Part shown: positions 1 to 55,017 of the stretch, one piece after another
Layout: each line of letters starts with the position of its first letter
Position numbering within the stretch: position 1 is the first letter of the stretch
NCBI GenBank assembly: GCA_002839705.1
Contig: PGYO01000013.1
Coordinates: 1 to 55,017 of the forward strand
Reading direction: 5' to 3'
Source of the DNA: Methanobacteriales archaeon HGW-Methanobacteriales-1
GTDB lineage: Archaea; Methanobacteriota; Methanobacteria; Methanobacteriales; Methanobacteriaceae
DNA: 55,017 bases
The notes under the pieces: model-generated
Database searches by the model: none
Told to the model about the DNA's origin: nothing
The model's input: only the letters and a program-made list of their open reading frames with translations
Translations under genes and position numbers: made by a program

Positions 1-1
1 T

Positions 2-1144
2 CATCTAGTTATTAGTCTTAGTAATCTGGGCCCTAAAGCGTGTGATGCTAAGTTGAATTATAAGATTCCAGTGGGTTTGAAGTTATTATCTTCTCAAGGG
101 CCGGGGGCCTATGATGAGGTTACTGGTGTGTGGAATGCTGGTTTGTTGTTGGTGAATGATAGTGTTAGTTTGGATTTGGTTTTGCAGGCCACTAATATTG
201 GTTATTTTGTGAATATGGTGAGTGTTTATGGTGATTTAACCAGTACACATGCCGTGCCCGCGAAGCCGATTGTTAAGGTTTTTAATGGAAAGTGGAAGTC
301 TACTGCGGCCATGAGTGATTCTAATAATGGGAATAATGTGGCTAGTTTTATTTTAGATGTTAGGACTATTAATGCTCCAAGTACTGGTAGTTTTGATTAT
401 AAGTGGCCTGATGATGTGCCTCCGGTGCCGGATGGTCCTATTAAGCCACAATCTCCTCAGGATTCTAAGGATCCTCAGAAACCTCAGGATCCTCCTAAAC
501 CATCTAAACCTTCAAATGATCAATTACCTAGGGATATTAATAGTGTGCGTGATATTGTAAGTGGTACGTCTGATGCAAAATTGGCTGATTGGAATTTAGA
601 GGTTGTGCCGCCTGCTCCAGATGACTGGGAAACATTATCTAACATGCTTGATGTTGCTATGGAGTTGTTATATTTCGCTAATATTGCTAGAACGCCAGGA
701 TCAAATGAATATTTGCAGGAAGTAAAAAATGGGATGATGAATGCCATGAATGGAATAAAAATGGCTTCAGAATATTTCATAAAAGATCCCAGACAAGCAT
801 TAAGATTTTTAAAAGAATCATTCATGAATTCTGGCGAAAAAGATATTATTAAGAAGTTTTGGAAGAGTGAAAGCAATTTTAAGCTGGATCCGAATATAGC
901 TCAAAAAATCCTAGTAGACAAACTTTGTTCTAAATATCCTTGGGCTGAAGGTAAAATAAGAAATGTATTTGGGCTTTTAAGCTCAGCACAATTTGCTTTG
1001 GATCCTATTGCTATTTGGAAAGCTTGGGGTGAATTATTATCTGGTTTAATGGAAAACAAAGACCAAATAACTGAAATGAATATTATGGATATCATAAATG
1101 CTATTTTAACTACACTTAACCCGATACCAATACCAATTCCATAA
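2..1144 (+). CDS. Surface protein with DUF11-like domain and variable C-terminal tip (5' end outside window)
   Basis: The frame is open from base 2, so the true start lies upstream; the first in-window start codon (TTG at 53) is internal. Visible order: a DUF11-like beta-sandwich repeat (about residues 1-125), a Pro/Lys/Asp-rich linker, a short motif (NDQLPRDINSVRDIVSG then DAKLADW, bases about 512-600), and a mainly helical tip of about 180 residues ending in an alternating Ile/Pro tail. DUF11 repeats are typical of exported archaeal surface proteins, so I infer that the complete protein is exported and that the tip is the exposed or delivered end. The tip is homologous to the one at 4447-5703 and unlike the one at 3098-3674. 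A zinc-ribbon paralogue follows 73 bases downstream. The tip's function is not recognisable from sequence; toxin is a hypothesis based on layout. Confidence 0.8.
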   Translation, partial: HLVISLSNLGPKACDAKLNYKIPVGLKLLSSQGPGAYDEVTGVWNAGLLLVNDSVSLDLVLQATNIGYFVNMVSVYGDLTSTHAVPAKPIVKVFNGKWKSTAAMSDSNNGNNVASFILDVRTINAPSTGSFDYKWPDDVPPVPDGPIKPQSPQDSKDPQKPQDPPKPSKPSNDQLPRDINSVRDIVSGTSDAKLADWNLEVVPPAPDDWETLSNMLDVAMELLYFANIARTPGSNEYLQEVKNGMMNAMNGIKMASEYFIKDPRQALRFLKESFMNSGEKDIIKKFWKSESNFKLDPNIAQKILVDKLCSKYPWAEGKIRNVFGLLSSAQFALDPIAIWKAWGELLSGLMENKDQITEMNIMDIINAILTTLNPIPIPIP

Positions 1145-1217
1145 TTTTTATCCTTAACTTAAATAGTATTATTATTAATCATATCAATATTCAAATAACA
1201 ATTAGTGTGGGATTAAT

Positions 1218-2186
1218 ATGGTGAAAACTTGGATGAAAATTATAAATAGTACTTTTGACTTAAAGGATAAAATTAATGCGTCCTTGGGTCGCGAAACTCG
1301 CGTAGAGTGGAATAAACGTAAACTTGATGAATATTTTATTTATTTGAGAGGTTTAGAGTTTCAGGGCTTGGATGGCATTTTAGATGAGGCTGTTTTTTTA
1401 TGGGAGTCTGGCTTGTATAAGCAATTTATGTTGTCATATGAGCCAAGCTTTAAGGTTGCGACTGAAAGAGTTTTTACCGAGGAAGAGGCTTTAAAAAATC
1501 GTTTATTATCTTTGGCAAGAGAATACTTATCTCCAAGTGGTGCCAGAACGGTTTCTTTAAAAATCACAGATCAGAATGTTTTCAAATCTTTACATAATAT
1601 GATTGAAACAGCTTATTTTTTTAATTATCAGTCTTCTTTCATATGGAACGATATTTTAAATATATATTTTGGAGGTTTACCTGAAAGGCTGATTTTAGGA
1701 TTAGAAAAATTTGATGAGTTTTCACATACTCCTCAACCTACTAATGAGTTTTTCCAGAAACTTGCTAAAACTCAGATAACACAAAAAGACACCTATGATT
1801 TAAATCAAAAAATGTTTTTTCTATTAATGCATATCGAAGATACAATTTTTGGACATAACTTTGGGGACTTTAATGAGGAATATCGACCAACAGAAGGCCA
1901 TTTCATTCGTTTATTAGCGGGTTGTAGTGCGGCTCATAATAATCGTGAATTCACAGCCCCTGAAGATATTATAATGGCTTATAAAACTTTTTTTAAGCTT
2001 ATTAAAACTGATATTACTGTTTATAAGGCTCCTCAGAGTATTATTGATTCTATTCCGGAGTTCACAGGTTATTTGGTTTGTGATAAGTGTGGTGTTTCTC
2101 ATGGCCTGGGCCCAGATGATTCTCCTGAGGATTATTCTGATGTTTGTGATTGTGGTGGTCATTTAGTTTATAAAGATAGTATTTAG
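1218..2186 (+). CDS. Helical protein with C-terminal zinc ribbon; candidate partner/immunity protein (B1)
   Basis: A 322-residue protein with no signal peptide or membrane segment, so probably cytoplasmic. The body is helical and homologous to the 247-residue proteins at 2347 and 3690: all share an N-terminal region with an SGLY/SGIY motif, an FFQKL motif, and a segment with AGCS/SGCS followed by (I/L)xAYKT(F/L)FK(L/I)I(K/R)TDI. B1 adds a C-terminal zinc ribbon (CDKCG ... CDCGG, last 40 residues). The start could be ATG 1218 or GTG 1221; the related gene at 5764 starts at the position matching 1221, and a GTGGGAT ribosome site precedes both. It lies 73 bases after a surface-protein tip gene, as its paralogue does at 5764. 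Family function is unknown to me; immunity protein, chaperone or regulator are all possible. Confidence 0.75.
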   Translation: MVKTWMKIINSTFDLKDKINASLGRETRVEWNKRKLDEYFIYLRGLEFQGLDGILDEAVFLWESGLYKQFMLSYEPSFKVATERVFTEEEALKNRLLSLAREYLSPSGARTVSLKITDQNVFKSLHNMIETAYFFNYQSSFIWNDILNIYFGGLPERLILGLEKFDEFSHTPQPTNEFFQKLAKTQITQKDTYDLNQKMFFLLMHIEDTIFGHNFGDFNEEYRPTEGHFIRLLAGCSAAHNNREFTAPEDIIMAYKTFFKLIKTDITVYKAPQSIIDSIPEFTGYLVCDKCGVSHGLGPDDSPEDYSDVCDCGGHLVYKDSI

Positions 2187-2189
2187 TCG

Positions 2190-2300
2190 TTTTTCTCATG
2201 ATGGTGTTCTTAAATCGGATGTAATATCTGGTCCGTCTCCTTTTGGTTTGTGTTTTGATAGTTATGGTAAGTTATGGATTTGGATGGGAGTATATTCGCC
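2190..2300 (+). pseudogene. Scrap of surface beta-propeller gene
   Basis: This piece starts just after the stop of the gene at 1218-2186 and reads FSHDGVLKSDVIS...FDSYGKLWI, matching the propeller of the surface protein at 54800-54925. Bases 2193-2229 are identical to 54803-54839. The copy then loses an ATGGAT unit and one G, shifting the frame, and runs to a stop (TAG near 2325). It has no start codon or domain of its own. It is best read as debris left by recombination with a full surface-protein gene. Confidence 0.8.
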
Positions 2301-2346
2301 GGAATTTTATAATAAAAAATCTTAGATATTAAATAATGGGGGTCAT

Positions 2347-3090
2347 ATGTTGTTAAATGCTAAGTTTCGTAAGCCTTCACGTGAGAATTTTGGGTATTAT
2401 GAATTGAAAAAGTTGAAGAATAAATATCCTGATGAGGATATCGATGGCTTGGTGGTTCTTTTAATCGAGTTGTTAGATTCAGGTATTTATTTTGACTTAT
2501 TTGATATTTTTTCTAATTGGAAAGAGCCTGTTTCGGCTATGAGTGATAATAGTTTAGAAATTGCTAGTGAAAGTTATCTTTTGACTCTTGCACATGAAAA
2601 TCTCAATCATAAGCCAGGCATTTTTTCTTCAGATCTCATTAATTATCCGATGTTTTATTATTTCTTTCCATTTTTGGAATGGATCTATTCCATGAATTTA
2701 GAAAGAGATTTAATGCCTGATGATGTTTTAAATTTATTTAAAAGTGGTTTGGGTGAAAAAATCACATTTTATTTATTGGATTTTGATAGAATAGAAGAAA
2801 ATCCTGAAATTACTAATGATTTCTTTCAGAAATTAAAAAAAATCAAATGGGAAAATAGGAAAACTAAAGATTTTTATTCTAGGATGGAACGAGTTTTAAG
2901 ATTCCATGCTTTTAATGGATATGGCGTTAAAGAAGCCTCTTTTCTTACAACTCAAATGGATATAATCCTATTTTTATCAGGATGCAGCTCCGTTAAAGAG
3001 AACAGACAAAAAATAATAACTGAAGACGTTTTAATAGCATATAAAACCTTATTTAAAATCATTAGAACCGATATTTCTAAATTAATTTAG
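2347..3090 (+). CDS. Helical cytoplasmic-type protein without zinc ribbon (C1)
   Basis: A 247-residue protein starting at ATG 2347 behind a GGGGGT ribosome site. It is a close paralogue of the protein at 3690-4430 (shared FGYYELKKLK start, FLEWVYSM/FLEWIYSM centre, AYxTLFKIIRTDISKLI end) and a more distant one of the zinc-ribbon proteins at 1218 and 5764. No signal peptide, membrane helix or catalytic motif is visible. It is preceded by the propeller scrap and followed by a surface-tip fragment, so it has no intact tip gene directly upstream. If the family are immunity proteins, this would be an orphan immunity gene, as is common at polymorphic toxin loci. Function not recognised. Confidence 0.7.
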   Translation: MLLNAKFRKPSRENFGYYELKKLKNKYPDEDIDGLVVLLIELLDSGIYFDLFDIFSNWKEPVSAMSDNSLEIASESYLLTLAHENLNHKPGIFSSDLINYPMFYYFFPFLEWIYSMNLERDLMPDDVLNLFKSGLGEKITFYLLDFDRIEENPEITNDFFQKLKKIKWENRKTKDFYSRMERVLRFHAFNGYGVKEASFLTTQMDIILFLSGCSSVKENRQKIITEDVLIAYKTLFKIIRTDISKLI

Positions 3091-3097
3091 TTATAGG

Positions 3098-3674
3098 GTG
3101 CTAGAGATTATTAATGCTTTGAAGTCTCTAGTACTTTATGATATCAGTATTAAAGATAAGCAGCCAGATCTTGAGCCTCCATGGGATCCACAACCAAAAG
3201 TATCTAATGATCAGTTGCCGGGGGATATTCGCAGCATAAGAGATGTTGTAAGTGGAGTAAAAGATGCTAAAATAGCAGACTGGACACTAAATCCATTTAA
3301 TGATGATACTGATATGAATGCATCCCATGTTGATGTACCGGATTGGGCATATAAAAATCGGAATACTACAGGCATTATCTTCCACATGGCTATATCTGTC
3401 ATATTTGGGTTATTCACTTAAAAAATTCATTGAAAAATCAGTTTTAGACTTTTTCATTGAATATGGGTTTTATGTTACTCCAAATCTTCAGGAAATGCTA
3501 CTTACTCCAATCACTGGTTTTGGTTCAATGAATGTAATCGGTCTTGGTTTAAGAAATTTAGCAGTAATGGTTCCAGCTTTAGAACCTTATATTGTACCTG
3601 TAACAGATATTTTAGATCAATTAACGTTAATGGATGTAGTCCAAAAATTTAATGAACTTTTAAGTAAAAAATAG
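3098..3674 (+). pseudogene. Frameshifted orphan surface-protein tip cassette (second tip class)
   Basis: Translation from GTG 3098 gives a short VLYDIS stretch (matching the end of the propeller region near 52905 in the large surface gene), then directly a short proline linker and the conserved NDQLPGDIRSIRDVVSG...DAKIADW motif. The DUF11 domain is missing. After the motif the sequence differs from the tips at 1144 and 5703. The first frame stops at 3421; a second frame, open through about 3395 to 3674, continues sensibly (helical, hydrophobic LTPITGFGS and LRNLAVMVPALEPYIVPVTD segments). A single indel between about 3330 and 3395 would explain this. No signal peptide. The gene at 3690 follows after 15 bases. 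I read it as a displaced, now broken, tip module. Confidence 0.7.
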
Positions 3675-3689
3675 GAATGGTGTTGATTA

Positions 3690-4430
3690 ATGTCTTTTAG
3701 AGAAAAATTACGAATTCCTTCAAATAGGGATTTTGGTTATTATGAATTAAAAAAATTGAAGGCTAAGTATCCTAATGTGGATGTGGATGGCTTTGTAGAT
3801 GATTTAATGGATGTTATTGATTCTGGACTTTATGAAAAATTATTTGATGTTTATGTTAATTGGGACGAACCGGTTCCATTAGACAGTCCGTTGAGTAATG
3901 AAATCGCTTTTGAAAGCCCAATTTTAGTTTTGGCTTCGAAAAATTTAAGGAAGAAATCCCTTATTTCGTCTGATGTGATACACTTCAGTACATTTTATTT
4001 TTTCCTACCATTTTTAGAATGGGTATATTCTATGAGTTTAGGCCGTAAATTAGACTTGAAAGACGTTAAAATACTTTTTACAAGCACTATTCCTGAAAAA
4101 ATTGCTTTAAATTTGCTTGATTTTGATAAAGTAAAGAATAACAATGAAGTTACTCCTGAGTTTTTTAATAGTCTCAAAGAGTTAAAATGGGAAAATAATA
4201 AGATTAAAGATTTTTATAAAAGAACAGAGAAGTTATCTGGGTTTTTTATTTTTAGAGAGGAGGATATGAAGGAAAATTCATTTATAGTACACCAAAAACG
4301 AATTATAATATTTTTAGCGGGCTGTTCAGCCGTAAAAAAAGGAGAAAGTGTTATAAATATAGATGATATTATTCTAGCCTATGAAACCTTATTTAAGATT
4401 ATTAGAACGGATATATCTAAATTAATTTAG
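3690..4430 (+). CDS. Helical cytoplasmic-type protein without zinc ribbon (C2)
   Basis: A 246-residue paralogue of the protein at 2347-3090, starting at ATG 3690 behind a GGTG ribosome site. The two proteins end in the same IIRTDISKLI. No signal peptide, membrane helix or zinc ribbon is seen. It lies 15 bases after the frameshifted second-class tip cassette, as zinc-ribbon paralogues lie after first-class tips at 1218 and 5764; tip class and partner class thus co-vary in this array. On that basis I infer it is the partner of the second tip class. Biochemical function is unknown. Confidence 0.7.
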   Translation: MSFREKLRIPSNRDFGYYELKKLKAKYPNVDVDGFVDDLMDVIDSGLYEKLFDVYVNWDEPVPLDSPLSNEIAFESPILVLASKNLRKKSLISSDVIHFSTFYFFLPFLEWVYSMSLGRKLDLKDVKILFTSTIPEKIALNLLDFDKVKNNNEVTPEFFNSLKELKWENNKIKDFYKRTEKLSGFFIFREEDMKENSFIVHQKRIIIFLAGCSAVKKGESVINIDDIILAYETLFKIIRTDISKLI

Positions 4431-4446
4431 AGGATTAAAGACTTAA

Positions 4447-5703
4447 ATTCTCATAATTTATGATATTAGTGTTAATGCTTTGAATACAACTAGTGAGGCC
4501 ACGGATTTGGCCGTGAATATCACGGGTAATGCTAGTAGTTTAGGTATTGGTGATACGGTTCATTTGATTATTAGTCTTAGCAATATGGGCCCTAAAAATA
4601 GTGATGCTAAGTTGAATTATAAGATTCCGGTGGGTTTGAAGTTATTATCTTCTCAAGGGCCAGGGGCCTACGATTCGGCCAGTGGTGTGTGGAATGCCGG
4701 TTTATTATTAGTTAATGATAGTGTTAGTTTGGATTTGATGTTGCAGGCCACAAATATTGGTTATTTTGTGAATACAGTGAGTGTTTATGGTGATTTAACC
4801 AGCACCCATGCTACTAAACCTATTGTTAAGATTTTCAATGGTAAGTGGAGATCCACCGCGTCCATGGCTGATTTTAATAGTGGGAATAATATGGCCACTT
4901 ATAATATTGATGTTAGATCTCCGACTAATCCTAAACCTAACCATGAATATAAGTGGCCTGATTTGCCAGATCCGACCCCTAAGCCTCAACCTCATCCAAA
5001 TCCTAAGCCAGAACCTCAACCAGATCCTGAGCCTAAACCACCATGGGACTCTCAACCTAATATAAATAATGATCAACTACCTCGAGACATAAATAGTGTT
5101 AGAGATGTTGTAAACGGAGTAAAAGATGCTAAAATAGCAAATTGGAATATGACTCTAGATTCTCCAATTGATAAGAATGAATTATTATCTTATGCTATTG
5201 ATATAGCTGCAGAATTGATTTATATTGGTGCAATGGTGGGAACTCCGGGATCTGGTGAATACTTACAACAAGTCAAAAATGGAATGATAGAAGCAGGAGC
5301 TGCTTTAAAAATGGCTGCAGAATATTTTATAAAAGACCCCCGACAGGATTTTAGATTACTAAAAAGGTCTTTTAAGAATGTTGGTGAGAATGAAAATCAG
5401 TTAAAATTTTTGGATGATTTTTCTAAGAATACATTTAGAATAGATCCAAACATTGCTCAGAAGTTAGTAGGGGATGCTTTATGTGAGATTTTCCCGAAGC
5501 AAGCTGGAAAAATAAAAGTTTTCTTTAATGTAATGGGCCCTGCACAATTCCTCTTAGATCCATTAGAAATTTGGAAATCTTGGGGGGAAGTGGTATACAG
5601 TCTCTTTGTGGACGGATTTGGTCAGGGTGACTATGGTAAAGTCGTAGATAACTTCTGGGAAGCATTAGATCAAACTTTTAATCATCCTCTTCCAGGTACA
5701 TAA
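4447..5703 (+). CDS. Surface-protein 3' cassette: DUF11-like domain, Pro linker, variable tip; no signal peptide
   Basis: The frame is open from 4447 (after a TAA at 4444); the first usable start is TTG 4480. The first residues (IIYDISVNAL) match the propeller/DUF11 junction of the large surface protein, so this is a 3' part of such a gene rather than a complete one. A DUF11-like domain follows, almost the same as in the gene at 2-1144, then a P-x-P-rich linker, the NDQLPRDINSVRDVVNG...DAKIANW motif, and a helical first-class tip (TPGSGEYLQ, EYFIKDPRQ, DPNIAQK, IWKSWGE). There is no signal peptide and no convincing ribosome site, so the gene may be silent or a donor for recombination. It is followed 60 bases later by a zinc-ribbon partner gene. 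Confidence 0.7.
   Translation: MLIIYDISVNALNTTSEATDLAVNITGNASSLGIGDTVHLIISLSNMGPKNSDAKLNYKIPVGLKLLSSQGPGAYDSASGVWNAGLLLVNDSVSLDLMLQATNIGYFVNTVSVYGDLTSTHATKPIVKIFNGKWRSTASMADFNSGNNMATYNIDVRSPTNPKPNHEYKWPDLPDPTPKPQPHPNPKPEPQPDPEPKPPWDSQPNINNDQLPRDINSVRDVVNGVKDAKIANWNMTLDSPIDKNELLSYAIDIAAELIYIGAMVGTPGSGEYLQQVKNGMIEAGAALKMAAEYFIKDPRQDFRLLKRSFKNVGENENQLKFLDDFSKNTFRIDPNIAQKLVGDALCEIFPKQAGKIKVFFNVMGPAQFLLDPLEIWKSWGEVVYSLFVDGFGQGDYGKVVDNFWEALDQTFNHPLPGT
4560..4918 (+). repeat. Long direct repeat of DUF11 coding sequence (other copy 1-365)
   Basis: Bases 4560-4918 align with 1-365 at high identity, with long identical runs and one 6-base length difference near 4810 (copy one has extra GCCGTGCCCGCG-type sequence near 250-262). 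The similarity fades in the proline linker, returns at the pre-tip motif and stays protein-level in the tip. Near-identity at synonymous sites suggests recent duplication or gene conversion. Confidence 0.85.
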
Positions 5704-5763
5704 ATAATAAATGTCAAATCAATATTATAAATTATTACAAATCAATATTATGGGGGGATTATT

Positions 5764-6624
5764 TTGAAAACTTGGATGAAATTTCTGAATTCGACTTTTG
5801 ATTTTAAAGATAAAATCAACTCTTCTTTGGGTAGAGAGACTAGAGTTGATTGGAATAATAGAAAGCTTAAAGAATATTCGGAATATCTGAGGAATTTAAA
5901 AATAAAAAATTTAGATATTATTTTAGATGAATTAATGAATAACTGGAGGTCTGGCTTTTATAAAGAGTTAATGTTATCATTTGTTGCTGATAAGGATGAT
6001 ACTAGGTTTCTGACTTTTGATGAGTTATATAATAATCGTTTACTTGTCTTAGCAGCTGAAAATTTATCTAAAACAAATCTTAAGACTATTGCTTTCAGTA
6101 AAACAGATCTAAATGTTTTTAAGACTATGCAACCTTTCATTGACACAATATATTTCATGAATATTGGCCATAAATTTACGTGGGAAGATGTTTTGAATAC
6201 CTTCTTCAATGGCCTAGATGCAAGACTAATGTTTGGATTAGATAAATTCGATGAACTAAAAGATGCTCCAGAACCTACAGCTGAATTTTTTCAGAAATTA
6301 GGCGAAACACAAATAGCAAGCAAGGCAACATCTGACTTATACATGAAATTAACACTTTTACAGATGCATATAGAAGATGACATATTTGGCATTAATTCTG
6401 ATGATGTAATAATGGCCTATAAGACTTTTTTGAAGTTAATTAAAACTGATATTACAGTTTATAAGGCTCCTCAGAGTATTATTGATTCTATGCATGAGTT
6501 CACGGGGGCTCTGGTTTGTGATAAGTGTGTTGTTTCTCATGGAATGGGTCCAGAGGATTCTCCGGATGATTTTGAGAATACTTGTGAATGCGGTGGCCAT
6601 TTAATTTATAAAAAGGAAATTTAA
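5764..6624 (+). CDS. Helical protein with C-terminal zinc ribbon (B2), internally shortened
   Basis: A 286-residue paralogue of the protein at 1218-2186, starting at TTG 5764 after a strong GGGGGG ribosome site. The bodies align throughout, but this copy lacks about 36 residues before VIMAYKTF, exactly the segment with the conserved AGCS motif. The zinc ribbon is kept (CDKCV ... CECGG), though the usual Gly after the second Cys is Val. It follows a first-class tip cassette by 60 bases, the same arrangement as 1144/1218. Its last 4 bases overlap the convergent sepS gene. Function unknown; the deletion could mean this copy is decaying or that the segment is dispensable. Confidence 0.75.
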   Translation: MKTWMKFLNSTFDFKDKINSSLGRETRVDWNNRKLKEYSEYLRNLKIKNLDIILDELMNNWRSGFYKELMLSFVADKDDTRFLTFDELYNNRLLVLAAENLSKTNLKTIAFSKTDLNVFKTMQPFIDTIYFMNIGHKFTWEDVLNTFFNGLDARLMFGLDKFDELKDAPEPTAEFFQKLGETQIASKATSDLYMKLTLLQMHIEDDIFGINSDDVIMAYKTFLKLIKTDITVYKAPQSIIDSMHEFTGALVCDKCVVSHGMGPEDSPDDFENTCECGGHLIYKKEI

Positions 6625-8216
6625 TCCATTCTACAAACCAACGTAGAAAATATAGGGCCCCTAATATCAATTTCTTTATTATTTCCCGTGATATAATTCA
6701 AGGCCACATTATCCAGCTGTAGATTTATATCGGAAAGTGATCGGGCAATGGTGCTCCTAATTTTAATTTCATCCATGCCACTAACCACCATTTCTTCTAC
6801 TTTGTAGGCGGCCTGAGCAGCAAGAGCTTCTAAATAACTGGTATTAATTGGTATTCCTTTATCAACGGCCTTTTTTATTAGAGGATCATCCAATTTTCCT
6901 TCTACCGGAACTCCTACAATGTTTCCTTGATAAATGTAAACCTGATTTTTAGCTGCTGGGCCCAAGAGTCGGGTGTCGGATTCTTCTTCCACGGCTTCTA
7001 AAATAATTTTTTTACCTAAAAATTCTCCAGAGAATATGGTAATCTCGCAGGGGGATTCTGCCGATGCATTTTCACTCCAAACAGAAATTATATTCTCCAT
7101 GAGGGCCTTACCCTCTTCAGTAACTGGATAATAATTTATACGCAGCATAGTGGCCAAATCACGATCACTGAGTTCCCATTTACCATATATTTGGGGATAA
7201 ACCATTTCCCTAATGTCATTTGCCTGATTCAGGACCATGGCCATTCTCTCAGCACCTACTCCCAGGTTCATGACTTCTTTATCAATGCCATATTTGGAAA
7301 GGGCAATAGGAGAATACAATCCGAAGGTGGCGATTTCTATCCATTCTTTTAACTTAGGATGGTATCCATAAACCTCAGTCTGGGTTTCAGGGATATAATA
7401 TTTGGATTTTTTCTCATCAGGAATGAATTTGAACTTGGAAAAACCAAAATACTCCAGTAAACTTTCAGAAATTGCCTTACCCATGTCCAGAGAAACTTCT
7501 TCATCCACTACCACACAAGAAGCAGAATGATAGGTCATCAAGTGGCTGGAATCTTCTCTTTGTTCCCTTCTAAAACATCTATCAATTGAAAACAGTTTTA
7601 AGGGTAGTTTAGAATGATTGTGGGCATTTTGTAATGATATAAACCATCCAGACGTCATATGGGATCGTAAGGTGGTTCTGCTGGATATGGGTTTTAATTC
7701 ATGTATTTCTGGAAATACCTTCTCCAGAACCCGCAGGCCAACATGGTCTTCCACTTCAAGGGATGCAGAAACATCGTGTACTAGATCGTCCCCTTCCACA
7801 TTTCCCTTTTTATAACCTCTAAAAACATCTTGAAGGCCTTTTAAATGGTCTTCATTAACTTCCACACCTAACTTTTCAATTTTTTCTATTTTATCGATTC
7901 CCAAGCCAATATCTGGTCTAGGAAGACCTGCCAAGTAGAAACAACGGTCAAGAACTGCAGGGGCTTCTGGTCCGAACTGCTTGTAAACATGATCTTCTTC
8001 CACAAAAAGAGGATTTATAGTTTCCTGAAAACCTAACTGCAGATAGGCTTGTCTTATCTGCCATATGGTGTCGTATAGAACGTGTGATTTCCCGGTAGTA
8101 AATCGTAACCGGGGGTGTTGCTGGTCATGGTGTGGGGTTTTTAATAATTTTCCACTTTCCATCCATGCCTTTTCAAAATCTTTCTTAGCCAGCTTTATAA
8201 TCTTTTTTTTGTCCAA
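6621..8216 (-). CDS. sepS: O-phosphoserine--tRNA(Cys) ligase
   Basis: A 531-residue class II synthetase that charges tRNA(Cys) with O-phosphoserine; SepCysS then converts it to Cys-tRNA, the route used by methanogens for both tRNA charging and cysteine supply. Visible family features: TLRSHMTSGW at about 182-191, the class II motif-2 region FSIDRCFRREQREDSSHL at 209-226, and motif 3 GVGAERMAMVL around 319-329. Length matches archaeal SepRS. I place the start at TTG 8216 because a GGGGG ribosome site lies six bases before it and there is no nearby upstream ATG; the N-terminus MDKKKIIKLAKKDFEKAW is family-like. It is convergent with the accessory array and divergent from tfrA. SepCysS is not in the window. 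Confidence 0.95.
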   Translation of the reverse strand: MDKKKIIKLAKKDFEKAWMESGKLLKTPHHDQQHPRLRFTTGKSHVLYDTIWQIRQAYLQLGFQETINPLFVEEDHVYKQFGPEAPAVLDRCFYLAGLPRPDIGLGIDKIEKIEKLGVEVNEDHLKGLQDVFRGYKKGNVEGDDLVHDVSASLEVEDHVGLRVLEKVFPEIHELKPISSRTTLRSHMTSGWFISLQNAHNHSKLPLKLFSIDRCFRREQREDSSHLMTYHSASCVVVDEEVSLDMGKAISESLLEYFGFSKFKFIPDEKKSKYYIPETQTEVYGYHPKLKEWIEIATFGLYSPIALSKYGIDKEVMNLGVGAERMAMVLNQANDIREMVYPQIYGKWELSDRDLATMLRINYYPVTEEGKALMENIISVWSENASAESPCEITIFSGEFLGKKIILEAVEEESDTRLLGPAAKNQVYIYQGNIVGVPVEGKLDDPLIKKAVDKGIPINTSYLEALAAQAAYKVEEMVVSGMDEIKIRSTIARSLSDINLQLDNVALNYITGNNKEIDIRGPIFSTLVCRMD

Positions 8217-8546
8217 ATTATGCCCCCAAATGATTTTTGAGTTATTGTGACCTACAAAACTTAAGAATTCCTATTGGATCACATTAATTATTTTTAAATT
8301 AAGTTAAATCTTTAATTTTAAAGTTATATTAGAACTGTTAATAAACTTGTATTTGATTTATATGGTTCACAGCTATATTAATTTTTTAAATTTTATCTAA
8401 TCGAATATTTTTATTGGTTAAATTTTAAATTTGGATTTATTCTAGTAACAATTATGTCATTAATTCCAAAACTTTTGTTTAATATAATTTTGATTTAGTG
8501 TTTTATTTCATAAAATTATAATAATCATAATAGTCAATGAAAAATC
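8217..8546. other. Divergent intergenic region sepS/tfrA, no gene seen
   Basis: 330 bases of very AT-rich sequence between two divergent genes. It should hold both promoters. I see several TATA-like stretches (for example TTTATATGG near 8358 and TTTTATTTCATAAAATTATAA around 8500) but cannot choose between them. tfrA has no clear ribosome site, so a short or absent leader is possible. No ORF or RNA-like structure stands out. Confidence 0.5.
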
Positions 8547-10199
8547 ATGGAAAGCGAATTTTATAAATGTGATGTGCTGATTATTGGCTCAGGAGGCGCT
8601 GGCTGCAGGGCAGCAATAGAAGTTTCTAATCACAATTTAAAACCTATAATTGTTTCTAAAGGACTATCATTTAAATCAGGATGTACAGGCATGGCTGAAG
8701 GTGGATATAATGCTGCTTTTGCCTATGTGGATTGTGACGACAATACGGAAATTCACTACGAAGACACCCTCAAAGGGGGAGGCTTCATTAATGACCCTGA
8801 ACTGGCCAGAATCTTGGTGGAAGAATCACCAGAACGGCTGGTGGATCTGGAAAATTATGGAGCCATGTTTGATCGCCAGAAATCTGGAGAACTTGATCAA
8901 AGGCCTTTTGGTGGCCAAACATTCAGAAGGACCTGTTTCCAAGGGGACCGGACCGGTCATGAAATGATCACTGCGCTTAAAGAAGAAGTAATTCGCCGGG
9001 AAATCACTGCTCTGGATGAGATAATGATCACGGCTCTTATTACTGATGAAGATCGGAAAAAAGTCCAGGGAGCAGTGGGCCTTTCCCTAAAAGATTCTAA
9101 AATCATCATCTTCCAGGCCAAATCCACCATACTGGCCACTGGTGGAGCGGGCCAAATTTATCCGGTCACATCAAACACGGTTCAAAAAGGTGGAGATGGT
9201 TTTGCTCTGGCCTGGAATGCCGGGGCCGACCTGATTGACATGGAACAAGTACAGTTCCACCCTACAGGGATGGTTTATCCTGATTCCAGGAAGGGAGTTC
9301 TGGTTACCGAGGCCGTAAGGGGAGAAGGTGGAATTCTCCTGGATAAAGATGGTAATCGATTCATGGGTAAATATGATCCTCGTATGGAACTGGCCACGCG
9401 TGATGTGGTGGCCCGGGCCATTTACAATGAAATTCGAGAAGGAAGAGGTACTGAAAATGGTGGTGTTTTCCTGGATGTCACTCACCTTGATCCTGAACTT
9501 ATAGAAGAAAAGCTGGAGACTATGATTCTACAATTCCAGGATGTGGGAGTCAATATTCGAAAAGAACCAATGGAAGTAGCTCCTACGGCCCATCACTTCA
9601 TGGGTGGGGTGAAAATTGATGAAAATGGCCACAGTAATGTGGAAAATCTGTTTGCCGCTGGTGAAGTCACTGGGGGAGTTCACGGTGCCAATCGTCTAGG
9701 TGGAAATGCACTGGCTGATACTCAAGTATTTGGGGAAAGGGCTGGTAAAGCAGCCGCTGAAAATGCATTAAAATCTGATGATGAACTGAATCAGGCCTTT
9801 GTAGAAAAGGAAAAAAAGAGAATTGAAGGTAAAATTCAGGAAGGGGATATTCCACCTCAACAGCTTAAAAAGGAACTACAAGAAATAATGTGGGATAATG
9901 TGGCTATTATACGCAGTGAACAAGGTTTAAGGATAGCTTTGAGAACTATAAGTCAACTAGAAGGACAACTAAGTAGAATGAATGTTCCGGAAGAATCTAA
10001 GTTTAATCGCTATCTGCAGGAAGCCTTGGAAGTTGAGAATATGATTGAAACGGCTAAAATGGTTATTACTGCTGCTGTTTTGAGACAGGAAAGTAGGGGT
10101 GCCCATTACCGTGAGGATTTCCCTGAAACCCGGGATGACTGGAAAAAGAGCATAGTTTTAAATAGAAATGGGAAGATTGGCCTGATTAGTCGGGCATGA
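8547..10199 (+). CDS. tfrA: Thiol:fumarate reductase (CoM/CoB) subunit A, flavoprotein
   Basis: A 550-residue FAD-dependent subunit of the succinate dehydrogenase/fumarate reductase flavoprotein family. The N-terminus has the dinucleotide-binding fold (DVLIIGSGGAGCRAAIE, about 9-25); QFHPTGM lies around 236-242, and the FAD-binding block HHFMGG...NLFAAGEVTGGVHGANRLGGNAL at about 349-390. In Methanobacteriales TfrA partners with TfrB to reduce fumarate with CoM-SH and CoB-SH as electron donors, giving succinate and heterodisulfide; this feeds the reductive partial TCA pathway in the cytoplasm. The lack of a membrane anchor fits TfrA. tfrB is not adjacent; the next gene is a convergent HAD phosphatase. 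An L-aspartate oxidase or generic SdhA is the alternative, but length and sequence favour TfrA. Confidence 0.88.
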   Translation: MESEFYKCDVLIIGSGGAGCRAAIEVSNHNLKPIIVSKGLSFKSGCTGMAEGGYNAAFAYVDCDDNTEIHYEDTLKGGGFINDPELARILVEESPERLVDLENYGAMFDRQKSGELDQRPFGGQTFRRTCFQGDRTGHEMITALKEEVIRREITALDEIMITALITDEDRKKVQGAVGLSLKDSKIIIFQAKSTILATGGAGQIYPVTSNTVQKGGDGFALAWNAGADLIDMEQVQFHPTGMVYPDSRKGVLVTEAVRGEGGILLDKDGNRFMGKYDPRMELATRDVVARAIYNEIREGRGTENGGVFLDVTHLDPELIEEKLETMILQFQDVGVNIRKEPMEVAPTAHHFMGGVKIDENGHSNVENLFAAGEVTGGVHGANRLGGNALADTQVFGERAGKAAAENALKSDDELNQAFVEKEKKRIEGKIQEGDIPPQQLKKELQEIMWDNVAIIRSEQGLRIALRTISQLEGQLSRMNVPEESKFNRYLQEALEVENMIETAKMVITAAVLRQESRGAHYREDFPETRDDWKKSIVLNRNGKIGLISRA

Positions 10200-10202
10200 A
10201 TT

Positions 10203-10226
10203 TCATTCTTTCATTCTTTCATTTTT
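10203..10226 (+). repeat. Short tandem TTCATTCT repeat after tfrA
   Basis: TTCATTCT-type units repeat about three times immediately after the tfrA stop and run into a T-rich tract. It may act as a T-tract transcription terminator between the convergent tfrA and HAD genes. Confidence 0.5.
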
Positions 10227-10243
10227 ATAAATTTTAAAACAAT

Positions 10244-10924
10244 TCATAATACTATTTTTAAAAACTCATTTTTGCTTTTCAAATCATCTAAAACAAAATG
10301 GGCCCCACTATTTAGCAATTCATCCTTTGAATACTCACCACTGGCCACTCCAATGGTCAAAATTCCGGCTTTCAAACCAGCGGCCACATCCAGAGGTGTA
10401 TCACCCACCACAAAAACATTATTTTTATTTCTCACAAACCCAAAATTATTTTCCGCCCTTTGAATGGCCTTTAAGACCAGATTTGGTCGGTAATAACTAT
10501 CACTTCCAAATCCTCCTAATTTAAAATAGTGGCCTAGGTCCACGTGGTTGAGTTTGGAATAGGCAATAGTTTCTATATTTCCTGTTAAAAGACCTAGTAA
10601 CACTTTTCGATTTTCAAGCGCTTTTAGTAGTGCCTGACCCCCATCCATTACTTTAATTTTATCATACTTCACATTAGCAACAAAATATTTGGATAGGTAA
10701 TTAAGGAAATCATTGTTGCGCGGACAGATATCATTTTCCCTGAGGCCTTCTGCAAGTAAAACCTCATGCATTATTTGGGGATCTGTCTTTCCATGGTAGT
10801 TGATTACTTCCACTGAAGTATCTACTCCATAAACTTTCTTAAAAGCATATATAAATGCCTGATGATGACACTCGGAACGGTCAATCAAGGTTTTATCAAT
10901 GTCAAAAAGTACTAAGTGGTCCAT
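10244..10924 (-). CDS. HAD-superfamily phosphatase (phosphoglycolate phosphatase-like)
   Basis: A 226-residue soluble HAD hydrolase. Motif I is FDIDKTLID at residues 6-14 (nucleophile D8, acid D10), motif II is LLTGNIE, and motif IV is VGDTPLDVAAGLKAG, a pattern typical of PGP/Gph-like subfamily I enzymes with a helical cap. The likely substrate is a small phosphorylated metabolite such as phosphoglycolate, but specificity cannot be read from sequence. ATG 10924 has an AGGA ribosome site eight bases upstream. It is 66 bases downstream of the deaminase gene on the same strand, so co-transcription is possible, which could hint at nucleotide or sugar-phosphate salvage. Confidence 0.85.
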   Translation of the reverse strand: MDHLVLFDIDKTLIDRSECHHQAFIYAFKKVYGVDTSVEVINYHGKTDPQIMHEVLLAEGLRENDICPRNNDFLNYLSKYFVANVKYDKIKVMDGGQALLKALENRKVLLGLLTGNIETIAYSKLNHVDLGHYFKLGGFGSDSYYRPNLVLKAIQRAENNFGFVRNKNNVFVVGDTPLDVAAGLKAGILTIGVASGEYSKDELLNSGAHFVLDDLKSKNEFLKIVL

Positions 10925-10990
10925 ATGATGTCCTAATTTTACAGGTCTGGGGATTTCATAATAAATATTAAAAATAAAAGAATTAAAATA

Positions 10991-12283
10991 TTAATTTTTA
11001 GAAAGCATCTCTTCAGCAGCATTCTGGGCCATTTCAATTATTTGTGCTTCAGGAATGCTTAAAACTTCTCTATTTTCCATTAAGATATTTCCATTACAGA
11101 TGGTTGTATTTACATCACTGCCGCGAGCGGAATAAACCAGATGGGATAAGGGATGTCTAAATGGTGTTAAATGAGGGGCTTTAGTATCTAAGAGAATCAT
11201 ATCTGCCTTTTTACCCACTGAAATAGTTCCAATATTATTTTTCATTCCCAGAGCATCGGCCCCATTAATAGTGGCCATTTCAAAGGTTTGCTGGGCAGTT
11301 AAATAAGTAGGATTCATATTATGGATTTTCTGCAACAAGGCCGCCAGCTTCATCTCTTCTAACATATCTAAATTGTTATTGGAAGCGGCCCCATCGGTCC
11401 CCAGGGATACACAGATTCCTTTTTTAAGCATATCCTGCACAGGTGAAACTCCGGAAGCTAATTTCATATTACTAGCTGGATTGTGAGATAATTTAACTCC
11501 CCTTTTTTTTATAATTTCTATTTCTGCTGGAGAAAGGTGCACAGCATGAGCGGCCAGAACATCCTCTCCCAAAAGGCCAATTTCATCTAAATATTCAAAT
11601 GGTCGTTTTCCATGGGTTTCCATTACTTGTTGAACTTCATATTCTGTTTCAGCTACATGTATGTGTATATGATTACCATATTTATTGGCTTCTTTTCTTA
11701 CTCCTTCTAAAAGTTCTTTAGAACAAGTGTATGGTGAATGAGGCCCAAATGCCACAGTTATTCTTCCCTCAGCAGTGTCATGACATTTTTCAATGAGGCG
11801 CTTGCTTTCCTTAAATTCAGCCTTTCTTTTTTCACCGTCACCTAAATCAATCATTCCGTGACTTAAAACACCTCTTAGTCCTGATTCGTCTACGGCCCGG
11901 GCCACGTTATCCATGAAAAAGTACATGTCATTAAAAGTAGTAGTTCCCGATTTTATCATTTCCACACAAGCCAGAAGAGCCCCCGCATAACAGTAATCTC
12001 CATTTAAATGAGATTCCATAGGCCATATATGTTCATTTAACCAGATATCCAGTGGTAAATCATCGGCCAAACCCCTAAGCAAAGTCATGGAGAGATGGGT
12101 ATGGGTGTTGACCATTCCCGGCATTAAAATCTTATTTTCAGCATTTATAACTTTATCTGCACTGTTAAAATCAATTTTATTGTCAATTTCAATAATTTTA
12201 TCATTTTCTATCAATAAGGATGCTTTATTATACTTTCCACCCAATATTTGGGCGTTTTTGATTAAAATAGTTCTGGTTTCCAT
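10991..12283 (-). CDS. dadD: 5'-deoxyadenosine / SAH / MTA deaminase (amidohydrolase)
   Basis: A 430-residue metal-dependent amidohydrolase. Metal and substrate motifs are present: NTHTHLSMTLLRG near 57-69, HIHVAETEYE around 207, HAVHLS near 250, and GTDGAASNNNLDMLEE around 300. Family members deaminate adenosyl compounds; in methanogens the enzyme studied (DadD) prefers 5'-deoxyadenosine, the by-product of radical SAM enzymes, and also acts on S-adenosylhomocysteine and methylthioadenosine. Methanogens are rich in radical SAM proteins, so this salvage role is plausible here. ATG 12283 has a GAGGCGGC ribosome site. The exact substrate is inferred, not shown. Confidence 0.85.
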   Translation of the reverse strand: METRTILIKNAQILGGKYNKASLLIENDKIIEIDNKIDFNSADKVINAENKILMPGMVNTHTHLSMTLLRGLADDLPLDIWLNEHIWPMESHLNGDYCYAGALLACVEMIKSGTTTFNDMYFFMDNVARAVDESGLRGVLSHGMIDLGDGEKRKAEFKESKRLIEKCHDTAEGRITVAFGPHSPYTCSKELLEGVRKEANKYGNHIHIHVAETEYEVQQVMETHGKRPFEYLDEIGLLGEDVLAAHAVHLSPAEIEIIKKRGVKLSHNPASNMKLASGVSPVQDMLKKGICVSLGTDGAASNNNLDMLEEMKLAALLQKIHNMNPTYLTAQQTFEMATINGADALGMKNNIGTISVGKKADMILLDTKAPHLTPFRHPLSHLVYSARGSDVNTTICNGNILMENREVLSIPEAQIIEMAQNAAEEMLSKN

Positions 12284-12490
12284 TAATGCCGCCTCTAAAA
12301 ATTATTAAAAACTTTTCATTAAAAACTTTTTAGTATATTTCTTATTTGATATCTGTTAATATTTTATTAAATAGATTATAATGGATTAATTTATGATTAA
12401 AATATGTTTAATAGCTATATTATTTAATATGATTCTAATAGAAGTTATAATTCTTTTTAATAATCTAAATGAGCTTTTTATCTTATAACA

Positions 12491-15400
12491 TTAAATTCTC
12501 TGTTTATATATAAGTTCCTCAAAAACTATTCTAAATTCTGCACCATTATCATTTTTAACTTCTAATACTCCATCGATTTGATCAACTAAGTTCTTTACTA
12601 AATATAACCCTAAGGTTTGGGAGCTTTTCAAGTCAAAATCTTCAGGAAAACCGATTCCATTATCTTTAACTATTAATTCATACTTGCCATTCAGCTTATG
12701 GAATAATATTTTGATTTCTCCGGCACCTGATGGGAAAGCGTGTTTTAAACTATTTGAAACCAGTTCATTTACTATTAAACAACAGGGGACGGATGTTTCA
12801 ATATTTAAGTAACCATCTTCTAAATCTGTCCATAAAGTTATTCTGTGACTGCTAGCAGAGTACTGTTCAAATAGATAATGGGTCAGTTTTTGTATATATA
12901 TCTTTAAATCCACTTTTGAAAGCTTTTCAGATTGATATAACAATTCATGGACAATAGACATGGTTTTTATTCTGTTCTGACTATCTTCAATAAGTTCCAG
13001 TGGATCTATATCTGAATCCCAGTATTTTTGTAGATTAAGAAGGCTGGAAATTATCTGCATATTATTTTTAACCCGGTGGTGAATTTCCCTTAAAAGAGTA
13101 TCTTTTTCTTCTAAACTGTCTCTTATTTCTTTGTCAGCCTCTTTACTATGAATGGCTAGGGCATAGAATTCACCAATTCTATTTATGGCATCTAAATCTT
13201 TTTGAGAATAATTTCGAGGAGAATTAGCCAGTGCAATTTGCCCTACTAATCTTTTTCCTGAGAAGATAGGTACTGATAAAAAATTTTCTAAATTAATATG
13301 TCCTTCAGGAGTTCCAGTTGTTGCTTCATGGGCTTGGGGTGAATTGGTAAAGAAAGCTTTTCCACTATTTAATGAATAACCCCAAAGTCCATTATATTTG
13401 CCATCTGATCCTTTTTTAAATTCAACCTTTTCTTCTTCTATCATTACTTTGCAGTTAGGCATCATTCTGGTTAAAGTATGGATTATGTTATATCCTGTTT
13501 TTGGATCTATGGAAGAAACATAGCCCTGTTCGCTTTTTGTTAATTCTTTTGATTCTTTTAAAATTACGGATGCAACATGGTCTATGTTTGAATCAGGTGA
13601 AATAATCGGAGCATATATTCTTGCCAGAGATTGATTAACTTTCAGTTCTTTTTTAAGGTCAATACGCGATCTTTTCTTTTCAGTTATATCTAGTACAGAT
13701 ACTAAACTCTTTTTAGTATCAGGAATCATAGCTACACTCATATAGGCATCTTTAATAGTACCTTTCCGATCTATTAATCGGGTTTCATAGTTTTTAGGTG
13801 CTTTTTCTGGATCTAATCTGCGCAGCCTATGGTAGTTTTCCATCCGTTCTAACTGATCATCCACGAAGAATTCAGTCCAAGTCATTTTATTTTCTATTTC
13901 TTCTTTAGAATAACCGGTAAGTTCACAAAATTCTTCATTCACCAAGGATAAAATCATATTTTTTTCACTGATGGCGATGGCTGTGCCAGTATTTTCAAAA
14001 ATAGCTTTGTACTGTGTTTCTGAAATTTTTAAAGCTTCTTCAAATTTTTGACGATCTACACCTTTCCAAACAGTATCCATAAGTAATTCTAACTGAAGTA
14101 AATCTGTTTCGGTGTAATTTCTTTCTTTATTGGCCACACCCACCACGGCCACAATCTTGTTTCTACTAAAAACGGGTAGGGTCATGTATTTATATATTGG
14201 GATGTGGTCTTCAGGATAACCATTTTTAAGAGGGTTAGGTGCCTGGAAATCATTGATAATAAATGACTTTCTTTGGCGAACAGCTTCTCCCCAAATGCCT
14301 GTTTTTTCCAGTTCATAGACTTCTGGGATTTTTTTAACTGAACATTCTTCCATAACTCCTTCGGACCATGTATTCAGAATGAATTCTTTTTTATCTGGAT
14401 AATAATGGTAAATATAACCTATTTTACTTTTAGTAAGTTCAATAGCCTCTTTAAGAGTATAATCTAATAGATCTTGCACTGATTCTGGATTATACTGTAA
14501 TATTCTAACTAAACTTTTTAATCTCTCCTGATTGAGATTAATTTCTTCTTCTGCTTGCATCTGCTTAGTTAAATCTTCGTAAACAGCTACTACTTCTCCA
14601 GAAATCAACTTATAGATATAATTTTCACGCCAACCAGAGACTCTTTCATCTTCATAAAATGAAACTGGGAATTTTTCTGGTGTTCCGGTTTTCCAAACTC
14701 TTTTTAAAGCAGTTAAAATTCCAAAATCTTCAACACCAGGGAAAACATCAGTAATATTTTTACCAATTATTTCCTTTCGATCCACTTTTTCGATCCTAGC
14801 ACCAGCGTGATTGAAATCTTTAATTATAAAGTTTTTCCCATCATCTATTGCTTCATAAACTGCCACAGCATTGTTTATATTTTCAAATATGCCTCTATAA
14901 GCTTCTTGAGAAGTCCTTAGTCTCTTTTCCACATCTTTTAAATCAGTAACATCGCTAATAACCCCTACTAGATATTTTTCTCCAGTTTCATCAGTATAAA
15001 CTGCTTTTTTGGTTATTATATTCCGTATATCTCCTTTGGAAGTTGTTATTTCTTCTTCATTCACATTTTCCTGCGCATTGGCAAATGCTTCTTCATCTTT
15101 TTGCCAGAAAATATCTGCTTCGTTTTTAGGGAAGAAATCATAATCTGATTTTCCAATTAATTCTTCTTGAGAATAACCTATAAATTCGCTGAAAGCTTTA
15201 TTTATAAGAATCCATTTATGATTTTTATCTTTAACAAAGATAGGATCTGCTATTGAATTTAGAATATTATCTAAATAATTTTTTGATTCCAAAAGCTCTT
15301 CTTGAGCCTTTTTTTGGTCACTTACATCGTATATTAATCCTTCTAATGCCAATAATTCTCCTGTGCTGGAAAAAATACCTTTTCCATTTTCTAAAACATA

Positions 15401-17194
15401 TTTAATAGTGGAATCTGCAGTAACTATTCTATAAAATATCTTGAAATCTTTTTTTTCTGCTAATACTGTTTGTATTTCTTCCCAGACTTTTGCACGCTCA
15501 TCTGGATGTATCAAAGAGGCATAGGAAAGTTTTCTGTTTTCAATTAAATCTTCAGGAGCATATCCTGTGAGTTCGCTACATCCTTTGCTCACAAATTCCA
15601 TAGTCCAGTGCAGATCGTTTTTGCACCGGTAGGCCATACCTGGTAGATTGCCCATTAATGTTTCTAATGTTCTCTGACTTTCGCTTAGATTTTTTTCTAG
15701 TTCTTTTTGTTCACTTATGTCCAGATTAATTCCAATTATTCTAGTAGCAATACCATCTTCGTCAAATTCGTTTCCCTTAGCCAAACCTAAAATCCATTTC
15801 TCTGTATGGTCTTTACAGATTACTCTATATTCTATTTTAAACTGTTCTAGTTTATCTTTAAATTGTTGATTGAGGCTTGAAAGTGTATTTTCACGGTCAT
15901 CTGGATGAATAATTTTGGTCCATGCTTCATAATTGGCTGGGAATTCTCCTAGTTCATAGCCAAACATTTGATAGTATTCTGGTGAAAAATAGGCTTCGCC
16001 AGTGGTAATATTCCAGTCAAATAATGCGGCATTAGCACCTTTCATGGCCAGATTTAAACGTTCTTCATTCAGTGATAATTTTTCCTGAATTTTCTTTAAA
16101 TCGGTTATGTCTATGGCTGATGCTATCCATTCCTCCTTTCCAGCCAGAGGTGCTACTGAAACATACATATTCAGTGGAGAGCCATCTTTTTTTATAAAAC
16201 AAGATTCGTATTTGGAGGGGACTATGGAATCTCCTGATTCTCTTTTTTGGTGGTATTTAGTCATCAAATCAAGGTAATCTGGATGTACAAGTTCTATCCA
16301 ATTTACCTTTCCTTCAACTTCTTCTTTGGAGTATCCAGATATACTTTCCCATTCTGAATTAACCATTAATATTAATCCAGCATTATCAAAAATTACACTT
16401 GCAGAGCCTTCAGTGTTAAAAATAGTCCGGTATCTCTTTTCGGATTCGATAATTTTCTGTTCTGATATTTTTTTATCAGTTATATCCCTACTAAAAACGG
16501 CTAATTTTTTAACAGATCCTTCTTCAATTATAGGACTGATTTGATGGTGAAATATGATTCCATCTCGCTCATCTTCAAATTCAACTGGTTTTTTTGTTTT
16601 AATAGATTTTTTAAAATGTTTCCAGCGTGATTTTGCAAGTTTAGGATTTATAAATTCTTTAAAATGAGAACCAATAAGTTGTTTTTTATCAAATCCTAAT
16701 CTAAGGGCAGCAGCTTCATTTATATCTAAAATAATCCCTTTATTATTTGTTAAAAAGACAGAATCCTTGGAAGAATTTAGTAATGCTTTAGAAATTGCAT
16801 AGCTTTCTTTCAATTTTTTATCATTTTTGCTTTTATAAATTGCAAGCTCAAGAGCATATTTAAGCTCATTAGGATCATAAGGTTTAATTAAATAACCATA
16901 AGGCTGAGTAAATTTGGCTTTTTTAACTGTAGATTCATCAGAGTGTGCAGTCAGATATACTATGGGTATATGTAATTTTATTATCTCTGAAGCGGCGTCT
17001 ATACCATCCATATCTCCTTTTAAACTAATATCCATTAAAACAAGATCGGGCATTATCTCTGAAGCCTTATCTATTGCTTCCTGGCCTCGTGATGCTACAT
17101 AAGGAACTTCATAACCTAATAATTCCAATCTCTTTTGGATATCTAGGGATTCTATAGCATCGTCTTCTACGATTAATATTTTAAATGGGCTCAT
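12491..17194 (-). CDS. Giant sensor histidine kinase: REC, seven PAS, two GAF, HisKA_2, HATPase
   Basis: A 1567-residue soluble signalling protein with no membrane segment. Order: N-terminal receiver (acceptor D55, T82, K104); six PAS/PAC repeats to about residue 890; a GAF domain; a seventh PAS; a second GAF; a HisKA_2 dimerisation segment with the EIHHRVKNN signature (His near 1370); and a HATPase_c domain with NELVSNSLKHAF and DNGIGFP. HisKA_2/HWE-like kinases with many PAS domains are common in Methanobacteriales and probably sense redox state or small ligands in the cytoplasm. The receiver at the N-terminus suggests it takes phosphate from, or is tuned by, another kinase. ATG 17194 has a GAGGT ribosome site. 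No response-regulator gene is adjacent, so the output is unknown. Confidence 0.9.
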   Translation of the reverse strand: MSPFKILIVEDDAIESLDIQKRLELLGYEVPYVASRGQEAIDKASEIMPDLVLMDISLKGDMDGIDAASEIIKLHIPIVYLTAHSDESTVKKAKFTQPYGYLIKPYDPNELKYALELAIYKSKNDKKLKESYAISKALLNSSKDSVFLTNNKGIILDINEAAALRLGFDKKQLIGSHFKEFINPKLAKSRWKHFKKSIKTKKPVEFEDERDGIIFHHQISPIIEEGSVKKLAVFSRDITDKKISEQKIIESEKRYRTIFNTEGSASVIFDNAGLILMVNSEWESISGYSKEEVEGKVNWIELVHPDYLDLMTKYHQKRESGDSIVPSKYESCFIKKDGSPLNMYVSVAPLAGKEEWIASAIDITDLKKIQEKLSLNEERLNLAMKGANAALFDWNITTGEAYFSPEYYQMFGYELGEFPANYEAWTKIIHPDDRENTLSSLNQQFKDKLEQFKIEYRVICKDHTEKWILGLAKGNEFDEDGIATRIIGINLDISEQKELEKNLSESQRTLETLMGNLPGMAYRCKNDLHWTMEFVSKGCSELTGYAPEDLIENRKLSYASLIHPDERAKVWEEIQTVLAEKKDFKIFYRIVTADSTIKYVLENGKGIFSSTGELLALEGLIYDVSDQKKAQEELLESKNYLDNILNSIADPIFVKDKNHKWILINKAFSEFIGYSQEELIGKSDYDFFPKNEADIFWQKDEEAFANAQENVNEEEITTSKGDIRNIITKKAVYTDETGEKYLVGVISDVTDLKDVEKRLRTSQEAYRGIFENINNAVAVYEAIDDGKNFIIKDFNHAGARIEKVDRKEIIGKNITDVFPGVEDFGILTALKRVWKTGTPEKFPVSFYEDERVSGWRENYIYKLISGEVVAVYEDLTKQMQAEEEINLNQERLKSLVRILQYNPESVQDLLDYTLKEAIELTKSKIGYIYHYYPDKKEFILNTWSEGVMEECSVKKIPEVYELEKTGIWGEAVRQRKSFIINDFQAPNPLKNGYPEDHIPIYKYMTLPVFSRNKIVAVVGVANKERNYTETDLLQLELLMDTVWKGVDRQKFEEALKISETQYKAIFENTGTAIAISEKNMILSLVNEEFCELTGYSKEEIENKMTWTEFFVDDQLERMENYHRLRRLDPEKAPKNYETRLIDRKGTIKDAYMSVAMIPDTKKSLVSVLDITEKKRSRIDLKKELKVNQSLARIYAPIISPDSNIDHVASVILKESKELTKSEQGYVSSIDPKTGYNIIHTLTRMMPNCKVMIEEEKVEFKKGSDGKYNGLWGYSLNSGKAFFTNSPQAHEATTGTPEGHINLENFLSVPIFSGKRLVGQIALANSPRNYSQKDLDAINRIGEFYALAIHSKEADKEIRDSLEEKDTLLREIHHRVKNNMQIISSLLNLQKYWDSDIDPLELIEDSQNRIKTMSIVHELLYQSEKLSKVDLKIYIQKLTHYLFEQYSASSHRITLWTDLEDGYLNIETSVPCCLIVNELVSNSLKHAFPSGAGEIKILFHKLNGKYELIVKDNGIGFPEDFDLKSSQTLGLYLVKNLVDQIDGVLEVKNDNGAEFRIVFEELIYKQRI

Positions 17195-17621
17195 AAAAAC
17201 CTCTTATATCTAAATTATTAAGCTTAATTTGCTACAAATAGATTTTTAATTAAATTATTGTTATATAATCTAGAATTATTACTATTTAAAATATACAATT
17301 TAAATTTTTATCAAAATGATGTCAATATAACGTCTTAATATAATATTGGATAATTTTATATTAATATCACCTATTAAATATGCGAAATATTAGAATTTAC
17401 TAATAAAGAATAAATTAATAAATAGAATAAAAATCTAGAATAAAAATTATAATTAATAACTGAAATAGAAAGAAATAGAAAATTGAAATTAAACTAGAAT
17501 AAATTAAAAACTAATCTCTGATTATTAAAGTAAAAAAATTATTATAGAATCCAAATATCATTAAAAATCTCACATTAACTCATCATAAGTATAATGGCCA
17601 TTATTTAACCTGGAGGAGAAT
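17195..17621. other. Divergent intergenic region kinase/hisG
   Basis: 427 bases of extremely AT-rich sequence between divergent genes. No ORF of note. Many TATA-like words make promoter placement uncertain. The one clear element is the palindrome at 17591-17604 next to hisG, listed separately. Confidence 0.5.
17591..17604 (+). promoter_or_regulatory. Perfect 14-bp palindrome upstream of hisG
   Basis: ATAATGGCCATTAT is a perfect inverted repeat ending 17 bases before the hisG start and just before its GGAGG ribosome site. In an AT-rich leader the central GGCC is conspicuous. It could be an operator or simply chance; its place at the 5' end of the expected leader favours regulation. Confidence 0.4.
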
Positions 17622-18482
17622 ATGAAACTTAGAGTAGCTATCCCATCTAAGGGAAGAATCAGCGAACCTTCTGTAAAACTTTTATCAAAGGCAGGAATTG
17701 GATTAAAAGATACGGCCAATAGAAAACTTTTTTCAGATACTTATCATCCAGACATAACTGTCATGTTTACTCGAGCCGCAGATATACCAGAATTTGTAGC
17801 TGATGGAGCAGCAGATATGGGAATAACTGGTTTAGACCTAATTGAAGAAAAAAATGTACAAATAAGGTTACTAGAAGATCTTAATTTTGGAAATGCTAGT
17901 TTAGTTTTAGCAGTTCCCGAAGACTCGCCAGTGGAATCATTAAGTGATATAAAATCTGGAACAGTTGTGGCTACAGAGTTTCCTCACCTCACGGAAAGTT
18001 ATCTGGAAAAAAATGGTATAAATGCTAAAATAGTAGAAATGAGCGGCTCTACTGAGATTGCGCCTTTTATTGGGGTGGCAGATATCATTACTGATCTTAC
18101 CAGCACTGGAACCACCTTGAAAATGAATCATCTTAAAATAATAGACACTATTCTAGACAGCTCTATTAAATTAATAGCCAATCCTAAAAGTTACAATGAA
18201 AAGAAGGAAATAATTGAAGAAGTCCGCACGGGAATTAGGGGTGTAATGGATGCTGAAGGTAAAAAGCTCATTATGCTTAATGTGGATGAAGGAAATCTGG
18301 ATCAAGTAACTCAGGCCATGCCGGGTATGACTGGACCTACTATATCTAAGGTGCTTTCTAGTGAGCATGTAGTAGCTGTTCATGCTGTGGTTGATGAATT
18401 TGAAGTTTTTAAACTGGTCAATCAACTTAAAAAATTAGGGGCCCGGGATATTCTGGTGGTACCCATAGAAAGAATAATTTAA
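17622..18482 (+). CDS. hisG: ATP phosphoribosyltransferase, long form
   Basis: A 286-residue HisG, first step of histidine synthesis: joins ATP and PRPP to give phosphoribosyl-ATP. Visible: MKLRVAIPSKGRISEP start, the PRPP-binding stretch DIITDLTSTGTTLKMN near 152-168, and a C-terminal regulatory domain (about 210-286) that marks the long, histidine-inhibited form needing no HisZ. ATG 17622 follows a strong GGAGG site. It stands alone, with divergent and convergent neighbours; hisH lies 29 kb away at 47750, so his genes are scattered here. Confidence 0.96.
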   Translation: MKLRVAIPSKGRISEPSVKLLSKAGIGLKDTANRKLFSDTYHPDITVMFTRAADIPEFVADGAADMGITGLDLIEEKNVQIRLLEDLNFGNASLVLAVPEDSPVESLSDIKSGTVVATEFPHLTESYLEKNGINAKIVEMSGSTEIAPFIGVADIITDLTSTGTTLKMNHLKIIDTILDSSIKLIANPKSYNEKKEIIEEVRTGIRGVMDAEGKKLIMLNVDEGNLDQVTQAMPGMTGPTISKVLSSEHVVAVHAVVDEFEVFKLVNQLKKLGARDILVVPIERII

Positions 18483-18635
18483 ACCTATTTTAAGTATTAT
18501 ATTAACTTTATATTATTTTTAATACTCTTATTCTTTTTAATTTAATTTTTATTTGCTTAATTTAATTTTTATGGGAAAAGAAATCAAAGAAGAGATTAAA
18601 TATTTTATTTTTTAAAATATATTAAAAATCGATGC

Positions 18636-19034
18636 TTATTCTGGTGATAAACGATCCAGTTTTATTTCATATTCTTTTTTCAAGCTTATAATTAAAAACA
18701 CCAAGGTTGAAATGAAAAGGAGGACAAATACACCTATAAAAACCAAATCTCCCTTTTGTAAATAATATCCTGGACTGACAATTAATGTGTAAAGCAACAT
18801 TCCCAGGGCCACTAGATTAAGATTGTAACCTACTTTTATCTTCTTTAAAAGGCCTATTCCCCCACCTATTAAGAGAACGGCTGTGATAAATTCGGCCAGT
18901 AAATGTAGCATAATTTCAGCAGGTTTAATAGCTATTTCTGGTACTTGCCCAGTTAAAATAAACATGCTCCACATACCTATCATTAAAATACCTATAAACA
19001 GGGAATAAATAGCAATAATATTTCTAATCTTCAT
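18636..19034 (-). CDS. Small membrane protein, four predicted helices
   Basis: About 132 residues with four hydrophobic segments (near 8-28, 42-62, 70-88 and 95-118) and a charged C-terminus. I choose ATG 19034 rather than GTG 19043 because GTGAT just upstream of 19034 looks like the ribosome site. No family motif is recognised. The next gene upstream on the same strand (19165-19368) is another small membrane protein, so the two may be expressed together. Confidence 0.65.
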   Translation of the reverse strand: MKIRNIIAIYSLFIGILMIGMWSMFILTGQVPEIAIKPAEIMLHLLAEFITAVLLIGGGIGLLKKIKVGYNLNLVALGMLLYTLIVSPGYYLQKGDLVFIGVFVLLFISTLVFLIISLKKEYEIKLDRLSPE

Positions 19035-19164
19035 GATAATCACTATTATGGATTTAATTCTCTTATTATTAATTAATTATGATATTAAACTTGATTTTTA
19101 ATATAGTTATAAACATTTATTAAAAAATATATTTTTAAAAAGATATAAAAATTTAAATTAAATT

Positions 19165-19368
19165 TTAGGTGTTTTTCATACCCCATGGGACCCATAACGC
19201 TACAGAAATAGCTCCCACTATTACTAAGGATATTATAAACACGGCGATATTTTGCATAATGCTGTAGCTTTCGGCATAGAAGAATAGCCATAGTCCTAAG
19301 GACAGTAACCACAACAGGCCAATTATTATAGTGGCATATACTCTTTTATTTTCTGGTTTTTTGTTCAT
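19165..19368 (-). CDS. Small two-helix membrane protein
   Basis: 67 residues with two hydrophobic helices (about 10-28 and 38-60) joined by a short polar loop. ATG 19368 is preceded by a clear GAGGAG ribosome site, which is the main support that it is real. No family is recognised. It lies between leuS and the four-helix membrane gene, all on the minus strand. Confidence 0.65.
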   Translation of the reverse strand: MNKKPENKRVYATIIIGLLWLLSLGLWLFFYAESYSIMQNIAVFIISLVIVGAISVALWVPWGMKNT

Positions 19369-19460
19369 ATTTGCTCCTCATTAATAATTTTCAAAAGAAT
19401 TCACTAAAAATAACTAATTTAATTTAATTTTCAAAAAAATTAAATCATTTAATTGATATT

Positions 19461-22325
19461 TTATTCCATGAAAATGGCTGGCTTGTAGGGCATGGCATTT
19501 TTGGCCTTAGCTTCGGGATCATAGTCTGCGTTCTGATGAATAATGACCTCAGCTCCTACTTCTCCAGAGATGTAGTCCACAGAATCAGAAAGTATTTGAT
19601 ACTCATCCAGGTGACCCACGTACTTAATACGAGTCATTTCGCGGCTGATTTTTTTAGCAAAATCGGCAATTTCCTTTTTATCATCATGGACATTTTGCTG
19701 TACAGATTGGCCCATTATTCGACCTATATCTGGCCTTCCAACTTCTCGAGCTATGTCGAACACATTCCATTTCCATTCTGGGGCCAGATAGACATGTATT
19801 TTTTCGGGTTTAACATCCACAATTTTTTTAATCTCTGAAATGTCTTTAACCAGTCCTTGGATGATTTCTTCAGCTTTTTGAACCTTTTCATCTACCAAAT
19901 CTGGATTATATTGGGGCCATGGGGCTTCGCAAACAAATCCTTCTCCACCATATTTCTCCCAAAGCTCTTCTGATGTGTGTGGAGTGAATGGGGCCAGTAA
20001 TCGAATCCATGCTTCCAGAACAGTGGCCAGAACAAATGAAATTTCAGGAACTTGTTCCTCATCATCCAGATTAGATTTAATTCGGTGGAAATAATGATCC
20101 AGATCCTTTTTAAGGAGGAAAAGTGAATCTTGAACAGCTTTCCTGGTCTGAAATCCTTCTAATGCTTCAGTGGCATCTTTAATTCTTAAATTTAATTGCC
20201 CCAGCATCCATTTGCTGATGAAGTTCTTTGGAACAATATCTGATTCAGTTCCCACTTCATTGATGTAGAGTGGGCCGCTGTGAATCTCCTCCACTTTCTG
20301 AGCAAATTCTACGAACCATTCCAGCCGTCTCTTGGTTCCTTTGACCTCTTTTTCTCTCCAATCAAAGTCCTGCCATGGTTCGGCAGCAGACATTAAAAAG
20401 AGTCTTACCACGTCGGCTCCGTGATTGCTAATAGCATCTGAGAGGAGTATTACATTTCCTTTAGATGATGACATTTTATGGCCTTCTAAGAGGCCCATTC
20501 CAAATACAACAATTCCTTTTGGCCTTTTATCTTCTGGAAATATGGCTGCATGGTGGAATATGTGGAAAGTAAGGTGATTTCCAATTAGATCCTTAGCTGA
20601 TAATCTCCAATCCAGCGGATACCAGTAGTTAAACTCATCTTTTATTTCATTTAAAAGACTTTCTTCTATTTTCACATCACTGGCTTTATTTAAGAATACT
20701 TGAGAGAAAAATTCATCATTTAAATGCTCAGGATTCATTTCCCTCAGGTATTTGGCAATGGTATAGTACGACATGTAAATACTGGAATCGGTCAGCGGTT
20801 CTATTATCCACTGAGGATCCCAGGGAATTTTGGTTCCCAGTCCGATTCTACGGGAACAGGCCCAATCATGTAACCACCCAATATAATATTTGAAATTGGC
20901 ACGAACTTCCTCAGGAACCATCTTCATCTTTTCCAAAGTGTTTCGGGTTTCATTTTTCCATTCTTCATCAGAATACTTCATGAACCACTGGTCTTCCATT
21001 ATTTTAACTACACAACGGTTTCCACAGCGGCAAATAACTGGTCTTTCAGCAAAATCATACATGGAACTGGCCTGGCCAATTTCTCGGAGCTGGGCACTTA
21101 TTTCATCACGGGCTACCGAGACTTTACGCCCACTATAATTGGTTATATGCTCACTCATAACTCCCTTAGCATGTTCCTGTTTGTAAAGCTCATTGGTGGC
21201 TTCCTGTAGTTTGGGATCATTTTGATTTTTAACACCCAACTTTTCAATTAATTCCTGAGCAGGGAATTTTCCGTAACCTTTTAGAGTTATCACATTCAGA
21301 GGTTGGATTTTTTCCACAATTTCTTCCAGGCCATATTTTTTAAGAAGTTCTGGGTTGTTTTTAAGATCTTGAAGGGCAATATAATCTGCTGGAGCATGCC
21401 CAGGTACGGAAAAGACCACACCACTTCCATATTCTGGATCTACAAAACTGGCAGGTAGAATGGGGTGTTCCTCACCAGTAACAATATTTTTTACCATGCG
21501 GCCAATCAGAGGCTGAGGATCCACATTTTCGATTATTTCCAGATCTGTCTGTTGAGAAAGATTGTCATAAGCTTCTTTACTTATTAACCATTCTTCTCCC
21601 TCGGTTTTCACCTTCAAATATTCTGCTTCTGGATTTAGCCAGAGGTTGGTGGCACCATAAATTGTTTCTGGTCGGAATGTGGCCGGAACCAAGTAATATC
21701 CATCTATTTTAAATTTAAGAAGGGTTAATTCATTAATTCCCACACCTTCTCCTTCCAGAAGATCGTGATCTCCTACGGGATTTTCACACTCGCCACAGTA
21801 CTTTACCGGGTGTGCACCCTGTATTACATAGTCTTTGTCTTTGAGCTGGCGAATCTGCCATTCAATAAATTTTTGATAAGAAGGATCAGTAGTTCTAAAT
21901 TCTCTTCTCCAGTCTATAGAATAACCCATATGTTCCATGACATCATGATATTCACTACTGAAATATTTTACAATATATTCTGGATCAGTGAACTTTTCCA
22001 GTTCCTCTTCTGGAACCTTATGAATGTTCTGGTAAATATCCATGGTCCAAGGGTCTCGGCGCTGTATACGCTTGGCTATTCCAATAACTGGGGCTCCAGT
22101 AACGTGCCAAGCCATGGGAAATAGCACATTATATCCTTGCATTCTTTTAAAACGTGCATAAACATCAGGAACAGTGTAAGTTCTGCCGTGTCCGATGTGC
22201 ATGGCCCCACTGGGATAAGGATAGGCCACAGTTAAGAATAATTTTTCTCTATCGTCTGGATCTGATTGAAATACTTTTGTTTCATCCCATTTCTTTTGCC
22301 ATTTACTCTCCACATTCTTTTTCAA
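19461..22325 (-). CDS. leuS: Leucyl-tRNA synthetase, archaeal type
   Basis: A 954-residue class I synthetase. The HIGH signature ([15 protein letters not shown]) lies near residue 36-50 and KMSSSKGN in the C-terminal half of the catalytic core; an editing (CP1) domain lies between them. Length and the anticodon-binding C-terminus fit the archaeal/eukaryotic form. I take TTG 22325 as the start because GGTGAT precedes it at normal spacing and the sequence [13 protein letters not shown] is the usual family beginning. Probably monocistronic; the 247-base AT-rich region upstream should contain its promoter. Confidence 0.96.
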
Positions 22326-22572
22326 CAGAAATCACCGTCACAATAAGTTTAAATTCGTAAATAATGGTTTAAATTATTTTATTTTTACTTTAATATCTAA
22401 TTTAATCTTTAATTCAATTAATTTTTAAAAATCATGATTAATTTTATAATCCAAATTAATATTATTTGAAAGTGAATATATTCGATTAGTATTATTTAAT
22501 GAAAATATGATTTTAATAATACTGTCTTTATATTATATTTTATATAGAAAATTAAGTTTATAAATTAATATT

Positions 22573-22893
22573 TCAATTTTCAGTTTCTATTTCTTCTTTC
22601 AACCAATTCAAATAATCTTTTGAACCGTTTATTATGGGTAAAGCTACTATAGCCGGGTTTTCATAGCTGTGCAACTCTTTTACTCTTTTTATAATGTCAT
22701 CAACCTTACTTACCAGACTTTTAACTAATAAAATAGACTCCTGGTCTTTTTCTAGATTTCCCTGCCACCAGTAAAATGATTTAATGTCACTGATTATGTT
22801 AGCACATCCAACCAGTCTTTCAGAAACTAATTTTTCTCCTATTATGGTAGATTCATCTTCACTGGAAGTGGTAATATAAATCAAGGCAAACAT
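22573..22893 (-). CDS. cutA: Divalent cation tolerance protein CutA
   Basis: 106 residues, the normal length of the trimeric ferredoxin-like CutA1 fold. Family marks: the N-terminal IYITTSSEDE strand, LVGCANI, the SFYWWQG segment, and HSYENPAIVALPI. Family members bind copper and other divalent metals; the physiological role in archaea is unsettled. It lies 63 bases downstream of nadE on the same strand, so the two may share a transcript. Confidence 0.93.
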   Translation of the reverse strand: MFALIYITTSSEDESTIIGEKLVSERLVGCANIISDIKSFYWWQGNLEKDQESILLVKSLVSKVDDIIKRVKELHSYENPAIVALPIINGSKDYLNWLKEEIETEN

Positions 22894-22956
22894 CTAATCA
22901 ACTCCTTTGATTGGGGAAGAATTTGTTATTTCATTTTTATTAGTATTTTCATATAT

Positions 22957-23745
22957 CTATCGCAAGGGAGGTATTTCAGGGGAGCAAATTTTATGTTGGG
23001 AGTTTTTTACTAGCTTTCTTATTCTTTGAATTTCAGAAATTGGTAAATTAATTTTCTCAGCAATTATATCATTTTCTAATGATTTATCAACCATTAAATG
23101 AAGAATTTCGTCCAGAACAGCATACTCCATCCCTAGCTCTTCTTCATCGGTCTGACCAGGCCATAAACCTGCGGTGGGAGGTTTTTCAATTATTTCGGAC
23201 GGAACTTCTAGGCTTTTGCCCACTTCTCGTACGTGAGTCTTGTATAAATCTCCAATAGGTAATATGTCCACCCCACCATCTCCGTATTTGGTGAAGTAAC
23301 CTACCAGTAATTCACTGAGGTTACCAGTGCCCGCCACTAGTCTATTCAATGAATTGGAATGGTAATAAAGAACCATCATTCTTATTCTGGCTTTTAAATT
23401 GGCTCGAGCAAGCTCATTGGATTCATGGGAACATAAATCATAAAAAGGTTCGATCAAATGGTCTATATGAATTATTTCATATTCAATTCCCAGTAGTTTA
23501 GCAATTACTTCCGCGTGCTCTACATCCTCTGAAGAGGTAGTTTCACTGGGCATTATAAGTCCCAGCACATTGGAAGCTCCTAATGCTTTTTGAGATAAAT
23601 AAGCTACTATGGTGGAGTCTATACCTCCACTAAGGCCCAGAACAATTCCGGATGTTCCAGACTCATTCACTTTTATTTTTATAAATTCTTCCATTTTTTC
23701 AATGGCTTTTTCTGTATTTAAAACGGGAATTCCTTTATTTTCCAT
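22957..23745 (-). CDS. nadE: NH3-dependent NAD+ synthetase
   Basis: 262 residues; last step of NAD synthesis, amidation of deamido-NAD with ATP. The P-loop-like pyrophosphatase motif [15 protein letters not shown] is near 40-54; [32 protein letters not shown] is the substrate-binding block. There is no glutaminase domain, so it uses ammonia, as expected for a methanogen. ATG 23745 is preceded by AAGGCGAT. Divergent from the Get3/ArsA gene. Confidence 0.95.
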
Positions 23746-23933
23746 TTATAATCGCCTTAAAATTCTTTTTAACAATTGTGGTTAAAGAATGTGTTTGAAT
23801 ATAATATTTATGATAATCAATTTTTTAATAATTTTATCTTAATATAATGTTATGCCTTTGATATAAGATAAGTTTAAAAGTAAGTATAATATATTCGATA
23901 TATCTAAATAATAAAAAGGACCAATGAGGATAG

Positions 23934-24959
<1,026 letters not shown>

Positions 24960-25289
24960 TTTGACCTTATAATTTTTTTCTTTTATTAATTTTCTTTAAT
25001 TTAAGTCTCATTTTTTTTAAATTTATTTTTAAAATTGAAGATTTCCTATTATAAAAATAAATTATTAAAATTATTTTTATTTATTAAAAAATAGTCATTT
25101 TTATTATTCGTTATTTTATTATTTTCTTAAGTTTTGGGTCATTTTTTAGAACATTTATAAATGGTTTATAAATTTAAACCCTATAATTTTAATATGTAGT
25201 TTAGGTGCATAGTAGTATAAGATAAGATTTTTGTTTAGGTAAATGAAAAAAATTTTTAGGATATAAAAAAATTATTCGTGGTGAATTAA
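24960..25289 (+). promoter_or_regulatory. Get3 terminator tract and hmdII promoter region
   Basis: 330 bases without a gene. The first part is a series of T-rich runs that could stop transcription after get3. Two close TATA-like words, TTTATAAATG and GTTTATAAATTTAA (about 25153-25175), lie about 115-135 bases before hmdII; if used they give a leader near 100 bases. The hmdII start has its own GGTGA ribosome site. No structured RNA is evident to me. Confidence 0.45.
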
Positions 25290-26315
25290 ATGAAAATTTC
25301 AGTATATGGTGCAGGAAATCAGGATCTTTATGTAAACCAACTTAAATTACCAGAAAAATACGGTGGAGTACCTCCTTATGGCGGAAGTAGAATGGCCATA
25401 GAATATGCTCAGGCAGGACACGATGTTTACTTAGCTGAACCAAATAGAGAAATGTTAAGTGATGAGCATTGGAAAATTGTGGAGGATGCAGGGGTCAAAA
25501 TAACTTCTGACGATGCAGAAGCAGCTAAACATGCAGAAATCGCTGTTCTTTTCACTCCATTTGGTAAAAAAACCTTTGAAGTTGCTAAAGAAATCACAAA
25601 ACACATTCCTGAAAATGGGATCATAGCCAACACATGTACTGTTTCTCCCATAGTATTATACTATGTATTAGAACGTGAACTGAGAAAAGACAGGAAAGAC
25701 ATAGGAATAGCTTCCCTGCACCCGGCAGCAGTGCCTGGAACTCCTCAACACGGGCACTATGTTATTGGTGGACATTCCTCCAGTGATTTGGATATTGCTA
25801 CTGAAGAACAAATACAAAAATGTGTGCAACTAGCTGAAAGCTGTGGAAAAGACGCTTATATTGTTCCAGCAGATGTATCTTCAGCAGTAGCCGATATGGG
25901 ATCTTTGGTGACCGCAGTAACCCTATCTGGTGTTCTTGATTACTACTACGTGGGTACTCAGATTATTAAGGCTCCAGAAGAAATGGTAGAAAAACAAATT
26001 TTAATGACCTTACAGACCATTGCCTCTCTGGTAGAAACCTCTGGTGTTAATGGAATGCTGAAAGCCATAAACCCTGAACTTCTAATTAAGAGTGCTAAAT
26101 CCATGCACTTATCAGAGGAACAAGAAGAACTGGATGCTGCTTTAAGAACTCTGGAAAAACTGGATGATAATGTGCATAAATGGGTGCAAAAAGGAACTAT
26201 TCAACCAACTAATCTAGTGGCTGCCCAGGCCCTGGCCAATGAATTGCAGAATTTAATGGGTGGAATGGCTGCGGAAGGTACCATCCGAAGATGTATGCGG
26301 AAAATGTTTGAATAA
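25290..26315 (+). CDS. hmdII: Hmd paralogue HmdII (H2-forming methylene-H4MPT dehydrogenase-like)
   Basis: 341 residues. The N-terminal Rossmann domain (VYGAGNQDLYVNQLKLPEKYGG) and the SLHPAAVPGTPQHGHY block mark the Hmd family; the start and PPYGGSRMAIEYAQAGHDV are characteristic of the HmdII/III paralogues rather than of the catalytic HmdI. The cysteine that binds the FeGP-cofactor iron is kept (ANTCTVSP, C116). The catalytic His of HmdI near its N-terminus (His14) has no counterpart that I can see. Hmd itself reduces methenyl-H4MPT with H2; paralogues bind the cofactor but their role is debated, with sensing or regulation proposed. It is alone, without hcg cofactor-biosynthesis genes nearby. 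Confidence 0.9.
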   Translation: MKISVYGAGNQDLYVNQLKLPEKYGGVPPYGGSRMAIEYAQAGHDVYLAEPNREMLSDEHWKIVEDAGVKITSDDAEAAKHAEIAVLFTPFGKKTFEVAKEITKHIPENGIIANTCTVSPIVLYYVLERELRKDRKDIGIASLHPAAVPGTPQHGHYVIGGHSSSDLDIATEEQIQKCVQLAESCGKDAYIVPADVSSAVADMGSLVTAVTLSGVLDYYYVGTQIIKAPEEMVEKQILMTLQTIASLVETSGVNGMLKAINPELLIKSAKSMHLSEEQEELDAALRTLEKLDDNVHKWVQKGTIQPTNLVAAQALANELQNLMGGMAAEGTIRRCMRKMFE

Positions 26316-26514
26316 ACAAATATTTTCTTTTCTATTTCTTATTTTAACTATTGCTTAAAGTCTTATTTTTTTCTATTTTTTTCTATTTTTTTTCATATTT
26401 TGAGATCATTTAAAAAAATTATTTATTAATTGTTGATTAAATTATTTATTAATTAGAATTTTTTAAATTATAATTAATTTTAATAGAATAAAAATTCAAA
26501 ATGATGTCGATTTC

Positions 26515-26889
26515 ATGATTATAAAAGATATAAAAACTGCGAAATACTTTGAAACGGTGGATGGAACATTTATTTGTGAATTATTACATCCTGATCGCGA
26601 AAATGCAGAAATAAAAATGAATTGTAGTATAGCGCATGCTATTTTGAGGCCTGGAGAGTCTTCCCACCCGCACCGGTTGAAAAAATCTTCTGAAGTTTAT
26701 TTCATACTTGAAGGAAAAGGTTTGATGTATATTGGGGATGAAAAAGCAGTTTTAGAACCAGGACAGTCGGTTTACATTCCTCCGGGTGAAATACAATTTA
26801 TAAAAAATATTTCCGATGTTGAATTGAAGTTTTTATGTATGGTTTCCCCTCCCTGGAGCAAGGAAGACGATGAAATCTGTTTAGAATAA
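26515..26889 (+). CDS. Small cupin-domain protein
   Basis: 124 residues forming one cupin barrel. Motif 1 is HPHRLKKSSEVYFILEGKG (two His, one Glu for the metal) and motif 2 is PGQSVYIPPGEIQFIKN, where the usual metal His is replaced by Gln. Family members range from sugar isomerases to small-molecule sensors; the substrate cannot be named. The ATG at 26515 lacks a strong ribosome site. Confidence 0.85.
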   Translation: MIIKDIKTAKYFETVDGTFICELLHPDRENAEIKMNCSIAHAILRPGESSHPHRLKKSSEVYFILEGKGLMYIGDEKAVLEPGQSVYIPPGEIQFIKNISDVELKFLCMVSPPWSKEDDEICLE

Positions 26890-27037
26890 ATATATGAACT
26901 ATTCTTTATTCTTTGAATTCAAAATAAATAATTAAAATAAATATAAGCAAGAGTTTATTTTAACTTAAGCATTATTTTACCATAATATCGAAATTTGAAT
27001 CTTATATTAAATAAAACGTTATTTTATTTTATTTCAT

Positions 27038-27676
27038 CTAATAAATCACCATAACGCACATATAGGTGAAATCGCTCTGGGCTACTTCTTGCAGGGTGCT
27101 GCTGACTACTTTTTCATCCGGGTAACTTAATCGCTCGCAAATAGCCACTTCCCTTTGTGGATCCACTCCATTATCCAATAAAAACTGGGCCATATCTCTG
27201 GTACTCTTTGAGGGAAGAGCAATAGTGGGCCGGCCATTATCCAGGATATCTATTACTTCCAAGGAATTTTCACGGCCATGAAATGTCATAAGGTCGGCTT
27301 CGTCCCATGGTATCTCTTGGCGTGCGGCACATAGCTGGAGGGAGCTTATGCCAGGAATAACTTCTAGAGCAATTTTATTTTCCAAGCCTTTCTCTTTGAT
27401 TATTCTTTTTATTGGTTTTAAAACACCTGAAAATCCAGGATCACCTGTGGAAAGGACACAAACACTGGTTCCATCATGGACCATATCCACAGCCATCTCT
27501 AATTTCTCCTGCACGTCTTTAACATTTAATGGAACAATTTCATTAGCTTCGGGAAATAGTTCCAAGGCTCGTTTACTTCCAATAGTTATTTCGGCCGATG
27601 CAACACTTTTTCGAGCTGCGGGGGTTACAAAATCCTCTGAACCGGGCCCTATACCGGCAATGTAAAGTTTTGACAT
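27038..27676 (-). CDS. cbiE: Cobalt-precorrin-7 (C5)-methyltransferase
   Basis: 212 residues of the SAM-dependent tetrapyrrole methylase fold. The N-terminal YIAGIGPGSEDFVTPAARK and the VLSTGDPGFSGVLKPI loop bind SAM; EVIPGISSLQLCAAR is a family block. The length is CbiE alone, not the CobL fusion with CbiT. It acts in anaerobic cobamide synthesis, needed for the methyltransferases of methanogenesis. ATG 27676 has a GAGGAT ribosome site. No other cbi gene is adjacent. Confidence 0.93.
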   Translation of the reverse strand: MSKLYIAGIGPGSEDFVTPAARKSVASAEITIGSKRALELFPEANEIVPLNVKDVQEKLEMAVDMVHDGTSVCVLSTGDPGFSGVLKPIKRIIKEKGLENKIALEVIPGISSLQLCAARQEIPWDEADLMTFHGRENSLEVIDILDNGRPTIALPSKSTRDMAQFLLDNGVDPQREVAICERLSYPDEKVVSSTLQEVAQSDFTYMCVMVIY

Positions 27677-27771
27677 ATATAATCCTCTTTTAATGAAATA
27701 ATATTCTATTTTATTGTATAATATGATTTACATATAAAATAAGTAAATTTTAAATTTTACAAATATATAGT

Positions 27772-28218
27772 CTATAAATCTTTCTCCAGCTCATTAGCAG
27801 CAGAATATACTGCACTGGTTAATTTAGCACCTTTTTCATATCCTAAAATCTCAGAATATCGTCTATGGAGGCTTTCCCAGCATTCAGCTATGTCTTGCTG
27901 TAATCTTTCCCCTTTTGGTGTGGGATATAAGTAGGAAACCTTCCCTTTCACCTTTCTGGAAACCAATCCTTTACTTTCCAACTTATCCATGAATCTGGAG
28001 GTGGTAGAGGGCTTTATATTGAGTTTCTTGCTTATTTCGTTTTGTGATAAACCTGGTTCATTGATAATTAAACTTAAGGCAACGGCATAGGAGGGTGAAA
28101 GTCCGGTTTTAACAAATTCTTCCTCGGCCATTTTATTTATAATTCGATGAAGTTTGTTTGTTGTGACATAGAGGCAACTGTACATGGCGTTGCATTGTTC
28201 GGTCTTATCATTGGTCAT
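27772..28218 (-). CDS. MarR-family transcriptional regulator
   Basis: About 148 residues with a winged helix: LSQNEISKKLNIKPSTTSRFMDKLESKGLVSRKVKGKVSYLY-type recognition helix and wing in the middle, flanked by the helices used for dimerisation. I prefer ATG 28218, since AGAGGTG upstream is correctly spaced; GTG 28230 would use part of that site as its codon. Divergent from the redox gene at 28381 with inverted repeats between, so it probably controls that cluster and itself. A Cys-rich N-terminus (CNAMYSC) could sense oxidation or metals; this is speculation. Confidence 0.88.
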   Translation of the reverse strand: MTNDKTEQCNAMYSCLYVTTNKLHRIINKMAEEEFVKTGLSPSYAVALSLIINEPGLSQNEISKKLNIKPSTTSRFMDKLESKGLVSRKVKGKVSYLYPTPKGERLQQDIAECWESLHRRYSEILGYEKGAKLTSAVYSAANELEKDL

Positions 28219-28237
28219 TTTAGGGTGCACCTCTCAT

Positions 28238-28249
28238 TATCAATTGATA
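28238..28249 (+). promoter_or_regulatory. Perfect 12-bp palindrome upstream of marR-type gene
   Basis: TATCAATTGATA is a perfect inverted repeat about 20 bases before the regulator start. In this position a bound dimer would block the regulator's own transcript. Possible autoregulatory operator. Confidence 0.4.
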
Positions 28250-28287
28250 TGTTTATCTCTTATTATAAAATTTTAGAATTTAAGATA

Positions 28288-28318
28288 AACTTTATATAAT
28301 ATTGTTTGTACATACAAA
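28288..28318 (+). promoter_or_regulatory. TATA box and inverted repeat of the redox cluster
   Basis: TTTATATAA at about 28291-28299 is a good archaeal TATA box. The inverted repeat TTTGTACATACAAA at 28305-28318 lies where transcription should start, and a second TTGTACA word follows at about 28326. This is a plausible operator for the divergent MarR-type regulator. Confidence 0.5.
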
Positions 28319-28380
28319 TATAACCTTGTACAGGAACAATAGGAATGTGGAAATTAAAACCAGTTAAAAGGAGTGAAATT

Positions 28381-29190
28381 ATGAATAAAACCTTTAATTC
28401 AGATATATGTTCTAAATGCGGTAATTGTGCACTTAATTGTCCTATGGGATTAATTGAAATGGTGGATTATCCTCAAATACCAGGATCCGAAGCTTTCTGT
28501 AATCAATGCGGGCATTGTGAAGCAATTTGTCCTGGGGGTGCTATAAAATTGGACAGTCTTTCAATAGGGGAAGTTGAAGATGATAAAGGGGAGATGAATA
28601 TTTCTCCAGAACAAATGGGATTTCATATGAAGTTTCGCAGATCAATCCGTAATTATGATAGTAAACCTGTGGAAAATAAAAAACTGGAGGAAATATTTGA
28701 TATTGTTAGATATGCACCCTCTGCAGGCAATGGCCAGCCTTTAGAATGGATTATATTCACGAAACCCAAGCAGATTAAAGAAATTGCTGGAAATGCTGTG
28801 GAATGGATGAGGGAAATGTCAAAACAAGACTCGCCTCTCAATGACATGATACCTTTCGCTTCCATGGTAAAAGCATGGGATAATGGAATGGATCCTATCC
28901 TAAGAGATGCACCCTGTCTGGTAGTGGCACACGCTCATGAAGACAATGCAATGGCTTACACTGATGGAGTGATCGCATTAACCCACTTGGATTTAGCGCT
29001 ACCTTCCTTTGGTATGGGTGGTTGCTGGGCAGGACTTCTTAACATAGCATACAATCAACATCCTCCCTTAAAAGAGATGCTGGGAATTCCTCCGGAAAAT
29101 GTCATGATCTATCCATTTATGGTGGGATATCCTGAATATAAATACCAGAGAATTCCTGGAAGAAATGAAGTACAGGTTACCTGGAAATAG
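28381..29190 (+). CDS. Ferredoxin-nitroreductase fusion protein
   Basis: About 269 residues. Two [4Fe-4S] clusters at the N-terminus (CSKCGNCALNCP and CNQCGHCEAICP), then a nitroreductase FMN domain (FRRSIRNYDSKPV, APSAGNGQPLEWIIF, and GMGGCWAGLL). An ATG at 28345 is in frame, but AAAGGAGTG just before 28381 marks the real start. It probably passes electrons from a low-potential carrier to an FMN-bound substrate in the cytoplasm. It heads a cluster with a flavin reductase and a small alpha/beta protein, opposite a MarR regulator, suggesting a response to oxidants or toxic compounds. Substrate unknown. Confidence 0.9.
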   Translation: MNKTFNSDICSKCGNCALNCPMGLIEMVDYPQIPGSEAFCNQCGHCEAICPGGAIKLDSLSIGEVEDDKGEMNISPEQMGFHMKFRRSIRNYDSKPVENKKLEEIFDIVRYAPSAGNGQPLEWIIFTKPKQIKEIAGNAVEWMREMSKQDSPLNDMIPFASMVKAWDNGMDPILRDAPCLVVAHAHEDNAMAYTDGVIALTHLDLALPSFGMGGCWAGLLNIAYNQHPPLKEMLGIPPENVMIYPFMVGYPEYKYQRIPGRNEVQVTWK

Positions 29191-29276
29191 GTTTAGGAGA
29201 GTAATTCTTCTTAATAAATCATATTTTATTTAGATTACAAATATAGTTGCAGAAATGTTTATAATGAGGTTAAAAT

Positions 29277-29834
29277 ATGGAAAAGAAAAAACTGAGCAAC
29301 GATGTTTTCATGTATCCCATGCCAGTGGCGCTTTTAGGCACTAAAATGGGAGATAAATCTAATTTCATGGCTTTGGGATGGGTAACCAGATTAAATGGTA
29401 ATCCTCCACTTCTAGGAATTGGTGTAAACCGAGTTCACCATACCGATCAACTTCTGAGGGAAAATAGGAAGTTCAGTATTAACTTTCCGCCAGCAGACTT
29501 GATAGAAAAGGTTGATTTTTGTGGAATAGCTTCTGGAAAAGATACTGATAAATCAGATTTATTTAATGTGTATTATGGGGACTTTGATGTTCCTTTGATT
29601 GAGGAATGTTCTCTTTCCATAGAATGTCTTCTAAGAGATATTTATGAAATGGAGACTCATGATTTATTTATCGGTGAAATAGTAGCTGCCTACTCGGAAG
29701 AAAAATATATGAGTGATGGAAAACTGGATATGGCTAAAATGGATCCTTTACTTTTGACTATGCCGGATAATAATTACTGGAAAGTAGGGGAGAAGGCAGG
29801 TAAGGCCTGGAGTATAGGGAGGGCACTGAAATAA
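29277..29834 (+). CDS. Flavin reductase-like FMN-binding protein
   Basis: 185 residues of the flavoredoxin/flavin reductase split-barrel family: MYPMPVALLGTK, FMALGWVTRLNGNPPLLGIGV and FSINFPPADL are typical FMN-binding segments. ATG 29277 follows GAGGT. Members either carry electrons as flavoredoxins or reduce free flavin. It is 86 bases after the ferredoxin-nitroreductase gene and likely part of the same MarR-controlled unit. Confidence 0.88.
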   Translation: MEKKKLSNDVFMYPMPVALLGTKMGDKSNFMALGWVTRLNGNPPLLGIGVNRVHHTDQLLRENRKFSINFPPADLIEKVDFCGIASGKDTDKSDLFNVYYGDFDVPLIEECSLSIECLLRDIYEMETHDLFIGEIVAAYSEEKYMSDGKLDMAKMDPLLLTMPDNNYWKVGEKAGKAWSIGRALK

Positions 29835-29899
29835 TTTTGAGTTGGCTTTCTGATATTAAAATTTTATATTTTTAATATTTTTAAAATTTAGGGGATGAT

Positions 29900-30196
29900 A
29901 TGATGCAGATTTTGGCAATAGATAAATTTTTACCGGGTACCACCATGGATAATGTTGAACCTCACCTCAAAGAGGAAATGGTGGTTACATGGGGCCATTA
30001 TAAACAGGGAAAAATCAGAGAATTGTATTTCAGACAGGATACTCCCGGCGTGGTGCTAATGATGGAGTGCTCTTCCTTAGAAGAAGCCCGGGAATTAATT
30101 GATGAACTACCTCTGGTTAAGGCGAGTTTAATAGAGTTCGAACTCATTCCTCTGGGCCCTTTTGAACCTTTGGAGGCACTTTTTAAATCACCTTAA
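29900..30196 (+). CDS. Small ferredoxin-fold protein (muconolactone isomerase/YCII-like)
   Basis: 98 residues with a beta-alpha-beta pattern and a mid-region WGHYKQGKIRELYFRQDTPGVVLMMECSSLEEARELIDELPL, typical of dimeric alpha/beta-barrel proteins. GGGGATG is the ribosome site; the start is ATG 29900 or 29903. No catalytic residues can be assigned. It is last in the cluster with the nitroreductase and flavin reductase, so it may act on the same compound or sense it. Confidence 0.75.
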   Translation: MMQILAIDKFLPGTTMDNVEPHLKEEMVVTWGHYKQGKIRELYFRQDTPGVVLMMECSSLEEARELIDELPLVKASLIEFELIPLGPFEPLEALFKSP

Positions 30197-30338
30197 TTTA
30201 TTTCTTTTATTTTCATTTATCTGAAAAATTTGAATTGATTTTTTTAATTTGTTGAAATCTATTTTCATATAATTTAATTTTATGAGAAAACTTATGCTTA
30301 TCTTAATTATATATATAATAAAGCAATTAATTTTAATT

Positions 30339-30360
30339 TAATCTAATCTAATCTAATCAA
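30339..30360 (+). repeat. Short ATCTA tandem repeat
   Basis: Three ATCTA units followed by ATCAA lie just before the GTPase gene, in an AT-rich leader. Probably slippage; could be polymorphic between strains. Confidence 0.6.
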
Positions 30361-30379
30361 TTATTCAAGAAGTGATAAA

Positions 30380-31567
30380 ATGCTCCAAATCGCAGTAACC
30401 GGAAAACCAAACGTTGGAAAATCATCATTATTTAACTCAGCCACACTTTCTGAGGCCGAAGTGGCTGGATATCCATTCACCACCATAGATGCCAATAAAG
30501 CAGTCTCCCATGTGGATACTGAATGCCCATGTAAGAAATTAGAAGTAGAATGCAGTCCTAAAAATTCAAAATGTGAAGAAGGAGTACGATTAATACCTGT
30601 AGAATTAATTGATGTGGCGGGCCTGGTCCCAGGGGCCCATGAAGGCCGAGGATTAGGGAACAAATTTTTGGACGATCTTCGCCAGGCCAAAGTATTGATA
30701 CATGTTATAGATGCCTCAGGTTCCACAGATGAAGAGGGAAGACCAGTAGAAGCTGGCAGCTATGATCCTCTGGATGATGTCGATTTTCTAGATACGGAAG
30801 TAACTATGTGGTTGTACGCCATTGTGGAAAGGAACTGGGAGCGATTGGTCAGAAAAGCCATGTCTGAAAGGTTAGATATGGGTAAAGTACTGCACGAACA
30901 GCTTTCTGGAACAGGGATACTACTGGAAGACATATTAGAAGCCCGAAGAGAAATGGAAACAGATTACACCAGCTGGGAAAAAGAAGAACTGGTTGAATTT
31001 TTAGGAAAACTTCTTAAAATCGCCAAACCGACTATAATCGTGGCCAATAAAGCAGATCTACCAACATCAGCAGAGAATATCAAACGATTACAGGAAAAAT
31101 ATCCTCATGTAATTCCTGCCTCAGCTGAATCAGAAATGGCCCTCACCAGAGCGGCCCAAGCAGGACTTATAAGTTATCACTCAGGAGATGATGATTTCCA
31201 AATATTGGAAGCGGATAAACTTAGTGAAAACCAGAAAAAGGCCCTAGAATATATTCGAGCAAACGTTTTGAAAAAATACGGCAGTACTGGTGTTCAAAGA
31301 GCATTAAATGAAGCAGTATTTGATCTTCTGGACATGATAGTAGTTTATCCTGTGGAAGACGAACACAAACTCTGTGATCAGAAAGGAAATATTTTGCCTG
31401 ATGCCATATTGATTTCTAAAGGATCAAAACCAAGGGATATGGCCTATGTGATTCACACGGACATTGGGGAGAAGTTTTTACATGCGGTGGATGCCCGTAA
31501 GAATATGAGAGTGGGTAGTGATCATGAATTGGAAAATGGAGATATTATAAGCATTATTTGCCGATAA
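30380..31567 (+). CDS. YchF/OBG-family GTPase (archaeal type)
   Basis: A 395-residue TRAFAC-class GTPase. G1 GKPNVGKSS at residues 8-16, G2 and switch region [13 protein letters not shown]3 [27 protein letters not shown]4 NKAD near 223, and a C-terminal TGS domain (last 65 residues, [23 protein letters not shown]). Family members associate with ribosomes; the archaeal branch has a cysteine-containing insert ([10 protein letters not shown]) after the switch, seen here. Role in translation or stress is inferred. The weak AAGTGAT serves as ribosome site. Confidence 0.92.
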
Positions 31568-31713
31568 TGGGATATGATAACAAATGAATTGTATAAATAA
31601 TACGGAAATTCATTTTTGATTACAAGAAGTTAGGATCACATGATTTAAAATGAATTAATATTTAAGTGATGAATAAGTCTTGAATAAAAAAACTATTATT
31701 ATTAAGACGTTAA

Positions 31714-33051
31714 GTGTTGAAACTGGGAGCTGGTTATTTGATTTCTAATCTTAAATTATCTAAGGTATTTAAAATTTATTTAACTGGCTTGATAATTTCT
31801 TTTGTTTTTTTTAATTATTTATATTCTTATTTTCCTGATGGTATCAAACAAACCAATATAAATAGTGCATTATACCTACTCAGCTCATTAGTTCAAAGCG
31901 AAGCAGCAGTCCTTGGTATTGTTGTCACATTGAGTATTGTAGCTATTCAACTAACATCATCATCATATTCAACACGTATAATAGGACTTTTTAAAGAATC
32001 GACTAGTCTTTGGATACTGTTATTAATATATATAATTGCGATAATTTATGGTTTAGGAGTATTAAAATTTATTCTGCCTGTTGAAAATTGGTCTAATAAT
32101 GAATTCTTTATTTGGATTGCATATTTACTTGGAATATATGCTTTCAGTGCTTTGATACCCTATATATTAGATATACTTAATTTTATAGATCCCAAAACAA
32201 TTATTATTCTGTTATCTAATAAAATAACTAAAGAAAATATTTTATCTACAATTGTAGCTGATGATTATAATGTAAATTATAGGCCTAGTGATGGTCCTAT
32301 CCAACCTTTAAGTGATATGATGTTAAGTGCTTTGATGAAATATGATTATGGAACCCTTAAAGACTGTCTTAATTCTATTGAAAATTCATTTTTGAAATTA
32401 TTAAAAAACGAAAATTTGAGTTGTGATGAGGAGCTTGATATATCAAATCACCTTTTTCTACATCATATTTTAAGATTAGGTGGAACTGCTATAGATAAAC
32501 ATGATGAGGAATCAACATCATTAATCATTGAAAGCCTTTCAAGACTAGGTATAATGGGGGCAGAACTCAAATACTCATTTTTTTCAGGACAAGCAGCAAA
32601 TGCTATAGGAGAAATTGGTTTAAAAGCTGCAGCAGTAAATAATGAATATATTATAAATGTTTCGCAAACATATCTGGGTTTAATAGGAGAAAAAGCTGCT
32701 AAAAATGGACTTGAAGATACTATTGAGATGGTATTGCATTTTAATTTCATGATTTGCAAAATTGTATTGATTGAAAACTTATCTGAATCTAAAAATCAGG
32801 ATGATTTAATAATTTTTGAAGATGAAATGAACTCTAATTATCACTTAATCTTAAGTGCTTCGGTACTTATTGATTATATAGGAAAAATTGCACTAGAACA
32901 AAAAAATGAATCAATTTTAAGATCTATAATAAAAAATTTGAATTTGATTCAAAAGCTAAATAAAAAATTAAACTATACAAAAGATTTTGAGAGAATGGAA
33001 GAAATTATTGCAGAATCAATTCAAATGTATAGTAATGCTCTTAAAAATTAG
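31714..33051 (+). CDS. DUF2254-like membrane protein
   Basis: About 445 residues from GTG 31714 (no clear ribosome site; TTG 31717 or a later start is possible). Four hydrophobic helices lie in the first 150 residues, with the conserved SEAAVLGIVVTLSIVAIQLTSS stretch between helices 1 and 2 typical of DUF2254-type proteins. The remaining 290 residues are soluble and helical. Role unknown; the family is annotated only as predicted membrane protein. It opens a low-GC patch holding broken genes and a HEPN protein, so it may belong to an accessory or defence-linked insertion. Confidence 0.7.
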   Translation: MLKLGAGYLISNLKLSKVFKIYLTGLIISFVFFNYLYSYFPDGIKQTNINSALYLLSSLVQSEAAVLGIVVTLSIVAIQLTSSSYSTRIIGLFKESTSLWILLLIYIIAIIYGLGVLKFILPVENWSNNEFFIWIAYLLGIYAFSALIPYILDILNFIDPKTIIILLSNKITKENILSTIVADDYNVNYRPSDGPIQPLSDMMLSALMKYDYGTLKDCLNSIENSFLKLLKNENLSCDEELDISNHLFLHHILRLGGTAIDKHDEESTSLIIESLSRLGIMGAELKYSFFSGQAANAIGEIGLKAAAVNNEYIINVSQTYLGLIGEKAAKNGLEDTIEMVLHFNFMICKIVLIENLSESKNQDDLIIFEDEMNSNYHLILSASVLIDYIGKIALEQKNESILRSIIKNLNLIQKLNKKLNYTKDFERMEEIIAESIQMYSNALKN

Positions 33052-33064
33052 AATAATATATATT

Positions 33065-33770
33065 TAAAATATAAAATTAATAAAAATACTTTATAATTTT
33101 TCACACTGCTTTCTGGATAATATAAGTCTGGATATTTATCTTTTGGATATTTAGAAACAATTATATTATCAATCTCATAGACTAATTTGCAAATATCGAT
33201 AGTCGCATTATTAATAAAATTGATATCTAATTCATCTCTATTGTTTCAACCCAACCGTTATGAACTATTTTATGCAAAAGCTTTATAATAGGATCAAAGT
33301 CTATTTTTTTCGTTATAGAAACTTCTAATGATTTTTTAGTAATAGTCCTGTTATTTAATTTAAAATTTAATTCTTCAATTCGCTTTTCTGTTAATGAATA
33401 CCTCCCAATTCGCTTTAATTTCATATTAACCATATTCACAACATTTTTAAATTCTTCTTTAGAATCAACACTAACTAAAATTTTATCATTTATAATTTCA
33501 ATTGTGGGGTAAACTTTAGTTGGAAGTGGGTTCCCGTCTTTATCACATTTAAATGGACTTTTATTTTCTTTCTTTTACCTTTAATTTTATGAATAAACTT
33601 TTTATTTCGATTAACCAATTATTAACTAGCATGGAATCAACATTATATCCTAAATAATCATTACATTCTTTAAACACCCGATTTATAATTAATGAACATC
33701 CTAAACCTTCTGGAACTATATGTTCTCTAGTGAAAGTCTTCTTTTCATTTTTGCAGGTTATACATTTCAT
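33065..33770 (-). pseudogene. Broken HNH endonuclease gene
   Basis: From ATG 33770 the frame reads MKCITCKNEKKTFTREHIVPEGLG and FKECNDYLG, the HNH_5-type zinc-finger/His arrangement, then stops near 33561. A second minus-strand frame continues the protein from about 33575 to 33227 (KENKSPFKCDKDGNPLPTK ... HNGWVETIEMN), and a third from about 33238 to 33065 (ELDINFINNATIDICKLVYEID). Two indels thus break it. The first Cys of the CxxCN pair is Phe, another sign of decay. Probably a dead mobile or defence nuclease. Confidence 0.75.
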
Positions 33771-33895
33771 AATTTTACATCTTTTGTATTATTTTAAAAT
33801 ATAGGAACTTTAATTGATTATTAATATATTTAAAAAAAATTACATTCTGAGGTATAGGTTTATTATTGTAATATTAATTATAAATGATAATTTAA

Positions 33896-35359
33896 TTAAA
33901 ATACTTCTGTAAATTCTTTAAAACTTTTTATAGCTTCAAATGCTAGTTTTTCAAGGTCTTCAGCTATTTCAACACCATGCATTATATCATTTCTTTTTTT
34001 CCTAATTTTCGAAACTAATCTATTTAATTCTTTGATTTCTACTTTAGAAGGATCAATTTCATTACATTTCTTCAGAATTTGAAATGTTGAGGGAACATAA
34101 GGGAATATATCTTTATTTGAAACTGCTTGATTAAATAGATCTTCACTCAAATATTTTTTTAATTTGAAATTTTCATAAACTGGGCTTCCATTTAAGTAGT
34201 CCTCAACTTCTTTATCATCCCATGATTTTTTCAGCTTTTCTCTAGCTTTTATCATCAGAAAATTTTCAAAACATCCATTTATAGCATAAATAGCTTCTCT
34301 ATAATTTCTTCGAAGAAGAAAATCTTCGGCATCAAGCAATAAAATTTCCCATAATATAATTTCCTCTTTTCGCAAATATTTATCTAAATTATCAATGTTT
34401 AAATCACTTAACCAAGGAGGATTCGGTGAACAACGAATCAACTGATCCATATTAATCGGTATATTTCGGATAATATGATCTCCGGCCATGATTGTACTGG
34501 AAAATTCTGAAATCATGTTATAAAAAACAGTTTCAACCCAATAGTTGCCAGATATAATCCTATAACGTTCTATAAAATAATTTATAGCGTTAATAGCTTC
34601 TGAAAGAATATAAAGTATGCATTCTTTTTCGGAAAAAGTGCTGATTTTTATTCTTTTATTAGGATCAATGTATCTAAAAATAGTTAATTTTATTTTAGAT
34701 CTATTAGCGAGCCCGTATTTATCTTCCATGATCTCAGTAAAGTTTGGGCATTTTACAAATAACGGATTTTCAACGATTTCAACTTCTAGAGTATATTTAA
34801 TTCCATTTATTTCAAATTCGATAGGATATTTATCTTTGATGAATAGAGGTATTGGAAGTTCAAATTCTATTATGGTTTTTATATCTCCTTTTTCTATAGC
34901 ATCTAAAATAAGCTTATCGGACATTATTTCATTTTTTAATTGATCTAAACTAATTTTATCTAGTTTAGACAATAATAAATTATTAATATTTCTAGATTCA
35001 GCTAATTGATCTTTTGAATCTTCTTTTAAACCGATTTTCATTTTTAAATGTGATATCAATCTGTTTAGATTACATTTATTAAAAAAATTTTCATTTTTAT
35101 ATGATGATAAGCTTTTAGCTAGTTCTAAATGATGCAATGCCTTCTCAAATTCTTCATTGATGTACAAACTTCCTAAATTTCTATGAGCTACGTATAACTC
35201 ATTTTTAACTCTTTTTTGACCATTATTAGATAATTTATCATATATGATAAGCACTTGTTCAAGGCATTGTTTCTGAATATTTTCATCTTTAATTAATTCA
35301 GCATTTCTATTTTTATTCATTAAATCCTTAATTTGATGAATTAATGGCTTATCACTCAT
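33896..35359 (-). CDS. HEPN-type domain protein with N-terminal helical repeats
   Basis: 487 residues, no signal or membrane segment. The first 110 residues contain TPR-like helix pairs (LYVAHRNLGSLYINEEFEKALHHLELAKSL). The middle, about 170-260, has strands suited to a beta domain. The C-terminal 140 residues are helical and end in KKRNDIMHG, the R-x4-H signature (R456, H461) of HEPN ribonucleases, preceded by YREAIYAINGCFENFL. HEPN proteins often act as toxins or antiviral RNases. It starts at ATG 35359 after GAGGGAGAT. It sits beside a broken HNH nuclease in an accessory patch; no antitoxin such as an MNT nucleotidyltransferase is seen next to it. Confidence 0.6.
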   Translation of the reverse strand: MSDKPLIHQIKDLMNKNRNAELIKDENIQKQCLEQVLIIYDKLSNNGQKRVKNELYVAHRNLGSLYINEEFEKALHHLELAKSLSSYKNENFFNKCNLNRLISHLKMKIGLKEDSKDQLAESRNINNLLLSKLDKISLDQLKNEIMSDKLILDAIEKGDIKTIIEFELPIPLFIKDKYPIEFEINGIKYTLEVEIVENPLFVKCPNFTEIMEDKYGLANRSKIKLTIFRYIDPNKRIKISTFSEKECILYILSEAINAINYFIERYRIISGNYWVETVFYNMISEFSSTIMAGDHIIRNIPINMDQLIRCSPNPPWLSDLNIDNLDKYLRKEEIILWEILLLDAEDFLLRRNYREAIYAINGCFENFLMIKAREKLKKSWDDKEVEDYLNGSPVYENFKLKKYLSEDLFNQAVSNKDIFPYVPSTFQILKKCNEIDPSKVEIKELNRLVSKIRKKRNDIMHGVEIAEDLEKLAFEAIKSFKEFTEVF

Positions 35360-35877
35360 TTATCTCCCTCAATATTCATTTACTTGTTTAACTATTTAAT
35401 TATTATTTTCATTAATCATATTAACACTTCAAATTTATTGAATCTGCAAAAAAAATTTCTAATCCCCAATCTTCTCAATCAAACGAACCACATTACGGTC
35501 AAATCGCCTTGAACATCACCAGTGGCCAATCCAAATACCATATTCCAGTTGTGTTAGCCGGGAAAAATCATAATCGTTGATAAAGAAGAACATTAACATT
35601 TTTTGCAAGGTGCTGGTGTGTCCTCCTCTTCGGGCCACGGCTAGATGTTCTCCTACTTTCCAGTATAAGAATTATCGGTGGCAATGAAACATAATATAAT
35701 CTTTCTCATTATATTTCTCCCTAAAATTGCTTTAATAGATTTTCTGAGTGCTTCCATGTTTTATTAAACTATTGATATTAATAAATCATTCTTTATAGCT
35801 TCCTTAATTTTATATCTTACAAAAAACAAAAAAATAATAAATCTATATAAATAAAGAGGTACATTTCAAGTGTAACT
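35360..35877. other. Intergenic region with gene remnant and P-type ATPase promoter
   Basis: 518 bases with no intact gene. The minus strand of about 35463-35660 carries a decayed coding stretch (next entry). At 35843-35853 a TATA box (CTATATAAATA) lies about 25-30 bases before ATG 35878, so the ATPase transcript probably has almost no leader. Confidence 0.6.
35463..35660 (-). pseudogene. Decayed protein-coding remnant, family not recognised
   Basis: Minus-strand translation from about 35660 gives YWKVGEHLAVARRGGHTS and later INDYDFSRLTQLEYGIWIG, then a stop; a second frame ends with RRFDRNVVRLIEKIGD and a stop. Protein-like composition across two frames, higher GC than the flanks and no start codon suggest the 3' end of a lost gene. 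I cannot name the family. Confidence 0.45.
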
Positions 35878-38622
35878 ATGAAGATTTACCAACTCTCTAA
35901 TGAGGAAGTCTTCAAAGAAATAGGGACTTCAAAAGATGGTTTAACCTCCCAAGAGGCCCAAAAAAGATTAGAAAAATATGGCCTCAATCAAATAGAAGAG
36001 GTTAAGAAAAGGCCATTGATATATGCTTTTTTAGCTAATTTTTACAATATCTTAGCACTTTTGCTCTGGGCAGCCAGTTTTTTGGCCTTCATATCTGGAA
36101 CGCCGCAGTTAGGAATTGCTATCATTTGTGTTATTGTTATAAATGCTTTATTTAGTTTTTGGCAGGAATTTGAGGCAGAAAAGGCCACTGAGGCCCTTAA
36201 AAATATTCTTCCTTCCCGAGCTAGGGTCATAAGGGACGGTCAGGAGCTGGAAATATTGGCCAATCAACTGGTTCCAGGAGATATTCTGGTTTTAGGTGAG
36301 GGGGATAACATATCTGCTGATGCACGCCTCACGGAGGCCTATCAGATGAAAGTGGATAATTCAACACTTACTGGTGAATCAAGGCCTGTTAGAAAAGTTT
36401 CTGATGTCCAGGAAGAAGAGGATAACCTTGTGGAAATGCATAATCTTATTTTTGCAGGGACCAGTATAACATCGGGTTCAGGAAAGGCAGTAATTTTTGC
36501 TACCGGTTCTAAAACAGAGTTCAGTAAGATTGCAACTCTTACCCAGGAAGTAAAAGAAGAACCCAGTCCCCTACAAAAGCAAATATCACGCCTAGCCCAA
36601 ATAATCGCGGTTATTGCAGTTGTAATGGGTGTTGCTCTGTTTTTTATCAACGTTTCTCTAGTAAAACTGCCATTATCCTTAGCATTTACCTTTGCTATAG
36701 GTTTAATGGTGGCTAATGTACCCGAGGGCTTGCTACCTACGGTAACCCTGGCATTGGCAGCTTCAGCCAAGAAAATGGTTAATAAAAACGCCCTTATAAA
36801 ACGTTTATCTAGTGTAGAAACTTTAGGGTCCACTACAATCATCTGTACTGACAAAACAGGGACTTTAACCAAAAATGAAATGACGGTAAGGAAAATATGG
36901 ATTCCAGATAAGATTATTGAGGTTACAGGTTCAGGTTATAAACCAGAAGGGGAATTTATCTGTAATATTCAACCGGTTACTCATAAAGACATTCGTGAAA
37001 TAAAATTGTTAATGAGAGCCGCTTCTTTTTGTAATGATGCTAAATTAATGGCCCCTAATCAACAGGATAGTAAAGGATGGAGTGTATTGGGGGATCCTAC
37101 TGAAGCCGCACTTCTGGTAGCGGCCAGGAAAATAGGATTTAACTGGGAAAAAGAAATTGAAAAACTTCCCAGATTTTTAGAACTTCCATTTGACTCTAAA
37201 CGAAAATCAATGAGTTCTATTCACCAAAAAACTGATAAAAGAGTGGCATATGTTAAAGGTGCTCCCAAAAAGATAATTTCACTTTGTAATCAAATTTCGG
37301 TGAATGGAAAGCCACGACTTTTGAGTGAAGAAGAAAAAGCGAAAATCGTTGCTATTCACGATAAATTAGCAGGGAAAGGCCTTAGGATATTAGCAATGGC
37401 TTACCGAAATCTTCCTCAAGATTTAAAAGAATTCACTCCAGATACGGTGGAAAAAGATTTGATTCTGGTAGGAATGACGGCCATGCAGGATCCGCCCCGT
37501 CCTGAAATCAAATCTGCTGTAGAAGACTGCCATAGGGCAGGAATACGTATTATGATGATTACAGGGGACTATGGTTTGACTGCGGGGGCCATTGCCCAGG
37601 AAGTAGGGATAATTGATGATGAAAATTATCGTATTATCAAGGGGAAAGAATTAGAAGCCATGAATGATGCAGAGGTAACTGAAATTTTAACTTCCGGTGA
37701 AAACGTAATATTTGCCCGAGCCGTACCTGAACATAAGATGAGAATAGCCTCTTTACTGGAAGATCAGGACGAAATCGTGGCCATGACTGGTGATGGGGTA
37801 AATGATGCACCGGCCCTTAGAAAAGCAGATATTGGGGTGGCAATGGGTATTACAGGGACGGATGTGGCTAAAGAATCAGCAGACATGGTATTAACTGATG
37901 ATAACTTTGCCACCATTGTCGTTGCTATTAAAGAGGGCCGTACTATCTATGAAAATATTAGAAAATTCATAACCTACATATTTGTCCATGAAACGGCAGA
38001 AATAATTCCATTTGTATTAATGGTTCTTTTAAAAATTCCACTACCTATAACTGTTATGCAGATACTTGCTATTGACTTGGGAACAGATACATTACCTGCT
38101 TTAGCTTTGGGAAGGGGGCCATCTGAATCGGATGTCATGGATCGCCCACCTAGATCTCGAAAAGAGAGATTACTTAATTTTTCAGTCATATTTAGGGGAT
38201 ATATATTCTTAGGATTGATAGAAGCAGCTTTGGTCATGTCTGGATATTTCTGGACTCTTTATCGAGGTGGATGGACCTTAGGGCAAAGCTTACCCTTCAC
38301 AGATCATTTATATTTACAGGCCACTACCATGGTATTTGCTGGAATTGTAATGGCCCAGATTGGTAGTCTTCTAGCCTGTCAAACCACCAGATCTTCTTCA
38401 TTTAGCATTGGTTTATTTAAAAATCGATGGATTGTTTGGGGAATATTATTTGAAACCATAGTTCTGATTTCTATTGTTTATCTGCCACCATTACAGGCCA
38501 TTTTCAACACCACTGATTTAGGATTAATTGAATGGGCTTATTTGCTTCCATTTATTCCTATAATGTTTGGAGCAGATGAATTAAGGAAATACTACCTTAG
38601 AAAACGCCATAAATACTCATAA
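35878..38622 (+). CDS. P-type cation-transporting ATPase (type II, Na+/K+-ATPase-like)
   Basis: 914 residues. N-terminal cation-ATPase domain, helices near 50-95, actuator domain with LTGES, helices M3-M4 (about 240-300), phosphorylation site DKTGT at D325, nucleotide domain with KGAPKK, hinge MTGDGVNDAPALRKADIGVAMG, and six C-terminal helices. M4 reads VANVPEGLLPTVTLALAASAKKM, closer to the NVPEGLLATVT of Na+/K+ and H+/K+ pumps (type IIC) than to the IPEGLP of Ca2+ pumps. I infer export of Na+ or a related cation across the membrane; ion choice is not certain. No beta subunit gene is adjacent. The TATA box at 35843-35853 points to a leaderless or near-leaderless message. Confidence 0.9.
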   Translation: MKIYQLSNEEVFKEIGTSKDGLTSQEAQKRLEKYGLNQIEEVKKRPLIYAFLANFYNILALLLWAASFLAFISGTPQLGIAIICVIVINALFSFWQEFEAEKATEALKNILPSRARVIRDGQELEILANQLVPGDILVLGEGDNISADARLTEAYQMKVDNSTLTGESRPVRKVSDVQEEEDNLVEMHNLIFAGTSITSGSGKAVIFATGSKTEFSKIATLTQEVKEEPSPLQKQISRLAQIIAVIAVVMGVALFFINVSLVKLPLSLAFTFAIGLMVANVPEGLLPTVTLALAASAKKMVNKNALIKRLSSVETLGSTTIICTDKTGTLTKNEMTVRKIWIPDKIIEVTGSGYKPEGEFICNIQPVTHKDIREIKLLMRAASFCNDAKLMAPNQQDSKGWSVLGDPTEAALLVAARKIGFNWEKEIEKLPRFLELPFDSKRKSMSSIHQKTDKRVAYVKGAPKKIISLCNQISVNGKPRLLSEEEKAKIVAIHDKLAGKGLRILAMAYRNLPQDLKEFTPDTVEKDLILVGMTAMQDPPRPEIKSAVEDCHRAGIRIMMITGDYGLTAGAIAQEVGIIDDENYRIIKGKELEAMNDAEVTEILTSGENVIFARAVPEHKMRIASLLEDQDEIVAMTGDGVNDAPALRKADIGVAMGITGTDVAKESADMVLTDDNFATIVVAIKEGRTIYENIRKFITYIFVHETAEIIPFVLMVLLKIPLPITVMQILAIDLGTDTLPALALGRGPSESDVMDRPPRSRKERLLNFSVIFRGYIFLGLIEAALVMSGYFWTLYRGGWTLGQSLPFTDHLYLQATTMVFAGIVMAQIGSLLACQTTRSSSFSIGLFKNRWIVWGILFETIVLISIVYLPPLQAIFNTTDLGLIEWAYLLPFIPIMFGADELRKYYLRKRHKYS

Positions 38623-38754
38623 ATAATTTAAATTAATTATAAATAATTTATAATAATAAAAATAAAAAAACAATAAAAATTGAAAAATAATCACAAAATC
38701 ATGAATTTAGATAAATATTACTAAACTATAGGAATACTTGATTTTAAAGATGTT

Positions 38755-40935
38755 TTAATGCTTATTTTTTTGAATCTGACTTATTTCATTTTTTAAAATC
38801 TTATGTAAATGTTCAGCACCTATAATTTCCTCTTCTTCTAATTTCCAGTGTGATGGATACATAATAAATGGTCTGGACTGTCCTCCTCCTAAACCTCCGT
38901 GACTTCCAATTAACTCTTCAAAAGCTGCTACTTCATTATTTTCAGGATCATAAAAGCTGTTTACCCAAATATCAGGACCATATTCAAATTCATCACTTCT
39001 TAAGAGGTGTTTAGCTGAATTTGCACCAAAATTTGCCAGTGGATTTTTACCTTCTACTTTATCATGATCTAAATAATAAATTCCATCTTTTCCAATGGCC
39101 AAAGGCCCTAATACATGAGAATGGACCATTATAAATCCTATACCCTCGTGCTGCACCAAGCCAGGTATTAAATCTGGAAATATTTTAGTTATATCTTCGT
39201 AAGTCAATCTTTCTTCCCATTTAGTTAGATAAATAAGGCCTAAATTTCCAGAAGCCAGCACAATAACCTCTGCTTCTTCAGCAGTCGCCTGTGATTGATT
39301 TTGAGAGACTTCATAATTTTGAATATATTCTAAAACCTTTCCTTTACCCAGGGGACTATTTTTAATATTCTTCAGAGTATTATCCACGGCATCCCTACTT
39401 TTATCCGTTGCATAATCTTTTTTATCTCTTACATATTTTTTTCCAGTCTCTAATGGGGAGGTAAATGCTTGAGAAAAGTGGTCTTCATTGGAGGAGAGTT
39501 CACTGTAAATATTAATTTCTAAGGGGAGTAATGTTCTCACCAAATCTTCTAAACTTATACTATACCTTTGTTTAAATGTGGCACCATTGGTCTGACCGTG
39601 ATCAGATTGGATCACGAAATAATAGTGCCTTTTAGTATATCTGGCTGCATTTTCAAGTCTCTTAAATTGTCGGTCCAAACCTTTAAGGGCATAGAATGCA
39701 TCAAAATCCCGCACTCCGGAGTGATGAGCAATTTCATCGTATCCTAAGTATGTGGAATAAGCCACATCAATATCTGAGGCCAACATATCACCAATAAGTG
39801 TTTGAGTGGTGATTTCTCTTAAAAAAACATTTGCACCTGCTCTTACGAAGGCATAGATGAATCCTCTTCTTAAACGGGGATTAATATCTTTAATCCAGTG
39901 AACTAGCTGGGAACCAATTTCTAAGAAGGCGTCAAAGAAAAACAAAATCACAATACGGGCGAAATTAGACGGACTAGAATAAAAATAATACCAGGTTGAA
40001 TTATAGAATTTTTTAAGATTTTTTAACTTGCTGTAAGTGAATATAACATCTTTAGCATCGCCAGAAAATAAATTAGATCTACTGGCACCATTATCAGCCA
40101 TGAGGCCTTTACCATCAGATATACGCTTTTCTATGATGCCGGCATCAGAGAGACCGGTAGAAACCATTATTTTATTATTATTGGGTTTTTCCACCCAACG
40201 AAATGCCGGAAGGTTCTTATTATTTCCATGTAATATCCCGGCCTGGCTGGCCCCGGTTTGACTGGAGAGATCGGTTTCCCAGGGAATGATTTTATGGATT
40301 CCCTCTTCTAACCAGCGGGCCAGGGTGGGCATATGTCCTTTTTCAATGGCTTCTTTTAAAATTTCTTCAGAAAGCCCATCAATTTCTAAAAAAAGGACTC
40401 CAGGATAATTTTTTGGATTTTCAGATTTATTTTTTATATTTCTTCTTAAAACGGCTCGATAATAAGAAGTATCATCGTCTAAAGTTATGATTGCAGATAG
40501 AATAGTGGTAATAAAAGCCATTCCTAATGGTGTAAGGATTAAGGCCCATCCCTCGATAGTGATTCCAGGAACAACAATACTTATTAGCCATATTAAAATT
40601 CCATTAATTACGAGTGAGCCAATTCCTATAGTATAAACTAGGAATGGAAGAAAGATTCGTGATAGAATTGGCCAGAAAAGTGCATTTATTATTCCTAAAA
40701 TACCTACCACTACCGCAGCGGTGACCCAGTTATCTATGCTAAGGCCAACAGATAGGTAAGCTATTAAAATAAACCCTAAAACTTCCCCCACCCAAAGAAT
40801 AATGCTACGAACTAAAAAGCTGATTAAAGATGGTTTTTTTGGATCATAATAACTTTTAAGAGATTTTTTACCCTCAGGGGAATGGCTTTCAGTGGCCTGC
40901 CCATTTTTAATCTTATTTTCATCTGATTTTTTCAT
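38755..40935 (-). CDS. Membrane-anchored phosphodiesterase/phosphatase (holin-like N-terminus)
   Basis: 726 residues. About 35-155 carries four hydrophobic helices of the kind annotated as 4-TMS phage holin superfamily IV, then an alkaline-phosphatase-fold domain: FLEIDGLSEEILKEAIEKGHMPTL at about 180-203 (metal Asp), TGASQAGILHG with the likely nucleophile Ser/Thr, GYDEIAHHSG, and QSDHGQTNG (metal Asp/His). It probably hydrolyses a phosphodiester or phosphate ester on one side of the membrane; lipid or glycan intermediates are possible. Its ATG at 40935 overlaps the end of the metallophosphoesterase gene by 17 bases, so the two are likely translationally coupled. The holin label does not imply a prophage. 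Confidence 0.82.
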   Translation of the reverse strand: MKKSDENKIKNGQATESHSPEGKKSLKSYYDPKKPSLISFLVRSIILWVGEVLGFILIAYLSVGLSIDNWVTAAVVVGILGIINALFWPILSRIFLPFLVYTIGIGSLVINGILIWLISIVVPGITIEGWALILTPLGMAFITTILSAIITLDDDTSYYRAVLRRNIKNKSENPKNYPGVLFLEIDGLSEEILKEAIEKGHMPTLARWLEEGIHKIIPWETDLSSQTGASQAGILHGNNKNLPAFRWVEKPNNNKIMVSTGLSDAGIIEKRISDGKGLMADNGASRSNLFSGDAKDVIFTYSKLKNLKKFYNSTWYYFYSSPSNFARIVILFFFDAFLEIGSQLVHWIKDINPRLRRGFIYAFVRAGANVFLREITTQTLIGDMLASDIDVAYSTYLGYDEIAHHSGVRDFDAFYALKGLDRQFKRLENAARYTKRHYYFVIQSDHGQTNGATFKQRYSISLEDLVRTLLPLEINIYSELSSNEDHFSQAFTSPLETGKKYVRDKKDYATDKSRDAVDNTLKNIKNSPLGKGKVLEYIQNYEVSQNQSQATAEEAEVIVLASGNLGLIYLTKWEERLTYEDITKIFPDLIPGLVQHEGIGFIMVHSHVLGPLAIGKDGIYYLDHDKVEGKNPLANFGANSAKHLLRSDEFEYGPDIWVNSFYDPENNEVAAFEELIGSHGGLGGGQSRPFIMYPSHWKLEEEEIIGAEHLHKILKNEISQIQKNKH

Positions 40936-41857
40936 CGTCTACCTCTGGACTTTTAAGATGAAAAATAGTTATTTCTGGGGGACAGTTAATTCTAAACCAG
41001 AAAACATTGGTTCCTAATCCTCTGCTGGTGTACTGGATCATTTCTCCCACTTGGTACTTTCCTAAGGGGTATTTAATAAAATGAGGTCCTCTAATCATAG
41101 TTCCCAGTCCGGGAATAATGAATTGGCCTCCATGGGAGTGGCCTGAAATTTGAAGGCCAAAGCGACCAGTTATAGAACTCACATCTGCAAAATCAGGTTC
41201 ATGGGCCAGTAATATGGCTGGTCCTTCAGATGGAATCTTTTCCATAACTATATCAAGACGGTGCTTTTCTAGCATGACACTATCCACTCCAGCAATGTGT
41301 AAAACTGCATCACTATCATCAGATTCTCTTTTCAAGGTGAAGATATCATTACTGACATCAGTTATATCACAATTTTGTAGAATATTTCTTATTCTATCTG
41401 CACCCAGCCAATGGTCATGATTACCTAAGACGGCCAGAGAAATATCTTTGGGATTCAAAAGTTTTAACAGTCTTTCCAGGGGCTCTTCGACTTCATCGAG
41501 GATATAAGAAACAAAATCACCAGTTATAGTTATCATATCTGGATTTTGATTATTTACTAGTTCCACAATTCCTTCTAAATGATGGGGGGTTATCCACTGG
41601 CCAAGGTGAATATCTGAAAGATTAACAATGCGATAATCATGAAATAAAGGATCTAAATTTGGGATTATAACTTCTACTGGAATTAATTCAAAATCTGATG
41701 CCTTAAACTCAGAATTACTCACTTTTTCCCGATATTTGGTCATAGTGCGCTGTATTTTTTGCATATATTCCAATGCTCTTGGTGGTTTTTCTTTCATTAT
41801 AATCAACGCATTTTTAATTAATCGCATTTTTTGAAACATTTTATAATTTAAATCCAA
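40919..41857 (-). CDS. Calcineurin-type metallophosphoesterase
   Basis: About 312 residues. All metal motifs are visible: NLSDIHLG (D-x-H), TGDFV, GNHDHW, LAHEPDF, and SGHSHGGQ, as in the YaeI/YkuE-like branch often acting on lipid-linked phosphate compounds. The start is unclear: TTG 41857 gives the longest frame but has no ribosome site; ATG 41839 or the later ATG beginning MKEKPPRALEY is possible. Its 3' end overlaps the membrane phosphodiesterase gene, suggesting a two-enzyme pathway at the membrane. Confidence 0.88.
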   Translation of the reverse strand: MDLNYKMFQKMRLIKNALIIMKEKPPRALEYMQKIQRTMTKYREKVSNSEFKASDFELIPVEVIIPNLDPLFHDYRIVNLSDIHLGQWITPHHLEGIVELVNNQNPDMITITGDFVSYILDEVEEPLERLLKLLNPKDISLAVLGNHDHWLGADRIRNILQNCDITDVSNDIFTLKRESDDSDAVLHIAGVDSVMLEKHRLDIVMEKIPSEGPAILLAHEPDFADVSSITGRFGLQISGHSHGGQFIIPGLGTMIRGPHFIKYPLGKYQVGEMIQYTSRGLGTNVFWFRINCPPEITIFHLKSPEVDDEKIR

Positions 41858-42002
41858 TTATTAGCTTCAAATTATATTAATCTTTAAATATAAATTTTTA
41901 ATCAATCAATTTTTATTAACATCAAATTTTTTTCAATTTATTTATATATTTTAAAGAATATAGAAATTTTGTTATTAATAATTCCGATATCGGGGGTTAA
42001 AC

Positions 42003-42347
42003 ATGAGAAGTTTATTTGGTATTTCAATGATATTTTTGATGGTGGGCCTTTTAGCAGCCCCAGGATGTACATTTGCTGCTGAATTTTCTATTAATGATAA
42101 TTCTGCTTCTGATTTTAAATTATCTGCCTCTTCTGAGAAAGTTAGCCCAGAAGTTAAAGGTGGAAGTCGTGGTGGATTTAGTTCATCAAGAAGCTCAAAA
42201 GCAGTTAAGAAAGTTGATGGGGATGATGATGACGCTACTGATGATAGCTCAGACTCAGGATTTCCATGGTGGATTATTCTAATTATAATAGTTATAATAC
42301 TTCTAGCAGTGGCAGCAGTCGTATGGTTCGCATTTTTAAAGAAATAA
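42003..42347 (+). CDS. Small secreted protein with C-terminal membrane anchor
   Basis: 114 residues: an N-terminal signal peptide (about 1-25, ending TFAAE), a Ser/Gly/Asp-rich middle with an acidic run (DGDDDDATDDSSDS), and a single strong C-terminal helix (WWIILIIIVIILLAVAAVVW) ending in FLKK. ATG 42003 follows GGGGGT. It would stand on the outer face with its acidic stretch exposed. It lies 65 bases before the K+ channel gene on the same strand; an accessory role at the channel is possible but unproven. Family not recognised. Confidence 0.7.
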   Translation: MRSLFGISMIFLMVGLLAAPGCTFAAEFSINDNSASDFKLSASSEKVSPEVKGGSRGGFSSSRSSKAVKKVDGDDDDATDDSSDSGFPWWIILIIIVIILLAVAAVVWFAFLKK

Positions 42348-42412
42348 GGGTTAAAATAACTCATTTTTTTATTATTCACAATTTTTTTATTTAAAAATTA
42401 AAAGGTAGTTTT

Positions 42413-43426
42413 ATGGTTGTAATACTGCAAATTATCAAGAAAAATTTTCCTAAAGTTATTAAATTACCAGTAATTAAAATTTTAATGCTAGTTCTGGCAG
42501 TTATTGCTTATACTACTATTGGATTTCATTTTATTGAAGGCACAACCTGGACAGAATCTATTTACTGGACATTTGTTACCATAGGCACAGTAGGTTATGG
42601 TGATTTTAGTCCAAAGACAGCTTTAGGAATGTATTTTACTATAACTGTAATTATATTTGGTATAGGAACTTTTGCTCTGGCTGTGGAGACTTTATTAGAG
42701 TTTTTGGTTAAAAGGCAGCAACTGAGATTAATGGGGCTGGTTAATGTGGAAAGATCAAATCACGTGGTAATTTGTGGCTGGACCGAAAGTACCATGGAAT
42801 GCATAAAAGAGATTGGAAAAGATTTCGAAATATTTGTTATTGATGAAGATGAGGATGTAAGAAAAAAGGTTATTAAGAATAAGGCTAATTTCGTTCATGG
42901 AGACCCAACCAGAATTAAAGATCTGGAAAAGGCCAATGTAAAAGGTGCTAAATCTATAATTGTAGATATGGAATCAGATTCGCACACTATTCACTGTATT
43001 CTGGGCATTAGAAAACTGGATAAAAAAGTTAGAATCATTGCTGAGGCCCAAAGATACGAGAATATTGAACAGATCAAATTGGCCGGGGCCAGCCAAGTTA
43101 TTTCTCCATTTGTAATCTCCGGTCGTTTGATGTATAAAAGTATTCAAGACGGCTACGAGGCCATGTTTGTTCAAGAGGTTCTAGCCGAAAAAAGTGATAG
43201 AGAAATGAAAGAAGTTAAAGTGCATTTTGGTTGTTCATTAATTGGTCAAACCATTTTAGAAGCTGATATTCACGAAAAAACAGGTGTTGTTGTGTTGGGA
43301 GTGGGTGAAGAAGGAGATCTCATTATTGACCCTCCTAGAGAATTTGTAATTAAGGAAGGAGATATAATTTTAGGGGTGGGCAAACCTGAAGAATTTACAA
43401 AACTGGAAACATGTCTTAGGACATGA
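42413..43426 (+). CDS. mthK: Ligand-gated K+ channel, MthK orthologue
   Basis: 337 residues. Two membrane helices (about 20-38 and 75-97) flank the pore, with selectivity filter [10 protein letters not shown] at about 56-65. An RCK (TrkA-N) domain starts at [18 protein letters not shown] and a TrkA-C domain fills the last 90 residues. The sequence aligns nearly without gaps with Methanothermobacter MthK, the Ca2+-gated channel. Of its Ca2+ ligands D184/E210/E212, the first two are kept (D185, E211 here) but the third is Gln (Q213). An internal Met corresponding to the soluble RCK start in MthK is not exactly conserved; [11 protein letters not shown] around 107 could serve. AAGGT is the ribosome site. 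Confidence 0.93.
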
Positions 43427-43485
43427 TTTAATTTTTATTTTTTAAAAAAACCAATATTTTACTTATTTTTTTATATTTCCTGCCC

Positions 43486-43509
43486 AAAATTAAAATTAAA
43501 ATTAAAATT
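43486..43509 (+). repeat. AAAATT tandem repeat between convergent genes
   Basis: Four perfect AAAATT units in the spacer between the K+ channel and sfsA, flanked by T-rich tracts on both sides. Likely slippage sequence within a bidirectional terminator region. Confidence 0.6.
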
Positions 43510-43558
43510 CTCATTTTCATTTCAATTCATTCTATTCCATTTTTAATTAATTTAATCT

Positions 43559-44302
43559 TTAATTTCTACTAAAATCAAGATTAATCTTTTTCAATGGTGT
43601 AATTAATAGATTTCCATTGATATTATTAGTTTTAAATACAAATGGTATTATATTAACTCCCTTTTCTTGAGCTTCTTGTAGTGCTCTAGAAAAATCAGGG
43701 TCAGTATCATTATTGGGAGAGAATACTTTTGCATCTTCTTTAAGAATTAAAAATAGAACTGAAGATTTAAATCCCTGATCTAGGGCAGATATAAGTTCTT
43801 CCACATGCTTTTTTCCTCGGATAGTCGGCGCATCTGGGAAACGGGCCCACTCATCTTCAACTAAAGTGCATCCTTTCACTTCCACCAGCATTTTTTTTGA
43901 GTGGGGAATAGAATCGCCCACGGGTTTTAATAAAAAGTCTAAGCGGCTATTTCCAAATGTATACTCTCTTCTTTCAATTGAATATCCATTAAACTCATCA
44001 ACCAGTCCAGATTCAATTAATTCTGCCGCCAAATCGCTGTGGAATCCAGAATTTATCAAAACCCATAAATTATCTTTAAAAACACCTATAACATCAAACT
44101 TCGTTTTTCTTTTGGGATTTGCCTTCGCTTTCCTAAGAATTAATTTGACACCTGGGTAAAGAAGCTCTTTCAACCGTCCAGGATCTCTAAGATGTGCTAA
44201 TTTAGGATCAGTATCTTTAGAATCGCCAAGGTCTTGGAAAAGGACAGTAAATCTGTTGGGCCTCTCCAAAAATGCTCCTTCAATTAATTCTTTTATTTGC
44301 AT
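43559..44302 (-). CDS. sfsA: SfsA-family DNA/RNA-binding nuclease-like protein
   Basis: 247 residues. Family blocks: ERPNRFTVLF at the N-terminus, HLRDPGRLKELL, WVLINSGFHSDLAAELIE, SRLDFLL, VEVKGCTLVEDEWARFPDAPTIRGKKHVEEL, and SVLFLILKEDAKVFSPN. The D...VEVKG pattern resembles a PD-(D/E)xK nuclease core. The name comes from an E. coli sugar fermentation phenotype; the archaeal role is unknown. ATG 44302 is preceded by AGGAAAC. Confidence 0.93.
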   Translation of the reverse strand: MQIKELIEGAFLERPNRFTVLFQDLGDSKDTDPKLAHLRDPGRLKELLYPGVKLILRKAKANPKRKTKFDVIGVFKDNLWVLINSGFHSDLAAELIESGLVDEFNGYSIERREYTFGNSRLDFLLKPVGDSIPHSKKMLVEVKGCTLVEDEWARFPDAPTIRGKKHVEELISALDQGFKSSVLFLILKEDAKVFSPNNDTDPDFSRALQEAQEKGVNIIPFVFKTNNINGNLLITPLKKINLDFSRN

Positions 44303-44335
44303 GAATCGGTTTCCTATTAATTATTAATTTAAATT

Positions 44336-45142
44336 TTAAAATTTAAAATCATCTAAAACCATTATAAAATCATGGGCCTTTTTTTCGGTAAGATTAAATG
44401 CCTCATAACGGTAAGTTTCATAAACAATGGTTGGAATGCCGTTTTTTATCAGTGGCTCACTTATATAAGGGGCGCTGGTAGGTTCATTGCTTCGAGGAGG
44501 TATGTAATAACTCAAACCTGGCAAATTTTTAGCCAGAAAATTTGCGACCAGCAATGATTTATTATTGGGAATAGCCGTGAATACAAAAGTTTTTTCTTCA
44601 TATTTTCCCTGATTGGCATGCACATCTACTACCATATCAAATTTATTTTTCTTTATATCATTTACTGCATATTTATAGGCCAGTAATTGCCCATAATAAC
44701 GGCTTTCATCATAATTATCATTTGACCTCACATGGACTTTGTAAATATAGTAACAGTACTTTAAATCGCTTTGATTTTTTGAAATAGCGTTATAAATACC
44801 TTTATGAGATCCTTCTTCGGCCGGGTGAACACCAATTATATAAGCAATCTTAATTTGGGAGCTTTTATTTCCATAGGGGCCGATTTTCATTACTCCCCCA
44901 ATAGGAGTCATCCCCAAGGTTTCTATAAATCCCAGATGAGGATTTAAAATCTGATTAACACTCATAAGGTTTAAATCAGCAAGAAGCATATTAGAATTAT
45001 TAGATTCGTTTATTTGATATGAATGGGAATTTAAATCAGTATAGGGGTCTAATGGGATATTTAAATTACTTAAAATAAAAATAAACATGAAAAAAATGAT
45101 AAAAATAAGAATAAGTCTTATTTTTCTATTTTTTAATTCCAT
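44336..45142 (-). CDS. Membrane-anchored M14/AspA-like zinc carboxypeptidase or deacylase
   Basis: About 268 residues from ATG 45142, chosen because TGAGGTT lies before it; ATG 45154 is in frame but lacks such a site. One N-terminal helix (about 9-27) anchors or exports the protein. Zinc-site candidates are GVHPAEEGSHKG (H-x2-E) and the later VVDVHANQG, the order found in M14 carboxypeptidases and succinylglutamate desuccinylase-like enzymes. As an extracellular enzyme it might trim cell-wall peptides or envelope substrates; the substrate is unknown. The shorter length than classic M14 enzymes leaves some doubt. Confidence 0.7.
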   Translation of the reverse strand: MELKNRKIRLILIFIIFFMFIFILSNLNIPLDPYTDLNSHSYQINESNNSNMLLADLNLMSVNQILNPHLGFIETLGMTPIGGVMKIGPYGNKSSQIKIAYIIGVHPAEEGSHKGIYNAISKNQSDLKYCYYIYKVHVRSNDNYDESRYYGQLLAYKYAVNDIKKNKFDMVVDVHANQGKYEEKTFVFTAIPNNKSLLVANFLAKNLPGLSYYIPPRSNEPTSAPYISEPLIKNGIPTIVYETYRYEAFNLTEKKAHDFIMVLDDFKF

Positions 45143-45346
45143 AATTAACCTCATTTTTTAAAATAATTTATTAATTAATAAAATTGATAAATTTATATTG
45201 ATTCTCATTCCAACTATTCTTTACGATTAAAACTTTTCAAATGAAATTTTTTAATAGTGAATATAAGTTTATAACTAAATGAAATTCAACTTATCTAATC
45301 ATATTACTATCTATCGTAATTATTATATTAATTAAGAGGTGAAATT

Positions 45347-46423
45347 TTGCATCCAAGACCAAGTCCTATTGCCGCTTCCCTTTATACATTGAGAGACCTT
45401 AATGCTGACGTTGTAATTCTCCATGGCCCTCATGGATGTTGTTTTAGAACAGGGAGGCTTCTAGAAAGTGATGGTGTTCGAGTACTGACTACCGCCATGT
45501 CTGAGAATGATTTTATTTTCGGGGCCAGTGAAAAGCTGGAGGAAGTTCTTAAAAAAGCAGATGAAATGTTTTCTCCAAAATTAGTGGGAATAGTGGGCAC
45601 CTGTGCCAGTATGATAATTGGTGAAGATCTTAAAGAAGCTATAACTCAAGCCAATATACCCGCCCTAGTTTTACCTGTGGAATCGCATGGGGGTTTTGGT
45701 GAAGGGGATAATACTGAGGGAGCAATCATTGTTTTGGAAGCCGCGGTACTGGGGGGATTAATACCTCCTGAAGAAGCAGAAAGACAAATAAAAATGCTCC
45801 GGATGGCCACTGAAGTTGAAAAAACCCGGGGAATGGCTCAGGGCGAGTATATAGCTCCTTCATTTGGTGACAATCATGAAGAAATTGGCTTGAAACTTAT
45901 AAATGCACTTAAAAGTGGTAAAAAGGTGGCTATGGTTTTAAATGCTAAGAAAGAAACTTCTTACTTATTTGCGGATGTGATGAAACTCCCTTATGGGGAA
46001 ATAAATCCGGATAATATGCCTCTATTTGTGGCCAACCTGGACACGAATATTGGACTTCCTAGAATTAGACAGCATGCTGAAAATATTAAAAATGAGCTTT
46101 CAGAAGCTGGAATTAATGTGGATTATATAACTGGCGGCTTGGATGAATATCCTATCACTGCTAAGGCTGCTGCAAAAATATTAAAAGATGAAGAAATAGA
46201 ATTCGCGGTTATCGCCGGAGTTCCACATGCTTTACCAATTGAAGAGTTGGATATAGAATCGGTGGCAGTTACTGATGGTCCTAGGATTGTTGAACCTCTT
46301 AGGCGGCTGGGATATTCTTATGTGGTGGCTGAATTAGATGCTCATTCTAAAACTCTGGGAACGAGTACCATAGTAAAATCTGATTTCGGTGATACAATTC
46401 GCAAATCAATTAAATCGGACTGA
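45347..46423 (+). CDS. cfbD: Ni-sirohydrochlorin a,c-diamide reductive cyclase, catalytic subunit
   Basis: 358 residues; a nitrogenase NifD-like protein of coenzyme F430 biosynthesis. With the NifH-like CfbC it reduces and cyclises Ni-sirohydrochlorin a,c-diamide. The start [39 protein letters not shown] with its Cys pair, and [15 protein letters not shown] with a further Cys, provide likely Fe-S ligands. TTG 45347 is the start, with AGAGGTG upstream. cfbC and the other cfb genes are not in the window. Its presence marks the organism as a methanogen or close relative. Confidence 0.93.
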
Positions 46424-46647
46424 ATTTGATGGTTAAGAATAAAAATAGCATAAATAATTATTTCTTAGACAATATATTTATTCCAGTTTTTATAAAACGA
46501 AATATAATTATTGAAATATAATTATTAGATACACTATTGAAATTATATAATCTATTAAAAATTATAAAATAGTTAAATTATACTGTGCTTGCTAGATTAG
46601 AAATCTAATGAGTTCAATTACCATATTAATATTATTTGGGTGATAAA

Positions 46648-47652
46648 ATGAGTAAAACCGTTGGTATGATTCTTTGTGGTGGCTTTGGAAAACGTTTACG
46701 TCCCATTACTGAGAGAATCCCTAAACCTCTAATTGAAATGAAAGAAGGATACACCATACTTGATAAACAGCTTTTTGACTTCAAAAATGCTGGTGTAGAT
46801 CAAGTATATCTTTTAACTGGATTTTTAAGTGATAAAATCCAGGAAAGATATGGTGCAGAATATAAGGGCGTTAAAATTGAATATGTAGAAGAATCTGAAC
46901 CTTTAGGGACATTGAATGCTATAAAACTTGGAATGGATGCTATTGATAGTAATAAACAATGTGTTATCCGTAATGGTGATGTAGTCGCTGATTTGAACAT
47001 CAAAAAAATGATTCACTTGGGAGAACAGTCTGATTATCCCTTATCCATTTTTATTACCAAAATGAAATCTCCTTATGGTATTGTAGAAGTAAGCGGGGAC
47101 CGTTTGGTGGCTTTTAAGGAAAAACCGGTGCTTGATTATTATATAAATGCTGGAGTTTATTTTGCCAAGGGACCTCTTGATTTTGGTGATTTTGATGTGG
47201 GAGATATTGAAAAAACCTTGTTCCCTATGATGGCCAAGGAAAACCAGTTAGGTTACTACAAAGAAGACGGATTGTTCTGGATGGCCATTGATACTTCCAA
47301 AGAGCTGGAAGAAATACAAAAAGAATATAAAAACCGGGAAGATAAACCTTGGGGATATGAAAAAGTCCTTATTAACACGGAAAAGTACCTCACCAAGGAA
47401 TTATTTATAAGGGAAGGTTATAAGACATCTTTCCATTATCACGAACAGAAAGATGAAACCATGTACATTGTATCTGGTGCGGGGTATATCGAGTTCGAAA
47501 ACAAGAAAGAGTACTTTGGAACTAATGATACCATACGTATAGAGCCAGAAGAACCACATTCCATAGTGGCCATGGAAAATACAGTTCTTCATGAAGTATC
47601 AACTCCTCATCTGGATGATACAGTACGGGTAAATGATTTCTATACTCGATAA
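46648..47652 (+). CDS. Sugar-phosphate nucleotidyltransferase with C-terminal cupin
   Basis: About 334 residues. The first 225 form an NTP-transferase domain ([26 protein letters not shown], then [10 protein letters not shown] for metal binding); the last 110 are a mannose-6-phosphate isomerase-type cupin ([30 protein letters not shown]). This fits a bifunctional GDP-mannose-type enzyme or one making another NDP-sugar for surface glycans. A TTG at 46636 is in frame, but GGGTGAT before ATG 46648 sets the start. Substrate is inferred only. Confidence 0.88.
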
Positions 47653-47749
47653 ATTTTAATTTTTTTATTTATTTTTTATTATTTTGCTTAAAATTCTAAT
47701 TTAGATATTCTTAATTATATAAAGTCTAATAAGGACTATAGGGGATCAA

Positions 47750-48346
47750 ATGGTAACTATTATTAATTATGGCAGTGGAAACCTGAAAAGTATTCGTAAT
47801 GGATTTCTTAAAGTTGGTGTAGAACCTGAAATAACTCAGGATACTCAAAAAATGCTTGATGCAGATGCTTTAATATTACCTGGGGTCGGCGCATTTGGTA
47901 GTGCCATGGGAAACCTTCAAAAATATCAAGAAGTAATTTTGAATCACATTGAAGAAAATAAACCATTTTTAGGTATTTGTTTGGGCCTACAACTTCTTTT
48001 AACTGAAAGTGAGGAGAGTCCAGATGTTAAAGGCCTGAATATATTTCCTGGTAGTGTTATAAGGTTGCCTCCGGGCCAAAAAATCCCTCACATGGGTTGG
48101 AACCAACTGGATATAAAGAGAGAGTGCTCTATATTGGAAGGCATTGGGAGCGAATATTTTTACTTTGTACACTCATTTTATGCAAGTCCTGATAATGATG
48201 AAGTCGTTTCAGCCACTACTCCTTATGGAATGGATGTGCCTGCTGTTTTTTGCCAGGATAATGTTTTTGCCACTCAATTCCATCCTGAGAAAAGTGGGGA
48301 AGCAGGATTAAAAATCTTAAAGAATTTTGTAGATCTTTTAAAATGA
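47750..48346 (+). CDS. hisH: Imidazole glycerol phosphate synthase, glutaminase subunit
   Basis: 198 residues of the class I glutamine amidotransferase fold: INYGSGNLKSIRNGF start, nucleophile Cys in LGICLGLQLLL near 78-88, and FHPEKSGEAG with the catalytic His/Glu at about 177-186. It supplies ammonia to HisF in histidine synthesis. ATG 47750 follows GGGGATC, and a TATA-like AATTATATAAAG lies about 35 bases upstream, so the leader is short. hisF is not adjacent. Confidence 0.96.
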   Translation: MVTIINYGSGNLKSIRNGFLKVGVEPEITQDTQKMLDADALILPGVGAFGSAMGNLQKYQEVILNHIEENKPFLGICLGLQLLLTESEESPDVKGLNIFPGSVIRLPPGQKIPHMGWNQLDIKRECSILEGIGSEYFYFVHSFYASPDNDEVVSATTPYGMDVPAVFCQDNVFATQFHPEKSGEAGLKILKNFVDLLK

Positions 48347-48500
48347 TTTATAATTTTCTTTGTGAATTCTTTAAATATCAGAAAATATAATTATTATCAT
48401 AATTATTATAAAAATTATATATAGTATTACTATAAATCTAATAACAACTTTCTAAAATAAATTTGTACTTATTAAAATTTTAGAATAATTGGGTGATTAA

Positions 48501-49865
48501 ATGGACATCGAGGGCTTTGTACGCAGAAGAATTGCTGAAGAGGATCAAAATACTATAGAAGACGTGCTTTCAGATAGAATAATGGAATTTAAAGGTATTG
48601 ATAAGGAAAATGCTCTTAAATTGGCTTCAGCAGTTGTGGATGAAGTTCAAAATACCTTAAAAATCCAGAATCAAGAAGATGAATTTTTAAAAGAAATAAT
48701 TGGATTTCATAGTGCCGATGTGGCCATGGGAGAAATGGGTGTAGGTTCTCGAGGGGCAGGAGACTTTTTTGTCCACCGAAAAATTGCTGAAATTGTATCC
48801 AGTACTCAAACTAACTCTTTTATAAATCCAACGGCTCAAGATGATGGGGGAGTAATTAAAACTTCTACTGAAGGAGAAGACGTATATATTACGACGGCTG
48901 TAGATGGAATACACTCTCGACTCAGTGAATATCCATTTTTAGGAGGATTCCACGTGGCCCGTGCTTCCCTAAGGGATGTATGTGTCATGGGATCTGAGCC
49001 AGTGGCCATTATATGCGATTTGCATTTGGCTGATGATGGAGATGTGGGAAAACTCTTTGATTTCATGGCCGGGGTGGCAACCGTTTCAGAATTGATTGAT
49101 GTACCCATTGTAGCCGGCAGTACCCTCCGGGTCGGTGGGGACATGGTCTTAGGTGATCGATTGGTAAGTGCAGTGGGCTCTATTGGAGTATCACAGCACG
49201 CTCCCACAGCTCGAAAAAGAGCAGAAGCAGGAGACGTTATTCTTTTAACTGAAGGGTCAGGTGGGGGAACTATCACTACCACAGCTCTTTACCACGGTCT
49301 ATTCGATGTGGTGTGGGAGACCATGGACATTAACTTTATTCAAGCTTCAGAAGCTATTATCAAAGCAGGTCTGCTCCCAAAAGTCCATGCTATGACAGAT
49401 GTAACTAATGGTGGCCTTCGGGGAGATGCTCATGAGATTGCTACCACTACGGGTCTGGGATTAGAATTTTATCAGGAAAAAATCAGGGAAATGATTAATC
49501 CTAATGTTCTAGAAATGCTTGAAAATCTGGATATAGATCCATTAGGTGTTTCAGTAGATTCTCTTATGATAATAGCTCCTAAAGAAGTGGCTGAAGATGT
49601 GAAAAAGGCCATATCTGCTGTGGGAGTAAAAATCATGGAGATTGGGAAGGTAGATGATACGGGAATTGCTCGTATGATAAAAGCGGATGGTTCCATAGAA
49701 GAGCTGATTCCATTGTTTAGAGAAGCAGCTTATACCAAAATTAAAAAGTTGGTAGGGGACACCACTCCAGAAGACTTTGAAAAAATGAAAGATAAGGTTG
49801 AAAAAGCAGCCAAAGATTCCATTGAAAAGAAAAATCGAGTGGTTAAGGCCATAAGGGACGATTAG
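48501..49865 (+). CDS. AIR synthase-like (PurM/HypE/ThiL/SelD superfamily) protein
   Basis: 454 residues. An N-terminal helical extension of about 65 residues precedes the AIRS core: GVGSRGAGDFFVHRKIAE, a Gly-rich DDGGVIKT block for ATP/phosphate binding, TAVDGIHSRL, and the C-terminal half with SGGGTITTTALYHG, MTDVTNGGLRGDAHEIA and a lysine-rich tail. The superfamily uses ATP to activate amides, selenide or thiamine phosphate; a DVTNGG motif is shared with HypE and SelD. This is an archaeal branch related to methanogenesis-marker AIRS proteins; the substrate is unknown. It is 24 bases before the next gene on the same strand. Confidence 0.85.
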   Translation: MDIEGFVRRRIAEEDQNTIEDVLSDRIMEFKGIDKENALKLASAVVDEVQNTLKIQNQEDEFLKEIIGFHSADVAMGEMGVGSRGAGDFFVHRKIAEIVSSTQTNSFINPTAQDDGGVIKTSTEGEDVYITTAVDGIHSRLSEYPFLGGFHVARASLRDVCVMGSEPVAIICDLHLADDGDVGKLFDFMAGVATVSELIDVPIVAGSTLRVGGDMVLGDRLVSAVGSIGVSQHAPTARKRAEAGDVILLTEGSGGGTITTTALYHGLFDVVWETMDINFIQASEAIIKAGLLPKVHAMTDVTNGGLRGDAHEIATTTGLGLEFYQEKIREMINPNVLEMLENLDIDPLGVSVDSLMIIAPKEVAEDVKKAISAVGVKIMEIGKVDDTGIARMIKADGSIEELIPLFREAAYTKIKKLVGDTTPEDFEKMKDKVEKAAKDSIEKKNRVVKAIRDD

Positions 49866-49888
49866 AGAAAATTGACTGGGGAGATTAT

Positions 49889-50332
49889 ATGGACCAAAAA
49901 GGTTTCTTGGCCACGGCTGATGCCATTTTTGGCCTTTTAATAATCTTTATTTTAATGTCTGCAGTTTTGAATGTAACTAATACTCCCATGCATTCTTTTT
50001 CTCAGGAAATTAATCCCGAACAAGATGTTCAGGATCTAATGGAAACTATGGCTAATAATGAGGAATATGGGGATAACCAGACAATTTTAAGTGAAATTAC
50101 CATTCACCTTCTATCCCAAAATAACAGTGATGATGCGGTGGCCTCTTCTGGCCTTATTGTATCTGATTTCCTGAATAAAACAGTTCCTGGAATGAAATAT
50201 AATTTTACCGAGACCCAAGAATTAAATGGAACCACTATTGTTTCCAATGGTGAGATGGAAAATGCTAAGAATATTCATTCGGCCATCAGACACTGTGGAA
50301 ATTATACTTTTCAATTATACTTATGGAAATAA
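49889..50332 (+). CDS. Pilin-like single-helix surface protein
   Basis: 147 residues: a short charged start (MDQKGF), a hydrophobic helix (LATADAIFGLLIIFILMSAVLNV), then a soluble extracellular part with several N-x-S/T sites. The pattern K-G-F before a T/A-D-A-x-F helix is common in archaeal pseudopilin-like proteins, though no standard prepilin peptidase motif is clear. ATG 49889 follows GGGGAGA and lies 24 bases after the AIR synthase-like gene, suggesting co-transcription, although the two functions have no obvious link. Confidence 0.65.
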   Translation: MDQKGFLATADAIFGLLIIFILMSAVLNVTNTPMHSFSQEINPEQDVQDLMETMANNEEYGDNQTILSEITIHLLSQNNSDDAVASSGLIVSDFLNKTVPGMKYNFTETQELNGTTIVSNGEMENAKNIHSAIRHCGNYTFQLYLWK

Positions 50333-50412
50333 TGTACATTAAGTGATTTAGAAAATAAATAATATCTAAATATTTTACTGGATAAATTACTCTATCTAAA
50401 TGAAGTGTTCAA

Positions 50413-50880
50413 ATGGAATGTGAGTATTTTGAAAAATTAAAGGATCAGGAGTTTGGTGATCTCATTGGAGAGACAACATACTGGCTAATAATCCTAGCCC
50501 CCGACCAGAGGAATCTGGGAACCTGTGTGGTGGCCCTCAAAAGAGAGGAAATAGAACTCTCAGGTTTGAATCCTGATGAATGGACCGATTTATCCAATAC
50601 AGTTCAAAAACTTGAAGACGCAGTCAAAAAAGCATTTAAGGCCACTATGTTCAATTGGGCTTGTTTAATGAATTCCTCTTATCTTCAGGATCCTCCCACG
50701 CCATGTCTGCACTGGCATTTCATCCCACGTTACAAATCATCATTTGTTTTTTATGGAAAAACATTTGAAGACCCCTGTTTTGGCATGAGCACCATGCATG
50801 ATAGAGGAAGATCTTTTAATGTTTCGGAAGAGTTAAAAAACAAAATTAAAGTGGAAATAATAAAATATTTAGAAATTTAA
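50413..50880 (+). CDS. HIT-family nucleotide hydrolase/transferase
   Basis: 155 residues. N-terminal half matches HIT proteins (TTYWLIILAPDQRNLGTCVVALKREEIELSGL), and the active-site strand is PCLHWHFIPRY. The usual H-x-H-x-H is C-x-H-x-H: the first His is Cys while the central nucleophile His and the third are kept, followed by the typical Pro-Arg. Family members cleave dinucleoside polyphosphates or AMP conjugates. No strong ribosome site precedes ATG 50413. Confidence 0.85.
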   Translation: MECEYFEKLKDQEFGDLIGETTYWLIILAPDQRNLGTCVVALKREEIELSGLNPDEWTDLSNTVQKLEDAVKKAFKATMFNWACLMNSSYLQDPPTPCLHWHFIPRYKSSFVFYGKTFEDPCFGMSTMHDRGRSFNVSEELKNKIKVEIIKYLEI

Positions 50881-51046
50881 ATGTGCAAATTATGGTTTGA
50901 ACCTTTTTAAAATGTTTTTCAGTCTTATTAATTGAAAATATAAAATTATGAACAACAGAACTGAAAAACACTTAAATATAAAAAAAATCAACTACTTATA
51001 GGTTTCAAATCTGACACTTGAAACATTTACTTACTGTTTTGTATTT

Positions 51047-51118
<72 letters not shown>

Positions 51119-51132
51119 CTATTTTTTGTTTA
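51119..51132 (+). terminator. T-run after tRNA-Arg
   Basis: CTATTTTTTGTTT follows the tRNA without a stem-loop; oligo-T tracts of this kind stop archaeal RNA polymerase. Confidence 0.5.
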
Positions 51133-51365
51133 AATTTATCAGAGCCAGTTTTCTATAATTTTATTTCATATACTTTTATTTTATTTAATTATATTTTAAA
51201 AAAATCATGTTTAATATTACTTTTCTTTATAATTGTAATTTTATATTTTTGTTATTATATTAGTTTTTCTATTTGGTTATTAATGGAATACTTTATTAGT
51301 AATATGTTATCCATCTAAGTTTAAGTAATACTGTATTAATTATTAGTAGGGTGGGGAATTATATT

Positions 51366-54300
51366 TTGAGAATTTATAACGTTTTATTATTGTTATCAAT
51401 ATTTTTGATTTTTAATATGGGTGGTGTATTTGCTGCAGGCCCAGAAACTAATTATACCAATGATTCTGATTTTGATAAAGGCAATTTGACTGGATTAGAG
51501 CATAATAGTACTCATAACCAATTGCAGCTTTCTAATAGTTCTAGTTCTACAAATCCTTTTATTTGGGTTCCTAATAGCAATGAAGGAACAGTTTCTAAAA
51601 TAAATACCGTAACGGGTATGGAAGTGGCTCGATACAAGACAAGTAATCTTACTTACTCTAATCCTTCCAGGACTACCGTGGATTTAGAGGGTAACTGCTG
51701 GGTGGGTAACCGGAACATAGGTACCGTGGTTAAAATTGGGCTTTTAGAAAGTGGTCAGTGGATTGACCGTAACCAAAATGGTGTAGTAGACACCTGTCGT
51801 GATGTGGATGGTAATGGATTAATTAATTCCACCGAGATTCTTCCCTGGGGCATGGACGAATGTGTATTATGGGAAGTAGTTCTGATTCCTGGAAGTGAAG
51901 GCAATTTTGTTCCAGGTAAATACAATGGATCTTACGTAAATGACTATTACACTCCAGGACCACGTGGTTTAGCCATAGATTCTAAAAATAATCTCTGGGT
52001 AGGAACTTATGGGACCATGAAATATTATTATGTGAATGGTTCAGATGGTCAGATTTTAAAGACAATTGATGTTTCATCTGTGGGTCACACTCCTTATGGT
52101 GCAGTAATAGATCAAAATGGGATTCTCTGGTCTTCTGGAAATACGGGTAATAATGTTTTAAGGTTAGATCCTTCCAATGGTACTTTCACCAGAATTAATC
52201 TTCCCCATAAATCATATGGTTTGGCTTTGGATCGTAATAATCATTTATTTGTCTCAGGACTGGATTATTATGCTATAACTTGTATTAATGTTTTAAATGG
52301 GACTATTTTATGGACTAAGTCTGCTTCCTATGCTCAGGGGATAACTGTTTCTGATGATGGTGATATCTGGACTGCAGACAATACTAAGGGAACGGTTACT
52401 CGTTATTCTAATAATGGTATTTTTAAGGCAACTATTATTGTGGGGAATTCTCCCAGTGGGGTTTCTGTGGATAATTTGGGCAAAATCTGGGCAGTGGATA
52501 CCAATGATGAATATATTCACCGTATAAATCCAGCTAATGATCAAACTGATGGTGAGGGAAATATTGTCAATGGGGTGGAATTCTCCAAGAGAATAGTGGG
52601 AGGAACCCATTATGGATACAGTGACATGACAGGGGCCTTATCCAATACCATCACCACTAATCATGGATCATGGGACTTAATTCATGATTCAGGTATAAAT
52701 AATGCCTTATGGGGTGTTATATCGTGGAATGCTTATATTCCTAATGGCACTAGTGTGAATGTACGTGTTAGAAGTTCTAATGATAAAATTACCTGGTCTA
52801 ATTGGGAAGAAGCAATAAATGGTGAATATTTGAATTCAACACCAAATGGTAGGTATTTGGAAGTGGAAACTACTCTGGAGAGATTTAAGGGTAGTGTTTC
52901 TCCTGTACTTTATGATCTAAGTGTTCGGGTCTTAAAATCAGATATTAATATTTTAAATGGTATAAATAACTCGGTTCCTAAATTAGGGGACACTATTAAA
53001 CTGGTTACAGTGCTTACTAATGTTGGGCCGGATTCTGCCCATAATATAACGGTAGTTGCGAATATTCCCCCTGGGTTTAAACCATTAATTCCAAGCATAG
53101 GTGTTCTTAATGGTACTGTGTGGACTATTAAAACTTTAATTCCGGGCGAGATTGCCAGACTGGAGATTGTAGGTAATATAACTCAAAATTTAACCAGTAA
53201 AAACATTACTTACTCTGCTAATGAAACCCACAGTGAATATGATTCTAAGACTAATCCACCCTCTACTATTAAATTCTATGTTCCTTTTTCAGATGTTAAA
53301 CTGGATTATTCCCTTAAAAATGGTAAGCCTACTTTGATGGTGCGGAATATTGGCCCGGATGATGCTTTTAATATTAATGTGAAAACTTCTATACCTTCGG
53401 GTTATACTCCTAAAACCTTGGGTGGTACTTATAAAGGAGGCACCTGGATTATAACTTCTATTCCATCTAATGGGACAGTTACAATGACTTTGGTTCCATT
53501 AGCAGGTAATAAAACTCATAACACTTCTAATCCTTCCAGTCCAGGGCATCATGGTTCAATTAATAATCCTCATGAAGTGAATAATCAAAATTCTACTCAG
53601 GTAAATGCAAGTTCTTCTTCTCAAACTAGAAAGGCTTCTTCAGTGCCTATGCAGCAGACTGGAGTCCCTATTAATTTTTCAGCCATTGCTATTCTTTTCA
53701 TGTTCTTTGCAGCCTATTTAAATAAAAATGACAATGAAATCAGGCCTAATAAATGGCTGATATTGTTTGTTGTCTTGTTCTTAGCCTTGCTCTGTATGGG
53801 AAATGTAGGGGCGGCGGATACTACTTATACTACTGATGAGGACTTCTCGAAGGGCACCTTTAATAATGTTAATGGGTCTGATGGTTCATTGAAGTTGGAT
53901 AATTCATCTAATGCTGCTCGTAACTATATCTGGATACCTAACAGCAATGAAGGAACTATATCTAAAGTTAATGTGAAGACGGGCCAGGAAGTGGCTCGTT
54001 ATAAAACTAATCCTGCATCTAATGCAGAACCAGTACGTATCGCAGTGGATAGTCAGGGTAATTGCTGGGCAGCCAACCGGGTAACAGGTTCTTTAATTAA
54101 AATTGGCCTGTATGAAAATGGGGTTTATTATGATCTAAATCATGATGGTATTATTCAAACCTGCCATGATGTGGATAAAAATGGTATTATAACTCCGGAT
54201 GAGGTTTTAAACTGGGGATCTGATGAATGTGTAACATTGGAGACAATTATAATTCCTGGTAAAGAGGGAGTATTCCATCCGGGATCATATGATGGAGCTT

Positions 54301-55017
54301 ATGCTGCTTATGGTACTGGATTGACTTCTCTAGCGCTGGATAATAAAGACAATGTCTGGCTGGGTATTGGTGAAAATCAAACTTTAATGTATATTAATGG
54401 TTCCAGTGGAGAGATTTTGAATAGTTACAATGTCACTGCCTATGGCCACAGTCCTAATTTTTCAGTTATAGATAAGAATGGAATTTTATGGTCGGGGGGA
54501 AGTAATTTACTGCGTTTGGATCCAAGCACGGGTTCCCTTAGTGTAATGGATATGGGTTACACTATTTTTGATTTGGCCTATGATGGTGATGATCATATAT
54601 TTTCTTATGGGGTTCATCCACACATTTTATGGCCAGATAGTCGTTTTTCGAGGATTAATATTGAAAATAACACTGTAGACTGGACACAATCATTGCCTTA
54701 CATGCACGCAGGGTCTCTAGCAGTTAATAGTAATGGTGATGTATGGTTAGCACAGTATTATAACCACTGGTGGTGGGGTAAATACACTGCTTTTGGTGTT
54801 TATTCTCATGATGGTGTTCTTAAATCGGATGTAATATCTAGTACATCTCCTTTTGGCCTGTTTTTTGATAGTTATGGTAAGTTGTGGATTATGGATTTGG
54901 ATGGGGAGTATATTCACAGGTTTGATACTAGTATAAATGGTGTTGATCTTTCTAAAAGATTGGTATCTACTAATCACAATGCCTTAGGTTATTGTAGTGT
55001 TAAGTCACCGGATAAGT
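51366..55017 (+). CDS. Very large surface protein: two propeller proteins joined in one reading frame (3' end outside window)
   Basis: The frame is open without a stop from TTG 51366 (site GGTGGGG; GTG 51351 is an in-frame alternative) to the window end, at least 1217 codons. Unit one: signal peptide (VLLLLSIFLIFNMGGVFA), a streptogramin-lyase/NHL-like beta-propeller with repeated WxxN, LW and NxG strands (about 55-400), then SPVLYDLSV and DUF11-like repeats (about 510-720), a Ser/Asn/Thr-rich stretch and a C-terminal membrane helix (FSAIAILFMFFAAYL, near 53685-53720). Unit two follows at once with its own signal-like helix (WLILFVVLFLALLCM, near 53754-53798) and a second, homologous propeller. 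Many N-x-S/T sites support an exported glycoprotein. Either this is a true fusion or translation of unit two starts inside. Confidence 0.85.
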   Translation, partial: MRIYNVLLLLSIFLIFNMGGVFAAGPETNYTNDSDFDKGNLTGLEHNSTHNQLQLSNSSSSTNPFIWVPNSNEGTVSKINTVTGMEVARYKTSNLTYSNPSRTTVDLEGNCWVGNRNIGTVVKIGLLESGQWIDRNQNGVVDTCRDVDGNGLINSTEILPWGMDECVLWEVVLIPGSEGNFVPGKYNGSYVNDYYTPGPRGLAIDSKNNLWVGTYGTMKYYYVNGSDGQILKTIDVSSVGHTPYGAVIDQNGILWSSGNTGNNVLRLDPSNGTFTRINLPHKSYGLALDRNNHLFVSGLDYYAITCINVLNGTILWTKSASYAQGITVSDDGDIWTADNTKGTVTRYSNNGIFKATIIVGNSPSGVSVDNLGKIWAVDTNDEYIHRINPANDQTDGEGNIVNGVEFSKRIVGGTHYGYSDMTGALSNTITTNHGSWDLIHDSGINNALWGVISWNAYIPNGTSVNVRVRSSNDKITWSNWEEAINGEYLNSTPNGRYLEVETTLERFKGSVSPVLYDLSVRVLKSDINILNGINNSVPKLGDTIKLVTVLTNVGPDSAHNITVVANIPPGFKPLIPSIGVLNGTVWTIKTLIPGEIARLEIVGNITQNLTSKNITYSANETHSEYDSKTNPPSTIKFYVPFSDVKLDYSLKNGKPTLMVRNIGPDDAFNINVKTSIPSGYTPKTLGGTYKGGTWIITSIPSNGTVTMTLVPLAGNKTHNTSNPSSPGHHGSINNPHEVNNQNSTQVNASSSSQTRKASSVPMQQTGVPINFSAIAILFMFFAAYLNKNDNEIRPNKWLILFVVLFLALLCMGNVGAADTTYTTDEDFSKGTFNNVNGSDGSLKLDNSSNAARNYIWIPNSNEGTISKVNVKTGQEVARYKTNPASNAEPVRIAVDSQGNCWAANRVTGSLIKIGLYENGVYYDLNHDGIIQTCHDVDKNGIITPDEVLNWGSDECVTLETIIIPGKEGVFHPGSYDGAYAAYGTGLTSLALDNKDNVWLGIGENQTLMYINGSSGEILNSYNVTAYGHSPNFSVIDKNGILWSGGSNLLRLDPSTGSLSVMDMGYTIFDLAYDGDDHIFSYGVHPHILWPDSRFSRINIENNTVDWTQSLPYMHAGSLAVNSNGDVWLAQYYNHWWWGKYTAFGVYSHDGVLKSDVISSTSPFGLFFDSYGKLWIMDLDGEYIHRFDTSINGVDLSKRLVSTNHNALGYCSVKSPDK

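Follow-up and report, generated by a model that had tools for sequence, protein, structure and literature searches.

The 3′ end of the window (the whole stretch of DNA analysed, 55,017 nucleotides, which is the entire contig G000:C13) carries two surface propeller proteins joined in one reading frame, and sequence comparison establishes this as a genuine fused gene conserved in one Methanobacteriaceae genus. Its product is probably a precursor, cleaved at the join to give a constant propeller anchored to the wall (unit 1) and a variable second protein (unit 2). Taken together, we moderately favour a reading in which a single precursor would be cleaved into a constant unit 1 and a unit 2 with a toxin-like tip, the tip being matched by a partner gene and replaced by cassette swapping.

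Architecture of the fused gene

The frame is open from 51351 or 51366 to the last base at 55017, at least 1,217 codons without a stop. The likely start is TTG 51366, with GGGTGGGG upstream. The window is the entire contig and the gene runs off its end, so the gene lacks its 3′ part here. The following features were located:

51047-51119, +, tRNA-Arg(GCG), immediately upstream of the fused gene; marks chromosomal site 2
51349-51356, +, GGGTGGGG, ribosome-binding-like, ahead of TTG 51366 (sequence)
51366-51434, +, signal peptide 1; hydrophobic core at residues 6-24; proposed cleavage VFA↓AG
51435-52605, +, propeller 1 (Vgb_lyase/NHL/SGL; Pfam)
52941-53252, +, DUF11 domain of unit 1, residues 526-629 (Pfam)
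53646-53669, +, anchor/sorting motif PMQQTGVP
53664-53720, +, TM1, C-terminal-type anchor helix of unit 1, residues 767-785 (hydropathy)
53721-53756, +, 12-residue loop NKNDNEIRPNKW between TM1 and TM2, presumed cytoplasmic
53757-53813, +, TM2, internal signal peptide of unit 2, residues 798-816 (hydropathy)
53814-55017, +, propeller 2; C-terminal half variable; cut off by the contig end

The initial annotation had described two propeller proteins whose frame runs without interruption through a membrane anchor and a signal-peptide-like helix. The frame was confirmed to begin at TTG 51366 and to stay open up to the contig end, and both flanking units gave Vgb_lyase/NHL/SGL and DUF11 Pfam matches. 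In the part of the protein encoded by the window, hydropathy picked out three strong membrane segments and no others (residues 6-24, 767-785 and 798-816), the last being the expected second signal-like helix. Both junction helices are thus real and closely spaced, but the limits given earlier, 53685-53720 and 53754-53798, were slightly narrow, and the loop is 12 residues long rather than about 15.

Conservation and origin of the fusion

The same uninterrupted fusion was found, in copies that are full-length or long, at G000:C12, G002:C11, G001:C6 and G001:C89, giving five copies in three species (G000 is the window's genome; G001 and G002 are two related species of the same genus). The second copy in the window's genome, from G000:C12:72333 onward, is 91% identical; the copies at G002:C11 and G001:C6 are each 90% identical, and that of G002 has a complete frame of 1,695 codons. 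Propeller 1 shares about 92–98% identity between copies in most windows of the comparison. The junction is the most conserved segment and is under strong purifying selection, with dN/dS of 0–0.11, below that of the rest of the fused gene, at dS of about 0.2–0.46 in most comparisons. Because the fusion recurs in other copies and its junction is under purifying selection, the frame is neither a chance event nor an assembly error.

Loss of a stop codon had been suggested as the simplest origin, with a stop expected at the junction in relatives; all four other copies instead read through. That one strain lost a stop recently, or that the frame is an artefact of sequencing or assembly, might be suspected from the draft assembly and the repeated sequence at both contig ends, but an independent second copy and two other species share the frame despite their synonymous divergence and with the junction conserved, which rules this explanation out for practical purposes.

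The two halves of the complete G002 protein are 40% identical over 638 aa, in an alignment beginning inside the signal peptides. Because this similarity includes the signal peptide, the fused gene evidently goes back to a signal peptide-propeller-DUF11 unit that was duplicated in tandem and fused, a relationship that the initial annotation did not note. A more distant relative (G049) encodes an unfused propeller and DUF11 protein with a similar terminal anchor, followed by a stop codon.

Predicted processing at the junction

The sequence VPMQQTGVP sits ahead of TM1. A degenerate DNA pattern for PM(Q/K)xTGxP gave 12 matches in G000 and G002, against 0 for the reversed control. Three of them are fused genes; the remaining nine are all in surface-protein-like frames, 28–31 residues ahead of the stop, and these frames end in mostly basic residues. 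As the motif is elsewhere found only at this distance from a stop, unit 1 appears to keep its own sorting signal, which bears out the view of TM1 as a C-terminal-type anchor that has become internal. Set against LPxTG-type sortase substrates, PMQQTGVP is followed by a hydrophobic helix and K/R and has the conserved TG, but the pentapeptide in PM(Q/K)xTGxP departs from the classical LPxTG and the signal lies inside the protein. The window's genome encodes two sortases and a signal peptidase S26. Sorting by an exosortase or archaeosortase was rejected, PF09721 having no match in three genomes of the genus.

TM2 aligns with signal peptide 1, including the small-residue V-x-A↓A site. We infer that cleavage of TM2 would occur at VGA↓AD, and the VFA↓AG site proposed for signal peptide 1 was taken from this homologous position in unit 2. 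The sorting signal of unit 1 and the signal peptide of unit 2 would thus both still work, so that one precursor would yield two surface proteins. In the proposed sequence of events, the mRNA would be translated as a single precursor; the ribosome-Sec complex would export unit 1, halt at TM1 and resume export at TM2, and signal peptidase would cleave after VGA. Unit 1 would then either remain at the envelope by way of TM1 or be transferred by a sortase, at T↓G, to the pseudomurein wall. It would be the constant part, and both the variable propeller and the exchangeable tip would belong to unit 2.

Signal peptidase is known to cut other polyproteins, single frames whose two exported products are split at an internal signal peptide. 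Bradyrhizobium FbcH (cytochrome b/c1) is one example. The flavivirus structural precursors are another (PMC7601889). Both differ from the present case, where the parts are duplicated archaeal surface propellers and the cleavage is predicted. The junction may offer a clean natural case of archaeal surface polyprotein processing at an internal signal peptide and sorting signal.

The initial annotation had instead considered a membrane hairpin with two outward propellers. In this reading the uncut protein would keep TM1, loop and TM2 as a stable structure, and the tip would form a further membrane-associated end. The strong hydrophobicity and near invariance of TM1 and TM2 would suit such a hairpin, as would the net positive charge of the loop, expected of a cytoplasmic one. 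However, a plain hairpin needs neither a TM2 that aligns with a true signal peptide, V-x-A↓A site included, nor a complete terminal sorting motif at TM1. Since these sorting and signal sequences are conserved, cleavage at the join appears at least as likely, and we regard an uncut hairpin as possible but rather doubtful.

A second suggestion, that two proteins result from internal initiation near ATG 53700, is very improbable. This ATG is in frame, but the codon is not conserved, being TTG (Leu) in both G001 copies, and a start there would fall inside TM1. No Shine-Dalgarno sequence was found before the in-frame start codons at the junction of the window's gene; a weak AGGT precedes one junction ATG in three other copies and is absent from this one. 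With the codon not conserved and no ribosome-binding site, the internal start was discarded.

Exchangeable tips and their partner genes

The full-length G002 gene shows how unit 2 continues: DUF11, a Pro-rich linker, the motif QLPRDIxSVRD and then a hydrophobic, apparently helical tip. Downstream lie a partner gene and then a truncated cassette (DUF11-linker-tip) with its own partner. The first 6.6 kb of the window, which the initial annotation passed over, consist of cassettes of the same multi-cassette locus, of which the fused gene forms the 5′ part:

2-1144, +, orphan cassette: DUF11 end, Pro-rich linker, motif QLPRDINSVRD, variable tip
1218-2186, +, partner gene of the first orphan cassette, 322 aa, zinc ribbon
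2167-2322, +, decayed remnant of the propeller-2 3′ end (cassette left arm)
2347-3090, +, partner gene without an intact tip, 247 aa
3086-3671, +, frameshifted, degenerate tip cassette, its partner gene still present
3690-4430, +, partner gene, 246 aa
4480-5703, +, orphan cassette: DUF11, Pro-rich linker, motif, tip
5764-6624, +, partner gene, 286 aa, zinc ribbon; adjoins SepS
6621-8216, −, SepS (reading of translation)

Further arrays were present in G000 (contigs C24 and C25) and in G001 (five contigs, among them C24, C127, C130 and C131). Several cassettes begin within sequence nearly identical to the propeller 2 3′ end, which therefore provides homology for cassette exchange; others begin later. 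The cassettes evidently constitute a silent reservoir of tips and partners sharing flanks with the 3′ end of the fused gene.

The first half of the fused protein is constant, and the tips vary after the conserved motif. Tip similarity closely followed partner similarity (Mantel r 0.86, p 5e-5, 22 tip-partner pairs), with r 0.955 for the last 135 residues of the tip (15 pairs) and r 0.83–0.89 after dereplication, whereas the control, tip versus the DUF11 segment of the same cassette, gave r 0.10–0.20. Since a tip predicts its partner and hardly its own DUF11, tip and partner move as a unit, independent of the scaffold. The tip and partner of the full-length G002 gene are 97.7% and 98.3% identical, respectively, to an orphan cassette in G001, and at G001:C89 propeller 2 is replaced just after the junction, the first half being unchanged. 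Recombination between cassettes and the full-length gene would swap tip and partner jointly.

A second tip class, with the motif RLGQDILNVRE, was seen at G001:C89 (L039, 2-4633) and G000:C25 (L041, 2478-4857). These tips are short, have strong membrane helices and are paired with two different, non-homologous-looking downstream genes of about 206–229 and 129 aa.

Chromosomal sites

The system occupies two sites, whose flanking genes ribB, SepS, paaK and truD were named by reading their translations. Site 1, between ribB and SepS, was found at the end of G000 C12 and the start of C13, on G002 C11 and on G001 C127; from the gene order of G002, we infer that C12 joins C13 here. Site 2, after tRNA-Arg(GCG), holds the window's fused gene and lies beside paaK/truD in G001:C131 and, in another genus, G014:C99. 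The window's genome has it filled, as do G001 and G014 on the side of paaK; in G002 it is empty (L126, G002:C11:132000-147500), with tRNA-Arg, a 113-aa ORF and paaK.

Comparison with polymorphic toxin systems and surface proteins

The locus works like a polymorphic toxin-immunity system, in the sense of a shared logic. As in the systems described by Zhang et al. 2012 (PMC3482391), there is a secreted scaffold with a variable C-terminal domain and a matched downstream gene, standalone tip cassettes occur, and full-length proteins are similar except at the C-terminus. Here, the export signal and trafficking scaffold correspond to the signal-peptide-like N-terminus, propellers and DUF11; the downstream gene travels with its tip (Mantel r 0.83–0.96 overall, against the low DUF11 control), and standalone tips lie nearby, at window positions 1-6621 and on G000 and G001 contigs. 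The present system differs in being archaeal, with a fused double-propeller scaffold that has an internal anchor and signal peptide. Many polymorphic toxins swap unrelated domains, whereas the tips here resemble one another and form one diverging family without a known toxin domain. Unit 2 would act as a polymorphic-toxin-like effector or recognition protein, and the cytosolic or membrane partner would shield the producer from its own tip.

Neither the tips (known families or toxin domains) nor the partner family had a convincing match in Pfam, NCBIfam, PADLOC or PHROGs, and the AlphaFold models were too poor for structural comparison (pLDDT 37 for the tip, 42 for the partner). The lack of a recognised toxin domain and the resemblance among the tips weigh against the toxin reading. 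The hydrophobic helical tips without a known toxin domain and the adhesin-like scaffolds would also fit an adhesin, a kin-recognition system or a surface protein that has its own cytosolic secretion chaperone, and a co-diversifying cytosolic partner suits a chaperone as well. However, tandem runs of up to four tip-less partners, partners lacking a tip and membrane-anchored partner versions suit immunity better than a chaperone, and we consider these alternatives unlikely, though not negligibly so.

Two groups of archaeal surface proteins invite comparison. The VARTIG modules of Thermococcales comprise a hypervariable Ig-domain surface protein with variable downstream genes (PMC8416519); the polymorphic-toxin-like organisation is shared, but the present proteins are built from propellers and DUF11 and occur in Methanobacteriaceae. 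The Methanobrevibacter adhesin-like proteins (PMC2812497) are likewise large exported surface proteins of methanogens with a pseudomurein wall, with envelope anchors and genomic sortases; the part of that source available describes them as single units, without a fused unit, exchangeable tip or partner gene. The literature searched contained no description of the fused scaffold; its coverage stopped short of a 2019 survey of archaeal polymorphic toxins, where this family may already be listed.

In its fullest form, the toxin-immunity reading is of an archaeal surface polyprotein, giving a constant wall-anchored propeller and a variable one with cassette-drawn tips and matched immunity genes, which we put forward tentatively. 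If true, methanogens would have a system of polymorphic toxins or of kin discrimination whose platform and weapon come from one precursor in a fixed ratio. To our knowledge, methanogen conflict and self-recognition systems have hardly been studied experimentally, and the locus supplies concrete matched tip-partner pairs for such study in Methanobacteriaceae.

The partner family beyond the fused genes

The partner family was found in 27 of the 152 genomes of the phylum searched, in nine genera, all of them Methanobacteriaceae. In several of these genomes, other genera included, partner genes immediately follow genes for large exported surface proteins, and up to four or more partners can stand in tandem. 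Several partners carry extra membrane helices. The preceding surface proteins include right-handed beta-helix proteins and, in G010, propeller-like ones; some have basic C-termini.

We also observed an optional C-terminal zinc ribbon (CDKC...CxCGG) in the partners at 1218-2186 and 5764-6624 of the window, as well as in unrelated proteins of these genomes; some partners have three C-terminal membrane helices in its place. A related second system was seen at L075 (G000:C12, 2-3800), L077 (G010:C11, 2201-14646) and L078. Its exported proteins are single-propeller-like and carry other C-terminal tips; behind them come two to four partner-family genes in tandem, and orphan tips. At L102 (3575-11801), L106 (5070-9135) and L108 (8005-11859), the partner family stands directly behind large beta-helix/adhesin-like exported proteins, some of whose C-termini are strikingly basic and resemble cationic peptides.
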